Assembly (NCBI RefSeq): GCF_024494645.1
Contig: NZ_JANHDJ010000001.1
Location: 124,001 to 188,000, forward strand
Origin: Halohasta litorea
Lineage (GTDB): Archaea; Halobacteriota; Halobacteria; Halobacteriales; Haloferacaceae
Length of the DNA stretch: 64,000 bases
Direction of reading: 5' to 3'
Shown: piece after piece, positions 1 through 64,000 of the stretch
Layout: each line of letters opens with the position of its first letter
Numbering within the stretch: the stretch's first letter is position 1
Translations under genes and position numbers: made by a program
Notes under the pieces: generated by a model
The model's input: the letters and a program-made list of their open reading frames with translations, nothing else
Database searches by the model: none
What the model was told of the DNA's origin: nothing

Positions 1-2430
1 GAGTTCGACGAACTCAAAGCCGAATTAAGCGAGGAGAAAGTGCGGCTCGAATCGCTCAAAGCCGACGCCAACGAGGCCCAGCGTGAGAAAGATCGTCTGC
101 TGGACGACGCCCGGCGGCGGTCGAACGAGGTCACCGAAGCACAGGAGGACCTCGAAGCCGCCCGTGAGGACCTCCCCGACCTGAAGGCTGATCTCTCGGA
201 GCTCCACAGCGAGTTGGACAAGGCCGAAAAGAACAGGGACAAAATCGAGTCGACCATCGAGACGCTCCACGAGGAGCGCAGCGAGCTGAAGGACGAACTC
301 GACGAGATCGACGACGACCTCCGGGAGAAACAGTCCGAATACGCCGAACTCGAAGCCCGTGCCTCCGATTCGGGCGACACCTCGTGGCCACGCGCCGTGA
401 CGACGATCCTCAACGCGAATATGGCGGGGGTCCACGGCGCGGTCGGCGATCTCGGCAGCGTCGACTCCGAGTACGCGACCGCCTGTGAGACCGCCGCCGG
501 GGGGCGGCTCGCCAACGTCGTGGTCGACGACGACGGGGTGGGGTCGGACTGCATCGACTACCTCAAATCCAGGAACGCTGGCCGAGCGACGTTCCTCCCG
601 ATCTCGAAGATGGACAACCGCAGCCTGCCGCGGCTGCCGAACGATCCAGGAGTCGTCGATTTCGCCCGCAACCTCGTCGACTACGATGCCAAATTCGAGT
701 CGATCTTTTCCTACGTCCTTGGTTCGACGCTCGTCGTCGAGGATATGCAGACCGCCCGGCAGTTCATGGGCGACTACCGGATGGTCACCCTCGACGGCGA
801 CCTCGTCGAGCGGTCGGGGGCGATGACCGGCGGCTCCGGCGGCGGCTCGCGGTACTCGTTTTCCCACTCCGGCGGCGGCAAACTCGAACGGATCGCCACG
901 GAGATCGCCCAACTGGAGGACAAACGGCGCAGCCTCGATTCCGAAATCAGAGAGTTAGAGAGCGACATCGACGACGCTCGGGACCGGAAATCCGATGCGA
1001 CCGAAACGGTGCGCTCGATCGAGACCGATATCGAACGCACGCGCGAAGAGATCGACGACACCGAAAGCGAGATCGAGCAGCTCGAAGAGCGACTGGAAGA
1101 AATCGAGGCCGAACGCGAAGAAGTCACTGAGGAGATGGAAGCGGTCGACGACCGGATCGAGGAACTCGAGGCCGACCGCGAGGCCGTCGAGGAGACGATC
1201 GCCGACCTCGAAGCGGAACTCGCCGATTCCAAAATCCCCGAACTCACCGCCGAGGCCGACGAGATCAAAGCCGAGATCGACGATCACAACGAGCGGATGG
1301 AGGAAGTCGACGGCCGAATCAACGAAAAACAGCTGGAACTCCAGTACGCCGAGGAGGCCATCGAAGAGCTTCACGAGACCGTCGAAACGGCCCAAAACCG
1401 GAAGGCCGAGGCCAAAGACCAGATTTCGGAACTGGAAGACCGGATAGAGGCCAAGGAAGAAACCCTCGACGAGAAGCGGGCGGCCGTCGAGGAACTCGAA
1501 AGCGAACTAGAGGAGCTCAAAGCCGACCGTGAGGACCTCAAGGCGACGGTCAAGGCGGCCACAGCCGAGCGCGACGAGGCCAAGGAGGCGGTCGCCGAGA
1601 TCCAATCGACCCTCGAGAGCCACCGCGAGGAGATCGACCGTCTCCAGTGGGAGATCGACGAACTCCAGTCGGCGGTCGGCGACTACGACCCCGAGGCGAT
1701 CCCCGATCACGACGAGGTCGAATCCAAGATCGAGCAGCTGACGGCGAAGATGGAAGCCCTCGAACCCGTCAACATGCTGGCGATCGAGGAGTACGACGAG
1801 GTCCAGGCGGAACTCGAGACGCTCACCGAGGGCCGTGACACGCTCGTCGAGGAGCGGGACGGTATCCGCGACCGGATCGACCAGTACGAATCCCAGAAGA
1901 AGGCCACCTTCATGGACGCCTTCGAGTCGATCAACGACCATTTCAAAAACATCTTCTCGCGGCTCTCGGCGGGGAGCGGCGAACTCGTCCTCGAAGACGA
2001 AGACGATCCCTTCGAGGGCGGTCTCACGATGAAGGCCCAGCCCGCCGACAAGCCGATTCAGCGGCTGGCGGCGATGTCCGGCGGCGAGAAGTCGCTGACC
2101 GCCCTCGCCTTTATATTCGCCATCCAGCGCCACAACCCCGCGCCGTTCTATGCGCTCGACGAGATCGATGCCTTCCTCGACGCCGTCAACGCTGAGCGCG
2201 TCGGCGAGATGGTCGACGATCTGGCGGGCGACGCCCAGTTCGTCGTCGTCTCCCACCGCTCAGCGCTCCTAGAACGCTCCGAACGCGCCATCGGCGTCAC
2301 GATGCAAGACGACAACTACAGCGCCGTCACCGGGATTCAGTTCGGCGAGGATGACAGCGGCGGGGACGATGGCAGCGAGGGCGATGGCGACGACCCCGAC
2401 GCGATTGAGGAGGCGACGGCCGATGACTGA
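1..2430 (+). CDS. smc: Chromosome segregation ATPase SMC (5' truncated by window edge)
   Basis: The frame is open from base 1 to the TGA at 2428-2430, so the N-terminal Walker A head lies upstream of the window. In order one sees long acidic heptad coiled coil (to about nt 370), a globular hinge (about nt 375-860) ending in Gly/Ser-rich sequence, return coiled coil (about 870-1900), and the C-terminal head. The head has the ABC signature MSGGEK at nt 2074-2091 and Walker B FYALDEI at nt 2146-2166, followed by the D-loop and an acidic tail. SMC dimers organise and segregate chromosomes, using ATP with a kleisin partner. The kleisin gene scpA overlaps the last 8 nt, so the two are surely one operon. 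Confidence 0.97.
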   Translation, partial: EFDELKAELSEEKVRLESLKADANEAQREKDRLLDDARRRSNEVTEAQEDLEAAREDLPDLKADLSELHSELDKAEKNRDKIESTIETLHEERSELKDELDEIDDDLREKQSEYAELEARASDSGDTSWPRAVTTILNANMAGVHGAVGDLGSVDSEYATACETAAGGRLANVVVDDDGVGSDCIDYLKSRNAGRATFLPISKMDNRSLPRLPNDPGVVDFARNLVDYDAKFESIFSYVLGSTLVVEDMQTARQFMGDYRMVTLDGDLVERSGAMTGGSGGGSRYSFSHSGGGKLERIATEIAQLEDKRRSLDSEIRELESDIDDARDRKSDATETVRSIETDIERTREEIDDTESEIEQLEERLEEIEAEREEVTEEMEAVDDRIEELEADREAVEETIADLEAELADSKIPELTAEADEIKAEIDDHNERMEEVDGRINEKQLELQYAEEAIEELHETVETAQNRKAEAKDQISELEDRIEAKEETLDEKRAAVEELESELEELKADREDLKATVKAATAERDEAKEAVAEIQSTLESHREEIDRLQWEIDELQSAVGDYDPEAIPDHDEVESKIEQLTAKMEALEPVNMLAIEEYDEVQAELETLTEGRDTLVEERDGIRDRIDQYESQKKATFMDAFESINDHFKNIFSRLSAGSGELVLEDEDDPFEGGLTMKAQPADKPIQRLAAMSGGEKSLTALAFIFAIQRHNPAPFYALDEIDAFLDAVNAERVGEMVDDLAGDAQFVVVSHRSALLERSERAIGVTMQDDNYSAVTGIQFGEDDSGGDDGSEGDGDDPDAIEEATADD

Positions 2431-3319
2431 CGCCCCGGAGATTGCTGGCGTCGGTGGGGCGAGTGCGGACCCCTCGCCGCCCGATGAGGTCGATGACGAC
2501 GAGGTCGAGCCGGTCGAACTCCTCGTCCAGTTGGCCGAGGACGGCGAGATCGACCCCTGGGATATCGACATCGTCGAGGTGACAGACGCCTTCCTCTCGA
2601 AGCTCCAGGAGACCGACCTCCGGACGACCGCCCGCGCGCTGTTCTACGCGAGCGTCCTGTTGCGGATGAAGGGCGACCAGTTGCTTGCCGATCCGGAGCC
2701 CGAGGAGCCCGAACCCGAGCCGTGGGAGCAGGCGATGACCGAAGCCGCCGACGCCGAGCCCGACTTCGACCCGGTCGACGCTCTCGAAGACGAGATGGAC
2801 CGTCGGCTGGAGCGCAAAACCACCCGTGGCTCCCCCGAGACGTTGGATGAACTCGTCCGGGAGCTCCGGGAGGCCGAACGCGACAACTGGTGGAAGCGCC
2901 GCCGGGAGTACGATACCTCCGAGTCGCCACAGGGGTTCAGCCGTGGCACCCAGACCGTCGACTACCGATCGGCCGACGAGCTTCGGGAGGACAACGAGCC
3001 GACCGAAAACGACGTGACGGGAACGACCCACGCCGAGGATATCGACCGCGTGATCGAGGACGTGATCGGCGTGCTGCAGCCGCAGTTCGACAAGGGACGC
3101 GCGGAGCTCCTGTATACAGAGATCGAAACGGCGGGCGGTCGACCGTTTATGACCTACTTGGCACTTCTCTTCCTCTCGAATCGTGGCCGCATCCGGCTCC
3201 AGCAGGACGACCTGTTCGGCGACCTCTGGGTCCAGGACCCCGAAGCCGTCGAGGAGGGCGACGACGCCGAGGACACCGATACCGACCCCGAATCCGAGGT
3301 CGAACCGATCGCCGACTGA
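2423..3319 (+). CDS. scpA: Segregation and condensation protein A (kleisin)
   Basis: A 298-residue acidic protein with the ScpA N-terminal block: a region beginning VELLVQLAEDGEIDPWDIDI, then a helical segment carrying LLRMKGDQLL. A charged linker and a C-terminal winged-helix-like region (LYTEIETAGGRPFMTYLALLFL) follow. I chose ATG 2423 because it sits inside the smc stop (8-nt overlap); the longer frame upstream encodes low-complexity shadow of smc. Kleisins bridge the SMC heads. No scpB-like gene is visible downstream in the window. The C-terminus is very acidic and fits a haloarchaeal protein. Confidence 0.93.
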   Translation: MTDAPEIAGVGGASADPSPPDEVDDDEVEPVELLVQLAEDGEIDPWDIDIVEVTDAFLSKLQETDLRTTARALFYASVLLRMKGDQLLADPEPEEPEPEPWEQAMTEAADAEPDFDPVDALEDEMDRRLERKTTRGSPETLDELVRELREAERDNWWKRRREYDTSESPQGFSRGTQTVDYRSADELREDNEPTENDVTGTTHAEDIDRVIEDVIGVLQPQFDKGRAELLYTEIETAGGRPFMTYLALLFLSNRGRIRLQQDDLFGDLWVQDPEAVEEGDDAEDTDTDPESEVEPIAD

Positions 3320-3385
3320 CTTGCCGAACGGTGAGTCGTTTTTGTGGCCAGTCGACTTTTTATCGCGCCGCCGCTCTAGTCTGCG

Positions 3386-3775
3386 GTGACGGCTACTGTT
3401 CCAGAAACTGTCGAAACCCTCCTCACTTCGGAACCGTTGATTGCCCATCTGGCGACCAGTCTCAACGACCGCCCCCACGTGGTACCCGTGTGGTATCGCT
3501 ACGCGGACGAAACAGTCGAGATCGTCACCGGCGGCAAAAAGCTCGACAACATCCGTATGAACCCGCGGGTCGCTCTCTCGGTTCAAAAAGACCACGCGGG
3601 CCACACCGAGTGGATGGTCTCGTTGCTCGGGACCGCAAGGATAGTCGACGACGAGGAGGCCTTTACAAATGCAAACCGCCGAATCAACGCGAAGTACGGT
3701 GCCGACGAGGACGCCTACGAGGGAAACACGCTGGTTCGGATTTCGGTCGGCTCCGCGAACTATCGGACGTATTAG
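3386..3775 (+). CDS. Pyridoxamine 5'-phosphate oxidase-fold flavin/F420-binding protein
   Basis: 129 residues with a GTG start at 3386; no better in-frame ATG lies near. The sequence LLTSEPLIAHLATSLNDRPHVVPVWYRY followed by VEIVTGGKKLDNIRMNPRVALSVQ is the typical split-barrel signature of the PPOX-like superfamily, which binds FMN or F420 and often reduces small substrates. The exact substrate cannot be read from sequence. The gene is convergent with the phosphoribosyltransferase that follows, and the two stop codons overlap by 4 nt. Confidence 0.8.
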   Translation: MTATVPETVETLLTSEPLIAHLATSLNDRPHVVPVWYRYADETVEIVTGGKKLDNIRMNPRVALSVQKDHAGHTEWMVSLLGTARIVDDEEAFTNANRRINAKYGADEDAYEGNTLVRISVGSANYRTY

Positions 3776-4467
3776 CTACGGGGGAGCCGCCACTCGTCGT
3801 CGCCCGTCTGCTCGATGACGCCGCGGCGGACCATCTCGTCGAGGACCTCCTCAAGGCGGTCGGGCTGGGCGGTTTCCATCTCGATGCGGCCGATATCGTA
3901 CCATTCGGCGAGCTTCCCCCTGATGGTCTCGCGGTCGACTGCCTCGGCGTCGACGGCCGACAGCACACGTTCGATGAGCTCCGAGAGGTCCTCGATGAAG
4001 TTCCACGGGTAGACAACCCACGTCCACGTGTCGAGCTCCTCGCCGACGAAATCCGGTTCGAACCGGCTCGTCCCCAGCAGCTGGAGCGTGGCTGTCCGGA
4101 CGGTCCCCTCGGTGCGGTCGGTGACGTACTCGTAGGCGTACTCGATCGAGCCGCCGGTGTCGGCGATGTCGTCGACGATGAGCACGTCCTTGCCGTCGAG
4201 CGTGCCTTCAGGCATCGGATACCGGACCTGCGGCTCGTCGGCGGTCTCGCCGGTGCCGACGTAGTGTTCCATCTTGAGGCTCGTGAGGTCGTCGAGCCCG
4301 AGGAAGTCACAGAGACAGCGCCCGGCGAACCAGCCGCCGCGGGCCAAGGCGACGATGACGTCGGGCTCGAAATCGGCGGCCCGGACCTCGTCGCTGACAT
4401 CTCGACAGCGGGCATACAGGTAGTCCCAGTCCGTGATGGTGCAGTTGAACGTCTCGGCGTCGTCCAT
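3772..4467 (-). CDS. Purine-type phosphoribosyltransferase family protein
   Basis: 231 residues. Residues about 37-50 (DVIVALARGGWFAG) and the PRPP-binding loop DVLIVDDIADTGGS (about 93-106) define a type I phosphoribosyltransferase. A C-terminal extension of about 80 residues with winged-helix character (ETIRGKLAEWYDIGRIEME and following) is found in the archaeal hypoxanthine/xanthine/guanine-type group. The enzyme would transfer ribose 5-phosphate from PRPP to a purine base; base specificity is not decidable here. The gene stands alone on the minus strand between a convergent PPOX gene and the deacetylase gene. Confidence 0.85.
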   Translation of the reverse strand: MDDAETFNCTITDWDYLYARCRDVSDEVRAADFEPDVIVALARGGWFAGRCLCDFLGLDDLTSLKMEHYVGTGETADEPQVRYPMPEGTLDGKDVLIVDDIADTGGSIEYAYEYVTDRTEGTVRTATLQLLGTSRFEPDFVGEELDTWTWVVYPWNFIEDLSELIERVLSAVDAEAVDRETIRGKLAEWYDIGRIEMETAQPDRLEEVLDEMVRRGVIEQTGDDEWRLPRS

Positions 4468-4520
4468 ACGGGCCGTAGTAAGCAGGCCCTGTTAAATCGG
4501 CTGGAACTCCACAGGAGGTG

Positions 4521-5528
4521 TCAGTCGAGAGCCAACTGCGTCCGGAGCTCCTCGGCGATTTCGACGGCGGGCTCGTCGGGCTCCTCCTCGCAGGCAATCG
4601 GCTCGCGGCCGTCGAACGTCTCGTGGACGATCTTGACGCCATCCGAAAGGGTATCGAGTCCGTAACCGCCCTCCAGGACGAACGCCAAGGCGGCGTCGTT
4701 GCGGTCGGCGATCGTTCGCATCCGGTCGGTCATCAGCGCATACCCCTCTGTGGAGACCCGGTGTCGGGAGATCGGGTCGTGTTGGTGGGCGTCGAACCCC
4801 GCGCTGACGATCAGCAGATCGGTGTCGAACTCCGCGAGGGCGGGGTCGAGGACTTCGTCGATGATATGGAGATAGTCGGGATCGCCGACACCGGCCGGAA
4901 GCGGCGCGTTGAGCGTCGTCCCTTCGCCGTCGCCCTCGCCGATCTCGTCGACATCGCCCGATCCGGGGTAAATCCCTTCTTCGTGAATCGAGGCATAGAA
5001 GACGTCGTCGCTGTCGTAGAAGATGTCCTGGGTACCGTTGCCGTGGTGGACGTCCCAGTCGAAGATCGCCGCGCGGTCGATCTCTCCGGCATCGATCAGG
5101 CCCTGGGCGGCGACTGCGACGTTGTTGAAAAAGCAAAAGCCCATCGCGTCGTCGCCGACGGCGTGGTGGCCCGGCGGTCGACCGACTGCAAAGGGCGTCT
5201 GTCGGCCATCGGCCCCTGTCAGGGCCTCCTCGGCGGCCCAGCGGGCGAGGCCCGCACTCTGGAGAGCCGCCTCCCAGGTCCCTTCCGAGGCGACCGTATC
5301 GCGGTCCCAGTCGCCGCCGCCATCCTCGCAGAACTCCTCGAATTCCTCGACGTAGTCGTCGGCATGAACCGAGGCGACGACCTCGCGGTCGGCGGGCGGG
5401 GCGTCATGATACTCGACGCCGTGTTGGTGCTGGAGGCCGCGTTTAATCGCCCGCAGGCGGTCGGGCGACTCGGGGTGTCGTTCGCCGGTATCGTGTTCCA
5501 GACAGGCCTCGCTGTATCCGAATCGCAT
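4521..5528 (-). CDS. hdaI: Histone deacetylase / acetylpolyamine amidohydrolase family protein
   Basis: 335 residues, full length for class I/II-type deacetylases. Catalytic elements are visible: tandem His in RPPGHHA, zinc ligands in FDWDVHHGNGTQ and in SAGFDAHQHDP, and the Tyr-loop region EGGYGLDTL near the C-terminus. The start ATG shares its first base with the histone stop codon, so translation of the two is probably coupled. The family removes acetyl groups from lysines or polyamines. The tight pairing with a histone gene suggests, but does not prove, that chromatin is the target. The symbol follows haloarchaeal usage. Confidence 0.92.
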   Translation of the reverse strand: MRFGYSEACLEHDTGERHPESPDRLRAIKRGLQHQHGVEYHDAPPADREVVASVHADDYVEEFEEFCEDGGGDWDRDTVASEGTWEAALQSAGLARWAAEEALTGADGRQTPFAVGRPPGHHAVGDDAMGFCFFNNVAVAAQGLIDAGEIDRAAIFDWDVHHGNGTQDIFYDSDDVFYASIHEEGIYPGSGDVDEIGEGDGEGTTLNAPLPAGVGDPDYLHIIDEVLDPALAEFDTDLLIVSAGFDAHQHDPISRHRVSTEGYALMTDRMRTIADRNDAALAFVLEGGYGLDTLSDGVKIVHETFDGREPIACEEEPDEPAVEIAEELRTQLALD

Positions 5529-5959
5529 TATTCAAACAGTGCAAAGTACGTCTCGATGTCGTTGGCCTGGACGGTGCGTCTGTCGGCGTGGCGGGCGAGT
5601 GTGACCGCCGCGGCGGCCACGTTGTCGGCGTAATCTTCGAGGATGTCCGCTAAGGCGATCCGGGCGTCCATCGATACCCGGTAGCTGTCGTCGATCTCTA
5701 GGCGGGCGATCCGGTCGATCGGGGCGACGGGGAGTTCGAGATCGTCGCGGTCGATGACCTGATGGACGCCGAAATCGCTCGCCATCAGGGTTTTCCGTCC
5801 GTCGGTGGTTGCCGTTGCTGCGGCCTCGACGGCGAGACTCGCCCCGTGGCGTTGAATACGCCGTGCCAACTCTTCGGCGGCATCGGCACTCACCCGGAGA
5901 GACCCCGCGTTGCGCCGGATAATAGCATCTACCGGGGCGAACGGCAACTCGACACTCAT
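5528..5959 (-). CDS. hstA: Archaeal histone, two fused histone folds
   Basis: 143 residues made of two histone folds: fold 1 from ELPFAPVDAIIRRNAG through DGRKTLMASDF (about 4-65) and fold 2 from ELPVAPIDRIARLE through DRRTVQANDIETYF (about 72-140). Each keeps the hallmark helix-loop-helix spacing and the R-T pair before the last helix. Haloarchaeal histones are typically such end-to-end doublets that form an intramolecular dimer. I chose MSVELP (ATG ending at 5959) over a Met two codons upstream because it matches the family start and lies about 24 nt from a TATA-like box. The acidic surface is unusual for a DNA wrapper but normal in salt-in archaea. Confidence 0.95.
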   Translation of the reverse strand: MSVELPFAPVDAIIRRNAGSLRVSADAAEELARRIQRHGASLAVEAAATATTDGRKTLMASDFGVHQVIDRDDLELPVAPIDRIARLEIDDSYRVSMDARIALADILEDYADNVAAAAVTLARHADRRTVQANDIETYFALFE

Positions 5960-5992
5960 ACCCAAATACGTGGGTGTGTGTCGTATAATGCT
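5960..5992 (-). promoter_or_regulatory. Histone promoter with inverted repeat at the start site
   Basis: On the minus strand a TATA-like CATTATAC (5983-5990) lies 24-31 nt upstream of the histone ATG, which implies a leaderless transcript. Between box and start is the inverted repeat ACCCA-N6-TGGGT (5960-5964 and 5971-5975). Its position over the transcription start would suit a repressor operator. Confidence 0.6.
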
Positions 5993-6061
5993 TTCCGTTA
6001 CGGTCGCTCACTGGTCGTTTTCTTCGACGGTTCGACGCTCCGTGTTCGAAAAGAACAATTA

Positions 6062-7552
6062 TTAAAACAGCTCGTCGGCGTCGATCGTTCCGTCGGTTTC
6101 GCTGCCGCGAACGGTCACCTCTTCGCCGAGCCGCAGGGTATCGCCCGTCTCGACGCTCCGTGTTTCGCTGCCGTTGTCCAGGACGACCGGATTGCCGGTC
6201 TGGACGACCGTGCCGGTGAACTCGACGACCGCCCCGGACTCCGTCGACTCGCTGCCGTCAGCTGATCCATCGTCGTCGGTCGACTCACTGTCCCCCGCTG
6301 ACGCCGAGGCTCCCGCCGCCCCGCCGTCTTCGAACGCCGACAGCCCGCCCGCGGCCGCGGCGGCTTCGGCCTCGCGTTCGGTCGTTTGGGTCGGTGTCTT
6401 GGCCGCGCTCTCGCCGCCCGAACCGGATTCGAGGACGCTCACCGTCGACTGCCAGCCGCCGCTGGCTTCGAGGTCGTCCTGCCAGCCGTCCTGGATCTCG
6501 GCGTCGGTCACCAACACCTGATCGGCGAGTTCGATATCCTTGTCGGCTTTGTCGCCCCAGAGGGCGACCCGAATATCGCCGGACTCGTCTTTGAGGCGGA
6601 TGTTGCGGACCTGGCCCTGCGAGCCGTCGTCGCGGTCGAAGGTGCGTTTCTCGTCGGCCTCGATGACCGCGCCAGCGATGTCGACCGTCTGGCCGATCTC
6701 GACGCCGCCGATGTCGGTCGTCTCGGGGACGTATTCGATCTCTTCGTCGAGGGGTTCGACTGCGCCACGGGAGCCGACGTGGAGTTCGAGGCTCCCGTCG
6801 CGCTCTTTGACGTAGCCGTCGACGATCTCGACGGACTCGCCCGAACTGAGCTCCTCGACCCGGTCGGCCTTCTCGTCCCACATCGTGACTCGGATTCGGC
6901 CGGTCGGATCGCCGACCGCGATGTTCGAGACCCGACCCTCCGAGCCATCGTCGCGGTCGAAGGTGCGGACAGTCCCCACGTCGAGGATCTTGCCTTTGAG
7001 ATTCACATCCGAGAGGCCCAGCGTGAGGTCCTCGACGCGGTAGACATCCAGGACTTCGACGTCGACTTCGGCCTCGTCATCGGGTTCTGCCTTGTCGACG
7101 CTGACCTCGACGCCGTTGTAGCCGTCCTTGGGTCGACCGGCGATGCGGAGGACATCGCCCACGTCGAGCTGGCCGTACTGCTCGCCCTCGGGGTCGCCGA
7201 CCGCCGAAATCGCCTGTTGGTCCCACATCGAGATGCGGATGCGGCCCGTGCTGTCGGCGACCTCCATGTTGACGACGTAGCCGTCCTCTTGGTCCTCGCC
7301 GTCGCGTTCGAACTCCCTGAGCTCGCCGATCGAGACGATCTTGCCGAGGAACTTCACCTCGTCCATCCCCGGTTCGATGTCGGCGATCCCGTTTACCTCC
7401 TCGTCTTTCAGTTCGTGTGCGATGAGCATGGCCGCGGTTTCCTCGTCGGCTAGCCCGCCCATCTGTTCGACCTTGTCCTCGACGGCCGCCCGAAACTCTT
7501 CGAGGGGCACGTCGGTGTCGAGGTCGTCGTAGACGTCCGCTATGACACCCAT
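6062..7552 (-). CDS. rpa2: Replication protein A, single-stranded DNA-binding protein with multiple OB folds
   Basis: 496 residues. After an N-terminal helical region (MGVIADVYDDLDTDVPLEEF) come at least three OB-fold units, each with a repeated core of the kind V.LKGKI and G..G.V.NI.V.D.TG.IRV.MWD (about 70-170, 180-270, 285-380). Then comes a Gly/Ala/Ser-rich low-complexity linker and a short C-terminal beta-rich segment. No zinc finger is seen, which fits the haloarchaeal RPA2 type. It would protect and present ssDNA during replication and repair. The start is taken at MGVIADV rather than 11 codons upstream because that Met fits the family N-terminus and sits near a TATA-like box. Confidence 0.93.
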   Translation of the reverse strand: MGVIADVYDDLDTDVPLEEFRAAVEDKVEQMGGLADEETAAMLIAHELKDEEVNGIADIEPGMDEVKFLGKIVSIGELREFERDGEDQEDGYVVNMEVADSTGRIRISMWDQQAISAVGDPEGEQYGQLDVGDVLRIAGRPKDGYNGVEVSVDKAEPDDEAEVDVEVLDVYRVEDLTLGLSDVNLKGKILDVGTVRTFDRDDGSEGRVSNIAVGDPTGRIRVTMWDEKADRVEELSSGESVEIVDGYVKERDGSLELHVGSRGAVEPLDEEIEYVPETTDIGGVEIGQTVDIAGAVIEADEKRTFDRDDGSQGQVRNIRLKDESGDIRVALWGDKADKDIELADQVLVTDAEIQDGWQDDLEASGGWQSTVSVLESGSGGESAAKTPTQTTEREAEAAAAAGGLSAFEDGGAAGASASAGDSESTDDDGSADGSESTESGAVVEFTGTVVQTGNPVVLDNGSETRSVETGDTLRLGEEVTVRGSETDGTIDADELF

Positions 7553-7846
7553 AAGTATACGCTGAGACAGGGCCAGACCGCGCATAAGCGTTGTCCTTGC
7601 GACGGTTCAAGGGGGCTGTCGACCCGGGCCGGTCGCCCCCGTATTGTTCCATCACTCGGGGGGACGTTGGGTGTGAAATCCATCGTACGGCTCGCTGTGT
7701 CGGGATCGGATAAAAACCTCCGGAGCAGTCGGAGCGCTGGCTGTCCGATGTCGAGACTCGGTCGGTTTGAGCGTGCCGTGTCGACAGTCGCCACGGGGCT
7801 GCCGTACCGTAACCGTCTTAAGTAAACCACGGGTATCAAGGAATGA
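7553..7846. other. Divergent intergenic region rpa2 / tRNA-Arg
   Basis: This is the longest gene-free stretch (294 bp). It holds a candidate rpa2 promoter on the minus strand (TATA-like CTTATGCG at about 7583-7592) and the tRNA-Arg promoter at its right end. Frames here code for nothing recognisable. Confidence 0.6.
7817..7826 (+). promoter_or_regulatory. tRNA-Arg promoter (TATA-like box)
   Basis: CTTAAGTAAA lies 21-30 nt upstream of the first base of the tRNA, the position expected for an archaeal TATA box driving a transcript that starts at or just before the mature 5' end. Confidence 0.6.
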
Positions 7847-7919
7847 GTCCCGTTAGGGTAGTGGACTATCCTATTGGCTTGCGGAGCCAGTGACCGGAGT
7901 TCAAATCTCCGACGGGACG
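7847..7919 (+). tRNA. tRNA-Arg (anticodon GCG)
   Basis: 73 nt. Acceptor stem GTCCCGT pairs with ACGGGAC; the D arm has GGG...GTGG; anticodon stem TTGGC/GCCAG closes loop TTGCGGA, giving anticodon GCG, which reads CGC; the T arm is CGGAG-TTCAAAT-CTCCG; the discriminator is G. No intron is present and CCA is not encoded. Its last 13 nt are duplicated downstream (see repeat entry). Confidence 0.93.
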
Positions 7920-8014
7920 TTCGTTCTTTCGGACTGCTTCGCTTCGCTCAGTCTCTCACGTCCCGTCTTGCTCCACGCTCACGTTCGTTCGCGTGGAACT
8001 CCGACGGGACGTTC
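7907..8014 (+). repeat. tRNA-Arg tail: direct and inverted copies of the tRNA 3' end
   Basis: A 16-nt direct repeat (7907-7922 and 7999-8014) covers the last 13 nt of the tRNA plus 3 nt downstream. Between the copies lies an inverted 10-nt copy, ACGTCCCGTC (7958-7967), which can pair with 8003-8012 or with the tRNA's own 3' end at 7911-7920. Inside that stem is a second one, TCCACGC/GCGTGGA (7972-7978 and 7991-7997). Upstream is a small GACTG/CAGTC hairpin around TTCGCTTCGCT (7932-7953). Confidence 0.9.
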
Positions 8015-8143
8015 TTCCACGGCACAACACTCTGAGAGCCCTCTGTGGCCTTGGTCTCTATACCGTAGACGGATTTTCGAGGTATAGAAACCATTATACA
8101 ACCCTCTACATCCATTTGTATTATTATTCGAATCATTAATTCT

Positions 8144-8162
8144 CTAAATAAGTATACATTTA
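8144..8162 (+). promoter_or_regulatory. Promoter of FxLYD lipoprotein gene
   Basis: CTAAATAAGTATACATTTA gives overlapping TATA-like options 24-42 nt upstream of ATG 8186, in a very AT-rich leader. Confidence 0.5.
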
Positions 8163-8185
8163 GCGACAGGAAATGACAGAAAGAT

Positions 8186-8611
8186 ATGAAGCGTAGACGA
8201 TTGCTTGTAGCAAGCGGGACCGTGCTTACACTCACTATCGCAGGATGTAGTGGAGATACTGACGGCGACGGACGGGAACGATCAATCGGTGGAGATCGCG
8301 AATCTGGATCAGATGAGGGAGAAGGTGAATCTGAGCAAGACGTTGAACTACTTGATCACGAGCTTTATAATGAGGGCCAATTTGACGTTGGCGTTAGCGG
8401 TACCTTAGAGAACGTTTCTGGTGAAGAACTGTCCTATGTTGCGGTTGAAATATTCTTTTTAGACTCGGACGGAACTCAAATCGATGAGGGCCTCGATAAC
8501 ACCACTGACCTCGCTCCCGAGCGTCGCTGGGAGTTCGATGCTATGTACTTGGGCGATGAAGCAGACCGAATTGATACCTACGAAATTGAAACGGACGTCT
8601 CTAACTTCTAG
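8186..8611 (+). CDS. FxLYD-domain lipoprotein, low-GC gene
   Basis: 141 residues. The N-terminus MKRRRLLVASGT...LTLTIAGC is a signal peptide with twin arginines and a lipobox ending in Cys at about residue 21, so a Tat-exported, lipid-anchored surface protein is likely. An acidic Gly/Ser/Glu linker (about 22-52) leads to a domain with an FxLYD-like pattern: DHELYNEGQFDVGVSGTLEN, then YVAVEIFFLDSDG. Such domains are extracellular beta-sandwiches of unknown ligand. Codon usage is AT-richer than all neighbours, which suggests recent transfer. Confidence 0.8.
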   Translation: MKRRRLLVASGTVLTLTIAGCSGDTDGDGRERSIGGDRESGSDEGEGESEQDVELLDHELYNEGQFDVGVSGTLENVSGEELSYVAVEIFFLDSDGTQIDEGLDNTTDLAPERRWEFDAMYLGDEADRIDTYEIETDVSNF

Positions 8612-8694
8612 TTACCGTTGTTTTGATCAGTCTCTTACTCTCGTGAACACTGGTATCCGTCGCCGACCTAATTTTTGGCGTGGTTTTGTCACCA

Positions 8695-9153
8695 CTACAA
8701 ACTGATATTGCTGGCCAACAGCCCCGCGTCGACGAGCAGAAGCACGGCGACGCCCCCGGCGGCCAGAAAGATCGGTCGCGTCGATTCGACGGCCGCCCCA
8801 ACATCGTCGGCTGCGGCCGAGCCGCCGAGGCGCTTGCAGCCGACCTCAACGAGCCCGGTCAGCACGAACCACAGCACCAACATCGCCACGACGAGTTGGC
8901 CGCGGCCGGTACTGAAAAGCGACTCCGCGGTGTACCCCGTGCCTGCAAGGTGGCCGCCGGTCGCCACGAAAACGACCGCACTGATGCGGGTCAGCCACGA
9001 GAGTCGGGTCGAAATGGTCTCCATCGCAGCCGACGAGATCGAGCCCGCGGCCGACGCCGGAAGTACGGCTCCAACGACGAACAATACACTCCCGGTCCAG
9101 AGCCCGGCGAACAACACGTGGACGACCTGCATCACCGAATCGATTACTGCCAT
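8695..9153 (-). CDS. CopD-like / DUF2269-type four-helix membrane protein
   Basis: 152 residues with four predicted membrane helices: VMQVVHVLFAGLWTGSVLFVVGA, ISAVVFVATGGHLAGTGY, LVVAMLVLWFVLTGLVEV and IFLAAGGVAVLLLVDAG. A His in the first helix (VVHVLFAGLW) and one in the second (GGHLAG) recall CopD-type proteins that handle copper or heme, but the match is only by pattern. Start MAVIDSV (ATG ending at 9153) is preferred over one 12 codons upstream because the extra residues are not membrane-like. Confidence 0.65.
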   Translation of the reverse strand: MAVIDSVMQVVHVLFAGLWTGSVLFVVGAVLPASAAGSISSAAMETISTRLSWLTRISAVVFVATGGHLAGTGYTAESLFSTGRGQLVVAMLVLWFVLTGLVEVGCKRLGGSAAADDVGAAVESTRPIFLAAGGVAVLLLVDAGLLASNISL

Positions 9154-9276
9154 ACTCGATCGATTGGACGACAGCCTGATATATGTCACTGGTCAACGCG
9201 GACTCTCCCCTTCGAGACGGGAGTATGGTAAACATATCTTTCTAAATCCCAAAAAAGCGTTTCCACAACGTCAAGC

Positions 9277-9282
9277 TTTAAG
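9277..9282 (+). promoter_or_regulatory. dpsA promoter
   Basis: TTTAAG lies 28-33 nt before ATG 9310, consistent with a leaderless mRNA. The AT-rich stretch above it (9235-9262) could hold control elements, but none is recognisable. Confidence 0.55.
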
Positions 9283-9309
9283 TGGGTGGCGACTGAATAC
9301 ATAGTTGTT

Positions 9310-9858
9310 ATGAGCACGCAGAAAACCGTCCGACAGCAGTTCGGCAGCGTCGAACAGTCCGACGCGCTTCGGCTCGACGAGGACAAAGCCGAGCAGATCA
9401 TCGATGCGCTGAACACCGATCTGGCCAACGCCTACGTCCTCTATCACCAGATCCACAAACACCACTGGAACGTCGAGGGCGCGGAGTTCCGCGACCTCCA
9501 CCTGTTCCTCCAGGAGGCCTACGAGAACCTCGAAATGGGTGCCGACATGATCGCCGAGCGCGCCCAGGCGATCGGCGGCGTCCCGATTGCGGGCCCGGCC
9601 AACCAGGAGGAACGCGCGACCATCGAGTTCGAGGGCGAGGACGTCTACGACATCCGCACGTCGCTCGAAAACGACATGGAAGCCTACGGCGACATCATCG
9701 AGGGGATGCGCGACCACATCCAGCTGGCGGCCAATCTCGGCGACCCGACGACCGAACACCTGCTCAAGGAGATCCTCACCGACATCGAAGAGGACGCCCA
9801 CCACATCGAGCACTACCTCGAAGACGACTCGCTCGTCCTCGAATCGTCGACGCACTAA
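9310..9858 (+). CDS. dpsA: DNA-protecting / ferritin-like protein DpsA
   Basis: 182 residues. Ferroxidase-type ligands are visible in HKHHWNVEGAEFRDLHLFLQEAYE (about 50-73), and the family segments ERAQAIGGVP and EDVYDIRTSLENDMEAYGDIIE follow. The C-terminus DAHHIEHYLEDDSLVLE matches haloarchaeal DpsA. The protein forms a 12-mer cage that oxidises and stores iron and limits oxidative damage. I chose MSTQKTV at 9310 because it is the family start and lies 28 nt from a TATA box; the upstream ATG 9286 would extend into the promoter. Confidence 0.96.
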   Translation: MSTQKTVRQQFGSVEQSDALRLDEDKAEQIIDALNTDLANAYVLYHQIHKHHWNVEGAEFRDLHLFLQEAYENLEMGADMIAERAQAIGGVPIAGPANQEERATIEFEGEDVYDIRTSLENDMEAYGDIIEGMRDHIQLAANLGDPTTEHLLKEILTDIEEDAHHIEHYLEDDSLVLESSTH

Positions 9859-9902
9859 CTGCTCGATACACAGCACGGACGGTCGACGGAATCCCGCCAC
9901 AG

Positions 9903-9920
9903 TTTTCCATTTTTAAAAAC
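9903..9920 (+). terminator. T-rich terminator after dpsA
   Basis: TTTTCCATTTTT (9904-9915) about 45 nt after the dpsA stop is a typical archaeal oligo-T terminator. The following AAAAA could serve the opposing gene less well. Confidence 0.5.
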
Positions 9921-9968
9921 CGATAGCGACAGCCGGATCTGAGAGTCCTGTCGACTGTCCGGAGCCGA

Positions 9969-10205
9969 TCAGCCCTGCAGTTTCCGGCGGAGATCGTTCG
10001 CGGTGAGCGCGCCCTGGATGAGGTAGGAGGCACCCGAGTATTTCGGCGCGATGACTGCCGCGCCGAACAACAGGGCCGCCCGCTGTTCGTTGCCGTCCTG
10101 GAGGGCGTGACCGGCTTGGGCGAGCAACGACACCGTATTCAACTGTTTGAGTCGGCTCTCGCTGAGCAGCGTTTCGACCGGAGTTGCGGCGGATTGGAGG
10201 GACAT
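9969..10205 (-). CDS. Small conserved-looking protein of unknown function
   Basis: 78 residues starting MSLQSAATPVETLLSESRLKQL and ending TANDLRRKLQG. It is helical, with Ala-rich segments and no membrane helix strong enough to call. The start at 10205 is preferred over an ATG 30 codons upstream because the extra residues look like shadow. It lies 61 nt downstream of the ABC permease on the same strand and may belong to that operon. I do not recognise the family. Confidence 0.55.
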   Translation of the reverse strand: MSLQSAATPVETLLSESRLKQLNTVSLLAQAGHALQDGNEQRAALLFGAAVIAPKYSGASYLIQGALTANDLRRKLQG

Positions 10206-10266
10206 GACATACTGACCTCCGTCTCGCCAAGGGAAAAACCGCAGGACAGCCCCGACCTCGTGACTC

Positions 10267-11031
10267 TCAGTCGGTCCGGGGAATCGCGTAGGCACCCGCC
10301 ACGAAGAGAACCACCGCGAGTGCCGCGAGGATCAGCAGATTGCCGAGGAACGGCTCGCCAGCCGCGGGCCCGTAGGTGAGCGTCCGCACGCCGCGGGCGA
10401 AGTAGGTCAGCGGCGAGAGTTCGACCAGCGGCCCGAACCAGCCGGGCAACTGGTCGAGGCTGATGAACGTATCCGAGAGGAAAAGCAAGGGCAGGGCGAT
10501 GGTGTTGCTCGCGGCGATGACGCCGTCCTGAGAGTCAGCCAGTCGACCGAGGACGGCCCCGAACCCACAGAACAGGATCACTGCCAGCACGATAAACGGC
10601 ACGAGCAGCGCTAACGAGGCGGTAATCGGGATCGAGGCATCGGTCAGGAGCACGACGAGCCCGAGGATGAGCAGGCTGGCCAACCCGATGATGACGGTGT
10701 TGACAGCCGTGTGGGCCACGAGCCACTCGGTCCGGCTCAGGGGTGTGGTCGCCAGTTTCTCGAACCGATTGTCGTCGCGGTGCCGGGCGATCTCGCTGCC
10801 GACCCGCGACAGCGGGGTAAACAGCACGACCGTCGCCAGATAGCCGGGGATGTAGTAGGCCGCCGGTTCGGCGAACAGCCCGCCGTCGGTCGGCTGGGTC
10901 CGGACCAGCGCGCCGAAGATCACGACCAAGATTACGGGGAAGAAGAACGTGAAGAACACCGCGGTCCGGCGGCGGAGGAAGGAGTGCCACGCGGCGACCG
11001 CCTCGGATCGAATCCGTCGACTCCGGCTCAT
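10267..11031 (-). CDS. ABC-2 type exporter permease
   Basis: 254 residues with six membrane segments: AVFFTFFFPVILVVIFGAL, AAYYIPGYLATVVLF, AVNTVIIGLASLLILGLVVLL, LALLVPFIVLAVILFCGFGAVLG, ASNTIALPLLFLSDTFISL and ILAALAVVLFVAGAYAI. The ABC-2 pattern of a long loop after helix 1 and the motif PLLFLSDTFISLDQLPGW is clear. ATG 11031 overlaps the ATPase stop in an ATGA, so the pair is one transcript. The substrate (drug, lipid or peptide) is unknown. Confidence 0.88.
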   Translation of the reverse strand: MSRSRRIRSEAVAAWHSFLRRRTAVFFTFFFPVILVVIFGALVRTQPTDGGLFAEPAAYYIPGYLATVVLFTPLSRVGSEIARHRDDNRFEKLATTPLSRTEWLVAHTAVNTVIIGLASLLILGLVVLLTDASIPITASLALLVPFIVLAVILFCGFGAVLGRLADSQDGVIAASNTIALPLLFLSDTFISLDQLPGWFGPLVELSPLTYFARGVRTLTYGPAAGEPFLGNLLILAALAVVLFVAGAYAIPRTD

Positions 11032-12008
11032 CGGTCGCCTCCTGCTGCCGCAGGTTCGGTTGGTTCTTCGCTCGACTCTTCGGCCATCGCGCTCGCTCCC
11101 GGCGTCATCGCGCCCTCGAAGCTCTCGCCGGTGAGCTGCAAGTAGACGTCCTCCAAACTCGGTTCGGTCCACGTCAGGGTGTCGTAGCTGATGCCCGCCT
11201 CCGACAGTACCTCGACTGCATCGCCGATGTCGACCGGCGAGACGCCGTCGACGACGACCTCGCTCGGGCTCGCAGTCGCCGTAAAGTCGGCCGCAGCCAG
11301 TGCCGAGGCCGCCGCGCTGCTGGCGTCGGTCCCGATCACGAGCCGACTCCGGCCGCCGTGGTCGGCGATCAGGTCCTCGGGCGTCCCGACCGCGACGAGT
11401 TGGCCGTCCTGGAGCAACCCGACGCGATCCGAGAGCCGCTGGACCTCGGCCATCGAGTGGCTGGTGAGTACGACTGTCGTCCCACCGGCCGCCAGCGATT
11501 CGAGCAGCTCCCACAGCGCGCGCCGACCGGCGGGATCGATGCCGGTGGTCGGCTCGTCCAAGAAGAGCAGATCGGGATCGTTGACCAGCGCGGTCCCGAC
11601 ACAGACGCGGCGCTGTTGGCCGCCAGAGAGCGTCTCGTACCAGCTGTCGGCCGTTTCGGTGAGCCCCACATCTGCGAGGACGGCGTCGGTGTCGCGGGCG
11701 TTGTCGTACAGCCCGGCGTAGTAGTCGATCATCTCCCGGGCGGTGAGCCGCGCGGGCGGCGAAAACGACTGCGGGAGGAGGCCGACCCGCTCGCTGTCGA
11801 CCGCGGTTGGCTCCGCTCCGAAGACCTCGATGTTGCCGGTCACCGGTGTCGTCCCGGTGAGCGCCCGGATGAGCGTGGTTTTCCCGGCCCCGTTCGGGCC
11901 GATCAGGCCGAACACCTCGCCTTCGGCCACCGTGAGGTCGACTCCATCGAGCGCAACGGTGTCGCCGTAGGTTTTGCCCACACCAGTGGCGACGACAGCC
12001 TCGTTCAT
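11028..12008 (-). CDS. ABC transporter ATPase (ABC-2 exporter)
   Basis: 326 residues. Walker A GPNGAGKTT (about 38-46), Q-loop LLPQSF, signature LSGGQQRR, Walker B DLLFLDEPT and the switch His in LTSHSM are all intact. After the nucleotide-binding domain a C-terminal DUF4162-like region (about 225-300) ends with WTEPSLEDVYLQLTGE, which is typical of DrrA/CcmA-type exporters. A disordered acidic Ala/Glu tail completes it. It is coupled by ATGA overlap to the permease downstream. Confidence 0.93.
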   Translation of the reverse strand: MNEAVVATGVGKTYGDTVALDGVDLTVAEGEVFGLIGPNGAGKTTLIRALTGTTPVTGNIEVFGAEPTAVDSERVGLLPQSFSPPARLTAREMIDYYAGLYDNARDTDAVLADVGLTETADSWYETLSGGQQRRVCVGTALVNDPDLLFLDEPTTGIDPAGRRALWELLESLAAGGTTVVLTSHSMAEVQRLSDRVGLLQDGQLVAVGTPEDLIADHGGRSRLVIGTDASSAAASALAAADFTATASPSEVVVDGVSPVDIGDAVEVLSEAGISYDTLTWTEPSLEDVYLQLTGESFEGAMTPGASAMAEESSEEPTEPAAAGGDR

Positions 12009-12111
12009 ACCGGCAGTCGGGGTGGTTCGGGCCTAAAAATTCCGTTTCGACGGTCGGTTCTCCTTCTCAGAGCCGAACCAGCTATACTGCTTCGTTACAA
12101 AGGGGGTCGTG

Positions 12112-12210
12112 ATGGACCGTCGGGCGATCCTGTCGACTGTCGGCCTCCTCATGCTGATAGTCATCGTTATCGCGATCGGTTTTACAGTCAGCCTGGCGAT
12201 CTTCCTGTAG
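12112..12210 (+). CDS. Very small single-helix membrane protein (32 aa)
   Basis: ATG 12112 to TAG 12210 encodes MDRRAILSTVGLLMLIVIVI and a further 12 residues, essentially one transmembrane helix after two arginines. A TATA-like GCTATACTGC (12081-12090) lies at the right distance (about 27 nt), and a purine-rich AGGGGG sits just before the start. No function can be assigned. Confidence 0.5.
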   Translation: MDRRAILSTVGLLMLIVIVIAIGFTVSLAIFL

Positions 12211-12286
12211 CCACCAGCCACTGCAAGTGCCTCACCGCAGTCCCCCGACGGGATGTGTTTTTGGTTCCGTAGCCCCGAGACCGGGT

Positions 12287-12574
12287 ATGACCGATTCGAC
12301 ACGACGCGAGCGGCTCGCCGAGACGCTCGGCGCGGAACCAGCGACCGCCAGCCAGCTCGCCGATACACTCGACACGCCGGTCTCGACCGTCTATCAGGAC
12401 CTCAAACACGTCGCCCGGTCGGTTCGCTCCGCCGAGGACCGCGAGTTCCTGGTCGCACCGCCCGAATGCAGCAGCTGCGGGTTCAGCAACTACGACGATC
12501 CGGTCAACTACCCCTCACGGTGTCCGGAGTGCCGCAGCGAGTCGATCCAGGAGGCCGTCTTCAAAATAGAGTAG
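12287..12574 (+). CDS. Winged-HTH transcriptional regulator with C-terminal zinc ribbon
   Basis: 95 residues. The N-terminal half (LAETLGAEPATASQLADTLDTPVSTVYQDLKHVARS) is a helix-turn-helix of ArsR-like type. The C-terminal half has two zinc pairs, CSSCGFSNYDD and CPECRSESI, forming a ribbon. This HTH plus ribbon layout matches a small archaeal regulator family (COG3357 type, from memory). Start MTDSTRR was chosen over an ATG 20 codons upstream, which adds non-homologous sequence. Confidence 0.8.
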   Translation: MTDSTRRERLAETLGAEPATASQLADTLDTPVSTVYQDLKHVARSVRSAEDREFLVAPPECSSCGFSNYDDPVNYPSRCPECRSESIQEAVFKIE

Positions 12575-12591
12575 CCCGTACCGACCGGCAG

Positions 12592-13284
12592 TTAGGCCGG
12601 GGTTTCGACGCCGAGTTCCGCCAGCAGTGTCTCGGCGGCCGCCGCCGAGGATTCGGGGCCGCGGGCGGTGATCAAGTCGCCGTCGACCGTCACACTCGTC
12701 TCCGAATTGAGTTCGGCGTCCCAGTTGCCGCCAGCCTTGATGACTTCGTCTTCGGTCAGATACGGCAGTTTCCGGCCGTCAGGCATCAGGTCGTTGTCGT
12801 CGATAATGTCATCCTCCCACTCGTTGGGGAACCCCGTGACCTCGCGTCCCTCGACCAGATACTCGCCGTTTTCGTCGTGAGTAAAGCCGAGCAGTCCGAC
12901 CGCGTGGCAGACGACCAGCGCCTTTCCTTCGTCGCCTGCGACCGCGTCGGCCAGCAGCTGGCGGGCGTGGCGGTCGGTGTTAATGTCCCAGGCAGTGCCG
13001 TGGCCGCCGGGGAAGACGACGGCGTCGTAGTCGGCCGCGTCGACCGTGGCGATCGGCTCGGGGTCGGCCAGTCGCTCGTCGTTGTTGTCGCACTCTTTGA
13101 CCCGGTTGGCGACCTCCTTGCCCACCGCTTCGGGGTCGATCGATCGCTCGTCGACCACCGGCGGCTCGCCGGTCGGTGTGGCGACCGTCGCGTCGACGCC
13201 TGCCTCGTCGAGCGCCAGCAACGGCTCGATACATTCCTCGCCCCAGTAGCCCCGCTCGCTAACCACGAATAGTGCGTTCGTCAT
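12592..13284 (-). CDS. DJ-1/PfpI superfamily protein (Hsp31-like)
   Basis: 230 residues. The nucleophile elbow VVCHAVGLL (Cys at about 145) and FPGGHGTAWD define a type 1 glutamine-amidotransferase-like domain. Spacing and the insert GREVTGFPNEWED are of the YhbO/Hsp31 class with possible glyoxalase III or chaperone activity. The catalytic His follows the Cys directly. It overlaps no neighbour and is convergent with the HTH/zinc-ribbon gene. Confidence 0.82.
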   Translation of the reverse strand: MTNALFVVSERGYWGEECIEPLLALDEAGVDATVATPTGEPPVVDERSIDPEAVGKEVANRVKECDNNDERLADPEPIATVDAADYDAVVFPGGHGTAWDINTDRHARQLLADAVAGDEGKALVVCHAVGLLGFTHDENGEYLVEGREVTGFPNEWEDDIIDDNDLMPDGRKLPYLTEDEVIKAGGNWDAELNSETSVTVDGDLITARGPESSAAAAETLLAELGVETPA

Positions 13285-13360
13285 GCAGTTGTGTTTAGGA
13301 CTGAAGCCGCAAAAGGAACCGTGTCGACGGGGTGGACAATTCAGTCAGCCGAAACTCGAT

Positions 13361-14611
13361 TCAGGCGTTCGGGACGGTGGCGTCGAGCGCGCGGCGGGCC
13401 TTGTCGATCTCGGTCTGGACGATAAACGTCTCGTCGGAGCCGTGGTCGACGACGGCCTCAAGGGCGCGTTTGGTGCCGATCTGGCGGAGCGCCCACGCGG
13501 CCTGTGCGCGGACGTTCGAATCCTCGTCGGCTTTGAGGGTCTCCGAGAGCGGTTTGATCGCCCGCGTGTCGCCAAGTAGCCCCAGCGCGCGGGCGGCCTG
13601 TGGTCGGACGTTGTCGTTGTCCATCAGGAGCTTGTTCGCCAGCGGCTGGATGGCTTCCTCGTCGCCGATTTCGCCGAGCGCGCGGAAGGTGACCTTCTGG
13701 AGCGTGGGGTCGGAGTCGGCGTCAACGTACTCCACGAGGGTCTCTACTGCTTCGGTCGCGCCCATCTTGCCGAGGATCTTGATCGCCGTTTTGTCACGTT
13801 TGCCCGCCAGTTGGAGCATCTCGTCGATGGCCTCGTCGGTGGCCGCGACCGGGCCCATGCGCGCGAGCGTGTCGAGGCAGTGTTCCTCCATGAAGTCCGA
13901 ATCGAGCAGGTCATACGCCAGCAGGACCATCTCGGTGTTGCCCCGCTTTTCGTGTTCCTTGAGGGCGGCCCACTCCGGCGGGTAGTCCTTGATGTGGCCC
14001 AGCACGTCGTAGTAGCCTTCCGCCCGGAGGGTCTCCCGGACGGTCAGATCCGACCACTCTTGGGCCTCGTCGAGGTCAGCATCGAGGGTGTCGACGGCTT
14101 CGACCAGCGATTCGAGCGTTTCGCTGTCCTCGTCGGGATCGAGGTCGGCGTTCGTGACCGCGAGTGCGCTGTCGCTGAGTGCGTCGAGCGCGCTATCGAG
14201 GCCAGTCACCGCGTCGTCGATCGGCGACTCCAGGATCTCGCCGACCGTCTCGGCGAACGCCGCGACGGCCTCGACGACCTCGCCTTCGCCCTGCTCGGTC
14301 CACTCGCCGTCCTCGATAGTCGGCTTGGCCGCCTCGATGTCGTCGGTGACATCCTCGGCGTAGGGACCGCGCTGGGCTTCGAGGTTGTTGCGGTAGTCCT
14401 CGATCTGGGATTCGAGTTCGTCGGCCGGGCTCTCTTCGTCGTCGGGAACCGGGAGTTCCGATTCGTCGAGTTCCGACTCGATTGCGTCGAGGTCGGCCTC
14501 GATCTCGTCGAGATCGGCCTCGGTCTCGGCGGCCTCCAGGGCTTCGCCGACGGCCTCCAGTCGCTCGGTGAGGCTGTCGACAGTCTCGGCTTCCTCGTCG
14601 CCGTTGCTCAT
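13361..14611 (-). CDS. HEAT-repeat protein with acidic coiled-coil N-terminus
   Basis: 416 residues. The first half (1-200) is very acidic and helical (repeated ETEADLDEIEADLDAIESELDE), probably coiled coil. The second half carries about five HEAT/PBS-type repeats, for example ATDEAIDEMLQLAGKRDKTAIKILGKMG, LGEIGDEEAIQPLANKLLMDND and LGLLGDTRAIKPLSETLKADED. HEAT arrays are protein-binding scaffolds. No signal peptide or enzyme motif is seen. It is downstream of copA on the same strand with 65 nt between, so co-transcription is possible. Confidence 0.85.
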   Translation of the reverse strand: MSNGDEEAETVDSLTERLEAVGEALEAAETEADLDEIEADLDAIESELDESELPVPDDEESPADELESQIEDYRNNLEAQRGPYAEDVTDDIEAAKPTIEDGEWTEQGEGEVVEAVAAFAETVGEILESPIDDAVTGLDSALDALSDSALAVTNADLDPDEDSETLESLVEAVDTLDADLDEAQEWSDLTVRETLRAEGYYDVLGHIKDYPPEWAALKEHEKRGNTEMVLLAYDLLDSDFMEEHCLDTLARMGPVAATDEAIDEMLQLAGKRDKTAIKILGKMGATEAVETLVEYVDADSDPTLQKVTFRALGEIGDEEAIQPLANKLLMDNDNVRPQAARALGLLGDTRAIKPLSETLKADEDSNVRAQAAWALRQIGTKRALEAVVDHGSDETFIVQTEIDKARRALDATVPNA

Positions 14612-14676
14612 ATACCATATCTGCGTGTGAGGGTCAAAAGAGCGTTTCCATTCGGTAGCCTCCGGTTCCGCGTCCC

Positions 14677-17271
14677 CTATCTAAAGGGCCGCGTCACGAG
14701 CAGGTGGTAGTCCTCGTGGGGGTCGTAGCCGCGGAACAGCAGGCTGTTCGTCATTACGCTCACGCTCGATCCGGCCATCGCTAGTCCCGCCAGCGCCGGG
14801 TTCAGCAGCCCCAGCGAGGCCACGGGGATCAGCACCGCGTTGTAGCCCAGCGCCCAAAACAGGTTCTGGCGGACCTTCGACAGCGTCGCCTCCGAGAGGC
14901 GGATCGCCTTCAGCACGTCGGCGGGGTCGTCTCTCATTAGCGTCACGTCGGCGCTTTCGATAGCCACGTCGGTCCCCGAGCCGATCGCCACGCCGATGTG
15001 GGCAGTCGTCAGCGCGGGGGCGTCGTTGACGCCGTCGCCGACCATCATCACACGGCTGCCATCCGCCTGCAGATCGTCGACCTCGTCGGCCTTGTCCTCC
15101 GGCAGGACTTCCGCCCGGACGTTGTCTGGGTCGATCCCGACCTCTTTGGCGACCGCGCTCGCGGTCCGCGCGTTGTCGCCGGTCAGCATGACGACCCCGA
15201 GGCCACGCTCGCGGAGTTCGGCGACGGTCTCCTTGGCGCTCTCCCGGACCGTATCTGCGGTGGCGACGACCCCAACGAGGCGGTCATCTACGGCGACGAG
15301 CATCGCCGTTTTGCCTTCGCTCTCTAACCGTTCCATCTCCGCGGCGGCCGGTTCGGGGTCGATCCCGTTGTCGGCCATCAGTTTGCGGTTGCCGACCAGC
15401 GTCTCGCCGTACTCGCTTTCGGCGCGGACGCCGTGGCCTGGTACGTTCTCGAACTCCTCGGCCTCGGCAACAGCAACGCCACGCTCACGAGCCGCGTCGA
15501 CAATTGCCTCTGCCAGCGGGTGTTCGGAGCCCGACTCCGCGCTGGCCGCGGCCCCGAGGACGAGCGATTCGTCGACCGGTGGCGCGCCGACCGGGTCGGC
15601 ATCGTCGACGCGCTCGGCGACGCCGCCGTCGGTCGCGGGCTGGTCGAGGACCACGACATCCGTGAGTTCCATCTCGCCGTGGGTCAGCGTCCCCGTCTTG
15701 TCGAAGACCACGGTGTCGATGCCGCGGGCCTTTTCGAGGACGTCTGCACCTTTAAATAGGACGCCGTTGGTCGCCGAGATGGTCGAGCCCACCATCGTCG
15801 CGGCGGGCGTCGCCAGTCCGAGCGCACAGGGACAGGCGATCAGCAGCGCGCTGGCGAGGACGATCATCGAGAACTCGACGAGCGGGACCCCACCGGCCAC
15901 GGGGCCACCGCCAACCGGCGACCACAGCGGCAGCGTCTCAACGAGGCCGAACAGCGCCTCGGGGAACACATACCAGAGTCCGGCCCACAGCAGGGCGTTG
16001 ACGATCACCGCGGGAACGAAGTAGGCGCTCACGCGATCGGCCAGCCGCTGGATGTCGGGCTGGCGGGCCTGGGCCTCCTTGACGCGTTCGACGATCTGCT
16101 GGATCGCCGTATCCTTGCCGACACGCGTCGCTTCGACCGTCAGCACGCCGTTTTCGTTGATCGTCGAGCCGACGACCTCGTCGCCCTCGCTTTTTTCGAC
16201 CGGGACGCTCTCGCCGGTCACCATCGACTCGTCGACCGCGCTCTCGCCGTCGACGACGACGCCGTCGGTCGGCACGCGCTCGCCCGGTCGGACTTTCAGG
16301 TGGTCGCCGACCTCGACATCGGCCAGCGGGATCGTTTCTTCAGTGCCGTCCTCGCGGATGACCGTTGCTTCCTCGGCTTCGAGCTCCAACAGCGATCGCA
16401 GCGCGTCGCTGGCCTGGGCCTTCGAGCGGGCTTCGAGCCAGTTGCCGAGGGTGATGAACCACAGGATGAACGCCACGGCCTCGAAGTAGAGCCCGCTGTC
16501 GACCGACAACAGGCCCAACAGGACGACCGTACTGTAAATGTAGCCGACAGACGTTCCCATCGCGACGAGGGTATCCATGTTGGCCTGGCCGTTGTTGACC
16601 GCCGCGTGGTAGGCGCCGACGAGGAACTCCTTGCCCAGCGTCGCCATCAGCAGGGTGACGAGGCCGAACTCGATCCAGCCCAGCGGTACCCCGGCGACTG
16701 TCGATGGCAGGAACTCCCCGACGAGCATCTCAGCCATCACGAGCGCGAAGGGGGCGGTCAGGAGTCCGCCGAAGACGACGAGTTTCCACTGTTTTTCCAT
16801 CTCGCGTTGGGCCACCGACTCGCGTTCGGTGCCCGCTTCGTCGTCGCCCTCTTCGGGACGCACCGGCTCGTAGCCCGCCGACTCGATGGCGTCGTAGATC
16901 GCTTCGAGGTCGGTGTCGATCGGGTTGTACTCGACGGTCGCCTCGTCGGCTGCGAAGTTCACGCTGGCCTCGATAACGCCCGGTACCGACTCGATGGCCT
17001 CCTTGTTGGTCGAGGCGCAGGTGGCACACGACATCCCGCCAATCTCGACCGACAGCGTCTCCGTGACCGGCTCGTAGCCCGACTTCTCGACCGCTTCGTA
17101 GATCTCACCGAGACTCACCGCGTCGGGATCGTAGGTCACAGAGCCCTCGTCGGACGCGAAGTTGGCACTCACCTCCTCGACTCCATCGAGGTTGCCGACG
17201 GCCTCCTGGACGTTGCCGACACAGGTGGCACACGACATCCCTTCGATCTCCAATCGCGTTGTTCGACTCAT
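14677..17271 (-). CDS. copA: Cu+-exporting P1B-type ATPase CopA
   Basis: 864 residues. Two N-terminal HMA domains each carry GMSCATC (about 11-17 and 78-84). The core has TGESVPVEK in the actuator, the CPC motif in IACPCALGLATP, the phosphorylation site DKTGTLTHG, SEHPLAEAI and GDGVNDAPAL. Membrane helices near the end contain GYNAVLIP and MAGSSVSVMTNSL, the Cu+-type signature. It pumps monovalent copper out of the cell. It sits in a minus-strand block with a TRASH-domain regulator upstream; no CopZ chaperone gene is visible in the window. Confidence 0.96.
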   Translation of the reverse strand: MSRTTRLEIEGMSCATCVGNVQEAVGNLDGVEEVSANFASDEGSVTYDPDAVSLGEIYEAVEKSGYEPVTETLSVEIGGMSCATCASTNKEAIESVPGVIEASVNFAADEATVEYNPIDTDLEAIYDAIESAGYEPVRPEEGDDEAGTERESVAQREMEKQWKLVVFGGLLTAPFALVMAEMLVGEFLPSTVAGVPLGWIEFGLVTLLMATLGKEFLVGAYHAAVNNGQANMDTLVAMGTSVGYIYSTVVLLGLLSVDSGLYFEAVAFILWFITLGNWLEARSKAQASDALRSLLELEAEEATVIREDGTEETIPLADVEVGDHLKVRPGERVPTDGVVVDGESAVDESMVTGESVPVEKSEGDEVVGSTINENGVLTVEATRVGKDTAIQQIVERVKEAQARQPDIQRLADRVSAYFVPAVIVNALLWAGLWYVFPEALFGLVETLPLWSPVGGGPVAGGVPLVEFSMIVLASALLIACPCALGLATPAATMVGSTISATNGVLFKGADVLEKARGIDTVVFDKTGTLTHGEMELTDVVVLDQPATDGGVAERVDDADPVGAPPVDESLVLGAAASAESGSEHPLAEAIVDAARERGVAVAEAEEFENVPGHGVRAESEYGETLVGNRKLMADNGIDPEPAAAEMERLESEGKTAMLVAVDDRLVGVVATADTVRESAKETVAELRERGLGVVMLTGDNARTASAVAKEVGIDPDNVRAEVLPEDKADEVDDLQADGSRVMMVGDGVNDAPALTTAHIGVAIGSGTDVAIESADVTLMRDDPADVLKAIRLSEATLSKVRQNLFWALGYNAVLIPVASLGLLNPALAGLAMAGSSVSVMTNSLLFRGYDPHEDYHLLVTRPFR

Positions 17272-17380
17272 GGGTGTATATACGGGCCCCTATTTCATGC
17301 GGATTGTGGTTTCAAAACGAAAGCAAAATCGGATTTTAAATTTCGATTCGACAGTCAGATCGCCGCGAAATACTACCCGT

Positions 17381-17728
17381 TCAGGTGATGCGGTCGAGTT
17401 GCAGCGAGATCCCACCGACACAGAGCAGCAACACGACGAGATTGAACGCCGCACGGAAGAAGACGCGGTACTCTCTGGCGATCAGTTCGTTGATGATCCC
17501 GCCGACGGCCGCATACAGCTGGACCGCCGAAACGAGGGCGAACAGGACGAGCCCCGCTAGCGCGAGGTAGTTGAGAACGCTGCGGAGATCCCGCGAGCCG
17601 AACACGGAATCCGTACTTTGTCCGCCATCGCTTCGCAGGTGGGTCGGTTCGGCTCGGTCCGAGTCGTGGGTGTCATTACTCATTGTCCAGGAGTCGTCGT
17701 TCGGTGGTGTGGCTCTCTCGTCGCTCAT
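17381..17728 (-). CDS. Small two-helix membrane protein of the copper block
   Basis: 115 residues: an acidic, probably disordered N-terminus (about 1-45), then SVLNYLALAGLVLFALVSAVQLYAAVGGI and FFRAAFNLVVLLLCVGGISLQL as two membrane helices. The start ATG overlaps the stop of the PGF-CTERM gene upstream (ATGA, 17725-17728), so the two are translated together. A role near the membrane with the surface protein is inferred from this coupling only. Confidence 0.7.
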   Translation of the reverse strand: MSDERATPPNDDSWTMSNDTHDSDRAEPTHLRSDGGQSTDSVFGSRDLRSVLNYLALAGLVLFALVSAVQLYAAVGGIINELIAREYRVFFRAAFNLVVLLLCVGGISLQLDRIT

Positions 17729-18723
17729 GCCGATCGCCTCCGGGCCAGCAGTGCCATCGCAAGCAGGGCGACGAGGCCGACCGCGAGGCCGAAGCCGGGG
17801 GTCTCTTCGCTCGTGTTCGCCTCTCCGCGATCACGGGCGGTCTCCTCGCCGGGTTCGGACTCGAAGTCCGAAGCCTCGAAGGCCACTTCCTCTTCCGTTT
17901 CGTCGGCGCTGATCCGCTCGCTCGGGTTGAGGTTGGCGACGCTCTGGGCGGAGTCGACGTGGACCCCATCGCGCCAGAGGACGGCGTCGACGTAGTAGTT
18001 GTACTCGTTGGGAACGCTCACCTCGGCGTCGACAGTGGCGGTGCGCCCGGCGCGAATGTCGCCGACGGGGACGGTCACGCGGTCGGCGACGACGTTCGAC
18101 TCGGCCTGTCTGGCGGTGAACGTCACTTCGAGATCGCTGGTCTGGGCGTCACCCTCGTTGGTCAGTGCTCCCGAGAGGTCGAGGCGTACCTCGCTGTCGT
18201 CGGCCGAACCGATGGCGACCGACACCGGTTGGACCGCGCCCGTATCGGCGAACTCGACGTTCGATTCGGCGTAGGCGGGCGTCAGGGCTTCGAGGCCGCT
18301 GACGCTGCGTGTGGCGACATCGACGCGCTCGCCGTCGCGGAAGACGATCGTCTCGATCCGGTAGCCGCCCTCGCGGTCGACGGTGAGGTTGGCTCGGACC
18401 GGCGTTTCGCGGTCGCCCTCAAGCAAGCCGACGTCGACGCGCCGCTCGGTTGCGACGAGGTTCGACTCGCTGTCGGTCGCCCGGAACAGCACGGTCACGT
18501 TCTCGGTCGGGTTCCCGAAGTGGCTGAGTCTGGCCTCGACGCCCAGGGTGGCCGTCTCGCCGGTCACCGCGCCCGGCGAGATGGGGACCTCCTCGATGTC
18601 GAGATTCCCCGGCCGGAGGTCGTCGGTCGGATCGGCCAGGGCGTCGGGAACCGCGACGGCGGCGACACCCGAGGCCACGACCACGACGATGGCCGCGGCG
18701 ACGACTGTCTTTTCGAGATTCAT
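17725..18723 (-). CDS. PGF-CTERM surface protein (DUF7490-like)
   Basis: 332 residues. An N-terminal signal helix (TVVAAAIVVVVASGVAAVAV) leads to two tandem beta-sandwich units of similar layout (about 45-165 and 170-275), both with VTVLFRA/VTFTAR and FRDGERVDVAT/WRDGVHVDSAQ. An acidic linker follows. The C-terminus TPGFGLAVGLVALLAMALLARRR is a PGF-CTERM tripartite signal recognised by archaeosortase A, so the mature protein is lipid-anchored at the cell surface. Family name is from memory. It lies between the regulator and copA. Confidence 0.8.
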   Translation of the reverse strand: MNLEKTVVAAAIVVVVASGVAAVAVPDALADPTDDLRPGNLDIEEVPISPGAVTGETATLGVEARLSHFGNPTENVTVLFRATDSESNLVATERRVDVGLLEGDRETPVRANLTVDREGGYRIETIVFRDGERVDVATRSVSGLEALTPAYAESNVEFADTGAVQPVSVAIGSADDSEVRLDLSGALTNEGDAQTSDLEVTFTARQAESNVVADRVTVPVGDIRAGRTATVDAEVSVPNEYNYYVDAVLWRDGVHVDSAQSVANLNPSERISADETEEEVAFEASDFESEPGEETARDRGEANTSEETPGFGLAVGLVALLAMALLARRRSA

Positions 18724-18799
18724 ATCACAGCCGTTATCTGTTGCTTATAAATGCTTTGTGAAGAATCAAACGGCTGCTGCGGCGGCGCTTTGCTACCGG

Positions 18800-19387
18800 C
18801 TACGTCCCTTCTTGCAGCCGCTCGAAGCGCTCTTCGAAGTTCGCCAGACAGGAGCCACAGCAGAAGTGGTACTGGGTATCGTCGATGACGGCGGATTCGC
18901 CCTCGCTTGTGACCGCGTTGCCGCACTCGTCGCAGTCGACCGCGAGTTGGGCCTCGCCGATCCGGGGCGTCCAGGAGGCATCCGACAGCAGGCTCACGTC
19001 AATCTCCCGCAGGTGGTCTGTGTCGACGCCATCCAGGAGGCCGTCGACGCCGTCCGGCCCGAGCGTCGCGTGGACGACCACACGCGCGTCGGCGGTCACA
19101 TACAAGTGTTCGATCCGCTCGCGTCCGCGGAGCCCCTCGGCGACCGCCTCGGTTCGGCCGGGGACGACCGAGAGGTCGACGAGCACCGCCACCCCTTCTC
19201 GGAGCATCGAACTGTCGAGATCCAGCGTGAATCCCTCAATGACGCCGAGATCTTCGAGACGACTGATCCGGTCGGCGACCGCAGGCGGCGAGAGATCGAC
19301 GTGGTCGGCGATCTCGCTGTAGGGGCGGCGGGAGTTCTCCAGGAGAAGCCGAATAATTGTCCGGTCGGTGTCGTCGAGGTCACGCAT
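18800..19387 (-). CDS. Lrp/AsnC-type regulator with C-terminal TRASH metal-sensing domain
   Basis: 195 residues. The AsnC HTH (DDTDRTIIRLLLENSRRPYSEIADHVDLSPPAVADRI) is followed by the RAM effector region (VAVLVDLSVVPGRTEAV). A C-terminal TRASH domain has cysteines in CDECGNAV and FCCGSCLANFEERF. In Halobacterium a regulator of this architecture (VNG1179C) activates a copper ATPase gene; the same role is inferred here from its place upstream of copA. I chose MRDLDDTDR (ending at 19387) over a Met four codons earlier because family proteins begin with this motif. Confidence 0.9.
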   Translation of the reverse strand: MRDLDDTDRTIIRLLLENSRRPYSEIADHVDLSPPAVADRISRLEDLGVIEGFTLDLDSSMLREGVAVLVDLSVVPGRTEAVAEGLRGRERIEHLYVTADARVVVHATLGPDGVDGLLDGVDTDHLREIDVSLLSDASWTPRIGEAQLAVDCDECGNAVTSEGESAVIDDTQYHFCCGSCLANFEERFERLQEGT

Positions 19388-19468
19388 AGGTCGACCCACG
19401 TAACCGAGACCGGTGTCGCTTACGATCCGCCTTTGGTTTCGAAACTCGATCCACGAAGGATCCGGATC

Positions 19469-19774
19469 TTACAAGCCGTCTCCGTCGAGGACCACCCGAC
19501 AGCACTGCTTGGCGGCCTCGATGTGGTCGTCGGCGATCTCGTCGCCGGTTTCGGCAGCCGATTCGAGCAGGTCGGCGGCCTGCCGGACGCGCTTGCGGCG
19601 CGTCTCGGGATCGAGTCCCTCACTCGCCCCGTCGCGGGCGACAGCTTCGGCCTCGCCGAGCCACCGGTTCGTTGCCGGTGGGACCGGCCGTTCGGCGGTC
19701 GCGGTGAGGTGGTCGGCCAGCGCGTCGACGGCCGCCCGTGGGTCGGTCGGGATATCGGTCGGATCGTCAGTCAC
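19469..19774 (-). CDS. Conserved-looking haloarchaeal protein of unknown function
   Basis: 101 residues, acidic and helical: DPRAAVDALADHLTATAERPVPPATNRWLGEAEAVARD then LDPETRRKRVRQAADLLESAAET and IADDHIEAAKQCCRVVLDGD. No membrane helix, metal motif or known fold could be read. Codon usage fits the genome. It lies upstream of the Lrp-TRASH gene on the same strand with about 80 nt between. Confidence 0.6.
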   Translation of the reverse strand: MTDDPTDIPTDPRAAVDALADHLTATAERPVPPATNRWLGEAEAVARDGASEGLDPETRRKRVRQAADLLESAAETGDEIADDHIEAAKQCCRVVLDGDGL

Positions 19775-19871
19775 CTACGAAGGTACTTCGGCCGCTCGTG
19801 TAGTTGTTTCGCCGCCCGCATGTCGATCACCTCGTTTATATATGTGCGGTCGTGAGTGTCGAACTAGTCTT

Positions 19872-20381
19872 ATGACAGACAAACCGACGGTCAATCGGCG
19901 GCGTGTTCTCGAACTCACTGGGGTCGGCACTGGTGTTGCCGTGGCAGGCTGTATGGGACAGACCGGTGGCAGTGGCGACAGTCGAGAAGTAGCCGTCTCA
20001 CTACAACCGGACCAGGAGGAACTCCAAACCCGTCAACGGGAGCTCCAACAGGAGGTCTTGGCCGGAAACACGACCCAGGAGGAGGCCCAACAGGAGATCC
20101 AAACGCTGCAACAGGAGGCGCTCGCTGACGCCATCGACACCGCCGAAGACTCCTTCGGTGAGCTGGGGCTTTCGATCGAAGACCAGCTCGATTCACAAGG
20201 GCTGCTTTTGGTCTCCGGAGCGGACGGCGACATTCTCGACGCGCTCGATGAAGACGTCGTGCAAGCGATCGCCGCCGGGGGACTCTTTGAGCAGGCACGG
20301 GCAGCCCAGGAACAACAACAGCAGCAACAGCAGCAACAGCAACAACAGCCACCGACCGAAACGAACGAGTCGAGCGAGTAG
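19872..20381 (+). CDS. Tat lipoprotein with C-terminal poly-glutamine tract
   Basis: 169 residues. The signal [20 protein letters not shown] shows a twin-arginine motif and lipobox with Cys at about residue 27. The body is Gln/Glu-rich and helical ([20 protein letters not shown] and onward), probably coiled coil. Near the C-terminus 12 consecutive Gln codons, alternating CAA and CAG (20313-20348), precede [10 protein letters not shown]. Start ATG 19872 removes an unrelated upstream extension. The function is unknown; the tract resembles a slippage-prone repeat. Confidence 0.8.
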
Positions 20382-20448
20382 TCGCCCTTCGACCGCGGTT
20401 CCGGTCCCGACACGGACCCTTTTTGCGTCTCGCTGGCCCACTAGCCGT

Positions 20449-22557
20449 ATGAGCGATCCCCTCGCCCGCAACCGCTTGGACGACGAGGCCAGCCCGTATC
20501 TCCGCCAACACGAGGACAACCCGGTCAACTGGCAGCCGTGGGACGACACCGCCCTCGAAGCCGCCAAAGAACAGAACAAACCCATCTTCCTCTCGATCGG
20601 CTACTCGGCGTGTCACTGGTGTCACGTCATGGAAGAAGAGAGCTTCGAGGACGAAGCGGTCGCCGAACGTCTCAACGAGCACTTCGTCCCGATCAAGGTC
20701 GACCGCGAGGAGCGGCCCGACCTCGACAGTATTTATATGACGGTTTGCCAGCTGGTCACTGGCCGGGGCGGCTGGCCGCTGTCGGCCTGGCTCACCCCCG
20801 AGGGCAAGCCGTTCTACATTGGCACCTACTTCCCGCCCGAGCCGCGGGGCCAGATGCCCGGCTTCAGCGACCTCTTAGAGAAGATCAGCAGCTCCTGGAG
20901 CGACCCCGACCAGCGCGCCGAGATGAAACAGCGCGCCGAACAGTGGACCGACGGCGCACGCGACCAACTGGAGTCGACACCCGACGAACCCGGCGAGTCG
21001 CCCGGCACCGAACAGCTCGACGACGCCGTGCGGGCGGCGCTGCGGTCGGCCGACCGGGAGTTCGGCGGCTTCGGCTCCGACGGCCCGAAGTTCCCCCACC
21101 CCGGCCGGATCGATCTCCTGCTCCGCGTCTACGCCCGGAGCGGCACCACCGATGCGCTGGATGTCGCCACCACCACGCTGGACGGGATGGCGACCGGCGG
21201 CGTCTACGACCAGTTGGGCGGCGGCTTCCACCGCTATGCGGTCGACCGGGAGTGGACCGTCCCCCACTTCGAGAAGATGCTGTACGACAACGCGGGCCTC
21301 CCGCCGCTGTATCTGGCCGCCCACCAACTCACCGGCCGGGACCACTATGCCGACGTGGTTAGCGAGACCCTAACGTTCGTCGACCGCGAGCTCACCCACC
21401 CCAAGGGCGGTTTCTACAGCACCCTCGATGCTCGCAGCGGCGACGAGGAGGGAACGTTCTACGTCTGGACGCCCGCGGAGGTCGGCGACCTGCTCGATGA
21501 AGAGGATGCCGACCTGTTCTGTGACCGGTACGGAATCACCGAGGAGGGCAACTTCGAACACGGGACGACGGTGTTGAACGTCTCGGCGACCGTCGAAGAT
21601 CTCGCCGACGAGTACGAGCTGCCAGTCGACGAGGTCGAGCGCCGCCTGGCCGACGCCGAGTCGGCGCTGTTCGAGGCCCGCGAGGAGCGAACCCGGCCGC
21701 CGCGCGACGAGAAGGTTCTGGCCGGGTGGAACGGGCTGATGATCTCCGCCTACGCGACGGCCGCGCAGGTGCTCGACGCCGACTACGCCGACCGGGCTAC
21801 TGCCGCGCTTTCCTTTATCGAAGACGAGCTGTGGGACGCCGACAGCGGCCGACTTACCCGCCGATTTATCGACGGAGACACCAAGGGAGAGGGGTATCTC
21901 GAAGACTACGCCTTCCTCGCGCGCGGCGCGTTCGACACCTATCAGGCCACCGGCGAACTCGACCACCTCCAGTTCGCCCTCGAACTCGCCGACACCATCG
22001 TCGCGGAGTTCTGGGACCCCGAGGAGGGAACGATCTACTTCACGCCCCAGAGTGGCGAGCAGTTGGTCACCCGGCCCCAGGAGCTCGACGACCAGTCGAC
22101 GCCCTCCAGTCTCGGGGTGGCGACTGATCTGCTGCTCGTCCTGGATGGGTTCGTTCCAAACGTTGACTACACCGAGATCGCCGGGCGCGTGCTTGAAACC
22201 CACGGCAACCGGATCAGCGGTAATCCGCTCCAACACGTCTCGCTGACGTTGGCCGCCGACCGCTATGCCCACGGCGGTGCGGAGCTCACCGTCGCGGCCG
22301 ACGAACTCCCGATCGACTGGCACGAGGAGTTGGCCGACCGGTTCCTGCCCGGCGTCGTCCTTGCCCACCGCCCGCCGACCGAGGCGGGCCTCGACGCGTG
22401 GCTCGACCGGCTCGGGTTCGACGATGCCCCGCCGGTGTGGGCCGGACGCGAGGCGGTCGACGGCGAGCCGACTGTCTATGCCTGTCAGTCGTTCAGCTGT
22501 TCGCCGCCCGAAACCGACATCGAGCCCGCACTCGAGTGGCTCGATTCCAACCGCTGA
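20449..22557 (+). CDS. Thioredoxin-domain protein of the DUF255/YyaL (spermatogenesis-associated 20-like) family
   Basis: 702 residues. The N-terminal DUF255 thioredoxin fold contains [26 protein letters not shown] (CxxC-like CHWC at about 55-58) and [13 protein letters not shown]. The rest forms a large alpha/alpha-barrel with [39 protein letters not shown] and [15 protein letters not shown], all hallmarks of the family. It may act on glycans or N-acyl sugars, but the substrate is not established. Length is normal. Two hairpins follow the stop. Confidence 0.92.
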
Positions 22558-22561
22558 TTCT

Positions 22562-22607
22562 GTCTCTGAGAGACGGTTCTCGCTCGACCGCTCACGGCTC
22601 GGTCGAG
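22562..22607 (+). terminator. Paired hairpins after the DUF255 gene
   Basis: The perfect palindrome GTCTCTGAGAGAC (22562-22574) is followed by CTCGACCG/CGGTCGAG (22583-22590 and 22600-22607) around a CTCACGGCT loop. No strong T-run follows, so it may be a processing or mRNA-end structure rather than a classic terminator. Confidence 0.45.
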
Positions 22608-22716
22608 ACGATTTCGTCCGATACCAGCCCGGAAGCGACGCCACAGTAGGCAGTCGCTACTGGCCGAACCGCCGGGCTCGGCGTGGATTCCCAATCAGTA
22701 GGATTAGTGCGATACC

Positions 22717-22726
22717 GTTAAAAATC
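22717..22726 (+). promoter_or_regulatory. gdhB promoter
   Basis: GTTAAAAATC lies 20-29 nt upstream of ATG 22746, as expected for a short or absent leader. Confidence 0.5.
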
Positions 22727-22745
22727 ATCCGGAGAACCCATAGGT

Positions 22746-23999
22746 ATGGCTGACCAAGCCAATCCGTTCGAAAGTCTCCAGGAACAACTCGATGTCGCCG
22801 GCGAGTACGTCGACGTCCAGTCGGACGTACTCGAACGGCTGAAACACCCCGAGCGCGTCCTCGAAACCACGCTCTCGGTCGAACTCGATGACGGATCGAT
22901 CGAACTGTTCGATGCCTACCGCTCGCAGTTCAACGGTGACCGCGGGCCGTATAAAGGCGGGATTCGCTATCACCCCGGAGTCACCCGTGACGAGGTGAAG
23001 GCACTCTCCGGCTGGATGGCCTACAAGTGCGCCATCGTCGACATTCCCTACGGCGGCGGCAAGGGCGGAATCGTCGTCGACCCCAAACAGTACAGCGAAG
23101 ACGAACTCGAACGCCTCACACGCTCGTTTGCGGCCGAGCTTCGCCCGCTGATCGGCGAGGACAAAGACATCCCCGCACCGGATGTCAACACCGGCCAGCG
23201 AGAGATGAACTGGATCAAAGACACCTACGAGACCCTCGAAAACACGACCTCTCCGGGCGTCATCACGGGGAAAGCCCTCGACTCCGGCGGCTCGGAGGGC
23301 CGCGTCGAGGCGACCGGTCGCTCGACGATGCTGACCGCTCGGGAGACCTTCGAGTGGCTCGGCCGTGATCTCTCGGATGCGACCGTCGCCGTCCAGGGCT
23401 ACGGCAACGCGGGCTCGATCGCCGCCCGCCTCATCGACGAGCAGGGCGGGACGATCGTCGCGGTCTCGGACTCCAGCGGCGGGATCTACGACCCCGACGG
23501 ACTGGACGCCGAGGCGGTCGCCGACACGAAAGCCGAGACCGGCAGCGTCGTTGATCACGACGTCGCCGAGGACATCACCAACGACGAGCTGCTGACGCTC
23601 GATGTCGATCTTCTGGTCCCGGCGGCGCTCGAAAACGCCATCGACGAGTCGCTGGCCCACGACGTGAGCGCCGACGTGATCGCCGAGGCCGCAAACGGCC
23701 CGATCACGCCAGCTGCCGACGAAATTCTCACCGACAAGGACGTCTACGTCGTCCCCGACATCCTCGCCAACGCGGGCGGCGTCACCGTCTCGTACTTCGA
23801 GTGGGTTCAGAACCGCCAGCGGTTCTCCTGGACCGAACAGCGCGTCAACGAGGAGCTCGAACGCGTGATCACAAGCGCCTTCGACGACCTCGTCGAGACC
23901 TACGACTCGAAGGGAACCCCGAACCTCCGGACGGCGGCCTACGTCGTCGCTATCGAGCGCGTCGTCGACGCCTACCTGCAGGGCGGCAACTGGCCGTAG
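22746..23999 (+). CDS. gdhB: Glutamate dehydrogenase
   Basis: 417 residues, the standard hexameric GDH length. [14 protein letters not shown] (substrate Lys) and [18 protein letters not shown] (catalytic Lys region) are followed by PAPDVNTG. The Rossmann motif VQGYGNAG binds NAD(P). [16 protein letters not shown] and the C-terminal helices complete the enzyme. It interconverts glutamate and 2-oxoglutarate plus ammonium. Haloarchaea often carry several paralogues; cofactor preference cannot be read. It stands alone with its own promoter. Confidence 0.95.
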
Positions 24000-24016
24000 G
24001 GACTTCCTAACTGCCG

Positions 24017-24394
24017 CTACTCGGTAGGGGCCTGCAGCTCTTTGCCGAGATAGACCGCGATCGGCACGTCTTCGGATTCGACGAACCGGGCGACTTCATT
24101 ACCCTCGTGTTCGACGACAACGGTCGGAATGTATTCGATCCCGTACTCCTCGACGCCGGGGCCGGTTTTCGAGCCATCGTCTTCCTTTTCCACCGGGTAG
24201 TGTTCGACGTTCGCCGGGTCGACGCCCGCCGCATCGAGTGCGGCCCCGAAATCCGGCAGCTGCTCCTGGCAGTCGATACACCAGTCGCCACCCCAGACGT
24301 GGAAGGTGTAGTCGTCGGCCCCGAGCGCGGCGATCGACTCCTCGAACCCGGCTGGCTCCCACTCCGTACTCGGCTGCATCGTCTGTAGTTCCAT
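24017..24394 (-). CDS. Thioredoxin-fold protein
   Basis: 125 residues. The redox site WCIDCQ (about 38-43) follows the strand YTFHVWGGD, and the cis-Pro region is IEYIPTVVV, so the thioredoxin fold is complete. The dipeptide Ile-Asp between cysteines differs from Gly-Pro of classic thioredoxin, suggesting a different redox potential. It is convergent with gdhB and divergent from cysK. No signal peptide is present, so it is cytoplasmic. Confidence 0.87.
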   Translation of the reverse strand: MELQTMQPSTEWEPAGFEESIAALGADDYTFHVWGGDWCIDCQEQLPDFGAALDAAGVDPANVEHYPVEKEDDGSKTGPGVEEYGIEYIPTVVVEHEGNEVARFVESEDVPIAVYLGKELQAPTE

Positions 24395-24503
24395 ACCTCT
24401 TTTTCGCCAGCGAGGGCTAAAACCTCCCCGGCTCGAAGAGTAGTCGGTTGGTAACTACGGGTGTCCGTTAGGCGTTTAGGCCCCGGTCTAGTAGGAGACG
24501 GTA

Positions 24504-25415
24504 ATGGACGACAGCATTCTCGACACGATCGGTTCGCCGCTGGTCGAAGTCGACGCGCCCCAGGGTGCGACGATCGCAGCCAAACTCGAATCGCGGAATC
24601 CGGGCGGCTCGGCCAAAGACCGACCTGCGCTGTGGATGATCGAAACCGCCGAAGACGAGGGTGAGCTGTCGCCCGGCGACACGATCGTCGAGCCGACCAG
24701 CGGCAACACCGGCATTGGAATCGCCATGGTCGGGGCGGCCAAAGGCTACGACGTCCGGATCGTGATGCCCGCCTCGAAATCCCCCGAGCGCCGCTCGATC
24801 ATGCGGGCCTATGGTGCGGAGCTCGAACTCGTCGAGGGCGACATCTCCGATGCGAAAGACCGGGCCGACGAGATCGAAGCCGCGGGTGATGCCGTCCAAC
24901 TCCGCCAGTTCGAGAACAGCGCCAATCCCCAATCGCATTACGAGACGACCGGCCCGGAGATCCTCGATCAGATCGGCGACCGGACGGTCGATGCTCTCGT
25001 TGCGGGCGTCGGCACCGGCGGGACGATCACGGGGATCGGGCGGCGGCTGGTCGAGGAGTTCTCCGAGATCGAGATCATCGCGGTCGAACCCGACGATTCG
25101 GCCGTTATCTCGGGCGAAGAGCCCACCGGCGACAGTTTTCAGGGAATGGGTCCTGGATTCATCAGTCCGAACCTGGAGACCGATCTCCTCGACGGCGTCG
25201 AAATCGTCTCGGCCGACGCCGCCGAGGCCGAGTGTCGGCGGCTCGCCCGCGAGGAGGGAATCTTCGTCGGCCAGTCCAGCGGCGCGTCGAACCTCGCGGC
25301 CAAACGCGTCGCCGAGCGACTCGTCGAGTCGGGAGCCGACGAGCCGCTGGTGATCACGGTCTTCTGGGACAGCGGCGAGCGCTACGTCTCGACCGGGATG
25401 TTCGAGGCCGAGTAG
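24504..25415 (+). CDS. cysK: Cysteine synthase (O-acetylserine sulfhydrylase family)
   Basis: 303 residues. The PLP lysine lies in NPGGSAKDRPA (about 35). TSGNTGIGIA binds the substrate carboxylate, GVGTGGTITGIGR is the phosphate loop, and GQSSGASNLAA completes the site. The enzyme forms cysteine from O-acetylserine and sulfide, with PLP. Ser-Ala instead of the usual Ser-Val or Ser-Ile before Lys is seen in some archaeal forms. It is monocistronic by spacing. Confidence 0.92.
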   Translation: MDDSILDTIGSPLVEVDAPQGATIAAKLESRNPGGSAKDRPALWMIETAEDEGELSPGDTIVEPTSGNTGIGIAMVGAAKGYDVRIVMPASKSPERRSIMRAYGAELELVEGDISDAKDRADEIEAAGDAVQLRQFENSANPQSHYETTGPEILDQIGDRTVDALVAGVGTGGTITGIGRRLVEEFSEIEIIAVEPDDSAVISGEEPTGDSFQGMGPGFISPNLETDLLDGVEIVSADAAEAECRRLAREEGIFVGQSSGASNLAAKRVAERLVESGADEPLVITVFWDSGERYVSTGMFEAE

Positions 25416-25432
25416 CCGTTGGGCGCGGAATC

Positions 25433-25440
25433 CTTTTTAT
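25433..25440 (+). promoter_or_regulatory. phzF-like gene promoter
   Basis: CTTTTTAT lies 23-30 nt before ATG 25463. The same T-run follows the cysK stop by 17 nt and could end that transcript. Confidence 0.5.
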
Positions 25441-25462
25441 CCGGTAGTTGTTCTGTCGGCCC

Positions 25463-26383
25463 ATGCAGACTCGTTCGATGGCCCTCGTCGACGCCTTCAC
25501 GACCGACCCGCTTTCGGGCAACGCCGCCGGTGTGGTCCCCGACGCCGACGACCTCTCCGACGCCCAGTGTCGGGCGATCGCCCGCGAACTCGCGGTGAGC
25601 GAAACCGCCTTTCTCTCGGCTTCGACCGACGCCGACCGACAGGTCCGGTATTTCACCCCGACCCAAGAGATCGACCTCTGTGGTCACGCCACGGTTGCAG
25701 CCCACGCCTTCCTCCACGATGAGGGGGAACTCGGCGACGGTAGCCACAGCCTAGAAACCGCCGTCGGCGTGTTAGATATCGAGATCGACAAAGACGGAAC
25801 GGTCTGGATGACACAGGAAACGCCGACCGTCGAACAACAGGAGATCGACTACGACCGGCTGGCCGGGGCACTGGGCTGTGAGGTCTCGACCCTCCAGGAC
25901 GTGGGCGCGGATATCCCGGTCGCTCGTGCATCGACCGGCCTCCCGGTGCTCGTCGTGCCGATCAATTTCCTCGAATCGCTCGGCGGCCTCCAGCCGGATC
26001 TCGGCGCGATCGAAGCGCTCTCCGAGGAGTTCGACGTGGCGGGCATCTACGTCTTCACGTTCGATACCCTCTCGGCCGATTCGACCGCCCACGGTCGGTT
26101 TTTCGCCCCCGCAGTCGGCGTCGACGAAGACCCCGTCACCGGCACCGCCAGCGGGGCCTGTGCGGCCTACTTCCATACGGCCGGGAGTGCCGCCTTCGAC
26201 GACCTCGACGACGAACTCGTCTTCGAACAGGGCGATTTCCTCGACCGGGCCGGGCGCGTCCGAACACGGGTCGACCATGCGAACGGATCGTGGCGTGTTC
26301 GGGTGGGTGGGCAGGCAGTACGAACGGTCGACGGAACCATTACTGTCCCCGAAGACGAGGCCGACGATATCATCGAAGCCTGA
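25463..26383 (+). CDS. PhzF-family isomerase/epimerase-like protein
   Basis: 306 residues with the diaminopimelate-epimerase-like PhzF fold: VDAFTTDPLSGNAAGVVP at the N-terminus, VSETAFL with the presumed catalytic Glu, FTPTQEIDLCGHATVAAHAFL, and FFAPAVGVDEDPVTGTASG in the second half. Substrate is unknown; the family includes phenazine isomerase but phenazine genes are absent here. Start MQTRSM (25463) is chosen because a TATA-like CTTTTTAT lies about 25 nt upstream. Confidence 0.9.
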   Translation: MQTRSMALVDAFTTDPLSGNAAGVVPDADDLSDAQCRAIARELAVSETAFLSASTDADRQVRYFTPTQEIDLCGHATVAAHAFLHDEGELGDGSHSLETAVGVLDIEIDKDGTVWMTQETPTVEQQEIDYDRLAGALGCEVSTLQDVGADIPVARASTGLPVLVVPINFLESLGGLQPDLGAIEALSEEFDVAGIYVFTFDTLSADSTAHGRFFAPAVGVDEDPVTGTASGACAAYFHTAGSAAFDDLDDELVFEQGDFLDRAGRVRTRVDHANGSWRVRVGGQAVRTVDGTITVPEDEADDIIEA

Positions 26384-26417
26384 GCACCGGTATAAATATC
26401 TGGCAGTAGCCGGGTCG

Positions 26418-26819
26418 CTACGTCCGTTCTGTCTCGACTTCGCGGCTCGCCCGGCGAGTGTGGTCCGTCTCTGCTCGGTCGATCCCGTCTTCGGTCTCGA
26501 CGATCTTATCGAGGCGGTGTTCGAACTCCTCGTCTGTAAGTTCGCCACGGACATATCGCCCTTCGAGCTCCGTGACCGGGTCGACGGTGTCGCTCTCTTT
26601 GGTTTCCCTGTCGTCGCCGCGGAGCTGCTGAACGCCGAACCCGCTCATAAACAGCAGCACGAAAAAGGCAAAAAAGCCGAGGACGGCGCTGGATTCGGCG
26701 AGGATGAAGACGGGTACGAGCAGCACCGACAGCACTGTGAGGCCGACGCCACCGGCCGCGAGAATTAGGAGTGCGCCGCCGAACGGATGGTCCTGGAGCC
26801 ACGAGAGCCAGCGGTCCAT
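26418..26819 (-). CDS. SHOCT-domain membrane protein
   Basis: 133 residues. Two or three membrane helices (GGALLILAAGGVGLTVLSVLLVPVFI, VLGFFAFFVLLFMSGF) precede a cytoplasmic tail with the SHOCT pattern ELEGRYVRGELTDEEFEHRLDKI (about 87-109). Such short C-terminal domains are thought to mediate oligomerisation. It lies downstream of htpX on the same strand, 46 nt away, and could be in its transcript. Confidence 0.8.
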   Translation of the reverse strand: MDRWLSWLQDHPFGGALLILAAGGVGLTVLSVLLVPVFILAESSAVLGFFAFFVLLFMSGFGVQQLRGDDRETKESDTVDPVTELEGRYVRGELTDEEFEHRLDKIVETEDGIDRAETDHTRRASREVETERT

Positions 26820-26865
26820 AGCGGACTATCCACGTGACAACGCAAAGACGTTTCGCTCGCTGAAA

Positions 26866-27738
26866 TCAGGCCAGTTCCTGCTCGCGTTCGAGTTCGCGGA
26901 GTTTCTCGATCCGCTTTTCGGTCGGCGGGTGGGTGGAGGCGATCTTGCCGATAAAGCCCGAGCGGATCGGGATGATGAAGAACGCGTTCATCTCGGCCTG
27001 CTCGCGGAGGTCGTCCTGTGGTACCTTGTCCATCCGGCCGCTGATCGACATCAGCGCCGAGGCCAGCGCCGAGGGGTTGCCGGTGATCGAGGCCGCACCC
27101 CGATCGGCCGAATACTCGCGGTAGCGGCTGAGCGCCCGAATGAGGAAGAACGAAATCACCCAGACGACCAGCGAGACGAGGATGGCGACGTAGACCGGGG
27201 CCTGATTCCGGCCGTTGCCGCCGAAGAGCCAGCCCCATCGGACGACAATAAAGGCGAGCGTCGACAGGAACGAGGCGATCGTCATCACCATCACGTCGCG
27301 GTTCTTAATGTGGGCGAGTTCGTGGGCGAGCACACCCTCCAGTTCCTCCTGATTGAGGGTACCCATCAGCCCCTGCGTGACCGCGACCGTGGCGTTCTGC
27401 TGGTTTCGTCCCGTGGCAAACGCGTTCGGCACCCGGGAGTCGGAGATGGCGATCTGTGGTTTCGGCAGATCGGCCTGCTGGGAGAGCCGCTCGACGGTGC
27501 GGTGGAGCTCCGGCTCCTCGCTTTCATCGACCACTCGCGCACCCATGCTGTAGAGGGCCATCTTGTCGCTGAAAAAGTACTGGGCGAACGAGAACGCACC
27601 CATCACTACAACGATTGTCAAGATCCCTGCGTTAGTGAACGTAACGAGAGCCCCTATAAACACGAAATAGAGGGCAACCAGCAGGAACATCGTCAGTCCC
27701 ATCCGACCGCGCAGTCCCCAATCGGTCGACCATTTCAT
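26866..27738 (-). CDS. htpX: HtpX-type membrane metalloprotease (M48B)
   Basis: 290 residues. Two N-terminal membrane helices (MGLTMFLLVALYFVFIGALV and ILTIVVVMGAFSFAQYFF) precede the zinc site VLAHELAHIKNRD (HExxH at about 140-144) and third ligand Glu in YREYSADRGAA. Two helices lie between these. The C-terminus STHPPTEKRIEKLREL is the usual M48 ending. It degrades damaged membrane proteins under stress. A catalytically dead relative is encoded at 43842-44522. Confidence 0.95.
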   Translation of the reverse strand: MKWSTDWGLRGRMGLTMFLLVALYFVFIGALVTFTNAGILTIVVVMGAFSFAQYFFSDKMALYSMGARVVDESEEPELHRTVERLSQQADLPKPQIAISDSRVPNAFATGRNQQNATVAVTQGLMGTLNQEELEGVLAHELAHIKNRDVMVMTIASFLSTLAFIVVRWGWLFGGNGRNQAPVYVAILVSLVVWVISFFLIRALSRYREYSADRGAASITGNPSALASALMSISGRMDKVPQDDLREQAEMNAFFIIPIRSGFIGKIASTHPPTEKRIEKLRELEREQELA

Positions 27739-27860
27739 ACCTACTCGTAGCCGTTCGATCCGTTAAACGTTACCGGAGCCGACTGGGCCCTCTGTCGGCT
27801 GACGGCGTGGTCCGGAGCTATTTGCGCCTCCGGGCCGAACTCTCCATGAGAGGTGTTTCC

Positions 27861-28487
27861 ATGCCATTCACCGACCGAACCGAGGGTGGCGAACAGCTAG
27901 CCAACCGACTGATCGAGGCGGGCGTCGACGCCGATCTCGTCTGTGCGATCCCCCGCGGCGGGCTCCCGATCGGCCGGGCGGTTGCCGACCGACTCGGGGT
28001 TCCGCTCGACGTCGTGGTCGCGACCAAACTCGGCGCGCCCTCGAACCCCGAACTCGCTATCGGCGCGGTGGCTGGCGACGGCAGCTACTGGCTCAACGAC
28101 GATCTCGTGAGCCAACTGCGCGTCGACGACGAGTACATCCAACAGGAACGCGAACGCGAGGCCAAGGCCGCCCGCCAGAAGGTCTCCGACTACCGCGGCG
28201 GTGAGCCCTTGCCCGATGTGGCGGGCAAACGCGTGGTGTTGGTCGACGACGGGATCGCGACCGGAGCGACCGCGATCGCCTGCTTGCGGCAGCTCCAGGC
28301 CACCGACGCCGCGGAAGTCGTCCTCGCGGTCCCGGTTGCCCCGGCCTCGGCGCGCGCTGACCTCCGTGATGAGGCCGACCGCGTGGTGGTCGTCGAGGAA
28401 CCCCGTCCGTTCCAGGCGGTCGGCCGCCACTACCGCGATTTCGGTCAGGTGACCGACGAGGCGGCGATCGAGCTCCTCGAACAGTGA
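27861..28487 (+). CDS. Phosphoribosyltransferase-fold protein
   Basis: 208 residues. AIPRGGLPIGRAVADRLGVPLDVVVATKLGAPSNPELAIGAVA and the PRPP loop VVLVDDGIATGAT (about 123-135) identify a PRTase-fold protein of the group often annotated as putative phosphoribosyltransferase (COG1926 type). The long helical insert QQEREREAKAARQKV is typical of that group, whose reaction is not settled. I chose ATG 27861 because GAGAGGTG lies at Shine-Dalgarno distance; ATG 27846 is the alternative. Confidence 0.85.
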   Translation: MPFTDRTEGGEQLANRLIEAGVDADLVCAIPRGGLPIGRAVADRLGVPLDVVVATKLGAPSNPELAIGAVAGDGSYWLNDDLVSQLRVDDEYIQQEREREAKAARQKVSDYRGGEPLPDVAGKRVVLVDDGIATGATAIACLRQLQATDAAEVVLAVPVAPASARADLRDEADRVVVVEEPRPFQAVGRHYRDFGQVTDEAAIELLEQ

Positions 28488-28557
28488 GCGTGACACGGAT
28501 TCACAGATCGGACTCGGTGTCGCGGCGCTTAACCGATCGACGGCCATAGGAGGGCCT

Positions 28558-29670
28558 ATGAGCGAGTCACGCGAGTTCTGTCCCCGGTGTGGCGACCCGG
28601 TCGCCGAGCGGGCCGAACCCCGCCCCGGCGAGCCGCGAAGCGGGGATTCGGTGCTCTGCGACGGTTGTTATTTCGAGGATTTCGATCTCATCGACGCCCC
28701 CGACCGCGTGCAGGTCACCGTCTGCGGGCGGTGTGGCGCGGTCCACCGCGGCAACCGTTGGGTCGACCTCGGGGCGGTCGACTACACCGATGTCGCCGTC
28801 GACGCCGTCAGCAAGGCGCTGTCGGTCCACATCAACGCCGAGGACATCGAGTGGGGCGTCGAGCCCGAACAGGTCGACGAGACGACGATCCGGATGCACT
28901 GTTCGTTTTCCGGCGTCGTCCGCGGCACCCCGATTAGCGAGCAGCTAACCGTCCCGGTCCGGATCTCCAAGGAGGTCTGCGACCGGTGTGGCCGGATCGC
29001 CGGCGGCTACTTCGCGAGCATTCTCCAGATCCGTGCCGAGGATCGCCCCGTGCGGTCCGAGGAGGCCAATGAGGCCATCGAGATGGTCGAATCCTACGTC
29101 GCCAACAGGGAGCAGGACGGGGACCGCGAGGCGTTTATTACCTCGGTCGACCGGAGCAACGAGGCCGGGCCGAACGTGAAGCTCTCGACGAACAAACTCG
29201 GCCAGGCTGTCGCCAACCGCATCACCGATCGGTTCGGCGGCACGGTACACGACTATCCGACGCTCGTTACCGAGGACGGCGACGGCAACGAAGTGTACAG
29301 AGTCACCTTCGTCGCCCGGCTCCCGAAGTACACCTCCGGCGACGTGATCGATCCCGAAGACGGCGATGGCCCCGTGCTCGTCACGAGTGCCCACGACCGT
29401 CTCAAGGGCACGCGGCTCCGTTCGGGGGAGCGCTACGAGGCCAGCAACGAGGACGGAACCACCCCGGACGTCACGAAGATCGGCCGCACCGACGACGCGG
29501 TCGACACCACGGTCGTTACCGTCGAGGACGAACACGCCGTCCAGGTTCTCGATCCCGAGACCTACGAAGCCAAAACGGTCCGTCGGCCCGACTACTTCGA
29601 GCCAGACGACACCGTCCCCGTGCTCAAACACGGCACGACCGTCTATATTCTGCCGGAAGAGACTCTATAA
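28558..29670 (+). CDS. nmd3: Nmd3-like ribosome maturation factor
   Basis: 370 residues. Four zinc pairs occur in order: CPRCGDP, CDGCYFE, CGRCGAV and CDRCGRI, followed by eIF5A-like and SH3-like regions (NVKLSTNKLGQAVANRI and YRVTFVARLPKYTSGDVI). This is the archaeal homologue of eukaryotic 60S export adapter NMD3, presumably acting in large-subunit assembly. Start ATG 28558 gives the first zinc pair at residues 8-11. It faces TFB with a 278-bp structured gap between. Confidence 0.92.
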   Translation: MSESREFCPRCGDPVAERAEPRPGEPRSGDSVLCDGCYFEDFDLIDAPDRVQVTVCGRCGAVHRGNRWVDLGAVDYTDVAVDAVSKALSVHINAEDIEWGVEPEQVDETTIRMHCSFSGVVRGTPISEQLTVPVRISKEVCDRCGRIAGGYFASILQIRAEDRPVRSEEANEAIEMVESYVANREQDGDREAFITSVDRSNEAGPNVKLSTNKLGQAVANRITDRFGGTVHDYPTLVTEDGDGNEVYRVTFVARLPKYTSGDVIDPEDGDGPVLVTSAHDRLKGTRLRSGERYEASNEDGTTPDVTKIGRTDDAVDTTVVTVEDEHAVQVLDPETYEAKTVRRPDYFEPDDTVPVLKHGTTVYILPEETL

Positions 29671-29783
29671 GCGACCTTTTCCGTCCGTAATGGACGGCCA
29701 TACTGTCGCTGACGTAAACTGGTTCGTGATTGCAGATGAGTATCGCGTGTGTACTTTTTAGGTAGGTGGCAACAGTCGTAGGT

Positions 29784-29931
29784 GGGAGTGTTCCGGACCA
29801 CCGGTCTGTCGGTGGTTCGAGCCAGCTCCCGGTGTGGCCCCCGAGACGTGCCGAGGCGGCTGCTGCGTCGTGGGGTGGGTCCGTAACACGGCTTGAGACG
29901 CGGCCCGCTCGGTGGTGTCTCGTCGACCGTG
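29784..29931 (+). ncRNA. Candidate structured RNA between nmd3 and tfb
   Basis: Two compound hairpins occupy a gap without a credible ORF. The first has outer stem GGGAG/CTCCC (29784-29788 and 29826-29830) around a 9-bp stem GGACCACCG/CGGTGGTTC with a 6-nt loop (29795-29818, one GU). The second nests CACGG/CCGTG (29887-29891 and 29927-29931) over GAGAC/GTCTC (29895-29899 and 29917-29921). TACTTTTTAG at 29751-29760 could be its TATA box. It could equally be 3' ends of the two convergent mRNAs. No match to SRP, RNase P or tRNA patterns was found. Confidence 0.35.
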
Positions 29932-29948
29932 CTGTCATCTCGCGCCCC

Positions 29949-30809
29949 TCAGGGGCCGAGTTCCTGATAGGTCGTTCGAAGCGTAACCGGTGTCACGGAT
30001 GCGACCGACGCGGCCTCACTCTGTGTGAGGTCGGCGTCGTTTTCTTTCGCTGCCGTATACAGACAGGCTGCCGCGACCCCGCTTGGATTCCGACCGTTGA
30101 GAATCCCCTCGCGCTCGGTCCGATCAGCCAGTTCGTGGGCGCGGCGTTCGACCGCCGTCGACAGTTCGAGTTGGTCGGCATACCGGGGGAGGTACTCCCG
30201 CGGATGGGTCGGTGCCACCGGGAGGCCGAGCTCGCGGTTCAGGGCGTCGTAGGCGGCCTGAAACTCCTCGCGGCTGCTGTGGGAGGCTTCGGTGATCTCG
30301 TCGATCGTCCGCGAGAGCGACTCCATCCGACAGACCGCATACAGACAGGCGGCAACGAAGCCCTCGATCGATCGGCCGCGAAGTAGGCCTTCCCGCTGGG
30401 CGGACCGAAACAGCCTGCAGGCGTGATCCCGTACCTGCGTGGGTAGCGACTTGTTGCTGACGACGTGTTTGATTCGTGTGAAGGCGTGGACCTGATTTCT
30501 GGTTCGCTTGTCGCCCAGCCGGGCGCGGTTGTGTTGGCGGCGGAGCCGGACGAACTGTCGGCGCTTGGCTGCACTCAGCTCGGCGGTGTGGCCGATCTCC
30601 GTCGACAGTCCACGGTCGTGGCGCGCGTCGGTCAACGGCGAGCCGGTCCGCTTGGGGTTCGTCTCGTCGTCGGCGAACGACCGCCACTCGGGACCACGGT
30701 CCAGCCGGTCGCTGTCGACGACGAGGCCACAGTCTTCACACAGCTGTTCGTCGGCATCGGTATAGATGGCACTGCCGCAGTCGGGGCAGCGTGCAGTCGT
30801 GGAGGGCAT
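29949..30809 (-). CDS. tfb: Transcription initiation factor IIB (TFB)
   Basis: 286 residues. The N-terminal zinc ribbon CPDCGSA...CEDCGLV (about 8-30) is followed by the B-finger region GPEWRSFADDETNPKRTGSPLTDARHDRGLSTEIG and two cyclin repeats (about 95-190 and 195-286). TFB recruits RNA polymerase to TBP-bound promoters. Haloarchaea hold many TFB paralogues with different promoter choice, so number and role of this one cannot be stated. It is shorter than the common about 320-residue forms because the linker before the core is compact. Confidence 0.92.
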   Translation of the reverse strand: MPSTTARCPDCGSAIYTDADEQLCEDCGLVVDSDRLDRGPEWRSFADDETNPKRTGSPLTDARHDRGLSTEIGHTAELSAAKRRQFVRLRRQHNRARLGDKRTRNQVHAFTRIKHVVSNKSLPTQVRDHACRLFRSAQREGLLRGRSIEGFVAACLYAVCRMESLSRTIDEITEASHSSREEFQAAYDALNRELGLPVAPTHPREYLPRYADQLELSTAVERRAHELADRTEREGILNGRNPSGVAAACLYTAAKENDADLTQSEAASVASVTPVTLRTTYQELGP

Positions 30810-30834
30810 CGCAACGCATAGTTGTTATTCAGTG

Positions 30835-30845
30835 ATAAGTATAAC
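30835..30845 (-). promoter_or_regulatory. tfb promoter
   Basis: On the minus strand TTATACTTATC lies 26-36 nt upstream of the tfb ATG (ending at 30809). Upstream, 30846-30903 is exceptionally AT-rich. Confidence 0.55.
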
Positions 30846-30961
30846 AGTTGTATAATTAACAAATATTCGAGGTTGTCTGGATTTTTTATATGATGAATTG
30901 ATAAAAGGTCTGCCGGTTCGCTGCTTCGGGGTCAGGTTACAAAAGCAGCCGTGACCCGCCG

Positions 30962-31381
30962 TTAGGCGTCGATTGCGGCGGCGATCTCGTCGAGTTCGTC
31001 CTCGGTGAGGTCGGGCGAATCGATCGCGATGGCGTGGATCGGGCCGCTGTCGTCGCCCTCGAATCGGGGGATGATGTGGATGTGGACGTGTGGTACCTCC
31101 TGACCGGCCGCCTCGCCGTTGTTGATGCCGATGGTTGAGGCGTCGGCGTCGACCGCTTCCTCGATGACGGGTGTGAGTTCGTGGACGGTCTCGAAGAGGT
31201 CCGCCGAGAGGTCGGCGGGGAGATCCTGGAGGTGCTCGTAGGGTTCCTTCGGAACGACGAGCGTGTGGCCCCGCGCAAGCGGATGGGCGTCGAGGAACGC
31301 CAGCGTCGTCTCGGTTTCGTGGACGATTCGGGCCGGAATCTCCCCGTCTCTGATCTGCTCGAAGATCGTTTTGGATGCCAT
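30962..31381 (-). CDS. HIT-family nucleotide hydrolase/transferase
   Basis: 139 residues. The histidine triad HVHIHIIP (about 101-108) follows the family strand TLVVPKEPYEHLQDLP and IGINNGEAAGQEVPHVH. N-terminal ASKTIFEQIRDGEIPARIVHE is also diagnostic. HIT enzymes cleave nucleotidyl bonds such as adenylated lysines or dinucleoside polyphosphates. ATG ending at 31381 gives the family-standard length, while the longer frame upstream runs through the glycosylase gene and is a shadow. Confidence 0.93.
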   Translation of the reverse strand: MASKTIFEQIRDGEIPARIVHETETTLAFLDAHPLARGHTLVVPKEPYEHLQDLPADLSADLFETVHELTPVIEEAVDADASTIGINNGEAAGQEVPHVHIHIIPRFEGDDSGPIHAIAIDSPDLTEDELDEIAAAIDA

Positions 31382-31442
31382 ACAGCCCCGTATACTCGCA
31401 CTCATAAAGAACGTTGGTGGCTGACAGCTCACTGCGCGCTGT

Positions 31443-32087
31443 TCATGGGAGATGGCTGGCGATCTGTTCGCGGTACGACGCCGCGTCGTACCCGAGCCGC
31501 GAGCGCCACACTTCCTCGTAGGACGGATGGAGGATCGGCAGCGCGGTGACGCCGAGGGTCGGACAGTCGATCGGCTCGCCGACCAACTCCAGGAACCCCT
31601 CGACCGTACGATCCTCGAAGGCCAGTACCGAGATGGTGGCGTGCTTACCGGTCGGAACCACCACCCGCGGCTCGACCCGGTCGATCTCTTCCCGAAGGTA
31701 CGGTCGACAGTTCTCGCGTTCGGTTGGCGTCGGCTCGCGATTCGATCCGTCGTCACCTTCGGGAAAACAGTTGACGGCGTTGGTGTAGTAGACATCCCCG
31801 GCGTAGCCGAGGTCGGCCATCAGTCGGCGGATGCGTCGGCCCGAGTGCCGCGAGGTGTAGGCACAGCCGGTGTGGTTGCCGCCCTGCCAGATTTCGGCGT
31901 CGGGATCGCCCGCTCCCGGGGCTTCACCGACGACCAGCAGTGTCGCGTCCAATGGGCCATTGCCCCACGAGATACAGTTCCGGGACTCGACTAACGCCGG
32001 ACAGCGACTACAGCCAGCGCTCAGGACGTGGCTGTCGGTCGGGTGAGAAAGCGCCTCGCTTCGGTCGGTCGATTGGTCGTCAGTCAT
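31443..32087 (-). CDS. Uracil-DNA glycosylase superfamily protein (family 4/5 type)
   Basis: 214 residues. The iron-sulfur cysteines begin with CSRCPALVESRNCISW, the catalytic-loop motif is VVGEAPGAGD, and the C-terminal motif is LHPSYEE. YTNAVNCFPEGDD supplies a further Cys and the Asn region. These are the traits of thermophile/archaeal type UDGs, which remove uracil or deaminated bases. It lies upstream of the HIT gene on the same strand with 61 nt between. Confidence 0.9.
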   Translation of the reverse strand: MTDDQSTDRSEALSHPTDSHVLSAGCSRCPALVESRNCISWGNGPLDATLLVVGEAPGAGDPDAEIWQGGNHTGCAYTSRHSGRRIRRLMADLGYAGDVYYTNAVNCFPEGDDGSNREPTPTERENCRPYLREEIDRVEPRVVVPTGKHATISVLAFEDRTVEGFLELVGEPIDCPTLGVTALPILHPSYEEVWRSRLGYDAASYREQIASHLP

Positions 32088-32123
32088 ATATTTGTGCCGT
32101 CCTCGCGGGACCGATCGACCACG

Positions 32124-32354
32124 CTACTCGGTCAGCGGGAGTGCGATGCCGAAGACGAACACGGCGATCATCGCGATCACGATCCCGCCGAACTCCATCG
32201 TGGTAAACAGCGTGTTCAGCGCGCCGGTGAGATCGCCGTACAGTAGGTGGCCCGTCTCTTCGCCGAGAAAGCCCAGCACGACCAGCAGGCCGCCACCGAG
32301 CACGCCGTTTTTGACCGTCTTCGAGTAGTCCAGGTCTCCGTATCGTCCTGCCAT
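32124..32354 (-). CDS. Small two-helix membrane protein (DUF7860-like)
   Basis: 76 residues. MAGRYGDLDYSKTVKNG is followed by LGGGLLVVLGFLGEETGHLL and GGIVIAMIAVFVFGIALPL, two membrane helices linked by a short loop. Haloarchaea have proteins with the same DLDYSKT start (family name from memory); no function is known. It sits 36 nt upstream of the glycosylase gene start on the same strand. Confidence 0.75.
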   Translation of the reverse strand: MAGRYGDLDYSKTVKNGVLGGGLLVVLGFLGEETGHLLYGDLTGALNTLFTTMEFGGIVIAMIAVFVFGIALPLTE

Positions 32355-32405
32355 ACCTCCCGTTCTGCCGTGGATAATAAAAGGGGTTCCGGCTCCGCCG
32401 CCCAG

Positions 32406-33266
32406 CTACTCCCCGAGCCGCGCGGCAATCGCCGGAGCCACGCTTACGTCGCTGACCGCGCCTTCGAGGCTGTCGGTGCCGATAACGCGTTCGACCCCCG
32501 CGGCGGCGAGTTTGGTCCGGGCGGCCTCGGCCAACACCGGATGGACACACACCGCGTAGATCCGGCCCGCCCCGCGGCGGTCGAGCACCTCGATGGCCCC
32601 GCTCATCGTCCCGCCGGTGGCGATGATATCGTCGACCACCACCACGTCACGGCCCTCGACGGGCGCGTCGCTCGGCGTGAGTTCGATCTCGCCGGTCTCG
32701 TAGTCGCGGTCCTTCTCGAAGTAATCGACTGCCCCCTCGCCGTAGGCGTCCCGCGTCGTCGTCGCCAGCTCGATGGCTCCCTCGTCGGGTGCAACAAAGA
32801 GTGGATCGTCGAGCCCCTCCAGCGGCTCGGCCAGTCGGGCGGCGGCGTCGATCGGCTCTGTCGGCACGGTAAAGAAGTCGGCGACGGCTGGCTCGTGTGG
32901 CTCCACGAGGAACACACGGTCGGTACCGGTACTGATCGCGCGGGCGGTCGCACGCACCGAGATCGGTTGGCCCTGTTTGAACGCCTTATCCTGGCGTGCG
33001 TAGCCGAGATACGGAATAACTGTCGTGATGTCGGTCGCTCCGGCCTCCCGGACCGAATCCTGGAGCTGGAGCAGTTCGATGTGGGCGTCGTTGGTCGCCG
33101 TCGAGGCGACGACGATTGCCTCCTCGTCGTCGAATTCGGGAACCGCAGCGAGGGTTTCGCCGTCGGCGAATCGGTCGTAGGTCGGGACGGTCAGCGAGCC
33201 GACGCCCTCGTCGGCGAGGGCGGCCGCCAGCGCCTGGGATGTCGAGGCAGGGACGATCGTGGTCAT
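32406..33266 (-). CDS. prs: Ribose-phosphate pyrophosphokinase (PRPP synthetase)
   Basis: 286 residues, the archaeal class III-like short form. FADGETLAAV and YLGYARQDKAFKQGQPIS (ATP and catalytic loops) are followed by FLVEPHEPAVADFF, and the PRPP loop is VVVVDDIIATGGTMSG (about 204-219). It makes PRPP from ribose 5-phosphate and ATP, and so feeds the PyrE, HisG and phosphoribosyltransferase proteins also encoded in this window. The gene upstream (33318-34187) ends 51 nt before it on the same strand. Confidence 0.94.
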   Translation of the reverse strand: MTTIVPASTSQALAAALADEGVGSLTVPTYDRFADGETLAAVPEFDDEEAIVVASTATNDAHIELLQLQDSVREAGATDITTVIPYLGYARQDKAFKQGQPISVRATARAISTGTDRVFLVEPHEPAVADFFTVPTEPIDAAARLAEPLEGLDDPLFVAPDEGAIELATTTRDAYGEGAVDYFEKDRDYETGEIELTPSDAPVEGRDVVVVDDIIATGGTMSGAIEVLDRRGAGRIYAVCVHPVLAEAARTKLAAAGVERVIGTDSLEGAVSDVSVAPAIAARLGE

Positions 33267-33317
33267 ACTCCCCCGTTTCCCGTCCCACCTAAACCCGGTT
33301 TCGGTGTGCGGCCGCGA

Positions 33318-34187
33318 CTACTCGCCGGATGCTCCCGGTCCAATAGCCAGCCCACGGACCCCATTGACACCGAGCAATTGGTGTCGCCACCCGTCGCCCG
33401 CGTCGACTGCGAGTGTGCCGTTTTCGGTGACTGCGGCGACGATCCCGCTGCCGTAGGCGATATCGACCGCCGGCGAGCCGACCGGCAGTTCGTCGTCAGT
33501 CCATCCCTCCAGGACCGAGTTGTCCCCTCCACGCTGCCGACGGAGCCCCACAGACCCGATCGCGTGGGCGTGGCCGTGGCCGTCGCTGGCGACGCGGTCG
33601 AAGACCCCCTTTGCAATGCGCTGCCAGCCGTTGCCGAGGGCGAACAGCCCGTCGGCGGTCGCCGCCAGCGGTGTCCCGTGGCCCGCGACATCTCGCACCG
33701 CCGAGAGGCCGACGTGCTCCAGCCCGTCGTCGGCAAGTCGGTAGACGCCGTCGCTGGCCGCGAGCAGTCCGCCGTCGATGGCTCGGACGCCTCCGGTCTC
33801 GCCCAGGCGGTGCCAGGTGCTGCCCGCTTTCGACCACTCGAAGACGGTCCCAGCGGTGTCGGCGGCGACCGGCCCGCCCGGCCCCCAGCCGACGGCCACC
33901 GCCTGCTCAAACGGCGCGTCGTCGAGCGACGAAAACGCACGCGACTGGGCTCTCCCTGATTCCTCGTCGGTATCGGGTTCGCTATGGAGCACGTCGCCGT
34001 CGGTGCCGAGCAGGACGCCGCGGTCGTCGGCCGCCACCGTCTTGACTCCCTCGCGGTGGGCGAGGCCGAACTCGCCGATCTGGTCGGCCGATACCGAGAC
34101 CTCGACGAGGCCGGTTTCGCTGGCGACGAACAGCGCGGTCGTCCCGAACTTGCTGCCGAAAACCCGTTTTTCGGTGAGCGTCTGCAT
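33318..34187 (-). CDS. HVO_0234-type beta-propeller protein
   Basis: 289 residues formed of repeated four-strand units with patterns such as VKTVAADDRGVLLGTDG, GVRAIDGGLLAASDGVYRL, GHGTPLAATADGLFALGN and AVDIAYGSGIVAAVTENGTL. This suggests a beta-propeller of about six blades. There are no signal peptide or catalytic motifs. Haloarchaeal homologues named for HVO_0234 (from memory) are often next to prs, as here, so a link with PRPP metabolism is possible but unproven. Confidence 0.78.
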   Translation of the reverse strand: MQTLTEKRVFGSKFGTTALFVASETGLVEVSVSADQIGEFGLAHREGVKTVAADDRGVLLGTDGDVLHSEPDTDEESGRAQSRAFSSLDDAPFEQAVAVGWGPGGPVAADTAGTVFEWSKAGSTWHRLGETGGVRAIDGGLLAASDGVYRLADDGLEHVGLSAVRDVAGHGTPLAATADGLFALGNGWQRIAKGVFDRVASDGHGHAHAIGSVGLRRQRGGDNSVLEGWTDDELPVGSPAVDIAYGSGIVAAVTENGTLAVDAGDGWRHQLLGVNGVRGLAIGPGASGE

Positions 34188-34278
34188 ACAGGGACTCGGC
34201 GGCCCAACTGCAAAAACATCGCCGGTCCCCGCGAGATATCCGACGACTTAACAGCCGTCGCCAGAAAGTTACCGTACT

Positions 34279-35463
34279 GTGACTGAGGTACTGTTGATTA
34301 TCGGGGTGGTCGTAGCGATTTTCGTCGGATACAACATCGGCGGGTCGACGACGGGGCCCGCCTTCGGCCCCGCAGTCGGTGCCGGGGCGCTCTCGAAGAC
34401 GCTCGCGGCCGGACTGATGACCGTCTTCTTCTTCATCGGCGGGTGGACCATCGGTCGCCGCGTCGTCGATACTCTCGGTACCGAACTGGTGACTGACCCG
34501 GGAATATTTACCCTGCCCGCCAGCATCACGGTGCTGTTTTTCATCGGGCTCGCGCTGTTCGTCGGGAACGTCTTCGGCGTTCCCGCCTCAACCTCGATGA
34601 CCGCGGTCGGCGCGATCGCCGGCCTCGGACTCGCCAGCGGTTCGCTTGATTGGGCTGTCATGGGGGAAATCGTCTCCTGGTGGCTCGTCGCCCCCGTGAT
34701 CGGCTTTTGGATCTCGGCAGTAATCGGTCGCTACTTTTATGCAACGCTCAACGAGCGGATCGCGCTCGCCCAAAGCGAAGGGAAGCTTCTGACCGTCGAT
34801 CGATCGGGGCTCATCCCGGCGATCAGCCTTGGGCCGAACACGACCACACGGGAGTTGTTCGGCACCGGCGTCGTCATCGGCATCGGCTGTATCATGGCCT
34901 TCAGCTCCGGGACGAGCAACGTCGCCAACGCGATCGCACCGCTGGTCGGCAGCGGCTCCCTGGAGATGAACACCGGGATCATCATCGCCTGTGTCGCCGT
35001 CGGGATCGGTGCGTTCACCATCGCTCGCCGGACGCTCGATACCCTCGGCAGCGATATCACCCAACTGCCGTTGACTGCCGCCATCGTCGTCGCCACCGTC
35101 AGCGCCATCCTCGTCGTCGGCCTTTCGGCGATCGGTATTCCCGCGAGTTTCGTCGTCATCGCCACGATGTCGATCATCGGCCTCGGTTGGGGCCGGGCGA
35201 CCCGAACGATGCGCGTTTCCCGTGAATCGATCTCGGAGAAAGCTGGCGAAACCCGAATGTCGGTCGGCTCCCTTGCGGCCGACACTGAGGGCGAATCCCT
35301 CCCGCCGATCGGCGAGGAGGAGCCCGAAGATATCCCGAGCGCCTCGGACCTGTTCAACCCCGGCACGACCGCCCGCGTGGTGCTGATGCAGAACGTCGTC
35401 CCGCTGATCTCGACTGTCGGTGCCTACCTCGTCTTCCGGTTCGTCCCCGTCTTTGGCTTCTAA
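34279..35463 (+). CDS. pitA: PiT-family inorganic phosphate transporter
   Basis: 394 residues, GTG start at 34279, about ten membrane helices. The duplicated PiT signatures are visible: GYNIGGSTTGPAFGPAVGAG with GVPASTSMTAVGAIAG in the first half, and SSGTSNVANAIAPLVG with GIPASFVVIATMSIIGLGWG in the second. A hydrophilic loop (about 300-360) precedes the last helix, as usual. It imports phosphate with a cation. A hairpin begins two bases after the stop. Confidence 0.92.
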   Translation: MTEVLLIIGVVVAIFVGYNIGGSTTGPAFGPAVGAGALSKTLAAGLMTVFFFIGGWTIGRRVVDTLGTELVTDPGIFTLPASITVLFFIGLALFVGNVFGVPASTSMTAVGAIAGLGLASGSLDWAVMGEIVSWWLVAPVIGFWISAVIGRYFYATLNERIALAQSEGKLLTVDRSGLIPAISLGPNTTTRELFGTGVVIGIGCIMAFSSGTSNVANAIAPLVGSGSLEMNTGIIIACVAVGIGAFTIARRTLDTLGSDITQLPLTAAIVVATVSAILVVGLSAIGIPASFVVIATMSIIGLGWGRATRTMRVSRESISEKAGETRMSVGSLAADTEGESLPPIGEEEPEDIPSASDLFNPGTTARVVLMQNVVPLISTVGAYLVFRFVPVFGF

Positions 35464-35464
35464 A

Positions 35465-35518
35465 CGACGTTTTTCTACTCCGTCGCTCGCTTGCGCTCGC
35501 TCCGTCGGAAAAACGTCG
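35465..35518 (+). terminator. Long hairpin with TCGCTC-rich loop after pitA
   Basis: An 11-bp stem CGACGTTTTTC/GAAAAACGTCG (35465-35475 and 35508-35518) encloses a 32-nt loop in which CGCTCGCT occurs twice. A second TCGCTC-rich tract follows (35530-35555). The core resembles those after both tRNA genes in the window. Confidence 0.6.
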
Positions 35519-35610
35519 ATTAAAACGTTCCTCGCTCCCTGCGGTCGCTCGTCACGACTCACTAGCTGGTGACTACCCGCACCGCTACCGCACAGCAGTA
35601 TAAAAGCGCG

Positions 35611-36606
35611 TTACGCCAGCGGCGTCCGTTCGACGACCGTCCCGTCGACGGTCGGATACTGCTCGACGATCTCGCCTTCGGTTACGTCGCCCTCGTCGAC
35701 CATCTCTTCGAGGAGCCACCACGCCAGTTCGACGTGGTCGGGCTTGACGGTGTAGAACTCCTCGGGAACGCCGAGTTCTTCGAGTCGAGCCTCCGACTCC
35801 CAGGCCTTGCCGTAGACTAAGGTGCCGTCGTCGGTGATCTCGTCGAACTCCCGGCGGATCACGCGGGCCATCCGCTTGAGGCGGTTGCGGTGTTGGGCGG
35901 CGTCCTTGAACACGCTGGTACAGAAGTAGACGCGCTCGTGGTCGCCCATCGTCTCCAGGATGGCCTCCTTGGAGCCATCGACTGCGGACATATGGCCCTC
36001 CTGGAGCTCGTAGCCTTCCTCCTTCATCCGGCGGAAGTTGCCGTCGCTCATCTCGAACTCGTTAATATTGCAGAACTCGGCTGCGCCCTCGTCGAGGAAC
36101 TCTAGGAACTCCTCCTCGGCGCGAATGCCGGGGATCTCGAAGGCGGGCGTGAGCCCCTCCTCGCGGGCAATATAAAGGATCTCTTCCCACTCGGTGCCGT
36201 GGAGGTCGCCCCACTGCTCGTAGGGCGGGTGGAACCGGATCTCGTCGAGTCCGGCCTCCGAGAGTCGACGCATGTTCTCCCGGCCGCCGGTAATCCCTGT
36301 GTAGAGGTGGGTGTGGTGGTCCTCGCCGAACTCCTCTTTCAGCAGGCTGAGGTAGCGACAGGTCTTTTCCATCGCCTCCTGCGGTTCGCCGCCGGTGATC
36401 GAGGTGCCCAGCGCGTCCATCCGGTGGGCCTCCTCAATGATGTCGGCGTCGTCTTCGACCTTCCGCTCGTTGGCGTAGACGTCGGTGACGTTCTTCCGGT
36501 TTTCTCCCAGCGGGCAGTAGAAACAGTCCCGCTGGTCGCAGTAGCCGTAGACGAAAAGCACCATCTTCCCGCCTTTGGCGCACTGTTCGCAGCCTTTGGA
36601 GATCAT
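35611..36606 (-). CDS. Radical SAM protein (COG2108-like)
   Basis: 331 residues. The cluster motif is YCDQRDCFYC, i.e. C-x4-C-x2-C at about residues 23-31, preceded by a CxxC pair (GCEQCAKGG) at the extreme N-terminus. SITGGEPQE is the SAM-binding GGE motif and DEIRFHPP a later barrel strand. The family uses SAM and a 4Fe-4S cluster for radical chemistry; substrate is unknown. It is divergent from the DUF373 gene. Confidence 0.88.
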   Translation of the reverse strand: MISKGCEQCAKGGKMVLFVYGYCDQRDCFYCPLGENRKNVTDVYANERKVEDDADIIEEAHRMDALGTSITGGEPQEAMEKTCRYLSLLKEEFGEDHHTHLYTGITGGRENMRRLSEAGLDEIRFHPPYEQWGDLHGTEWEEILYIAREEGLTPAFEIPGIRAEEEFLEFLDEGAAEFCNINEFEMSDGNFRRMKEEGYELQEGHMSAVDGSKEAILETMGDHERVYFCTSVFKDAAQHRNRLKRMARVIRREFDEITDDGTLVYGKAWESEARLEELGVPEEFYTVKPDHVELAWWLLEEMVDEGDVTEGEIVEQYPTVDGTVVERTPLA

Positions 36607-36751
36607 CAGTTACCAATGATACCGCCTGCGGCCACAAAAAGCGTCCGAAACGGCCACTCTCCGTGGGACTCGGTGTCGACCGCCCCCGTGCCTCGTCTCC
36701 ACCGCTGGCCCCAGAAAAGTCTTAACAGCGTGCTCACCTATTCCTACACGA

Positions 36752-37870
36752 ATGCTGCTCGTCCTCTGTGTCGACCTCGACGACGACGTTGGCCGGAAGA
36801 CCGGTCTCTCGACGCCGGTCGTCGGGAGCGAGGCGGTCCGCGAGGCGGCGGTCGCGCTGGCGACGGTCGACCCCGAAGACTCCGATGTCAACGTCATGTT
36901 CCAGGGGCTCTCGACCTACGAGTCGCTCCGTGAGGAGGGCGGGGAGGAGGTCGAAGTCGCGGTCGTCACCGGGGTTGAGGGCAACGACGTGCGGGCCAAC
37001 CGGACGGTCGGCGAGGAGATCGACACTACCCTCGCTGGTCTCCGGACCGGCGAGGAGGTCCGAGCGATCATCATCACCGACGGCGCACAGGACGAGTCCG
37101 TGGTGCCAGTGATCCGCTCGCGGATGCCCATCGACGGCGTCCGCCGGGTCGTCGTCCGGCAGGCCCAGAACCTCGAATCGATGTACTACACGATCAAGCA
37201 GGTGCTGGCCGACCCCGAAACGCGCGGGACGATCCTGGTTCCGCTCGGTATCCTGCTGCTCATCTACCCGCTGGTTGTCATCGCGGGAATCTTCGATGTC
37301 GCCGGGGCGGTCGTCCTCGGGCTCATTTCGGCGCTCGTCGGCCTCTACTCGCTGTTTCGCGGGCTCGGCCTCGAAGACTCCATCGACAGCTCCGTCGACC
37401 GCGTACGCAACGGGCTGTACGCCGGTCGGGTCACGCTGATCACCTACATCGTCGCCCTCGCGTTGATTATCGTCGGCGGCGTCCAGGGCGTCTCGATGAT
37501 CGACACCGTCGAGTCGACCACACCGCCACCAATGGAGATCGCCACCGCCGCCGCGGCGTTCGTCCACGGTGCGGTCCAGTGGTTCGCCGCCGCCGGTATC
37601 ACCAGCAGCCTCGGCCAAGTCACCGACGAGTATCTCGCCGGGCGGTTCCGCTGGCGCTACCTCAACGCTCCCTTCTACGTGGTCGCTATCGGGATCGTCC
37701 TCTACGGGCTCTCCGGCTTTTTCTTGCCAAGCGTCGAGGGGATCGTCACGCTCTCGCTGCCGGATCTCGCGCTCGCGCTGACTATCGGGACGCTGCTGGG
37801 CGTCCTCAGCACGCTCACCTTCGCCATCGCCGAGTCACGCTACCCCTCACGGCCCGAGGCCGTCTCGTAG
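36752..37870 (+). CDS. DUF373 family integral membrane protein
   Basis: 372 residues. An N-terminal soluble domain (LLVLCVDLDDDVGRKTGLSTPVVG to about 150) with acidic metal-binding-like motif CVDLDDD is followed by five to seven membrane helices (from TILVPLGILLLIYPLVVIAGIFDVAG onward). This is the archaeal DUF373 arrangement; function unknown, though the N-terminal domain looks like a nucleotide or metal-binding fold. A TATA-like box TCTTAACAG lies about 28 nt upstream of the ATG. Confidence 0.85.
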   Translation: MLLVLCVDLDDDVGRKTGLSTPVVGSEAVREAAVALATVDPEDSDVNVMFQGLSTYESLREEGGEEVEVAVVTGVEGNDVRANRTVGEEIDTTLAGLRTGEEVRAIIITDGAQDESVVPVIRSRMPIDGVRRVVVRQAQNLESMYYTIKQVLADPETRGTILVPLGILLLIYPLVVIAGIFDVAGAVVLGLISALVGLYSLFRGLGLEDSIDSSVDRVRNGLYAGRVTLITYIVALALIIVGGVQGVSMIDTVESTTPPPMEIATAAAAFVHGAVQWFAAAGITSSLGQVTDEYLAGRFRWRYLNAPFYVVAIGIVLYGLSGFFLPSVEGIVTLSLPDLALALTIGTLLGVLSTLTFAIAESRYPSRPEAVS

Positions 37871-37877
37871 CCGGTGC

Positions 37878-38468
37878 CTAATCGTCGGCTGCTGCGGGTT
37901 CGGTGTGGTTGATCTCGTCGCCCAACAGCTCCAGGAACGCCGCGAGCCACTCGGGATGGTCGGGCCACGCCTGACCGGTGACGAGGTTCCGGTCCCGGAC
38001 GACGCCGTCGACCCACGAACAGCCCGCGGCCTCACACTCGGCGCGAACCGCGGGGTAGGCCGTCATCTCGTAGCCGTCCAACACGCCCGCGGCGGCCAGA
38101 ATCTGGGGGCCGTGGCACAGCGAGGCCACCGGCTTGTCGCTCTCGAAGAAGTGCTGGACCGCCTCGATGACGGCGTCGTAGGTCCGGAGGTATTCGGGTG
38201 CGCGGCCGCCGGGCACACAGAGGGCATCGTACTCGCTGGGGTCGATCTCTGCCATCGTCGCGTTCAACTCGAAGTCGTGGCCCCGCGTTTCCATGTAAGT
38301 CTGGTCGCCCCGGAAGTCGTGGATCGCGGTTTTGACCGTCTCGCCGGACTCCTTGTCGGGACAGACCGCATCAACGCTATGGCCGACCATTTCGAGGGCC
38401 TGATACGGGACCATGATCTCGTAGTCTTCGCCGAAATCGCCGACGATCATGAGGATGTCTTTGCTCAT
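37878..38468 (-). CDS. DJ-1/PfpI family protein
   Basis: 196 residues. The nucleophile elbow ASLCHGPQIL (Cys at about 116), the acidic partner in DFGEDYEIMVPYQAL and CVPGGRAPEYLR fit PfpI-like proteins, related to deglycase/protease entries. Start MSKDILM (ending at 38468) is chosen because a TATA-like TTATAAAC lies about 27 nt upstream on the minus strand. It is convergent with the DUF373 gene with 7 nt between stops. Confidence 0.88.
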   Translation of the reverse strand: MSKDILMIVGDFGEDYEIMVPYQALEMVGHSVDAVCPDKESGETVKTAIHDFRGDQTYMETRGHDFELNATMAEIDPSEYDALCVPGGRAPEYLRTYDAVIEAVQHFFESDKPVASLCHGPQILAAAGVLDGYEMTAYPAVRAECEAAGCSWVDGVVRDRNLVTGQAWPDHPEWLAAFLELLGDEINHTEPAAADD

Positions 38469-38535
38469 AGGGACCACTGCACTGTACTCTGTTTATAATG
38501 ATAAATACGGTGTCAGAATCGGTGACTGTCGCCAG

Positions 38536-38724
38536 TCAGGACAGCGCTCGGTTGGCGGCAATCGCGACGGCGATCCCGGCGACGGCAGCGCCGATAACTG
38601 TCGGGACGAGCTGTCCCGACCCCCATTCCCAGCCGAGGAACTGCGTCCCCACGATGGCGACAAGCGCAACGAGCACGCCGACGGCGGTACGCAGGGATGA
38701 CTGACGACTGTTCCTGGAGACCAT
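38536..38724 (-). CDS. Small two-helix membrane protein
   Basis: 62 residues: a basic N-terminus (MVSRNSRQSSLR) followed by helices AVGVLVALVAIVGTQFLGW and LVPTVIGAAVAGIAVAIAANRALS. The start ending at 38724 is preferred over a Met six codons earlier, which adds nothing membrane-like. No homologue family is recognised. Confidence 0.6.
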   Translation of the reverse strand: MVSRNSRQSSLRTAVGVLVALVAIVGTQFLGWEWGSGQLVPTVIGAAVAGIAVAIAANRALS

Positions 38725-38775
38725 GTGTCTCAATACGAACACAGCCGCAAAAAAGGGTATCCCCGCGGTTCGGGA

Positions 38776-39297
38776 CTACCGGTCGGCCAGCAGCTCGCTG
38801 GCAGTCACCAGCGCGTCGAGTTCGAGGTCGTGTTCGGCGAGTCGTTCGGTCGCGCCCTCCTCGCGGTCGACGACCACCAGGATGCGGTTGACTGTCGCGC
38901 CCGCCTCCCGCAGCGCCTCGGCGGCATCGATCGCGGAGTTGCCGGTGGTGGCGATGTCTTCGAGCACGACGACCTCCTCGCCCTCGTCCAATCGCCCCTC
39001 GATCCGGTTGGCCGTCCCGTACTCCTTGGCCTTCTTCCGGGCGATGACGTAGGGGCGGTCGGTCTCGGTCGCGGTGACCGCCACCAGCGGGACCGCCCCG
39101 AGGGCGACGCCCGCGAGTTTCGGCTCGTCGATCTTTGCGGCGAAGGCCTCGGCGATCAGCTCCAGACAGTGGGGGTCGGTCTCGAAGAGGTATTTGTCGA
39201 CGTAGTAGTCGCTGGTGCCGCCATGAGAGAGTTCGAACTCGCCGTACTGGACCGCATCGGCATCGCGGAGCGCCGCGATGAGTTCCTGATTCGTCAT
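38776..39297 (-). CDS. pyrE: Orotate phosphoribosyltransferase
   Basis: 173 residues. [25 protein letters not shown] is the orotate-binding region, [12 protein letters not shown] the catalytic flexible loop, and [14 protein letters not shown] the PRPP loop (about 113-126). It makes OMP from orotate and PRPP in pyrimidine synthesis. The frame continues upstream without a start until inside the methyltransferase gene; ATG ending at 39297 gives the family length. The methyltransferase stop is 52 nt upstream. Confidence 0.94.
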
Positions 39298-39349
39298 TGT
39301 GGGCCGTCGGCAGGCCGTCGGCTTAAACCGGGCGGATCTCGGTTCGGCA

Positions 39350-40348
39350 TTACTCCGCCGACAGCACGTGGACGTGCCGGACGAGCGTGCCGTGGACCCG
39401 CCGCTCGAACCGTTGGTCGACCGTCCACCCCGCCTCCCGCGCCTCCGCTTCCCACGACCGATCCGCAACCACGACCGCCCGGTCGGCGATCCGCCGGGCC
39501 TCCGCGAGTGCGCCCCCCACGAGGTCGGCGAGTTCGTGGCGGGCGATCTTCGACTGGCGGCCATAGGGGGCGTCGAAGACGACCGCGTCGGCCGACTCGT
39601 CGACGACCGGGAGGGCAGTCGCATCGCCGTGGATGATCTCGAAATCGGCCTCCTCCAGGAGCGCCGTTAAGTTCTCTCTACTGCCGCGAGTCATCTTCCA
39701 TTGGGCGTCGACGCCCACAACCTGGGAGCCGACCAGCGCCGCCTCCAACAGCAGGCCGCCGGTCCCACACATCGGGTCGACGACTCTCGTGTCGGGTCCA
39801 GCGCCCGCGATGTTCACCAGCGCGCGGGCGTCGAGGGGGGCCATGCTTCCCGGCTGGAAGAAGGGTCGGTCGGTCGGCCGTCGGTCGCCGAAATCGCGCT
39901 TGCTTTCGGCAGCCAGCCAGCCCAGCAGACAGGCCTCTCGCTTTTCGCCGTCGACCTCGCCGCTCGAAAACAGGACGCGGAGTTCGTGGTCGGGGTCGTC
40001 GAGATCGACCGTAAACCCGCGGTCGACGAGGACCGAGCCCAGCCGTTGTTCGGCCTCCTGGGTGCTACATCCGGCTTGACTCCGCACGTCCCGTGCGCGG
40101 ACCGCGACCGAGCCGGTACGGTCGATACCCGCGGCATCGAGTGCGAGTACAGCGGCCTCGATGTCGGGGTCGGTTCTGGCGATCAGCTCGCTGGCGGCGT
40201 GAGTGTAGGCCAAATTCCGAACCCGGTCGGCGTCGATGCCACGGGCGGTCGCCACCCCGGGAGCGACGATTTCGACCGCCGAGGCCCCCGCGGCGGCCTC
40301 GCAGGCCGCGAAGGCGTCCTCGTCTCCGGCCAGCTCCAGACAGTACAC
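39350..40348 (-). CDS. trmG10: tRNA (guanine10-N2)-dimethyltransferase (Trm-G10)
   Basis: 332 residues from the chosen GTG. An N-terminal THUMP-type region ([20 protein letters not shown] to about 165) precedes a Rossmann methyltransferase with [17 protein letters not shown] (SAM loop), the acidic GHDAT-like [10 protein letters not shown] and catalytic FDAPYGRQS (DAPY). It dimethylates G10 of archaeal tRNAs. The frame also offers ATG ending at 40498, which would add 50 Pro/Thr-rich residues unlike the family; the GTG before YCLEL fits the expected N-terminus. Confidence 0.85.
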
Positions 40349-40506
40349 GTCCACACACAGTTCGATGTCGGCTATCAGCGTGTCGGTCCGCGACGGGAAG
40401 TAATCGACCGGTGAGGTTGGCGTCGGCTGGTGTGTGCCGGGAGTAGTCGGCGGTTGTGGTCGGGTAATCAGGCTGTACTGATAACCCGGGGTCCCCAACG
40501 GCGTGT

Positions 40507-40824
40507 ATGGATGTCTCGACGGTGGAACTCCAGTGGTGGATTCTCGCTGTCCTCCTCTATGGGGTCGGCGACTACGTAACCACCGTGCTGGCGGTCCGTC
40601 GAGCCGACGTGATCGAGGCCAACCCCGCGGTCGTCGCCCTGCTGTCGGATCAGCCGGGGCCGGTCGGCTTCGGCCTGCTCAAAGGCGGGGCGCTTGTGGT
40701 CTGTTTTCTCGGCTTTTTGGCGATCTCCGAGAGCCCGATCGCCATCGGCGTCCCGGTCGGGATCGCCCTGCTCGGCGGGCTCGTGACGCTCTCGAATGCG
40801 GCGATGATCGTCCGAACGGACTGA
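40507..40824 (+). CDS. Three-helix membrane protein of unknown function
   Basis: 105 residues with helices ELQWWILAVLLYGVGDYVTTVLAV, GFGLLKGGALVVCFLGFLAI and AIGVPVGIALLGGLVTLSNAAMIV. The first helix with GDYVTT and following EANP resembles a widespread small archaeal membrane family (DUF5658-like, low certainty). It is divergent from the methyltransferase gene and lies just before tbp. Confidence 0.7.
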   Translation: MDVSTVELQWWILAVLLYGVGDYVTTVLAVRRADVIEANPAVVALLSDQPGPVGFGLLKGGALVVCFLGFLAISESPIAIGVPVGIALLGGLVTLSNAAMIVRTD

Positions 40825-40850
40825 CCGACCACTTTCCCTATTGACTTACT

Positions 40851-40856
40851 TTTATA
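40851..40856 (+). promoter_or_regulatory. tbp promoter
   Basis: TTTATA lies 28-33 nt upstream of ATG 40884 in an AT-rich stretch (40846-40866), consistent with a leaderless mRNA. Confidence 0.6.
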
Positions 40857-40883
40857 CACAATACCAACGATAGCCGACATAGA

Positions 40884-41444
40884 ATGCACGATCCCAAAAC
40901 GACGATCTCCATCGAGAACGTGGTGGCCTCGACGGGGATCGGCCAGGAACTCGATCTCCAGAGCGTGGCGATGGACCTCGAAGGCGCCGACTACGACCCC
41001 GAACAGTTTCCAGGACTAGTCTACCGAACCCAGTCGCCGAAATCCGCGGCGCTGATCTTCCGGTCGGGAAAGATCGTCTGTACCGGCGCGAACTCGACCG
41101 AGGCGGTCCACGAGAGCCTCGCCATCGTCTTCGAGAAGCTTCGAGACCTCCAGATCCCGATCGCCGAGGACCCCGAGATTACCGTCCAGAACATCGTCAC
41201 GAGCGCCGATCTGGGGACCGATCTCAACCTCAACGCGATCGCGATCGGGCTGGGCCTCGAAAACATCGAGTACGAGCCCGAACAGTTCCCCGGCCTCGTC
41301 TACCGCCTCGACGATCCCGATGTCGTTGCCCTGCTTTTCGGCTCCGGCAAGCTCGTCATCACCGGCGGCAAAGAGCCCAGCGACGCCGAGGCCGCCGTCG
41401 ATGTCATCACCGACCGGCTCGACGACCTCGGCCTGCTGGCCTGA
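40884..41444 (+). CDS. tbp: TATA-box-binding protein
   Basis: 186 residues made of two direct repeats: repeat 1 with NVVASTGIGQELDLQSVAMDLEG and EQFPGLVYR, repeat 2 with NIVTSADLGTDLNLNAIAIGLGLENIEYEPEQFPGLVYR. Each ends in an (I/V)..GSGK...TG strand. TBP bends promoter DNA and recruits TFB, also encoded in this window. The highly acidic C-terminal end is typical for haloarchaea. Confidence 0.97.
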   Translation: MHDPKTTISIENVVASTGIGQELDLQSVAMDLEGADYDPEQFPGLVYRTQSPKSAALIFRSGKIVCTGANSTEAVHESLAIVFEKLRDLQIPIAEDPEITVQNIVTSADLGTDLNLNAIAIGLGLENIEYEPEQFPGLVYRLDDPDVVALLFGSGKLVITGGKEPSDAEAAVDVITDRLDDLGLLA

Positions 41445-41490
41445 TCTCGAAAACCGACAGATTCGACACCCTGTAGCCGGTAGCTCCGGT

Positions 41491-41868
41491 ATGGTGGCCA
41501 GTTACGCTCTCTTCCAAACGTCGCCGGGGCCGATCGCGGTCATCGGTACTGTCGGACTGTTGGGGCTGTTTCTCTCCCTGACGGCCCATCTCGCCGCCCG
41601 CAACGTCCTCGGCGATGTCTCGCCCGCCAAGGCACTCGGTGTGGGATTCGGCCCCGCGGCCGTCTCGCTTGTGACACAACTGTCGCCGGTTCCCGGCGGG
41701 GTCGGCGTCCTCGTCGCACTGGCCGTCGATGGGTTGGTCATCCAGCTGCTCTACGACCAGCCCCGCCGTACGACGGTGCGGATAACCGCCGTTCACGCGA
41801 TCGTTTCGGTGCTGCTCGGGACCGTCCTGATCGGCGGGCTGATTCTCGCCGCCAGCATTCCGGGGTGA
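41491..41868 (+). CDS. Four-helix membrane protein (DUF7473-like)
   Basis: 125 residues with helices GPIAVIGTVGLLGLFLSLTAHLAA, ALGVGFGPAAVSLVTQL, GGVGVLVALAVDGLVIQLLY and IVSVLLGTVLIGGLILAAS. The HLAARNVLGDV motif after helix 1 recurs in haloarchaeal proteins (family name from memory). Start ATG 41491 is chosen because the longer frame overlaps tbp. No function is known. Confidence 0.7.
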   Translation: MVASYALFQTSPGPIAVIGTVGLLGLFLSLTAHLAARNVLGDVSPAKALGVGFGPAAVSLVTQLSPVPGGVGVLVALAVDGLVIQLLYDQPRRTTVRITAVHAIVSVLLGTVLIGGLILAASIPG

Positions 41869-41931
41869 TCCGGTCCGAACAAGCCCTGTTCCAACCGTGG
41901 GTTACAGGAGGCTGTGGGTGGATACCCTGCT

Positions 41932-42906
41932 ATGCGCCGACTCCAGTGGGCTCTCTGGAACGGATCGGAGCGCCGACTCCGGACCCCGTGGCGGCTCCTC
42001 CTCGGTACAGTCCTCTTTTTGTTGGTATCGATCGCGACCCTGTTGTCGCTACAGCTGTTGCGCGAAATCGCGGGTATCAGCCTGCTTGCCGGGTTCGGAC
42101 CGGCCACCCGCCCGCTGGTGTTGAACGCCATCGGCGGGCTCGTCGTCCTCGGTACACTCCTGGCGGTCGCGTGGTTGCTCGACCGCCGATATCTCACGGA
42201 TTTCGGCCTCGGCATCGACCGCGAGTGGTGGGTCGACTGTGGGTTCGGCCTCGCACTCGGCGGCGGCGTGATGACCGCGATGGTCGTCGTTGGCATCGCT
42301 GGCGGGTTGCTCGCCGTCGAATCGGTTGGCCTCTCGGGCACGCTCCCGCAGTTGGCCGGGTTGGTCGCCGTCTTTCTGCTCGTGGGGGTCTACGAGGAGC
42401 TGCTCGTTCGGGGGTATCTGTTGACGAACTTCGCCGAGGGGTTCCGGTGGTTCGACCGGCTTTCGCCCCGCGCCGCCGCCCTCTCTGCCACGCTGCTGTC
42501 GTCGCTCGTTTTCGGCGGCCTCCACGCGACCAACCCGAACGCGACGCTGCTGAGTACGGCCGTCATCTCGGCGGCGGGGGTCATGCTCGCGCTTGGCTAT
42601 CTGTACACTGGGGAGCTGGCGATCCCGATCGGGGTCCATATCACGTGGAACGCCTTTCAGGGACTCGTCTACGGCCTGCCGGTCAGCGGTGCCGAACTGC
42701 CGGTCTCGTTGGTCGAGACGACGAGCCGGGGCCCGCAAATCGTCTCCGGCGGTGCGTTCGGGCCCGAAGCGGGGCTGTTGGGGCTGGCTGGTGTGGGCGT
42801 CTCCGCGCTCGGAATCGTAATGTACTGTCGCTCCCGGTACGGTACGCTGGCTATCGATTCCGATATCACAACGCCGGATCTCCGGGACATAACGCCGACT
42901 GAGTAG
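41932..42906 (+). CDS. CPBP-family intramembrane metalloprotease (CAAX/abortive-infection type)
   Basis: 324 residues with about eight membrane helices. The three CPBP motifs are present: VYEELLVRGYL (EExxxR), FGGLHATNPN (FxxxH) and HITWNAFQG (HxxxN), so it should be catalytically able. The group includes Rce1-like prenyl-protein proteases and bacteriocin-immunity proteins. Start MRRLQWALW at 41932 is favoured; an ATG six codons earlier (41914) is also open. It is convergent with hisG, 7 nt apart. Confidence 0.88.
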   Translation: MRRLQWALWNGSERRLRTPWRLLLGTVLFLLVSIATLLSLQLLREIAGISLLAGFGPATRPLVLNAIGGLVVLGTLLAVAWLLDRRYLTDFGLGIDREWWVDCGFGLALGGGVMTAMVVVGIAGGLLAVESVGLSGTLPQLAGLVAVFLLVGVYEELLVRGYLLTNFAEGFRWFDRLSPRAAALSATLLSSLVFGGLHATNPNATLLSTAVISAAGVMLALGYLYTGELAIPIGVHITWNAFQGLVYGLPVSGAELPVSLVETTSRGPQIVSGGAFGPEAGLLGLAGVGVSALGIVMYCRSRYGTLAIDSDITTPDLRDITPTE

Positions 42907-42913
42907 GTGGTGG

Positions 42914-43759
42914 CTACTCGACGAGTCGCTCGATCTCGGTGACTAAAATCCCGGTGGCACCTTCGGCTTTGAGATCGTTGATTACCTCGAATACCTGTTG
43001 TTGATCGACGACGGCGTGAACGGCCACGTCCTCGCTCCCGGCGACGTTCATCACCGTCGGCCCGCCGAGGCCGGGGATGACATCCTGGACGGCCGCGAGG
43101 TTCTCCTCGGCGACGTTCATCATGAGGTAGCGTTTGTCGTTGGCCGCCAGTACCGACTCTAAGGCCGTCACGAGCTGTTGGACCTTCTCGTTGCCCGCCG
43201 TCTCCTCGCGGGCGAACAGCCGGACCGAACTCGAAAGCACCTCGTCGATCACGCCGAGTCGGTTGACCGCCAGCGTCGTCCCCGTCGAGGTGATGTCGAC
43301 GATCGCGTCGGCCATCTCGACGTGCGGGGTGAGTTCGGTCGCGCCCGTGACTTCGATGATTTCTGTGTCGATGTTCTGGGCCCGGAAGTACTGCTCGGTG
43401 ATGGTCGGGAACTCGGTGGCGACCTTCTTGCCGTCGAGCTGCTGGGGGTCGGTGATATCGCCGTCTTCGGGCGCAGCCAACACGAGTCGGCACCGGCCGT
43501 ATTCGAGATCCAAGAGCTCCGAGAGCTCCGAGTCGGATTCGTGGACCTGATCGAGGCCGGTGATCCCGACCTCCGCGGCGCCGTCGTCGACGTACTCGGG
43601 GATATCGGCGGCGCGTGCGAAGAGAATGCTCACCTCGGGGTCGACCGTCTCGGCGTACAGTTTGCGGTCGGCTCCGTTCTCGATGTGGAGGCCCGCCCGT
43701 TCGAGAAGCTTCACCGTCGGCTCGTGTAGTCGGCCCTTGTTAGGAACGGCAATGCGCAT
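42914..43759 (-). CDS. hisG: ATP phosphoribosyltransferase, long form
   Basis: 281 residues. N-terminal [67 protein letters not shown] (PRPP loop) and a C-terminal regulatory ACT-like domain (about 205-281, ending in [12 protein letters not shown]) mark the long, histidine-inhibited form. It joins ATP and PRPP in the first step of histidine synthesis. A far longer open frame reaches to 45727 but is a shadow beyond this start. Confidence 0.95.
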
Positions 43760-43841
43760 ACCCTCCCTCTCTGTCGAGGGGGCAACTGTCTTTCCCTCCT
43801 GGAGCGCAACCGATTTGACGGCCTCGCGGACAACACATGGT

Positions 43842-44522
43842 ATGTCCGGCCTCTCGTTTCCGTTCGTCGTGCCGCTCCAGGTGTCGGTCGACCCCATCTC
43901 CTTCGTTGTGGTCGCCGTGGTCGTCTTCGGCCTCGGGGCGATCATCGCACCGATGATTGCGCTGTCGCTCCGGGAGACCCGGGAGCCGACACCCGACGAG
44001 CGCGACCGGCTCGCCCAGTTAGGAGCCGACGACGCTCCTGACCGGGTCCACGTCGTCGAGGGCGACGCCGACCGGATCGAGGTGTCGCTCCGCGGCCCGC
44101 CCGGTAGGCGATCCCTACTCCTGTCGACGGCCGTCCTGGCCGAGCTTGACGAGACGACTGCCGAGTCACTCCTCGCTGCCGAACTCGCTCGTGGCCGATA
44201 TCTATATCTCGAGTACCGCGCGCTGGCTGCCGCGAGCGTGATCGGCATTGCCACTGGGATGTTCGGCGGGCTCCTCGACTTTTCCGACGGCCTCTTTTTG
44301 ATCGCGGTCGCCGCCCTCGGGCTGTTTTGGGTCGGCCGACGGCTCCAGTTCGCCGCCGACAGTGCGGCCACCCGAGAGGTCGGCAGCGAGACGCTCGCGG
44401 CGGCCTTCGAGACGGCCGCCGCCCGCCGGGGTATCGAACCCGAGTCCGCGAGTTGGCGGACGTGGTTCGAAGTCCAGCCGCCGCTGGGCCAGCGGATCGC
44501 CCGGCTCCGGGACCGATCCTGA
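43842..44522 (+). CDS. Degenerate M48 peptidase-like protein (probably inactive)
   Basis: 226 residues. After an N-terminal membrane helix ([21 protein letters not shown]) the M48 layout can be followed: [33 protein letters not shown] occupies the place of the HExxH helix, two membrane helices follow, then [25 protein letters not shown] replaces the third-ligand helix, and [14 protein letters not shown] is the usual C-terminus. HELAH is replaced by AELAR and EYSAD by QFAAD, so every expected zinc ligand is lost. The fold is kept, arguing for a pseudoprotease rather than a decaying gene. Confidence 0.75.
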
Positions 44523-44554
44523 TTTCTTAAGGGACCGCCGCCCCAACCGCCGGT

Positions 44555-45844
44555 ATGGACGACGTATATGCGATCGAGGGCGGCCACGTGCTTACGCCCG
44601 ACTTCGAGGTTCGCGAAGCCGACGTGCTGGTCGACCGCGAGGCAGGCGAGGTTATCGAGGTCGGCGACGTGTCGGCCGACGAAACGCTGGACGCAACCGA
44701 CTCGCTTGTGATGCCCGGGCTGGTCAACGCCCACACCCACGTCGCGATGACGCTGCTCCGGGGCCACGCCGACGACAAACCCTTGGATTCCTGGCTCCAG
44801 GAGGACATCTGGCCGGTCGAGGCCGAACTCACCCCCGAGGACATCCGCGTGGGGACGGAACTCGGCCTCGTCGAGTTCATCAAAAACGGGATTACCGGCT
44901 TCGCCGACAGCTACTTCGAAGTCCCCGAAATCGCCGCCGCCACCGAGGCCTCGGGCCTCAGGGCCAACCTCTGTCACGCCTTCATCACCATCGGCAAGGA
45001 CGACGCGGCTGCTCGCGCCGACGCCCAAGAGGGACTGGATATCGCCCGCGAGTTCGACGGGGCGGCCGACGGCCGGATCACGACCGCGCTGATGCCCCAC
45101 TCGCTGACGACCGCCGAAACCGAGTATCTGGAGGAGTTCGTCCCGCAGGCCCGCGAGGCCGGGGTGCCGCTGCATTTCCACGCCAACGAGACCCAAAACG
45201 AGGTCGACCCCATCGTCGACGCCCACGGCGTCCGCCCGCTCGAATACGCCGACGAGCTGGGGATGCTCACCGACGATGACTTCCTGGCCCACTGTGTCCA
45301 CGTCGACGACCGCGAGATCGACCGGCTGGCGGAGACGGGCGCGAGCGTGATCCACTGTCCGGCCTCGAACATGAAATTGGCGAGTGGGATCGCGCCGATC
45401 CAGGAGATGCTGGATGCGGGTGTCAACGTCGGCCTCGGCACCGACGGCGCGGCCTCGAACAACGATCTCGATCTGTTCGACGAGATCCGCGATGCGGCGA
45501 TGATCGGCAAACTGGCCCGTGGCGACGCCCGCGACGTGGCCGCCGAGGACGCTGTGCGGATGGCGATCGAGGGTAGCGCCGAGGCGATCGGCCTGCCGGT
45601 CGGCCGAATCGAGGCCGGTGGCACGGCCGACATCGCGGTGGTCGACTTCGACGCACCGCACCTTACTCCGGTCCACGACTACGTGAGTCACCTCGCCTAC
45701 GCGGTGCGCGGCTCCGACGTGCGGCACACGATCTGTGACGGCGAGGTGCTGATGGCGGACCGTGAGATCCGGACGCTCGACGAGGAAGCCGTGAAACGGC
45801 GGGCCTCGGAAGCGGCTGCCGCGCTGGTCGAACGCGCTGAGTAA
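44555..45844 (+). CDS. dadD: S-adenosylhomocysteine / 5'-methylthioadenosine deaminase family protein
   Basis: 429 residues, an amidohydrolase with [19 protein letters not shown] (metal HxH), [24 protein letters not shown] and [17 protein letters not shown] (metal Asp). These match archaeal 5'-deoxyadenosine/SAH/MTA deaminases. It would convert SAH to S-inosylhomocysteine. AhcY is encoded 0.8 kb downstream on the same strand. The symbol follows the Methanocaldococcus enzyme. Confidence 0.9.
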
Positions 45845-45900
45845 CGCTTTGTACTAGTCTTGCCTACGGACTTTTCTTCCGGTGTCGCCTACGAGTCGGT

Positions 45901-46356
45901 ATGACACAGTCCGATTCGACCGGCTCCGTTCCTGGCTCCTTTCCTGATTGGTTCTGGGCGCGCCACTCGAACCCCTGGAGCGGCGGCTCCCGATTCGCGG
46001 CGATGCCGCTGCTGTTATACGCCATCTACCACCGTCGCCCCCGACTGCTCGCTGCCGTTATTGGGTTCCTACTCATAAACCCGATCCTGTTTCCCGAACC
46101 CGAGCGGACGGACAACTGGCTCAGCGAGGTCGTGCTCGCCGAACGCTGGTGGTACGAACAGGGTCATACGACCTTCGAGCCGCGGTTTCCGAGCAGTATA
46201 AACTACCTGAGCGTACCGACGCTGCTGGTCACGCTGTATGCGGCGCTCCGGCGTCGACCGCGGCTTACAACAGTTGGTGGCCTGCTTACCATCGGCCTCA
46301 AGGTGTGGTTCGTCGACAGCCTCGTCCGTCGCTATCGTATTTATAACTGCCAGTAG
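45901..46356 (+). CDS. DUF6653-like membrane protein
   Basis: 151 residues. FWARHSNPWSGGSRFAAMPLLLYAIY, LLAAVIGFLLINPILFPEP, a conserved-looking WWYEQGH segment and C-terminal helices (LSVPTLLVTLYAALRR, TVGGLLTIGLKVWFVDSLV) match a small family annotated DUF6653 (from memory). The WARHSNPWSGGSR start is a hallmark. Function is unknown. Confidence 0.78.
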   Translation: MTQSDSTGSVPGSFPDWFWARHSNPWSGGSRFAAMPLLLYAIYHRRPRLLAAVIGFLLINPILFPEPERTDNWLSEVVLAERWWYEQGHTTFEPRFPSSINYLSVPTLLVTLYAALRRRPRLTTVGGLLTIGLKVWFVDSLVRRYRIYNCQ

Positions 46357-46380
46357 GACGGCTATCCTGACAGTCATCCA

Positions 46381-46388
46381 TATTTAAA
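46381..46388 (+). promoter_or_regulatory. Promoter of the 58-residue membrane protein gene
   Basis: TATTTAAA lies 25-32 nt upstream of ATG 46413, the spacing of a leaderless archaeal promoter. Confidence 0.6.
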
Positions 46389-46412
46389 AGAACTCGCCGT
46401 CTACGCTCGCAT

Positions 46413-46589
46413 ATGGAGCGGTCGACGCGTGTGCTACTCACCGTAGTTATCATGGCGCTGGGAGCCGCTGGCCTCCTCGCGCTGACCGTCTACCCCTTCC
46501 AGTACGGCCTCGGCGAGAGCCTCATCTTGGTCGGCGCACTCGTCGGTGCTTTGCTCTTTCAGACGGTGTTGGACGACACCTCCTTCTGA
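46413..46589 (+). CDS. Small two-helix membrane protein (58 aa)
   Basis: ATG 46413 to TGA 46589. The protein begins MERSTRVLLTVVIMALGAAG and has helices VLLTVVIMALGAAGLLALTV and ESLILVGALVGALLFQTVL, ending DDTSF. The TATA box at the right distance and GC-rich third codon positions support it as a real gene. No family is recognised. Confidence 0.65.
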   Translation: MERSTRVLLTVVIMALGAAGLLALTVYPFQYGLGESLILVGALVGALLFQTVLDDTSF

Positions 46590-46632
46590 CCCGCTTCGGT
46601 ACCGTTTTCACCGCCTGCGCTGATCGTTCCGT

Positions 46633-47922
46633 ATGAGCGAATCAGCCTACCCGCCGGTCGCTGCGCACCTCGACGATGTCGAGGCCGCACGGACCGAGGG
46701 CCGACGCAAGATGGAGTGGGCGCTACAGCATATGCCGATCCTGCAGTCGCTCCGCGAGGAGTTCGAAGCCGACCAACCGCTGGCGGGTGAGACGATCGGA
46801 ATGGCGATGCACGTCGAGGCCAAGACCGCCAATCTGGTCGAACTGCTCGCGTTGGGCGGCGCCGAGGTCGCCATCACCGGCTGTAATCCCCTTTCGACGC
46901 ACGATGACGTGAGCGCCGCCCTCGACACTCACGAGAACATTACGTCCTATGCGGTCCGGGGCGTCGACGACGAGGAATACTACGAGGCCATCGACGCCGT
47001 CATCGCCCACGAGCCGACGATCACGGTCGACGACGGGATGGACATGATCGCGGCGATCCACGAGGACCATCCCGAGCTCATCGATTCCATCGTCGGCGGC
47101 TGCGAGGAAACGACGACCGGCGTCCACCGACTTCGCGCGATGGACGACGACGGTGCGCTCGAATACCCCGTCTTCGCGGTCAACGACACGCCGATGAAGA
47201 CGCTGTTCGACAACGTCCACGGCACCGGCGAGTCCTCGCTGGCGACCATCGCGATGACGACGAACCTCTCGTATGCGGGCAAGAACGTCGTCGTCGCGGG
47301 CTACGGCTACTGTGGGAAGGGCGTCGCCAAGAAGGCCGCCGGGCAAAACGCCAACGTGATCGTCACCGAAGTCGACCCCCGGAAGGCGCTGGAGGCCCAC
47401 ATGGAGGGCTACGAGGTCATGCCGATGGAAGAGGCTGCCGCCGAGGCCGACCTGATTTTGACGACGACGGGCAACCGCGACGTGGTCGTCGACGAGCACT
47501 TCGACCAAATGAAAGACGGCGTACTGCTCGCAAACGCGGGCCACTTCGACATCGAGATCGACCTCGTGGCGCTCGAAGAGCGCGCGGTCGATGTCTACGA
47601 GGCACGCGACGGCGTCGAGGCCTACGAGATGGACGACGGCCGCCGCCTCAACGTGCTGGCCGAGGGCCGATTGGTCAACCTCGCCGCGCCGGTCGCGCTC
47701 GGCCACCCCGTCGAGGTGATGGACCAGAGCTTCGGTGTCCAGGCGGTCGCCGTCCGCGAACTCGCCGCCAACGGCGAGGCCTACGAGGCGGGCGTCCACG
47801 ACGTGCCCGACGAGCTCGACCGCGAGATCGCCGAAATCAAACTCGACGCCGAGGGCGTCGACCACGACTCGCTGACCGACGAGCAACGCGAGTATATGGG
47901 CAGCTGGGACCACGGCACATAG
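46633..47922 (+). CDS. ahcY: Adenosylhomocysteinase / S-inosylhomocysteine hydrolase family protein
   Basis: 429 residues. Substrate segments include KMEWALQHMPILQ, GGCEETTTGVHRLRAM and NDTPMKTLFDNVHGTGES; the NAD motif is VAGYGYCGKGVAKKA (about 221-235). The C-terminus lacks the final Lys-Tyr tail of bacterial/eukaryotic enzymes and ends YMGSWDHGT, as in archaea. It cleaves SAH (or SIH) to homocysteine and nucleoside. Together with the deaminase upstream this points to methyl-cycle recycling. Confidence 0.94.
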   Translation: MSESAYPPVAAHLDDVEAARTEGRRKMEWALQHMPILQSLREEFEADQPLAGETIGMAMHVEAKTANLVELLALGGAEVAITGCNPLSTHDDVSAALDTHENITSYAVRGVDDEEYYEAIDAVIAHEPTITVDDGMDMIAAIHEDHPELIDSIVGGCEETTTGVHRLRAMDDDGALEYPVFAVNDTPMKTLFDNVHGTGESSLATIAMTTNLSYAGKNVVVAGYGYCGKGVAKKAAGQNANVIVTEVDPRKALEAHMEGYEVMPMEEAAAEADLILTTTGNRDVVVDEHFDQMKDGVLLANAGHFDIEIDLVALEERAVDVYEARDGVEAYEMDDGRRLNVLAEGRLVNLAAPVALGHPVEVMDQSFGVQAVAVRELAANGEAYEAGVHDVPDELDREIAEIKLDAEGVDHDSLTDEQREYMGSWDHGT

Positions 47923-47967
47923 GGGCAGAACCGTCGACCTTTTAGCCTCGCTGCGAGACCAGCCGGT

Positions 47968-48162
47968 ATGAATGTCGGCTGGGCATATATGGGAATCGCG
48001 GCGATTCTCGTCGTCTTCGGCGCTGTTCTGGCACTCAGCAACTACGATCCCTACGGTGACCTCGTTATTGTGAGCTCGCTCCTGTTCATCTACAAGGGGT
48101 CCACCGAGATAACCGACGGCCGGAAAGTCCGCGAGGCCGATGACGCCGAGTCGACAGAGTGA
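47968..48162 (+). CDS. Small two-helix membrane protein
   Basis: 64 residues: MNVGWAYMGIAAILVVFGAVLAL, then NYDPYGDLVIVSSLLFIYKGSTEITDGRKV and an acidic tail. CCTTTTAG 23-31 nt upstream of the ATG may be its TATA box. It follows ahcY by 45 nt. No function is known. Confidence 0.65.
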   Translation: MNVGWAYMGIAAILVVFGAVLALSNYDPYGDLVIVSSLLFIYKGSTEITDGRKVREADDAESTE

Positions 48163-48265
48163 GTAACGATCGATGCCCGGTTGGCTTTTAGTATCGACCG
48201 CCTAACGCCCAGTATGTTGTGTCTACGTAGCTGTCGACCATTTGTCCGTAACGAGTGGAGGGCTG

Positions 48266-48688
48266 ATGTCCGCGAATAGAAAAGGCGACCGCAGGGAGCG
48301 GGAACTTGTCAACCGCCTCGACGAGTCTGGGTTCGCCGTCATGCGTGCCCCCGCAAGCGGTTCTGCGACCGACCGCGAGCTCCCCGACGTGCTTGCGGGC
48401 GACGGCGAGCGGTTCTATGCCATCGAGGCCAAATCCAGCAGCGGCGATCCGATCTACCTCTCCGGCGAGGAGGTCGAAGCCCTCATCTATTTCGCTCAGA
48501 ACTTCGGCGCGAAAGCCCGCATCGGCGTCCGGTTCGACCGCGAAGACTGGTACTTTTTCCACCCTGGGGACCTCTATACGACCGACGGCGGTAACTACCG
48601 CGTCAAAAAGGAGACCGCCCTCGCCGACGGCGTCGACTTCGAGGAGTTCGTCGGCCGCAGCACGAAAACGACGCTCGACGACATTTAA
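48266..48688 (+). CDS. hjc: Holliday junction resolvase Hjc
   Basis: 140 residues. [53 protein letters not shown] contains the catalytic Glu, Asp and ExK of the Hjc/restriction-like nuclease fold, and [16 protein letters not shown] follows. It cuts four-way junctions in recombination. ATG 48266 is preferred over the TTG eight codons earlier because GGAGG sits just upstream and family proteins start near the [11 protein letters not shown] motif. Confidence 0.93.
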
Positions 48689-48767
48689 TCGTCAACTCAT
48701 TCAATTTATATACAGATTCTCTATTGGTTGAATAAACACTATCCGCAGGTAGTCGGTACCTATACCA

Positions 48768-49205
48768 ATGCGTGTAGACCGCCGCCGGGTCGTGATTGGA
48801 TCGCTGTCGCTGTTGGTTTCAGCGGGCTGTCTCGGCGAGTCGTCGCTGTCGACGCCGTTCGATCTGCGGATCGAAAACCGGTCCAATCGGCCGCGGGAGC
48901 TGTCGGTCGTCGTCGATCGAGTCCGCGAGGAGCCGCTGTACGACGAGACACTCGAAATCCCGCCGGGCGAACGGATCACCGAGCCAGCGGTCGTCGAGAC
49001 CGCCGGACGCTACCGGATCGGCGTCACCGATCTCACGACCGACGAGGAGCGAACAGCCGAACAGTACGTCGAACTCTCGATGGGGCGCGGGTTCTGTGGC
49101 TGGTTCGTCGTGCGTGCCGCACACGAGTCGGTGGCGGTCTCGGTGCCCCGGTGTCCGAACGAAGAAGCCAACGGGTCCGCCGAAAACGCGACCGACGAAC
49201 CGTAG
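48768..49205 (+). CDS. Small lipoprotein of unknown function
   Basis: 145 residues. The signal VDRRRVVIGSLSLLVSAGC has twin-arginine character and a lipobox with Cys at about residue 21. A beta-rich domain follows (FDLRIENRSNRPRELSVVVDR, VETAGRYRIGVTDL, VAVSVPRCPNEE) like a carboxypeptidase-regulatory or immunoglobulin-type fold, with two extra Cys (GFCGWF and PRCPN) that could form a disulfide. It ends 5 nt from the convergent SWIM-zinc-finger gene. Confidence 0.75.
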   Translation: MRVDRRRVVIGSLSLLVSAGCLGESSLSTPFDLRIENRSNRPRELSVVVDRVREEPLYDETLEIPPGERITEPAVVETAGRYRIGVTDLTTDEERTAEQYVELSMGRGFCGWFVVRAAHESVAVSVPRCPNEEANGSAENATDEP

Positions 49206-49210
49206 CCGTT

Positions 49211-49912
49211 TCAACCGGCGGCGTCGGCCCGCTGGGCTGGCCGGTGGCTGGCAAGTAGCCGTCGCCCCCGGACCGGATCGTGGTCGGTGTGACGGAGCCG
49301 ACTTGCCGGAAACCCGTACCGTTTGGCCGCCCGACCGTTCGTCTGCCGACCGAGCGCGCTGGCATAGACGGCCTCAACGACCGGTTCGTGGCCACTGTAG
49401 TTCCGGTTGGTTTCGACTTCGGCGATGGGCCGCCCGTCGTCGATCCGCCGCTCGTCGGCGCGGTCGGTCGTCTCTGCGACGACGATCAGCAGGCTTCCGG
49501 TTTCGCGGTCGATGACGCACTCGCCGGGCTCGAAGCTATGGCGCTCACAGAGTGCGGTGGGCTGGTCGAACTCGACGAATACGGGGTCGCCACAGAGCGC
49601 ACACGCCCCTTCCCGCATCCCTGCGGGTGGGATCGTGCCCGCGGCAGCTTCGATAGCAACCCGGCGGAGATGTTTACATCGTACGCCACGAATCGCGTGG
49701 TCCGGGCAGGTACAGCGTTCGTGGTCGGCATCGACGACGTAGGTTCCGCCGTCGGTCTCGACGATCGTTCGGCCATCCTGGAGGCCCCGGATCGTCATCG
49801 GCTCGGTTCTGGCACGGTGTGCGCGCTCGCCGGTGCCCGCGGCCGCCAGTGGGGACTCCGGCGGTGGGTGGCAGGCTGGCTGCTCGGTGGGGAGGGTCTG
49901 TCGGGTACTCAT
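49211..49912 (-). CDS. SWIM zinc-finger protein
   Basis: 233 residues. The SWIM motif CTCPDHAIRGVRCKHLRRVA (CxCx-n-CxH, about 69-85) follows a beta-hairpin YVVDADHER. A second Cys group (GACALCGDP...LCERHSF) lies at about 100-126. C-terminal Arg/His-rich sequence is unusual for this acidic proteome. SWIM domains bind DNA or proteins. A Met at residue 39 is an alternative start, but many haloarchaeal SWIM proteins have such N-terminal extensions. Confidence 0.8.
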   Translation of the reverse strand: MSTRQTLPTEQPACHPPPESPLAAAGTGERAHRARTEPMTIRGLQDGRTIVETDGGTYVVDADHERCTCPDHAIRGVRCKHLRRVAIEAAAGTIPPAGMREGACALCGDPVFVEFDQPTALCERHSFEPGECVIDRETGSLLIVVAETTDRADERRIDDGRPIAEVETNRNYSGHEPVVEAVYASALGRQTNGRAAKRYGFPASRLRHTDHDPVRGRRLLASHRPAQRADAAG

Positions 49913-50054
49913 GGGAGGGACTCTCGCTGTAACTAGGCGCTGAAGCTATCTAAACCCTTGTTCGGTCGAAATCAGCCGCCAACAGTGGGTGCGATCCCGG
50001 TTTCCCGCCGCGCGTTTCGAAGCCCTTTTGAGACGGCCGGGGAAACGGAGCGAT

Positions 50055-50279
50055 ATGGAAATCGACGAGGAAATGCGCCGACAGACGGTAGTGTCGCTGG
50101 CTGCCGTCGGGCTGTTCCTCGCTTCCCTCATCGGTATCGGCGTCGTCTTCGACGGTTCCGGAGGGTTGCCGAGTAACGGCGCGCTGGCTCTCGTTGGCGC
50201 GCTCGCCGGATTCGTACTGCTTATGGCCGTCATCGGCGTCGTTCTTACCCGACTCAACGACGACGAATCGACCGACTAA
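50055..50279 (+). CDS. Two-helix membrane protein (DUF7472-like)
   Basis: 74 residues: MEIDEEMRRQTVVSLAAVGLFLASLIGIGVVFD then a GGLPSNGALALVGALAGFVLLMAVIGVVL helix and acidic tail. CCTTTTGAG about 26-34 nt upstream may serve as promoter. ATG 50055 is chosen over an upstream frame that encodes Arg-rich shadow. Family name from memory; function unknown. Confidence 0.7.
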   Translation: MEIDEEMRRQTVVSLAAVGLFLASLIGIGVVFDGSGGLPSNGALALVGALAGFVLLMAVIGVVLTRLNDDESTD

Positions 50280-50334
50280 CGCCGACGGCCCCAACAACCT
50301 CCGCTGTCTCCTCGCCCAGAGCTGTCGTCGCCGA

Positions 50335-51441
50335 CTACTCCGAGAGCTGTGACTGTCTCTCTCGCCAGTCGACCAGGTCGTCGTCGCTGGCTTCGAGTCG
50401 TGCCTGATAGTAGGCCAGCGGATGGCCTGCGGTCTTCCAGTGGTCGTCCTCGTTGTGGCAGATGCCGTAGGCGCTCAGCGTCTCACAGGACGGCGGCGGA
50501 TACTGCGTGCCGCGGTCGTCTTTGAGATACTCCGTCTGGTAGCGAATCCCCTCGGGATCGAGCGACGAGTTCTCACAGAACTCGATGATCTCGTCGGCCT
50601 CCATCCCGATCCCAGTTAAAAACGCCATCAGGGTGAAACTTTCAAATTCCTGGAGTTCGATCCCGTCTTCGGCCTTCTGCAACAGGTTCTCGATACACGG
50701 CGGAAACAGCGCCCGGTTGACGAAATCGATCTTCCCGACGACGGTGCGCTCCGACAGCAGCCGCCGGAGTTCGGCGAGATCGGCTTCGAGGGGCTCGACG
50801 ATCCCTTCGCCCTCGGTCAGTCCCTCGAAGGGGAGGCCAGCCGCGATGCGGCGGCGGATCGCCGTTCGAAGCAGGGCGAACAGCTCGCCGCGTTCGACTC
50901 GTACGTCGCCGTCAACCACTTCCCGGTTGACGAGCCGCCAGCTGTCGCCGCGGTCGCCGGAAGCCAATCGGAGATAGCTCCCCACGCCGACCCGGAACCA
51001 CTCCGGCTCGCGGCTGGGGTGGCTGGTCTCCGGTCTGATCGCCGTCGACAGATCGAGTTCCTCCAGGACCGTTTCCCGATCGAGCCGCGCGGAGGTCGTA
51101 CTCTTCAGGCCGTCGTCGCCCGCCTCGAAATCCTTCTCTAACCGCTGGACGGCCGTCTTCGCCTCGGCGGCGGCGTACTTGTCGATCGCGGCCCCCGAAT
51201 CGAGCAGCGAGACGAGAATCCGGGCGATCGGGTAGGAGAGCAGTTCGTCCTCGTCGCGCCACTCGGCGGGCTCCTCGGCGTCGACCCGCCCTGCAAGGAG
51301 CGCGCGTTCGACCCGCTCGCGGCCCCGATCGACCGCGGGTGCGCCCTCGGCGATCAGCGTCTCGATGTCGACGCCCAGCTCGCCGACGGCCTGACGGGCC
51401 GCTTCGAGGAAGGGGTACCGGGCGTAGAGCGGGGTCGACAT
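50335..51441 (-). CDS. priL: DNA primase large subunit PriL
   Basis: 368 residues. The N-terminus PLYARYPFLEAARQAVGELG, central RALFPPCIENLL, and later IIEFCENSS, PPPSCETLSAYGICHN supply the four cysteines of the iron-sulfur cluster in the C-terminal domain (about 255-345). With PriS, which is not in this window, it synthesises primers. It heads the minus strand and is divergent from the DUF7474-like gene; PCNA lies 1.3 kb away. Confidence 0.93.
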   Translation of the reverse strand: MSTPLYARYPFLEAARQAVGELGVDIETLIAEGAPAVDRGRERVERALLAGRVDAEEPAEWRDEDELLSYPIARILVSLLDSGAAIDKYAAAEAKTAVQRLEKDFEAGDDGLKSTTSARLDRETVLEELDLSTAIRPETSHPSREPEWFRVGVGSYLRLASGDRGDSWRLVNREVVDGDVRVERGELFALLRTAIRRRIAAGLPFEGLTEGEGIVEPLEADLAELRRLLSERTVVGKIDFVNRALFPPCIENLLQKAEDGIELQEFESFTLMAFLTGIGMEADEIIEFCENSSLDPEGIRYQTEYLKDDRGTQYPPPSCETLSAYGICHNEDDHWKTAGHPLAYYQARLEASDDDLVDWRERQSQLSE

Positions 51442-51539
51442 AGCTACCGCCGACTTTCATGGCAGTATGAATAAGCCCGACGGTCTCCCGGCCGCGAAAC
51501 CATACAACATATAGTCGGCTGGCGACAGAGTGACCGATA

Positions 51540-52136
51540 GTGCCGCGTTTCAGCTACCCCTGCCCGGACTGCCGGACGACAAACAGCCTCCACGAGCTCG
51601 ACTGCCGGTTCGAGGGCACGGCGTGGCCGACTATTGAAAAGGCCTATACTGATTGTTTGTCGGTGTTGGCGACCAGCCAGACGCCGGTCACCGAGTCGGC
51701 GCTTCGAGAGGCGGTCCACGGCGAGTGGGGCGAGCTTCATAAGGCCGCCTTGTCGACGCTGCAGGCGGTCAGCCGGGTCGAGCAGGACGACGACGGGACC
51801 TTGCGGTTGCTGACCGCCGCGGAGTACAAGGAACTCGTCTCGGAGCCGACCATCGAGCCCATGCGGACCATCTACGAGCACGGCTCGGTGCCGGGCTGTC
51901 ACGACAACGCGGTGTTCGCGATGATCGCGTGGTACGAGATGGTCGACCTCTCGTGGGCCGAAACCAAAGCCACCGTCTGCGAGTGGCTCCGGGAGTCCGG
52001 CGCGTGGGACCGTGGCGGCTTCGAGGAGTCATCGCCGGAGGAGCTCGTCGAGAGCAAACGCCACGTCTACGAGGCAGGCTACGGCTGGAAACAGGCGGGC
52101 AGAGAGGCCAAGGCCGTCATCGACCGCCAGCGGTAG
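51540..52136 (+). CDS. Zinc-ribbon protein of unknown function (DUF7474-like)
   Basis: 198 residues, GTG start. N-terminal YPCPDCRTTNSLHELDCRFEG carries a CxxC and further Cys, likely one zinc site. Then SALREAVHGEWGELHKAALSTLQ, a helical winged-helix-like stretch, and a strongly conserved-looking block EPMRTIYEHGSVPGCHDNAVFAMIAWYEMVDLSWAETK. The family name is from memory. No enzyme motif is evident; its place between priL and pcn suggests a housekeeping DNA-related role, weakly. Confidence 0.75.
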   Translation: MPRFSYPCPDCRTTNSLHELDCRFEGTAWPTIEKAYTDCLSVLATSQTPVTESALREAVHGEWGELHKAALSTLQAVSRVEQDDDGTLRLLTAAEYKELVSEPTIEPMRTIYEHGSVPGCHDNAVFAMIAWYEMVDLSWAETKATVCEWLRESGAWDRGGFEESSPEELVESKRHVYEAGYGWKQAGREAKAVIDRQR

Positions 52137-52156
52137 GCGATCGGGGGCGCTCGACC

Positions 52157-52354
52157 CTACAGGAAGAGACTGATCACGGCCAACGCGAGGAAGATCAGCA
52201 CGAATATCTTGGCGATCCGCATCGAGATCCCCGCCACGTTCCGGAAGCCGACCAGTCCCGCGACGATCGCCAACAGGAAAAACACGATCGCATACCGGAG
52301 GAACCCGCTCTGAAGCGGGAGGGCCACAACGCTCTCGACAGCGATTCCAGCCAT
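52157..52354 (-). CDS. DUF1328-type two-helix membrane protein
   Basis: 65 residues with SGFLRYAIVFFLLAIVAGLVGF and GISMRIAKIFVLIFLALAVISLF. The pattern helix-GFRNVAGISMRIAKI-helix matches YtjA/DUF1328 membrane proteins, induced by stress in bacteria. It starts 1 nt after the stop of the PRC-like gene, so they share a transcript. Confidence 0.85.
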   Translation of the reverse strand: MAGIAVESVVALPLQSGFLRYAIVFFLLAIVAGLVGFRNVAGISMRIAKIFVLIFLALAVISLFL

Positions 52355-52355
52355 T

Positions 52356-52601
52356 TTAGAACTCCGTGAGCCGGATTTCCTCGTCAGTGATCGTTTCGAT
52401 TGCCTCGGACTGCAGGGTGTAGGTGCCGCTTTCTTCGTCGACTTCCGCCCAGCCGAGCAGCGAGAGGAACGTCTCGGTGAGTCCTGGATCGGGGTCGACG
52501 GCGGCGGTGCCGTCCTCGATGGCGATCACGCGGCCGACACGCTCGCCGTCGGCGTTGATAACCGGTTTCGACTCGTCGTCCGGGGTGAGTGTCGATTCCA
52601 T
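52356..52601 (-). CDS. PRC-barrel-like protein
   Basis: 81 residues. DDESKPVINADGERVGRVIAIEDGTAAVDPDPGLTETFLSLLGWAEVDEESGTYTLQSEAIETI has the DxxGxxVG.V strand pattern of PRC-barrel proteins. CCTTTAGG about 25-32 nt upstream on the minus strand is a plausible TATA box. It is probably soluble; its role is unknown. Confidence 0.75.
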   Translation of the reverse strand: MESTLTPDDESKPVINADGERVGRVIAIEDGTAAVDPDPGLTETFLSLLGWAEVDEESGTYTLQSEAIETITDEEIRLTEF

Positions 52602-52743
52602 ACCCGACGGCTACCACTGCCACACCTAAAGGCGTGATTTCCGGCGGGCTGATCGGTCGAACCGGTCGACTGTCGATTTACATAGGTGGTCGCTGGTGTG
52701 GTCGGCTGGCTGCGTAAAACTGGGGGTCGCTGGTGACGTGGTG

Positions 52744-53487
52744 TTAGTCGCTCTGGATGCGAGGGGCGAGCATGTAGGTGACGTGGCCCAGCCCTTCGGC
52801 GAACTCGTAGTGGAGTTTGACGGGGAACTCCTCGCCGAGGTCGACGGTGACTTCGGTCGCCTTGGGGATCGCCTTGTTCATATCCTTCAGGTAGTCCAGC
52901 GAGAACAGCGAGTTGGCCGGTCCGGCAGTGAGGTCGATCAGATCCTCACTTGTGAGTTTGAGGTCGACGTCGTCGGTGTCGCCCTCGGCCTCGATATAGA
53001 AGGCCTCCTCGCTTTCGTCGACGCGCAGCGAGATGTGGTCCGACACCATGTCGGCGGCCGTAATGCCGCGGTTGAGCTGGCTGCCCTCCAGGACGACCTC
53101 TGCGGGGAGATCGAGATCAGGAATATCGGGCTCCTGGCGGATCGAATCGGGGTCGATCAGCGCCAGGGTGTAGGACAGCCCGTCGATCTGGATGTGGAGC
53201 TTGCGGGTCTCCTCGTTGAGTTCCAGCTGGATGAGGTCGCCGCTGTTTGCCATCCCGGCGATGTCTTCGAGCCGCCCGAGGTTGACGCCGATGACGCCGC
53301 CGTCGGCCTCGTAGGACTCGAAGGCAGCGGCGTCTAAGGAGAGGTCGACCATCCCGACGTTGGCGGGGTCGACGGCACGAATCGACAGCTCCTCCTCGTT
53401 GAGCCGGATCTTACACTCGTCTACCAGCACGCTCACCGAATCGAGCGCGTCTGTGAGCGTGTCGGCGCTCACGATGGCCTTGAACAT
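52744..53487 (-). CDS. pcn: DNA sliding clamp PCNA
   Basis: 247 residues. [51 protein letters not shown], the interdomain loop [16 protein letters not shown] and the C-terminus [21 protein letters not shown] are diagnostic. The homotrimeric ring tethers polymerases, ligase and nucleases to DNA; haloarchaeal PCNA carries few basic residues on its inner surface. It has its own promoter and faces away from the histidine kinase. Confidence 0.97.
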
Positions 53488-53510
53488 ATAACTCGTTGTA
53501 CGGAAGGCCC

Positions 53511-53520
53511 CGATAAAAAG
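53511..53520 (-). promoter_or_regulatory. pcn promoter
   Basis: On the minus strand CTTTTTATCG lies 24-33 nt upstream of the pcn ATG (ending at 53487). A 9-bp inverted repeat, CCGGTTCGG/CCGAACCGG, flanks the next 70 nt (53525-53533 and 53595-53603). Confidence 0.55.
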
Positions 53521-53652
53521 GCATCCGGTTCGGTGGACTGTCTCCAGGAGCTACGGCGGTTCGTCTCGTGATCCGCTGCCCGCCGACTGGCATTCCGAAC
53601 CGGTGGACCCCGTTCTGCGGTCCGATAACGGCGTCAAGTACTCGGAAGGAAG

Positions 53653-53665
53653 TTATTTAATTTAT
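53653..53665 (+). promoter_or_regulatory. Histidine kinase promoter
   Basis: TTATTTAATTTAT lies 20-32 nt upstream of GTG 53685, which supports that start and a leaderless mRNA. Confidence 0.55.
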
Positions 53666-53684
53666 CGTTGAATGTCTGTAATCA

Positions 53685-55418
53685 GTGACCGTCTCCGCGT
53701 CCATTCAGCTAGCGTTTCTCACCGGTGCGGTGAGTCTCGGCTACGGGCTGTTCGGCGGGTTCCTCCTCAAACGGTACCGCGGGATCGGCGTCAAGAGCCT
53801 CGCGGCGTTTTCGATCCTCTGGGGGGCGAACTACCTGTCGGCGTCGCTCGTCGTCTACGTGCTGGCCAGCAACGGGATTACGGCCCAAGGCCAGCTCCAC
53901 TCGCTGTCGTTGCCTGAGACGACACAGTTGGTGTTGATCAGTACGACACCGCTGTCGGGGCTGTTCACGGTCGCCGGGATCTTCGCGTGGCTCTGGTTCG
54001 CGCTTCGATACACGCGGCGCATCGGGCGGCGCGAAAAGGTCGCCGTCGCGGCCCTCGGCGGCCTCACGTTCCTCGTCGCGACGTTGAACGGCTTCGTTGG
54101 CGCGGCGGCAACGTTCGAATTCATCAGTATCGACCCCGACTTCCGGACCAGTTTCCACCGGTTTGCCTCCGCCGTCGAGGTCCTCGGCACCGGTGTCGCC
54201 GTCGGCGTCGGCATCGGACTGCTGTACGAAACCGCGGCCAACCACCGGCCGTTCCGCCAGCAGGCGGTTGTCGGCCTGTCGGTGCCGATCGTCTTCCCGT
54301 GGCTCGTCCGGAACCTCTATCGGTTCGGTCTCGTCACCGGCTTTCAGTCGATCAGTATCCTCCGTATTGCGAGCCTCTCGGTCGGCTTCGCGGGGCTGTG
54401 GCTCGCGGTCACCGAGTACGACCTGTTCGACCAGCTCCCGGCCTCGCGGTCGGTCGGCCGACAGACCGCCTTCGAGGCCTCGGATTCGGCCATCGTCGTC
54501 ATCAACAACGAGGGTAACGTCTCGGATCTCAACCCCGCGGCACGCGAGCTGTTTTCGGTCTCCGCGTTCGATACCGTCGGTGCGTCGCTCGACGACCTGT
54601 TGCCCGCGACGGTCGACAGCAGCGAGTTCCGGGACGGAGAGCCGATCACCGTCCGAATGCCGAACAGCGAGACGGTCGTCGAGGCCGTGATGACCACCGC
54701 GACCGACGACAGCGGCACCCCGATCGGCCGCACGATCGTGTTCACCGATATCACCGCCGAACGCCGCCGCCAACAGCGGATTCAGGTCCTCAACCGCGTC
54801 CTCCGGCACAACCTCCGCAACGACCTCAACGTGGCGAAAGGGTACGTCGATGTGATGGCCGACGGCGGTGGTGGTGGGACCAAGCCCTATCAGCGGAAGA
54901 TCGAGACCCTCCTCGACGATCTGGTCACGATCGGAAAGAAGGCCCAAAACACCGAACACGTCCTGGATGCCGACCCACTGGCCGAGTCGGCCACCCCGCT
55001 GCCAGCGTTGATCACCGACGCGCTCGATTCGGTCGCCGAGGAGTACGATGACGTGCCGGTCTCGGGGTCGGTACCGAAGTCGACGGCGGTCCGCATCAAC
55101 CCGATGGTCATCGGCTCGATCATCGAGGAACTGATCGAAAACGCGGTCCGACACACCGACTCCATGGTCACCGTCAGCTACGACGACGAGAGCACGACTT
55201 TGATCGTTGCCGACGAGGGACCGGGCATCCACGACAACGAGATCGCCGTCCTCGACAACGCCCAGGAGACCGATCTCGAACACGGCAGCGGGCTGGGGCT
55301 GTGGCTCGTCAAGTGGGGCACCGACAGTTTCGGCGGCTCCGTCGAGTTCGACACCGACGAGACGGGCACCCGCGTCCGGGTCAGTATTCCCGCAGACCTC
55401 GTCGAAGAAACGGCGTAA
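53685..55418 (+). CDS. Membrane-bound sensor histidine kinase with PAS domain
   Basis: 577 residues. Seven membrane helices occupy about 1-240 (from IQLAFLTGAVSLGYGLFGG to ASLSVGFAGLWLAV). A PAS domain follows (FEASDSAIVVINNEGNVSDLNPAARELFSV to FTDITAERRRQQ, about 265-365). The H-box is VLNRVLRHNLRNDLNVAKGYVDVM, with the phospho-accepting His in RHNLRND. N-box ELIENAVRHT, G1 DEGPGIHDNE and G2 GSGLGLWLVKW complete the ATPase. No response regulator gene is adjacent. The signal is unknown. Confidence 0.93.
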   Translation: MTVSASIQLAFLTGAVSLGYGLFGGFLLKRYRGIGVKSLAAFSILWGANYLSASLVVYVLASNGITAQGQLHSLSLPETTQLVLISTTPLSGLFTVAGIFAWLWFALRYTRRIGRREKVAVAALGGLTFLVATLNGFVGAAATFEFISIDPDFRTSFHRFASAVEVLGTGVAVGVGIGLLYETAANHRPFRQQAVVGLSVPIVFPWLVRNLYRFGLVTGFQSISILRIASLSVGFAGLWLAVTEYDLFDQLPASRSVGRQTAFEASDSAIVVINNEGNVSDLNPAARELFSVSAFDTVGASLDDLLPATVDSSEFRDGEPITVRMPNSETVVEAVMTTATDDSGTPIGRTIVFTDITAERRRQQRIQVLNRVLRHNLRNDLNVAKGYVDVMADGGGGGTKPYQRKIETLLDDLVTIGKKAQNTEHVLDADPLAESATPLPALITDALDSVAEEYDDVPVSGSVPKSTAVRINPMVIGSIIEELIENAVRHTDSMVTVSYDDESTTLIVADEGPGIHDNEIAVLDNAQETDLEHGSGLGLWLVKWGTDSFGGSVEFDTDETGTRVRVSIPADLVEETA

Positions 55419-55433
55419 ACGGTTGTAGCGAGC

Positions 55434-56807
55434 TTAGACCAGCGGTTCGACGAGGTCGACGCCCTCGTCGAGCAGGGTTTCGAGTCGATCCTCGCTTCCG
55501 GCCTCGCCGTACACCCGGAGCTTGGGTTCGGTCCCGCTCGGGCGGATGAGGAGCCACGACCCGTCCTCTAAGAGGAGTTTGAAGCCGTCGAGGGTGACGG
55601 TGTTGGCGACCGCCGAGCCAGCCACTGATTCGGGGATGTGTGCTTCGAGATCCGACAGTACGCGCTCCTTCTGGTCGTCGGGACAAGCCACGCTGCGTTT
55701 GCTGGCGTGGATCTCGCCGTGCTCCTTGAGGAGCTTGTCGACCCGGTCGTCGAGCGGTTCGGCCGCCGTGACCGCGCCAGCCAGCAGCGCCATCAGCACG
55801 CCGTCCTTCTCGCGGATGTGGCCCCGGATCGAGAAGCCGCCGGACTCCTCGCCGCCGATCAGCGCGTCGGTCTCGCCCATCGCCTTGCCGACCCACTTGA
55901 AGCCGACCGGCACCTCGACGACTTCTTCGCCGTTTGCCTCGGCGATCCGGTCGATCAGGAAGGTGGTCGAGACCGACCGCACTGCGGGCCCCGAGTCGGA
56001 TTCGAGCAGGTAGTCGTAGACAGCAGCGAAAAAGAGGTTCTCGTCGAGATAGCCGCGGTCAGGCGTGCAGATGGCGATTCGGTCGGCGTCGCCGTCGTTG
56101 GCGATCCCGAGGTCGGCGTCGTGTTCTTCGACAGCGTCTGCGAGTGGCTGGAGATTGCTTGGGCTCGGTTCGGGCTCGCCGCCGCCGAACGTCGGGTCCT
56201 TCTCACAGCGCCGCCGGATGACTTCCGCGCCTGCGGACTCCAGGAGCGCGTCAGTAACGCCCTGGCCGCTGCCGTAGAGGGCGTCGTAGACGATCGTGAG
56301 ATCCGAGAGATCCGCGTCGACCAGCTCGTGGGCGTGGTCGGCGTGGTTCGGAATCGGATCGACCTCCTCGATGTCGCCCCACTCGTCCTCCGGGAGGAGG
56401 TCGGGCTCGGCGAGGTTCTCGACGATCTTTTCCGTTCGTTCGGGCAGTGCGGGCGCGCCGTCCTCGGGGATGAATTTGACGCCGTTGTACTCCGGTGGGT
56501 TGTGCGAGGCCGTGACCATCAGCGCACACGACAGGCCCCGGTCGACGATCGCATACGCGATGACGGGGGTCGGGCAGTCCCGCGTGGGAAGCAGGACATC
56601 GAAGCCGTGGCCCGCGAGGATCTCGGCGAGGCTCTCGGCGAAGCCGGGCGAGGTCTCCCGGGCGTCGTAGCCCACGATGACGGGGTCGGTGTATCCTTCG
56701 TCTTCGAGATAGGTAGCGACCGCTTCGCCGACGATGCGAACGCGTTCGTCAGTGAACACATCCAGGGTGGCGCGCCACCCATCAGTGCCAAAGGCAATTT
56801 TATCCAT
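55434..56807 (-). CDS. Phosphohexomutase (phosphoglucomutase/phosphomannomutase)
   Basis: 457 residues. FGTDGWRATL at the start, the active-site serine in VTASHNPPEYNG, metal loop NDGDADRIA, sugar loop GGEESGGFS and phosphate loop RPSGTEPKLRVYGEA are all present. It interconverts hexose 1- and 6-phosphates; whether glucose, mannose or glucosamine is preferred cannot be read. It is convergent with the kinase gene, 15 nt apart. Confidence 0.94.
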   Translation of the reverse strand: MDKIAFGTDGWRATLDVFTDERVRIVGEAVATYLEDEGYTDPVIVGYDARETSPGFAESLAEILAGHGFDVLLPTRDCPTPVIAYAIVDRGLSCALMVTASHNPPEYNGVKFIPEDGAPALPERTEKIVENLAEPDLLPEDEWGDIEEVDPIPNHADHAHELVDADLSDLTIVYDALYGSGQGVTDALLESAGAEVIRRRCEKDPTFGGGEPEPSPSNLQPLADAVEEHDADLGIANDGDADRIAICTPDRGYLDENLFFAAVYDYLLESDSGPAVRSVSTTFLIDRIAEANGEEVVEVPVGFKWVGKAMGETDALIGGEESGGFSIRGHIREKDGVLMALLAGAVTAAEPLDDRVDKLLKEHGEIHASKRSVACPDDQKERVLSDLEAHIPESVAGSAVANTVTLDGFKLLLEDGSWLLIRPSGTEPKLRVYGEAGSEDRLETLLDEGVDLVEPLV

Positions 56808-56859
56808 ACCGTTACCTGCTGTCGCATCTGGTAAAAATGTATAAGGTGCAACAACCGGC

Positions 56860-57126
56860 TCAATCCCACTCTTCGGCCGACTGTTCCCCGATTAGTCGAG
56901 TTTTCTCCTCTCGGCGGAGCTCTTTGATTTCGTACTCGCGGCTCATTGCACTCGATCGGGTAGCGTACGATTCGAGATACACCAGGTCGACCGGTGTCCG
57001 CCCGCGGGTATATTTGGCCCCTTCGCCCGCGTTGTGCTCGCGGAGGCGGCGCTCGGGGTCGGTGGTGTAGCCCGTATAAAGGGTGTCGTCGGCACACTGG
57101 AGGATGTAGACGTAGTGGTCGCTCAC
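56860..57126 (-). CDS. GIY-YIG nuclease-fold protein (UPF0213 type)
   Basis: 88 residues. HYVYILQCADDTLYTGYTTDPERRLREHNAGEGAKYTRGRTPVDLVYLE is the stand-alone GIY-YIG form, where YVYIL and YTGYT give the two short motifs; Arg, Glu and His residues of the active site are present. Such YhbQ/UPF0213 proteins may act in repair, but a defined substrate is lacking. It is monocistronic. Confidence 0.9.
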   Translation of the reverse strand: MSDHYVYILQCADDTLYTGYTTDPERRLREHNAGEGAKYTRGRTPVDLVYLESYATRSSAMSREYEIKELRREEKTRLIGEQSAEEWD

Positions 57127-57247
57127 GGTCGTATGCTCTCGCTGGCACGGCTAAATCCCCAGTCGTCGCGGAAAAATCGGCCACTGACCGACGGCTGTCG
57201 GCCCCCCAATGGCCACGGTGTTCAGCGGACGGTTCACGATCCCCCTT

Positions 57248-57394
57248 TCAGCTACGGGTCCGGTCTCGGGCGGCTTCGGCGATGCCGGCGTTGGCCGAAC
57301 AGGACGGACAGGCAAACAGCCGCCCGAACTCGTCGGCGAACACCCGCGCGAAGCGGTCCGATACGTGGGACCCACAATGGTCGCACTGTGACAT
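57248..57394 (-). CDS. Small zinc-finger protein (DUF7563-like, 48 aa)
   Basis: 48 residues beginning MSQCDHCGSHVSDRFARVF and including FACPSCSANAGI, so two CxxC pairs form one zinc site. The frame extends upstream to 57472 but those residues look like shadow; this Met fits small haloarchaeal zinc proteins (family name from memory). Such miniproteins are common in haloarchaea and some affect surface adhesion or growth. Confidence 0.75.
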   Translation of the reverse strand: MSQCDHCGSHVSDRFARVFADEFGRLFACPSCSANAGIAEAARDRTRS

Positions 57395-57496
57395 TTGTCC
57401 CCGGCTCCACTGCGGGCCGGTAGGCTTCGTAGACGGAGCGCAGGCAAATACTCTTCTTCGAGTTACATACACGACACTAACCAGTTACTTGCCGGA

Positions 57497-58264
57497 TTAT
57501 TTTCTCGACTCGGCTGCCTCGTCGACCGCTCGGGCGATCAGCGCCGCCTGCACCCCGGCGGTGAACCCCGCATCGACGTTGACCACCGACAGCGCCGTAC
57601 AGGACTGTAACAAGCCCCCGAGGGCAGCCTCGCCATCGCCGCCGTGTCCGTAGCCGGTGGAGACGGGAACGCCGATGACGGGGCCGTCGACCTGCCCGGC
57701 GACTACTGTGGGCAGTGCGGCCTCGCGGCCCGCGACCGCGATAACGACATCCGCCGCCCGGATCTCGGCGAGCTGGTCGAACAGCCGGTCGATGTTGGCG
57801 ACGCCGATGTCCTGGATCACCGTACAGTCGGCCCCGACCGCTTCGACGACGGCGCCGGCCTCACCGGCCACCGGGTAGTCCGAGGTACCACCCGTGATAA
57901 TACAGACCGCGGCCGCCAGCGAGGGCTCCTCGAACGCCTCGCTGGTGACGGTGATCGTTCCGGCGCGGTCGTCGACGCTCACGGTCGCCGCGGTCGGTGT
58001 AAACGTCGACTCGACGGTTTCGCGGTGGGTCTCGTCGGCCCTGGTCACGAGGGCGCGGCCGGTCGTCTCGACGGCGGCTTCGGCGAGATCGCGGACCTCT
58101 TCGGGGGTTTTGCCCTCCGCAAGGATTCCTTCGGGGATGCCGCGTCGGTGCTCGCGGGCGGCGTCGAACCGGCCCGAAGGGGTCGTTGCGTAGCCCGACA
58201 GCCGCGCCTCGGCGGCCGCCACCGATAGCTCGCCGTCCGCAACCGCCTCAAGCGTCTCTCTCAT
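57497..58264 (-). CDS. larB: LarB, pyridinium-3,5-biscarboxylate synthase (nickel-pincer cofactor)
   Basis: 255 residues. The N-terminal helical part (MRETLEAVADGELSVAAAEARL, then GIPEGILAEGKTPEEV) precedes a PurE-like domain: VCIITGGTSDYPVAGEAGAVVEAVG, VIAVAGREAALPTVVAGQVDGPVIGVPVSTGYG. LarB carboxylates and opens nicotinate adenine dinucleotide to start the nickel-pincer nucleotide. I chose the Met ending at 58264 (family N-terminus). LarC, LarE and LarA are not encoded in this window. Confidence 0.92.
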   Translation of the reverse strand: MRETLEAVADGELSVAAAEARLSGYATTPSGRFDAAREHRRGIPEGILAEGKTPEEVRDLAEAAVETTGRALVTRADETHRETVESTFTPTAATVSVDDRAGTITVTSEAFEEPSLAAAVCIITGGTSDYPVAGEAGAVVEAVGADCTVIQDIGVANIDRLFDQLAEIRAADVVIAVAGREAALPTVVAGQVDGPVIGVPVSTGYGHGGDGEAALGGLLQSCTALSVVNVDAGFTAGVQAALIARAVDEAAESRK

Positions 58265-58417
58265 AGCTGGGTCGATGTGTTGAACCGGTTCGTAGCTGTC
58301 GCTCGGCGAACGTATATAATGGTGGCGAAACCGGTGGGAATCGACATTCATAATTTGGCTCATACAGGGGTCGAAACCGCCGTCCAGCCGGTTTGCCCAC
58401 GAATAACATAACAACCC

Positions 58418-58427
58418 TTATTAAGTA
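58418..58427 (+). promoter_or_regulatory. Promoter of the mini-histone-fold gene
   Basis: CTTATTAAGT lies 22-31 nt upstream of ATG 58449, within an AT-rich segment. Confidence 0.6.
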
Positions 58428-58448
58428 GGACTCGGTACGAAAGGGTGC

Positions 58449-58616
58449 ATGGCAGATCTTATCGTCAAAGCGGCCGTTAAGGAAGCGCTGAACGACAAAA
58501 ACGTTGCTTCGGATTTCTACGACGCACTCGATGCGGAAGTCGAGGAGCTCCTCGAAGACGCAGCCCGCCGCGCCGAGGACAACGACCGGAAGACGGTCCA
58601 GCCCCGCGACCTGTAA
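58449..58616 (+). CDS. Minimal histone-fold protein (DUF1931-like, 55 aa)
   Basis: ATG 58449 to TAA 58616. The protein begins MADLIVKAAVKEALNDKNVA, continues with SDFYDALDAEVEELLEDAARR and ends RAEDNDRKTVQPRDL. The order short helix, long middle helix and RKTVQPRDL is that of a histone fold ending just after the R-T pair. It resembles the DUF1931 group related to archaeal histones and NFYB-like proteins. It is likely a dimer; DNA binding is inferred. Followed by a T6 terminator. Confidence 0.85.
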   Translation: MADLIVKAAVKEALNDKNVASDFYDALDAEVEELLEDAARRAEDNDRKTVQPRDL

Positions 58617-58633
58617 GGTCGATCCGATCCCCG

Positions 58634-58639
58634 TTTTTT
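58634..58639 (+). terminator. T6 terminator after the mini-histone-fold gene
   Basis: TTTTTT begins 18 nt after the stop codon, preceded by the GC-rich GATCCGATCCCCG; a typical archaeal terminator. Confidence 0.55.
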
Positions 58640-58688
58640 CGACGCTACGCCGGTAGTCAGTGGTTTGTCGGTCGATTGTGACCGCCGA

Positions 58689-59381
58689 TCAGTACGTCGT
58701 TTCGCTAACGCCGTCCTCACTGCCGACGTAGACTGCCGACGCATAGCTGACGAACAGCCCGTGTTCGACGACGCCCGGAACCGCCGAGAGCGATGCGGCC
58801 AACTCCGCGGGGTCGTCGACCCCGCCGAAGTCGGCGTCGACCACGAGGTTCCCGTTGTCGGTGACTACGGGTCCGTCCTTGTTGGCCGCCCGCCGCAGGC
58901 TCGGCTCACCGCCCAGTTTCTCGACAGCCGCTTCGACGCCGGTGCGGGCCGCCGGAAGCACCTCGACGGCGACGGTGTGGTCCAGCTGCTCGGCGACTTT
59001 GGTGGGGTCGACGACGACGTGGAACTCCTCGGCCGCAGCCGCGACGAGCTTCTCGCGGGCGTGGGCCGCCCCGCCGCCCTTGATGCAGTTCCCGGATTCG
59101 AGGACGATCTGGTCGGCCCCATCGATGGCGATGTCGAGCCCGTCTACTTCGTCGAGATCCGCGAGGGGAATTCCCTGCTCGATAGCCAACTCGCGGCTGG
59201 CGAACGACGTCGGGACGCCGACGATATCGAGGCCGTCGTCGACGGCTGCGCCGAGTGCTCTGATCGCGTGGGCCGCGGTGCTGCCGGTACCGAGGCCGAC
59301 GACCATTCCATCGGTCACTCCCTCGGCGGCGGCCTCCCCGGCGCGACGCTTGGCGTCGCTGCTTCCACCTGTCGATTTCAT
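58689..59381 (-). CDS. rpiA: Ribose-5-phosphate isomerase A
   Basis: 230 residues. VVGLGTGSTAAHAIRAL is the phosphate loop, IDGADQI the catalytic Asp region, and GNCIKGGGAAHAREKLV carries Lys and Glu of the active site. It interconverts ribose 5-phosphate and ribulose 5-phosphate; in haloarchaea ribose is probably formed by the reverse RuMP or related route. The start at MKSTGGSS (ending at 59381) avoids nine upstream residues. Confidence 0.94.
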   Translation of the reverse strand: MKSTGGSSDAKRRAGEAAAEGVTDGMVVGLGTGSTAAHAIRALGAAVDDGLDIVGVPTSFASRELAIEQGIPLADLDEVDGLDIAIDGADQIVLESGNCIKGGGAAHAREKLVAAAAEEFHVVVDPTKVAEQLDHTVAVEVLPAARTGVEAAVEKLGGEPSLRRAANKDGPVVTDNGNLVVDADFGGVDDPAELAASLSAVPGVVEHGLFVSYASAVYVGSEDGVSETTY

Positions 59382-59455
59382 ACGTGTGGCTGTGTGTGGC
59401 CCCTTCAAACAGCTATCGGATGCGGTCGGTCGAGCCGGTCGTGGATCGTCTTCGA

Positions 59456-60580
59456 TCAGTCGAGCCGGTCCCGGATCGCTTCCGGTTCATATTCCAACGA
59501 GAGTTCCCGCGAGCGCCCCCGGCCCTCGACATCGGCATAGCGCGCGGCGATCACGCCGAGCTGGTCGAGTTTGTTGACGAGTTCGGTGTAGCGCGTGTAT
59601 CCCAGGTCAGTCTCCTCCTCGAAGGCCTCGTAGATCTCGCCCGCCTGCTGGCCGTCGTGGTCGATCACCACCTCCAGGAGCGCCCGCTCGGAGTCGGAAA
59701 TCCCTCGCAGGCTTCGGGAGAGATGGACGTGTTTGGATTTCTCGTAGGCCGCCTCGATGTCCTCGTCGCTGATCGTCCTGGAGGCCCGCATTTCGGCGTG
59801 GAGCCCCGCCCGCCGCAGGAGGTCGATGCCGACCCGGAGGTCGCCGCTGTCGGCAGTGAGTTCGGCCACGCGTTCGAGTTCGGCGTCGTCGAGAACGCCC
59901 TCGTGGAAGCCGCGGTCGGCGCGCTCCCGGAGGATCGACCGGATCTCGTCGACCGCGTATCGCGGGAAGTAGATCTCCTCGGGCCGGAAGACGCTCTGGA
60001 CGCGGGTGTCGATCTCGTCGATGACATCCAACGAGAGGTCCGACGAGACGATGATGACGCCGATCTTGACGCCCGAATGCGTCTCGTGGGCCCGCAGCAG
60101 CGAGCCGAGGGTGTCGCTGGCCTCGTTTTCGTAAAACAGGTAGTTCACGTCGTCGAGCGCCACGACCAGCACGTCCTCGTCGTCGACCAGTCGCTCGGTG
60201 AGCTGGCCGAAGAGCTTCTTGAAGGAGATCCCGGAGGAGGGTGGTTCGTAGTCGAAGATCCCCTCGAACAGGCGGGAGAAGACCGCATAGCGGGTGGAGT
60301 CGACCTGGCAATTCACGCGGACCGTTTGCACGTCGGTCTCGCCGCCGAGTTCGCCGAACAGTTTTTGCACCGCTGTGGTTTTGCCCGTGCCCGGCGGCCC
60401 CTGGATCATCGTATTGAGCGGCCGGGAACCGCGGACAGCGGGGCGGAGGGCGTATTTCAGGCTCTCCAGTTGGCTCGTGCGGTGGTGGAAGGCATCGGGG
60501 AGGTAGTCGATCTCGAAGACGTGTTCGTCACGGAACACGGTCTCGTCCCACGACAACATCTCCTCGGGCTCGTCCGACAT
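59456..60580 (-). CDS. orc: Orc1/Cdc6-type replication initiator
   Basis: 374 residues. The AAA+ core has Walker A GPPGTGKTT (about 61-69), Walker B VVALDDVNYL, sensor 1 IIVSSDLS and sensor 2 DLRVGIDLLRRAG. The C-terminal winged helix contains YTRYTELVNKLDQLGVIAARYADVEGRGRSRELSL. Start MSDEPEE ends at 60580. Haloarchaea have several paralogues, often beside origins; no ORB repeats or long AT-rich origin are visible here, so this may not be an origin-linked copy. Confidence 0.94.
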   Translation of the reverse strand: MSDEPEEMLSWDETVFRDEHVFEIDYLPDAFHHRTSQLESLKYALRPAVRGSRPLNTMIQGPPGTGKTTAVQKLFGELGGETDVQTVRVNCQVDSTRYAVFSRLFEGIFDYEPPSSGISFKKLFGQLTERLVDDEDVLVVALDDVNYLFYENEASDTLGSLLRAHETHSGVKIGVIIVSSDLSLDVIDEIDTRVQSVFRPEEIYFPRYAVDEIRSILRERADRGFHEGVLDDAELERVAELTADSGDLRVGIDLLRRAGLHAEMRASRTISDEDIEAAYEKSKHVHLSRSLRGISDSERALLEVVIDHDGQQAGEIYEAFEEETDLGYTRYTELVNKLDQLGVIAARYADVEGRGRSRELSLEYEPEAIRDRLD

Positions 60581-60605
60581 CTGCCTGTGTGAACCCATCC
60601 CGTCT

Positions 60606-60616
60606 ACTTAATGATT
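60606..60616 (-). promoter_or_regulatory. orc promoter
   Basis: On the minus strand AATCATTAAGT lies 26-36 nt upstream of the orc ATG. A second TATA-like element (60712-60722) points the other way. Confidence 0.4.
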
Positions 60617-60749
60617 CCCCGGCTATCTGTTGGATTTGGCACGGTCGGTATCTCTGGCGTAGCGAGTTCGAGTACCCAGAAAGCCCCGAATCACTCTCCG
60701 TCATTCGCCCTCCTTTTTATAAGCCGACCTCTTCCATTCGTTTCACTAT

Positions 60750-61310
60750 TTATAGGTCGATCTCGCGGACCGTCTCGTACTGTGGCCCCTCGTCGGTGAG
60801 CATGCTCTCGGTCAGGCAGACGCTGTCGACCCGAAACGTCCCCACCGTCGGCTCGGTCTCTCGAACGACCTCCTGGACCACCGATTTCCCCCGCGCGTCG
60901 TCCATTCGTGCCAGCGTGACGTGCGGCGTGAACTCGTGGGATTCGGCCTCGAAGCCCAGCGCCGTAAGCTCGGTTTCGACTGCGTCGTGCAGGTGGCTCA
61001 ACGCGGCCGCGCCGCCACCGTCGCGGACGCCCGCCCAGACGACGCTGATGTAGTCCAGCGAGGGAAACACGCCCAGTCCCTCGATAATGCAGTCGAAAGG
61101 GTCGACTCCGCTTTTGCCGACGGCGGTTTCGATGGCTGCTTCGATCTCCTCGACGCGCTCGGGGTCGGTGTCGCCGAGGAATTTGAGTGTAACGTGCGCC
61201 TGTGTCGGATCGGTAACACGGAGGCTATCGGCGTCGCTCAGTTCGTTCTGGACGGCTTCGAGCGGTTCCGCAAGGGTCGCGGGGAGGTCGACACTGACGA
61301 ACAGTCGCAT
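60750..61310 (-). CDS. thpR: RNA 2',3'-cyclic phosphodiesterase (LigT family)
   Basis: 186 residues. The two HxTx motifs are HVTLKFLGD (about 40-48) and HVTLARMDD (about 130-138), and MRLFVSVDLP is the usual start. It opens 2',3'-cyclic phosphates at RNA ends, and in archaea may act in tRNA splicing-related repair. It is followed by a 169-bp gap and then orc on the same strand. Confidence 0.93.
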   Translation of the reverse strand: MRLFVSVDLPATLAEPLEAVQNELSDADSLRVTDPTQAHVTLKFLGDTDPERVEEIEAAIETAVGKSGVDPFDCIIEGLGVFPSLDYISVVWAGVRDGGGAAALSHLHDAVETELTALGFEAESHEFTPHVTLARMDDARGKSVVQEVVRETEPTVGTFRVDSVCLTESMLTDEGPQYETVREIDL

Positions 61311-61354
61311 ACCGATGCTACTGGAGCGGCTCGTGAAGAACTGTCGGCTGCGGT

Positions 61355-61534
61355 TTATTCGGCGTCGTCTTTGATCTCTCCGAGCTGGTCGATGAGCTCG
61401 TCCGTCGACGCATCCGAGTCGACGGACATCTCGCCATCGTAATCCTTCTCGTGAACGTTGACGGCTTCGCCCTCGTCGTCTTCGTTGTCGCCCGGCTGCT
61501 CCTGTTCGGATTCATCGTAGCTTCCAAAGCCCAT
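61355..61534 (-). CDS. Small acidic protein (DUF5786-like, 59 aa)
   Basis: ATG (61532-61534) to TAA (61355-61357). It begins MGFGSYDESEQEQPGDNEDD, continues highly acidic and ends DELIDQLGEIKDDAE. The MGFGSYDESEQE start is shared by a haloarchaeal family named DUF5786 (from memory). Probably intrinsically disordered except for the last helix. It lies 44 nt upstream of thpR on the same strand. Confidence 0.8.
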   Translation of the reverse strand: MGFGSYDESEQEQPGDNEDDEGEAVNVHEKDYDGEMSVDSDASTDELIDQLGEIKDDAE

Positions 61535-61656
61535 TGCTGTCGGCTCCGGTCAGCAACGGGATAGGTCCAACGGTTCTGCCATCTGTAGCCGTCGAATCAC
61601 AACGAGACCGCTCGCGGTCGCATCGTTCGGTCGACCGCCCGCCGGTCGAATGATGA

Positions 61657-61665
61657 GATTTATTC
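61657..61665 (+). promoter_or_regulatory. tRNA-Gly promoter (TATA-like box)
   Basis: GATTTATTC lies 26-34 nt upstream of the first base of the tRNA. Confidence 0.6.
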
Positions 61666-61690
61666 GTGGCGACCCCGTCGGTTCATTTGC

Positions 61691-61761
61691 GCGCCGTTGG
61701 TCCAGTGGTAGGACAGAGCCTTCCCAAGGCTCTAGCCCGGGTTCAATTCCCGGACGGCGCA
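61691..61761 (+). tRNA. tRNA-Gly (anticodon CCC)
   Basis: 71 nt. Acceptor stem GCGCCGT pairs with ACGGCGC; D arm GTCC-AGTGGTA-GGAC; anticodon stem GAGCC/GGCTC closes loop TTCCCAA, giving anticodon CCC, which reads GGG; T arm CCGGG-TTCAATT-CCCGG; discriminator A. No intron and no encoded CCA. Its 3' end is copied in the tail. Confidence 0.94.
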
Positions 61762-61834
61762 CTCCTTCGTCGTGCGCCGTCCAACGTCCCACTCGCTCAC
61801 TCCGCTCGCTCGCGGGACTCCCGGACGGCGCACT
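61748..61834 (+). repeat. tRNA-Gly tail: direct and inverted copies of the tRNA 3' end
   Basis: A 16-nt direct repeat (61748-61763 and 61819-61834) covers the last 14 nt of the tRNA plus 2 nt. An inverted 11-nt copy GTGCGCCGTCC (61772-61782) can pair with 61823-61833 or with 61752-61762 in the tRNA itself, the latter across a 9-nt loop with CTTCG. The inner stem GTCCC/GGGAC (61786-61790 and 61814-61818) holds ACTCGCTCACTCCGCTCGCT. TTTT follows. Confidence 0.92.
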
Positions 61835-61899
61835 TTTAAGCAGCTATCAGCCGACCACGAACCACCGCGTTCAAACCGTTCTGTCCGCTTTATAAGCAC

Positions 61900-62211
61900 A
61901 TGGCACTCACAGATCTCCTTCCCGATCGCCCGCTCCAGGAGTCCGAAGTCGATGCCCTCGACGACAGTGACAAGATCGTCGGCAATTTTCCGGTCTACCT
62001 CGAAGAGGTCTCGGGGTTCGCCATCGGCCTTGTGCTGGTGATCGACGCCACGGCCCACGCGCTGAGCTACGACGTCGACGGCGAGGGATGGGAACTGATC
62101 GAGAGCCGCGAGCTGGCCCACCCGGTCGACGGCGGCGTCCACGTCGACGATATGGATCTCATCGAAGCGTTGCAGTCGACGGCCTCCCAGCATGCTGGCG
62201 CGTCGGCGTGA
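61900..62211 (+). CDS. Conserved-looking haloarchaeal protein of unknown function
   Basis: 103 residues: LTDLLPDRPLQESEVDALDDSDKIVGNFPVYLEEVSGFAIGLVLVIDATAHALSYDVDGEGWELIESRELAHPV, an alpha/beta profile with acidic loops and no membrane helix, signal or metal motif. Codon use fits the genome. A palindromic GCTTTATAAGC lies only 7-17 nt upstream, too close for a TATA box of this ATG, so the real promoter or start is unclear. Confidence 0.6.
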   Translation: MALTDLLPDRPLQESEVDALDDSDKIVGNFPVYLEEVSGFAIGLVLVIDATAHALSYDVDGEGWELIESRELAHPVDGGVHVDDMDLIEALQSTASQHAGASA

Positions 62212-62246
62212 CCGGCCGGTCATCGGCGTGACTATCCCGTCGACGA

Positions 62247-63017
62247 CTACCGGCCGATCGTCCCTTGGCGAGTGATCGGCGCGTCGGGATCGATACAGAA
62301 GGCGACCAGAATCGCGTCCTCGGTCGCCGTCACCCGCTGCTCGCCGTCGCCGGTCACCAGCGCGCTTTCGGTGTAGCCGATGGTCGTCTCGTTGTCGGTC
62401 GTTACCGCTCCCTCGAAGACGTACAGGTAGGTGTCCCACTCCGACTGGGAGGGGAGCCTGACGGTTTCGCCCTCATCGAGCCAGCAGTCATAAAAGTCGA
62501 CCGCGTTGCGGACGGAGAACGGCGCGTCACCGTCTTCGGGGCCGAAGAGATGCCGCCACTCGTTGGGCGTCGGTTCGGGGATCGGCTCGTGTTGGATTTC
62601 GGGATCGAGGTCGAGGCTGTGGGGCCGGACGAAGATCTGGAGCATCCGGAGCGGCGGATCGTCGGCCAGCGTTTCTTCACTGTGCCAGAAGCCGCTGCCC
62701 GCGCCCATAATCATCAGGTGGTCGGGGTCGGTAACGAGCGTGTTGTCCTGGCGGTCCTCGTGGCGCATCACGCCCTCGGGCACCCAGGAGATGATTTCCT
62801 CGTTGCGGTGTTGGTGCATCCGGATCAGCGTGCCGGGGTCCATGAACGACTCGACGACCGTCGACAGCGGGCCGTAGCCGTGGTCGTCGTGGCCTGGGAC
62901 CGCGCGACCGGGGAAATTGAAATAAATCCGGAATTTGCCCTGGTTCTGCGAGATATCGGTCCGAGGGCTCGTGTAGAGAGTCGGCTTTTGGGTCGACGCC
63001 GAATCGGTATCGTCCAT
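62247..63017 (-). CDS. Pirin family cupin protein
   Basis: 256 residues. GHDDHGYGPLSTVVESFMDPGTLIRMHQHRNEEIISWVPEGVMRHEDR carries the pirin metal ligands in the first cupin (HxH and Glu). MGAGSGFWHSEET and LRMLQIFVRPHSLDLDPEIQ follow. The C-terminal half has a second cupin barrel (DCWLDEGETVRLP to LVTGDGE). Pirins are Fe-binding and may act as quercetinase-like oxygenases or transcription cofactors. The two-domain form is full length. Confidence 0.9.
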   Translation of the reverse strand: MDDTDSASTQKPTLYTSPRTDISQNQGKFRIYFNFPGRAVPGHDDHGYGPLSTVVESFMDPGTLIRMHQHRNEEIISWVPEGVMRHEDRQDNTLVTDPDHLMIMGAGSGFWHSEETLADDPPLRMLQIFVRPHSLDLDPEIQHEPIPEPTPNEWRHLFGPEDGDAPFSVRNAVDFYDCWLDEGETVRLPSQSEWDTYLYVFEGAVTTDNETTIGYTESALVTGDGEQRVTATEDAILVAFCIDPDAPITRQGTIGR

Positions 63018-63161
63018 TACTGACCAGTACGACGCCTGATCCTAAGTGGCTTCTGCGCGTTGGTTCTCGCCGTTCAGTTCGCATTCGTCGACTCGCCGTC
63101 TCCATTGAGGCTCTGTTCGATATCGGAGAGAACACGAGTCTTCCATCGGAGCCGAGACGGT

Positions 63162-63467
63162 TCAGGTGGCCTCTTTGATAGCGACGGTCTCCATCGTTCC
63201 ATCCTGTTCTTCGCGCTTTATTTCGAGGCGAATACCTTCCTCCGTACTGCTCCGCTGAATCACGTTGAGTACTTTCGGCGTGGCGTCGGCGTCCAACACT
63301 GTCAGGCGATCATCGTCAGTGACGATTCCGTACCCGCTTTCGACACAGTGGCCCATCAGCGCGCAGTCTCGGGTATGCGTTTCGGCTTTCGAGAGCAGTT
63401 CCTCACGAGGGTTCTTTCGGATACAGCCCAGATCGATGACGTATCCCTCCCGTGTTTCAGTCGACAT
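63162..63467 (-). CDS. Conserved-looking haloarchaeal protein of unknown function
   Basis: 101 residues beginning MSTETREGYVIDLGCIRKNP and including KAETHTRDCALMGHCVESGYGIVTDDDRLTVLDADATPKVLNVIQRS. Three Cys and two His (CALMGHC, THTRDC) could bind metal. The family is not recognised; the sequence looks well conserved in pattern. It is isolated on the minus strand between pirin and the minisatellite. Confidence 0.65.
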   Translation of the reverse strand: MSTETREGYVIDLGCIRKNPREELLSKAETHTRDCALMGHCVESGYGIVTDDDRLTVLDADATPKVLNVIQRSSTEEGIRLEIKREEQDGTMETVAIKEAT

Positions 63468-63539
63468 CGTCCTCGCAATGGCTTCCTGTGTCCTTTGGCT
63501 ATGTGGCTCGCTGTCCTGAATTACCGCCCGAAATGAGTG

Positions 63540-63669
63540 TCGATCGAGTGGAGGTCACAGCGAGTGTGTCTCGATCGAGTGGAGGTCACAGCGAGTGTGT
63601 CTCGATCGAGTGGAGGTCACAGCGAGTGTGTCTCGATCGAGTGGAGGTCACAGCGAGTGTGTCTCGATC
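63540..63669. repeat. 31-bp tandem repeat, four copies plus a partial fifth
   Basis: Unit of 31 bp starting TCGATCGAGTGGAGG; copies at 63540-63570, 63571-63601, 63602-63632 and 63633-63663, identical by eye, then TCGATC at 63664-63669. The last copy overlaps the 3' end of the FMN-reductase-like gene on the minus strand, and the unit includes its stop codon. There are no spacers, so it is not a CRISPR. Confidence 0.95.
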
Positions 63670-64000
63670 CGCGCATACTCCGCGGCCATCCGGCCGAGTG
63701 TTTCGACGCGGGCCGCCAGATCTGGGTCGACGAACTCGCCGTCCTCGAAGGCGTTGGACGCCCCGCGAATCCCGACCTCGTGTGGGAGACTCCAGCCGTG
63801 GACCGTTCGGATGCCGGTGCGCAGGTGTTCGAGCGTGGGCGCGTACGAGCCGCCGCCAGCGGTCGCCAGCAGTCCGACGGTCGTCCCCTCGAACTCGTCC
63901 TTTCCGAGGTAGTCGAAGGCGTTTTTGAGCGCCGAGGAGATCATGCCGTGATACACTGGCGTCCCCATCAACACCGCATCGGCCTCGCCAACCTCCTGTT
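63648..64000 (-). CDS. NAD(P)H-dependent FMN reductase-like flavoprotein (5' end outside window)
   Basis: The frame runs off the right edge; 116 C-terminal residues are seen. ADAVLMGTPVYHGMISSALKNAFDYL (flavin-binding TPVYHG), TTVGLLATAGGGSYAPTLEHLRTGIRTVHGWSLPHEVGI are typical of the SsuE/ArsH-like NADPH-dependent FMN reductase fold. It reduces FMN or quinones. The last codons, encoding RIETHSL and TGA, are duplicated in the tandem repeat downstream. Confidence 0.85.
   Translation of the reverse strand, partial: QEVGEADAVLMGTPVYHGMISSALKNAFDYLGKDEFEGTTVGLLATAGGGSYAPTLEHLRTGIRTVHGWSLPHEVGIRGASNAFEDGEFVDPDLAARVETLGRMAAEYARIETHSL

Follow-up and report, generated by a model that had tools for sequence, protein, structure and literature searches.

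Gene-free units behind haloarchaeal tRNA genes: probable small modules of recombination at the tRNA 3' end

The window, a stretch of 64 000 nucleotides from the Halohasta litorea genome (contig NZ_JANHDJ010000001.1, positions 124,001 to 188,000), carries a tRNA-Arg(GCG) gene at 7847-7919 (Rfam RF00005, 54.9 bits), which anchors the feature described here; this gene, its unit and the second tRNA and unit of the window described below lie on the forward strand. The sequence CTCCGACGGGACGTTC is present twice in identical form, at 7907-7922 and 7999-8014, 92 nt apart. The tRNA-side copy comprises the 3' strands of the T stem and acceptor, the discriminator and the TTC behind it, and the distal copy repeats this tRNA 3' end downstream. 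Between them ACGTCCCGTC (7958-7967), an inverted copy of the acceptor 3' strand, the discriminator and the next base, is the exact reverse complement of GACGGGACGT within both direct copies. A preliminary description of the locus had reported the 16-nt repeat and the 10-nt inverted copy complementary to either direct copy, and both are exact; the repeat does include the acceptor end and 3 nt of tail, although it holds the 3' strand of the T stem only and not the whole T arm. We define the unit as reaching from the end of the tRNA through the last base of its second 3'-end copy. Here this is a gene-free 92-bp unit of the form termed type I below (7920-8011), made up of tail, inverted copy, stem-loop and second tRNA 3'-end copy, and orthologous units are found in relatives. 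A stem-loop read from the sequence (GACTG...CAGTC, 7932-7953) occupies its early part, while an inner stem (CCACGC...GCGTGG, 7973-7996) lies between the inverted and direct copies. In orthologues the inverted copy co-varies with the tRNA end (CGTCCTGAC, CGTCCGGAC).

Another tRNA of the window, tRNA-Gly(CCC) at 61691-61761 (tRNA calls by ARAGORN/Rfam), is followed by a like unit, a second type I unit of 71 bp (61762-61832) with its inverted copy at 61772-61782 and its direct copy TCCCGGACGGCGCACT at 61748-61763 and 61819-61834. Throughout the 3.81-Mb genome, the 13-nt core of the tRNA-Arg(GCG) end occurs three times, two of them at this locus; the third copy (C23:81847) lies inside a reading frame with no tRNA nearby and was taken as chance. 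Read backwards, the pattern of this core has no occurrence in that genome. Among curated RNA families only tRNAs match in the window at the Rfam gathering score, and an ARAGORN call of tRNA-Ile(AAT) at 18029-18114, which had no Rfam support, was dropped as probably false. Downstream of the tRNA-Arg unit, positions 8030-8690 have a GC content of about 41-50% and contain a 141-aa lipoprotein-like reading frame (8186-8611), found in this genome only among the 40 genomes searched. In one relative (G003), sequence resembling the next conserved gene follows almost immediately after the second tRNA copy.

The preliminary description had proposed looking for the same pattern behind other tRNAs and in orthologous tails, and both searches were productive. 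In a uniform count, the 3' end of the matching tRNA recurs within 300 nt in 19 of 49 tRNA tails of the own genome, against 3.2% of 2222 swapped tRNA/tail pairs, and 20 of 29 orthologues of the window's tRNA-Arg(GCG) carry a copy within 400 nt. Applied to two congeneric species, this count gave 16 of 43 and 18 of 44 tails, and a haloarchaeon from a different family had copies in 16 of 31. Two outgroup genomes, from the same phylum but outside the order, had none (0 of 15 and 0 of 19), with swapped pairs scoring in 2.1% of 188 and 12.6% of 318. In the haloarchaeon of the other family and in the two outgroups the counts cover a subset of the tRNA loci (30 of 46 and 30 of 101 matches), neighbouring tRNAs on those loci included. 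With a score threshold of 14 or more, and six ARAGORN rows (introns or false) removed beforehand, 20 of 50 tails in the own genome contain a copy of their tRNA end, as do none of 50 control stretches (+700 to +1000) and 1.1% of the 552 pairs swapped within the genome. One of the 20 positive tails (L050) is the adjacent tRNA of a cluster. This cluster (C13:9140-12733) sits on a 13-kb contig that also carries an integrase gene, and the contig is possibly a virus or plasmid. In three of the four haloarchaea, more than half of the tails are without a unit.

The units are mostly 60-200 bp long and follow a common order of tail, inverted copy, interior and direct copy, with a first stem-loop and a palindromic interior. 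Two forms can be distinguished. In type I the direct copy runs from the 3' strand of the T stem and measures 13-16 nt, and the inverted copy corresponds to the acceptor end. In the commoner type II the direct copy extends from the T loop to the discriminator (about 21-22 nt), and the inverted copy corresponds to the T loop and about five further bases; these units start with a stem-loop, often in a GAAC...GTGAG frame, and draw their interior from several recurrent classes. Across 74 type II units, most of positions 62 to 73 in the direct copy are the same as in the tRNA. The inverted copy still matches in about 91% of units at position 62, but this drops to 53% at position 65 and comes near background beyond 67. 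Thirteen distinct 44-nt type II palindromes keep, with few exceptions, their arms, a bulged G, two G-C pairs and a tandem GA/GA step, while their apical stem shows paired changes (C-G/G-C, A-T/G-C, G-C/C-G/T-A/A-T). Because these features are kept while both sides of the apical stem change together, the fold of one strand seems to matter in the type II set, be it as DNA or as RNA.

Such folds would also suit an RNA element, in which the tail is cotranscribed and the inverted copy pairs with either the tRNA end or the second copy and so steers 3' maturation, or in which hairpins end or protect the transcript, with selection acting on the fold. At the window locus the predictions are in keeping with the maturation switch put forward in the preliminary description: the transcript folds better than shuffled sequences (z -3.93), and the probability of the acceptor stem is 0.99 before the inverted copy, 0.04 with it and 0.88 once the second copy is present. 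The corresponding values for five orthologues, restricted to those whose inverted and second copies were found by exact match and from predictions that ignore salt, kinetics and processing, are 0.99/0.00/0.06, 0.93/0.93/0.10, 0.82/0.00/0.28, 1.00/0.23/0.02 and 0.99/0.51/0.43. Since these five orthologues keep the acceptor stem at 0.02-0.43, rescue by the downstream decoy is no conserved property, and the proposed switch holds as a predicted fold of the window locus without extending to the tested relatives. Furthermore, a switch does not predict that the pairing copy of type II erodes while the direct copy stays tRNA-like. The many unit-free tails, the differences by whole blocks between neighbours (see below) and the lack of any Rfam family besides tRNA at gathering score likewise speak against an RNA element, which we consider unlikely.

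A pattern for type II units that makes no use of the tRNA found at least 120 stretches in the genome collection. Among the matches listed we examined 80 loci, a set chosen by the type II pattern and therefore silent on the frequency of type I. Nearly all belong to the class Halobacteria, spread over many genera. A tRNA lies directly upstream at 70 of the 80 by script and at two more (L156 and L162) on inspection; the tail units of L131 and L164 stand 3.1 and 1.9 kb away from their matching tRNAs, two loci (L109 and L112) are at contig edges, and four are non-haloarchaeal chance hits. The gaps at L131 and L164 hold reading frames and are apparently later insertions. A phylum-wide sample of 392 genomes was divided by hand count into 81 of the own order and 311 others, and the type II pattern is present in 54 of the former and none of the latter; read backwards it has no hit in the sample. 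Viral contigs gave five hits to the pattern, which were judged chance (low-GC coding sequence, or a tRNA array on a non-haloarchaeal viral contig), and blastn of the window unit against phages returned weak tRNA-like and chance matches only. On this comparison of sequences, the feature in the window is a member of a large haloarchaeal family of gene-free units that lie directly behind many tRNA genes.

Related units differ between close relatives as whole blocks. For three species of the own genus, eight tRNA comparisons (the rows of which still include the rejected tRNA-Ile(AAT) call) show the flank after the direct copy matching the relative's flank directly behind the tRNA; the pattern is clearest for Asn, Met, Arg(cct) and Gly(ccc), and the flank scores of half the comparisons (Met, Ser(cga), Gly(gcc) and Gln) are weaker, at 18-22. 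For example, a 150-bp unit stands behind tRNA-Asn in one species and is missing from the other, with flanks that match from the very first base. In one species a 105-bp type II unit separates tRNA-Gly(CCC) from a type I unit, which in the window's genome follows the tRNA directly. Similarly, among orthologues of the window's tRNA-Arg, the type I unit lies directly behind the tRNA in L071, and in L073 a complete type II unit comes first (score 61.5 versus 9.5). The reverse order, type I before type II, is also found. As for the window's own unit, its insertion was not caught because the nearest relatives carry it too. Presence against absence is compatible with gain or with loss, and ordinary recombination between the repeats would give the same picture of loss.

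Among 248 distinct tails, a set partly selected for having units, 154 have a copy, 49 have two or more and 13 have three or more. In the 49 multi-copy tails the tRNA-proximal copy is the more tRNA-like in 25 and the farthest in 3, with 21 ties (sign test on 25 of 28, one-sided, about 1.4e-5 by our own arithmetic). Insertion next to the tRNA would explain this polarity, and so would gene conversion in which the tRNA corrects the copy closest to it.

Palindromes are prone to template switching, and tandem arrays with repeated units do occur (L057 and L060), the latter with a second full tRNA-Arg; its two complete tRNA-Arg(GCG) genes are about 380 nt apart inside an array of tail units. Such arrays would be expected if the repeats expanded with no site-specific recombination at all, the tail being duplicated by unequal crossing-over or by template switching at palindromes and lost between direct copies. 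By itself, however, expansion cannot make the first unit, the two defined copy lengths or the interiors common to several tRNAs, and copies are present in 0 of 34 tails of the two outgroups. We regard this origin as very improbable.

The left part and the interior of the units can be compared separately. For the same tRNA across species, Val(tac) scores 0.92 in the left part and 0.34 in the interior, Lys(ttt) 0.78 and 0.42, and Gly(gcc) 0.87 and 0.69; Tyr shows the opposite, with 1.00 in the interior and 0.47-0.49 in the left part, although some Tyr pairs are non-orthologous because each genome has two Tyr genes. The baseline from different tRNAs has 95th percentiles of 0.67 and 0.71. An identical 26-nt interior stands behind tRNA-Arg(CCT) and tRNA-Leu(TAA) of one genome, the sole such pair among the units of three genomes. 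Judged by these sequence comparisons, left part and interior assort independently and interiors are exchanged. In one instance an interior also appears inverted: behind tRNA-Ser(TGA), the interior of Haloferax denitrificans is the inverted form of the first-unit interior of Haloferax prahovense, and it sits behind a left part like that of the second H. prahovense unit. Among 85 pattern hits the reading direction agrees with that of the tRNA in 69 and opposes it in 6, and for 10 there is no tRNA in reach; the other five antisense hits are of a class that regularly reads antisense, and the inversion is thus a single case.

Integrated elements with genes of their own are also found at tRNA genes of this genome. 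An element of about 5.8 kb lies behind tRNA-Arg(TCT) (L326, C28:338900-358850), and its integrase is 60% identical to that of the pleolipovirus SNJ2. Its far end repeats 14 nt of the tRNA, and these 14 nt recur in a type I unit that comes next; because the repeat precedes the unit, the element entered between the tRNA and the unit. Behind tRNA-Ala(GGC) there is a 9.8-kb element repeating 16 nt. The integrases of the own genome, as found by a PF00589 search, are located away from the window unit. Two species share a pair of oppositely oriented integrase genes behind tRNA-Glu(TTC) (L328 and L330), and a search of about 40 kb of the own genome and 20 kb of the relative found no distant direct copy of the tRNA-Glu(ttc) end.

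The two gene-bearing elements could favour a reading of the units as independent scars, each the remnant of a provirus or integrative plasmid that entered a tRNA and then lost its genes. Haloviruses and plasmids enter at tRNA ends and leave repeats of 13-43 nt, according to PMC7911831, which gives 13-bp haloarchaeal provirus att sequences equal to tRNA 3' ends, and to PMC3119063, which describes partly duplicated tRNAs (22 and 43 nt) at proviruses as well as deletions that run between direct repeats; archaeal att sites are covered in a review, PMC8371274. Separate decays, in contrast, would not yield the same short interiors behind different tRNAs and in different genera, nor paired stem changes, nor arrays of two kinds in either order. 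The inverted copy is absent from the ends of both gene-bearing elements and from the attP regions of Halfgib1 and HHPV4, which were located by tRNA match; the stretches of SNJ2 and HRPV9 gave no core with the tRNA set used. Since the compared elements and attP regions share the core but neither the inverted copy nor the other unit ends, no autonomous parent was identified in this small sample of two integrated elements and two haloviral attP regions. Independent scars are already disfavoured, and we hold them to be quite improbable. Of the three suggestions in the preliminary description, the scar of an att-site integration nevertheless comes nearest, because copies of the tRNA 3' end bound the unit and related units are present or absent in relatives as exact blocks. 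What falls away is a decayed provirus end, since this type of sequence recurs behind many tRNAs and genomes and the compared element ends are without the inverted copy.

We propose that the units are small non-autonomous modules, in two forms, which recombination at the tRNA 3' end adds and takes away, a reading to which we give a probability of about two in three. A putative site-specific recombinase, supplied in trans, would recognise tRNA 3' ends and join the unit's copy to the tRNA, such that the tRNA stays whole and its old end is displaced outward. New units would then enter adjacent to the tRNA, and recombination between direct copies would delete a unit. The inverted T-loop copy of type II may serve as a further core site for exchanging or inverting interiors. 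That an enzyme drives the mobility, that a given case is a gain or a loss, and what class the enzyme would belong to are inferences from comparison. The sequences compared showed neither an excised circle nor an excision event, nor any recombinase at work on a unit.

If this is correct, about two fifths of the sampled haloarchaeal tRNA genes carry tiny modules that come and go while the tRNA is left untouched, a source of variation exactly where viruses integrate. In the open-licence PubMed Central literature no description of gene-free units in tRNA tails was found, and the modules would form a class of tRNA-anchored repeats new to the literature searched. They would also offer a ready system for finding a recombinase that moves gene-free DNA at tRNA ends. 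The proposal would account for a puzzling repeat that might otherwise be taken for a riboswitch, and it carries a warning, namely that in these genomes a repeat of the tRNA 3' end is by itself no evidence for a provirus.

Among known systems, tRNA-targeting integrative elements with tyrosine integrases, such as SNJ2-like pleolipoviruses and haloarchaeal proviruses, resemble the units in targeting the tRNA 3' end, in having a core at both ends and in leaving the tRNA whole. At each border of the window unit the tRNA 3' end is repeated in direct orientation, next to a whole tRNA, and precise empty sites in relatives are found for related units, the nearest relatives of the window unit carrying it themselves. 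The type I copy of 13-16 nt agrees in length with the cores of the two own-genome elements (14 and 16 nt) and of the Halfgib1 attP (13 nt annotated). Unlike these elements, the units have no integrase or any other gene (at 92 bp the window unit has no room for one), are mostly 60-200 bp long, form arrays and contain an internal inverted copy of the tRNA end, which the examined elements and attP regions are without. The units share with MITEs their shortness, the lack of genes, the palindromic inverted repeats, the many copies and, presumably, movement in trans. They differ from MITEs in lying only behind tRNA genes and in having ends that are the tRNA's own sequence, and ends common with an autonomous element were not found in the small sample of two elements and two attP regions. 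REP/BIME palindromes are short, intergenic and present in many copies, whereas the units are confined to tRNA tails, have tRNA-specific arms and are bounded by tRNA copies. In integrons the entry site is fixed, each unit ends in a folded palindrome that has one constant extrahelical base, the newest unit lies nearest to the entry, and excision occurs via direct copies. Integron cassette arrays (attI, attC) and the units described here are alike on paper: type II interiors have the bulged G and paired changes, which would suit a folded recombination site, and the tail copies (25 versus 3 in favour of the proximal one) may reflect polarised insertion or else gene conversion. The units differ from integrons in that their entry site is a tRNA gene, that they have no cassette genes and that their core is the T loop and not the integron core sequence. 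We put forward, as a bolder and rather doubtful extension, that haloarchaeal tRNA genes might be the entry points of an integron-like system, in which gene-free, hairpin-closed cassettes with inverted and direct T-loop cores would be inserted beside the tRNA, stacked and lost, and their interiors exchanged or flipped, by a tyrosine recombinase that acts on the T-loop cores, possibly on folded single strands.

Follow-up and report, generated by a model that had tools for sequence, protein, structure and literature searches.

Short non-coding units behind haloarchaeal tRNA genes carry inverted and direct copies of the local tRNA 3' end

Tail units are a real and general feature of haloarchaeal tRNA genes. 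These discrete stretches of DNA have fixed boundaries and comprise a leader, usually a hairpin, followed by an inverted copy of part of the tRNA 3' end, a hairpin core and a direct copy of the tRNA 3' end. The explanation that we consider best, and probable though well short of certain, is that they are short non-coding mobile DNA cassettes that recombine at the 3' ends of haloarchaeal tRNA genes. If so, this repeat family, which is tied to tRNA genes and occurs in the majority of the haloarchaeal genomes sampled, would represent a novel form of minimal mobile DNA; we know of no mobile element whose arms follow the gene that hosts it.

Unit architecture behind tRNA genes

The window, meaning the whole 64-kb stretch of DNA analysed, contains a complete unit behind the tRNA-Gly(CCC) gene (61691-61761, plus strand, as are the parts of both window units), which is the array host and the source of the copied 3' end. 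The unit begins with a leader (CTCCTTCGTC, 61762-61771) shared with the orthologous unit of a congener (G003). An exact 11-nt inverted copy of the acceptor end plus one base follows (GTGCGCCGTCC, 61772-61782), then a core (61783-61818) with a TCGCTC-type hairpin (TCCCACTCGCTCACTCCGCTCGCTCGCGGGA, 61787-61817) and a direct copy of the tRNA end (TCCCGGACGGCGCACT, 61819-61834), in which CT follows 14 nt of tRNA. The core hairpin is more stable on the minus strand, where GC steps alternate with GA/GA mismatches. As the original prediction had described from the letters alone, the 16-nt repeat TCCCGGACGGCGCACT covers the tRNA end plus 2 nt at 61748-61763 and recurs 71 nt further on, start to start, with the inverted copy in between; likewise, GTGCGCCGTCC and the tRNA end would close a 9-nt loop, TCCTTCGTC, with TTCG inside. 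In 2000 shuffles of the tail under a dinucleotide model, no direct match was longer than 12 nt, so none equalled the observed 16. An inverted match as long as the observed 11 nt arose in four of them and, taken alone, is only moderately surprising.

The tail of tRNA-Arg(GCG), the window's second array host (7847-7919), has the same architecture, again as foreseen. Its leader (7920-7957) is itself a hairpin and precedes an inverted copy of the acceptor end (ACGTCCCGTC, 7958-7967), a core hairpin (7968-7998) and a direct copy of the tRNA 3' end (CTCCGACGGGACG plus TTC, 7999-8014). Immediately 3' of this unit, the stretch CACGGCACAACACTCTGAGAGCCCTCTGTGGCCTTGGTCTC (8015-8070) resembles the hairpin that leads a tRNA-Ser unit of G003 (L183), which belongs to the second class described below, and is probably a decayed second unit, judging by that likeness. 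A generic intergenic hairpin was rejected as an explanation of the core, since real core hairpins in the window are confined to the two tRNA tails; similar hairpins occur elsewhere in the genome. An Rfam search of the window returned no matches besides the tRNA genes themselves. An ARAGORN call of tRNA-Ile(AAT) at 18029-18114, absent from both Rfam searches, is probably a false positive.

Units fall into two classes that differ in the part of the tRNA they invert and in the orientation of the core. Both window units belong to class I, which has an acceptor-end inverted copy and a core in the opposite orientation to that of class II; its direct copy starts at about position 61 and duplicates about 13-16 nt, in a sample biased by the way the loci were fetched. 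The common class II comprises a leader hairpin, an inverted copy of the T loop and T stem (GGATTYGAA), a core (for example TCAGGGAACG...GTGACCGTG) and a direct copy that spans G53 of the T loop to position 73, duplicating about 21 nt. The class II inverted arm covers the T loop and the 3' T stem and fits its own tRNA to about position 65. Past the search pattern, it matches its own tRNA better than other tRNAs at +1 to +3 and no further out, and in almost every one of 67 units the arm base that partners tRNA position 57 agrees. On the tRNA strand, class II cores contain 292 GA to 30 TC, and class I cores 29 GA to 133 TC. The more stable strand is tRNA-sense in 65 of 67 class II units by DNA parameters; among class I units it is antisense in 29 of 30 by DNA and in 30 of 30 by RNA parameters.

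The copies come from DNA, as they never contain CCA. We accordingly rejected retroposition of mature tRNA: CCA is missing, and the copies start upstream of the T-loop modification site. Even in the part of the acceptor that the inverted copy leaves unpaired, direct copies remain almost identical to the tRNA.

Other hairpin arrangements occur in and around the tails. In two tRNA-Asp tails (G001:C18:56320, L245; G003:C1:603352, L216), hairpins are nested in the loops of other hairpins within leaders or cores, as if palindromes had been inserted into palindromes. A different tail element, roughly CCACnTTTTT-hairpin-AAAAAnnTGGnnnAAAAAG, follows several tRNAs and units, whether or not a tRNA-end copy is present (L079, L097, L438 and the tRNA-Phe tail L024). 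A run of similar stem-CTGAACnnnGTGAAG-stem hairpins lies in a region free of tRNA genes (L066), so the hairpin style is not restricted to tRNA tails.

Distribution and covariation of the tRNA-end copies

Copies of the tRNA end lie downstream of many tRNA genes and in many genomes. We collected all 50 tRNA genes of the 3.81-Mb haloarchaeal host genome with their tails and found exact copies of 12-24 nt of the gene's own 3' end downstream of about 20, usually with an inverted copy preceding the direct one; the upstream control reached a maximum of 9. Querying with the last 21 nt of each tRNA, at up to five mismatches, gave downstream copies at 18 of 50, 16 of 44 and 17 of 46 tRNAs in three congeners (the host genome, G001 and G003), and at 0, 0 and 1 in the 150 nt upstream that served as control. 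In GTDB contigs, a pattern blind to tRNAs recovered at least 119 stretches, and the 80 loci among the matches listed all carry haloarchaeal names. Within a sample of the phylum, the same pattern was positive in 38 of the 53 genomes that share the window's archaeal order and in 0 of 242 others, and a reversed-pattern control gave zero everywhere. Among 84 units found in this tRNA-blind way, 78 lie 32-414 nt 3' of a same-strand tRNA and copy that very tRNA, covering 29 isoacceptors; the copy is identical to its host in 41 and has at most one mismatch in 59. Three of the remaining six are cut by the edge of the locus. This breadth excludes chance duplication unique to the two window loci, which had been named in advance as the finding that would undo the original prediction.

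Both copies change with the tRNA that they stand behind. Comparing tRNA-Arg(GCG) in 93 genomes, with class I units searched type-blind, we found acceptor, inverted copy and direct copy of matching type in 31 of 31 class I units, among relatives that are not independent of one another. Four acceptor types occur (TCAGGAC, TCCGGAC, CCAGGAC and ACGGGAC), and 107 of 109 direct copies match the local one. Types differ inside the same family in four families (f1, f4, f5 and f10); the copies have thus tracked several independent switches, one of them within the window's genus. The inner hairpin, which the tRNA cannot template, has two-sided changes at 6 of 9 pairs and a single G-U cell, and double-changed cells number 22 over the whole hairpin structure. 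Compared across relatives, the sequences establish copying from the local tRNA in both orientations and the keeping of hairpins by compensatory changes. The near-absence of G-U intermediates points to maintenance at the DNA level, short of proving it. The earlier claim that each tail derives from its own tRNA therefore survived the covariation comparison it had called for, and the uncompensated changes that would have counted against it did not appear.

Of the two causes then offered for this match, a process that copies the local tRNA end stands, and selection for pairing is not borne out as the main cause. In its fullest form, the pairing account gives the tail an RNA role: within a tRNA precursor, the inverted copy would pair with either the tRNA end or the decoy copy and so control folding, 3' processing or termination. 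Three-way covariation with compensatory hairpin changes is what such selection would leave, and the folding z-score is -5. The predicted Gly transcript misfolds without the direct copy, its tRNA end pairing with the inverted copy, and adopts the native fold as its optimum with it. The folding comparison lends some support to the suggested decoy, but it put the alternatives just 1.1 kcal/mol apart. Moreover, units stand behind only about a third of tRNAs and are patchy at the same tRNA between sister species, units are shuffled, class I units are structured on the antisense strand, the match of direct copies to the tRNA extends past the paired part, and G-U intermediates are almost absent. We consider an RNA role unlikely.

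Gain, loss and exchange of units

Units are gained, lost and shuffled between species. At the tRNA-Gly(CCC) locus, G003 carries one unit of each class in tandem, the host genome class I only and G001 class II only. At tRNA-Asn and tRNA-Met, a filled site exceeds its empty orthologue by precisely a single unit together with a single tRNA-end copy, which demonstrates gain or loss with fixed boundaries. The direction is indistinguishable: deletion between direct copies would leave the same empty site, so empty sites could be excisions or deletions rather than pre-insertion sites.

Tandem arrays record movement between tRNA genes. Arrays of 2-4 units occur at Asp, Met and Gly tRNAs, and a tRNA-Lys array in another genome (G241) holds six, four identical units of 111 nt followed by two others. 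Inside this Lys array, an Arg tRNA end closes one unit and the unit after it has an inverted arm of Arg type, so that a unit moved from an Arg array into the Lys array. Cores at least 92% identical also occur behind tRNAs of different amino acids; in six informative pairs, from a locus sample biased by the way it was fetched, the arms have 1 mismatch to their own tRNA and 13 to the partner's.

Identical tandem units also resemble the products of slippage, and the units may owe nothing to dedicated machinery. In polyploid haloarchaea they would then be made and homogenised by slippage during replication, recombination between short repeats and strand-switching at palindromes. Repeat-mediated deletions over 4-20 bp are known in Haloquadratum (PMC3119063), and strand-switch repair would account for the perfectly paired arms and stems and for the scarcity of one-sided changes. 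Left unexplained are the confinement of the same core families to tRNA ends, their spread over 29 isoacceptors and the class-specific fixed start points, and we rate this account as unlikely.

Each unit could instead be a scar, left by a large virus or plasmid that integrated at the tRNA and subsequently lost the DNA between its attachment sites. Integrative elements are marked by a directly duplicated tRNA 3' end, and a Haloquadratum prophage is bounded by a 22-nt tRNA duplication (PMC3119063). We judge this reading improbable: throughout the order, leader, arm and core are conserved and keep fixed positions, no large element with the same end was found near four integrase loci of the genome, and scans of phage, plasmid and viral sequences gave no unit except in a contig that includes a tRNA-Glu of its own. 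We likewise rejected large islands next to integrases, with no distal T-loop copies within 20 kb of four integrase-adjacent tRNAs. A viral attachment site was rejected too, because three scans of IMG/VR for the pattern, and a blastn search of phage and plasmid collections with a consensus unit, returned only the tRNA-Glu contig. That contig, IMGVR_UViG_3300000875_000004 (L276), is classed as viral and carries tRNA-Glu followed by a class II unit; it is either a provirus flank or misclassified host DNA.

A possible cassette mechanism and its comparison with known systems

As mobile cassettes, the units would be inserted or exchanged at the tRNA end, through strand transfer or DNA recombination, duplicating that end and leaving the tRNA intact. 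As single-stranded DNA, the inverted arm and core may form a hairpin that a trans-acting recombinase recognises, and strand exchange or strand-switch repair would fit the arms anew to the local tRNA. Simple target-site duplication does not explain the inverted arm's match to the local tRNA. Tyrosine integrases of haloarchaeal elements are the likeliest helpers, as candidates only, and spread could also proceed via general homologous or microhomology recombination. None of the places that match the tyrosine recombinase family PF00589 is next to a unit-bearing tRNA. Among the fetched tRNA tails we found neither a gene-carrying unit nor a unit-adjacent integrase, and no unit with its own cargo above a few hundred nt, on which ground gene-carrying cassettes were rejected; four long gaps among these tails are adjacent tRNA-Asp genes or decayed units. 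A separate contig of the host genome (G000:C13, 13,355 bases; L275) encodes a tyrosine recombinase; its several tRNA-like genes score low, are closely packed and lack tail units, and the contig looks like a viral or plasmid tRNA cluster.

Such cassettes would matter beyond their novelty. In laboratory strains of Haloferax and Halorubrum they offer a tractable system for hairpin DNA recombination in archaea, for the preference of integration for tRNA ends and for any effect of long tRNA tails on maturation. They also explain many partial tRNA copies in haloarchaeal genomes, which are otherwise open to misreading as prophage scars. We found no description of these tails in the open-access literature; an earlier report elsewhere is possible and novelty is provisional. 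The case for novelty rests on their architecture and on arms that track the host gene.

Integron arrays (attI/attC, IntI) are similar in architecture. Like the units, they hold short cassettes in an array behind one fixed site, and an imperfect inverted repeat, variable in its loop and preferring one strand, closes each cassette, whose boundary falls between G and TT. In architecture alone, the units are arrays of cassettes bounded by a folded inverted-repeat site. Unlike integrons, they lack gene cargo, their fixed site is a tRNA gene, and it is the host tRNA, not a short consensus, that their arms match. The integron integrase was rejected as the unit enzyme, as its model TIGR02249 scored above the curated cut-off in 0 of 16 genomes, including the one with the freshest array (G241). 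More tentatively, and with the balance somewhat against it, we propose a tRNA-anchored, integron-like system. Its single-stranded hairpin site would consist of T-arm or acceptor sequence from the host tRNA itself, a putative recombinase would act on it, and non-coding cassettes would be re-matched to each tRNA in arrays behind dozens of tRNA genes.

Tyrosine-integrase elements that attach at tRNA T loops or 3' ends share with the units a duplicated tRNA 3' end and an intact tRNA, and archaeal members favour the tRNA 3' end (PMC8371274). These elements carry an integrase and cargo and use one fixed attachment sequence, whereas tail units are about 70-250 nt long, non-coding, found behind dozens of tRNAs and equipped with an extra inverted copy; no integrase gene was found inside or adjoining them.

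Casposons and Cas1 spacer insertion resemble the units in duplicating a target site at the tRNA 3' end. The Aciduliprofundum casposase recognises TCAAATC in the T loop and duplicates 14-15 bp (PMC6614799), against about 13-16 nt in class I and about 21 nt in class II. By analogy, Cas1-type insertion would explain the local duplication. The units differ in having neither transposon terminal inverted repeats nor Cas1 cargo, and Cas1 or a casposase was rejected as their enzyme, because Cas1 (PF01867) is absent from 9 of 13 unit-bearing genomes, including G241 with its four identical units.

Haloarchaeal PATEs and IS200/IS605-type palindromic elements are small, non-coding, palindromic and common (PMC3119063), and in size, lack of coding capacity and palindromes the tail units are like them. 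IS605-type elements insert without target duplication and lie dispersed between genes; tail units duplicate tRNA ends and sit there, as 78 of 84 do.
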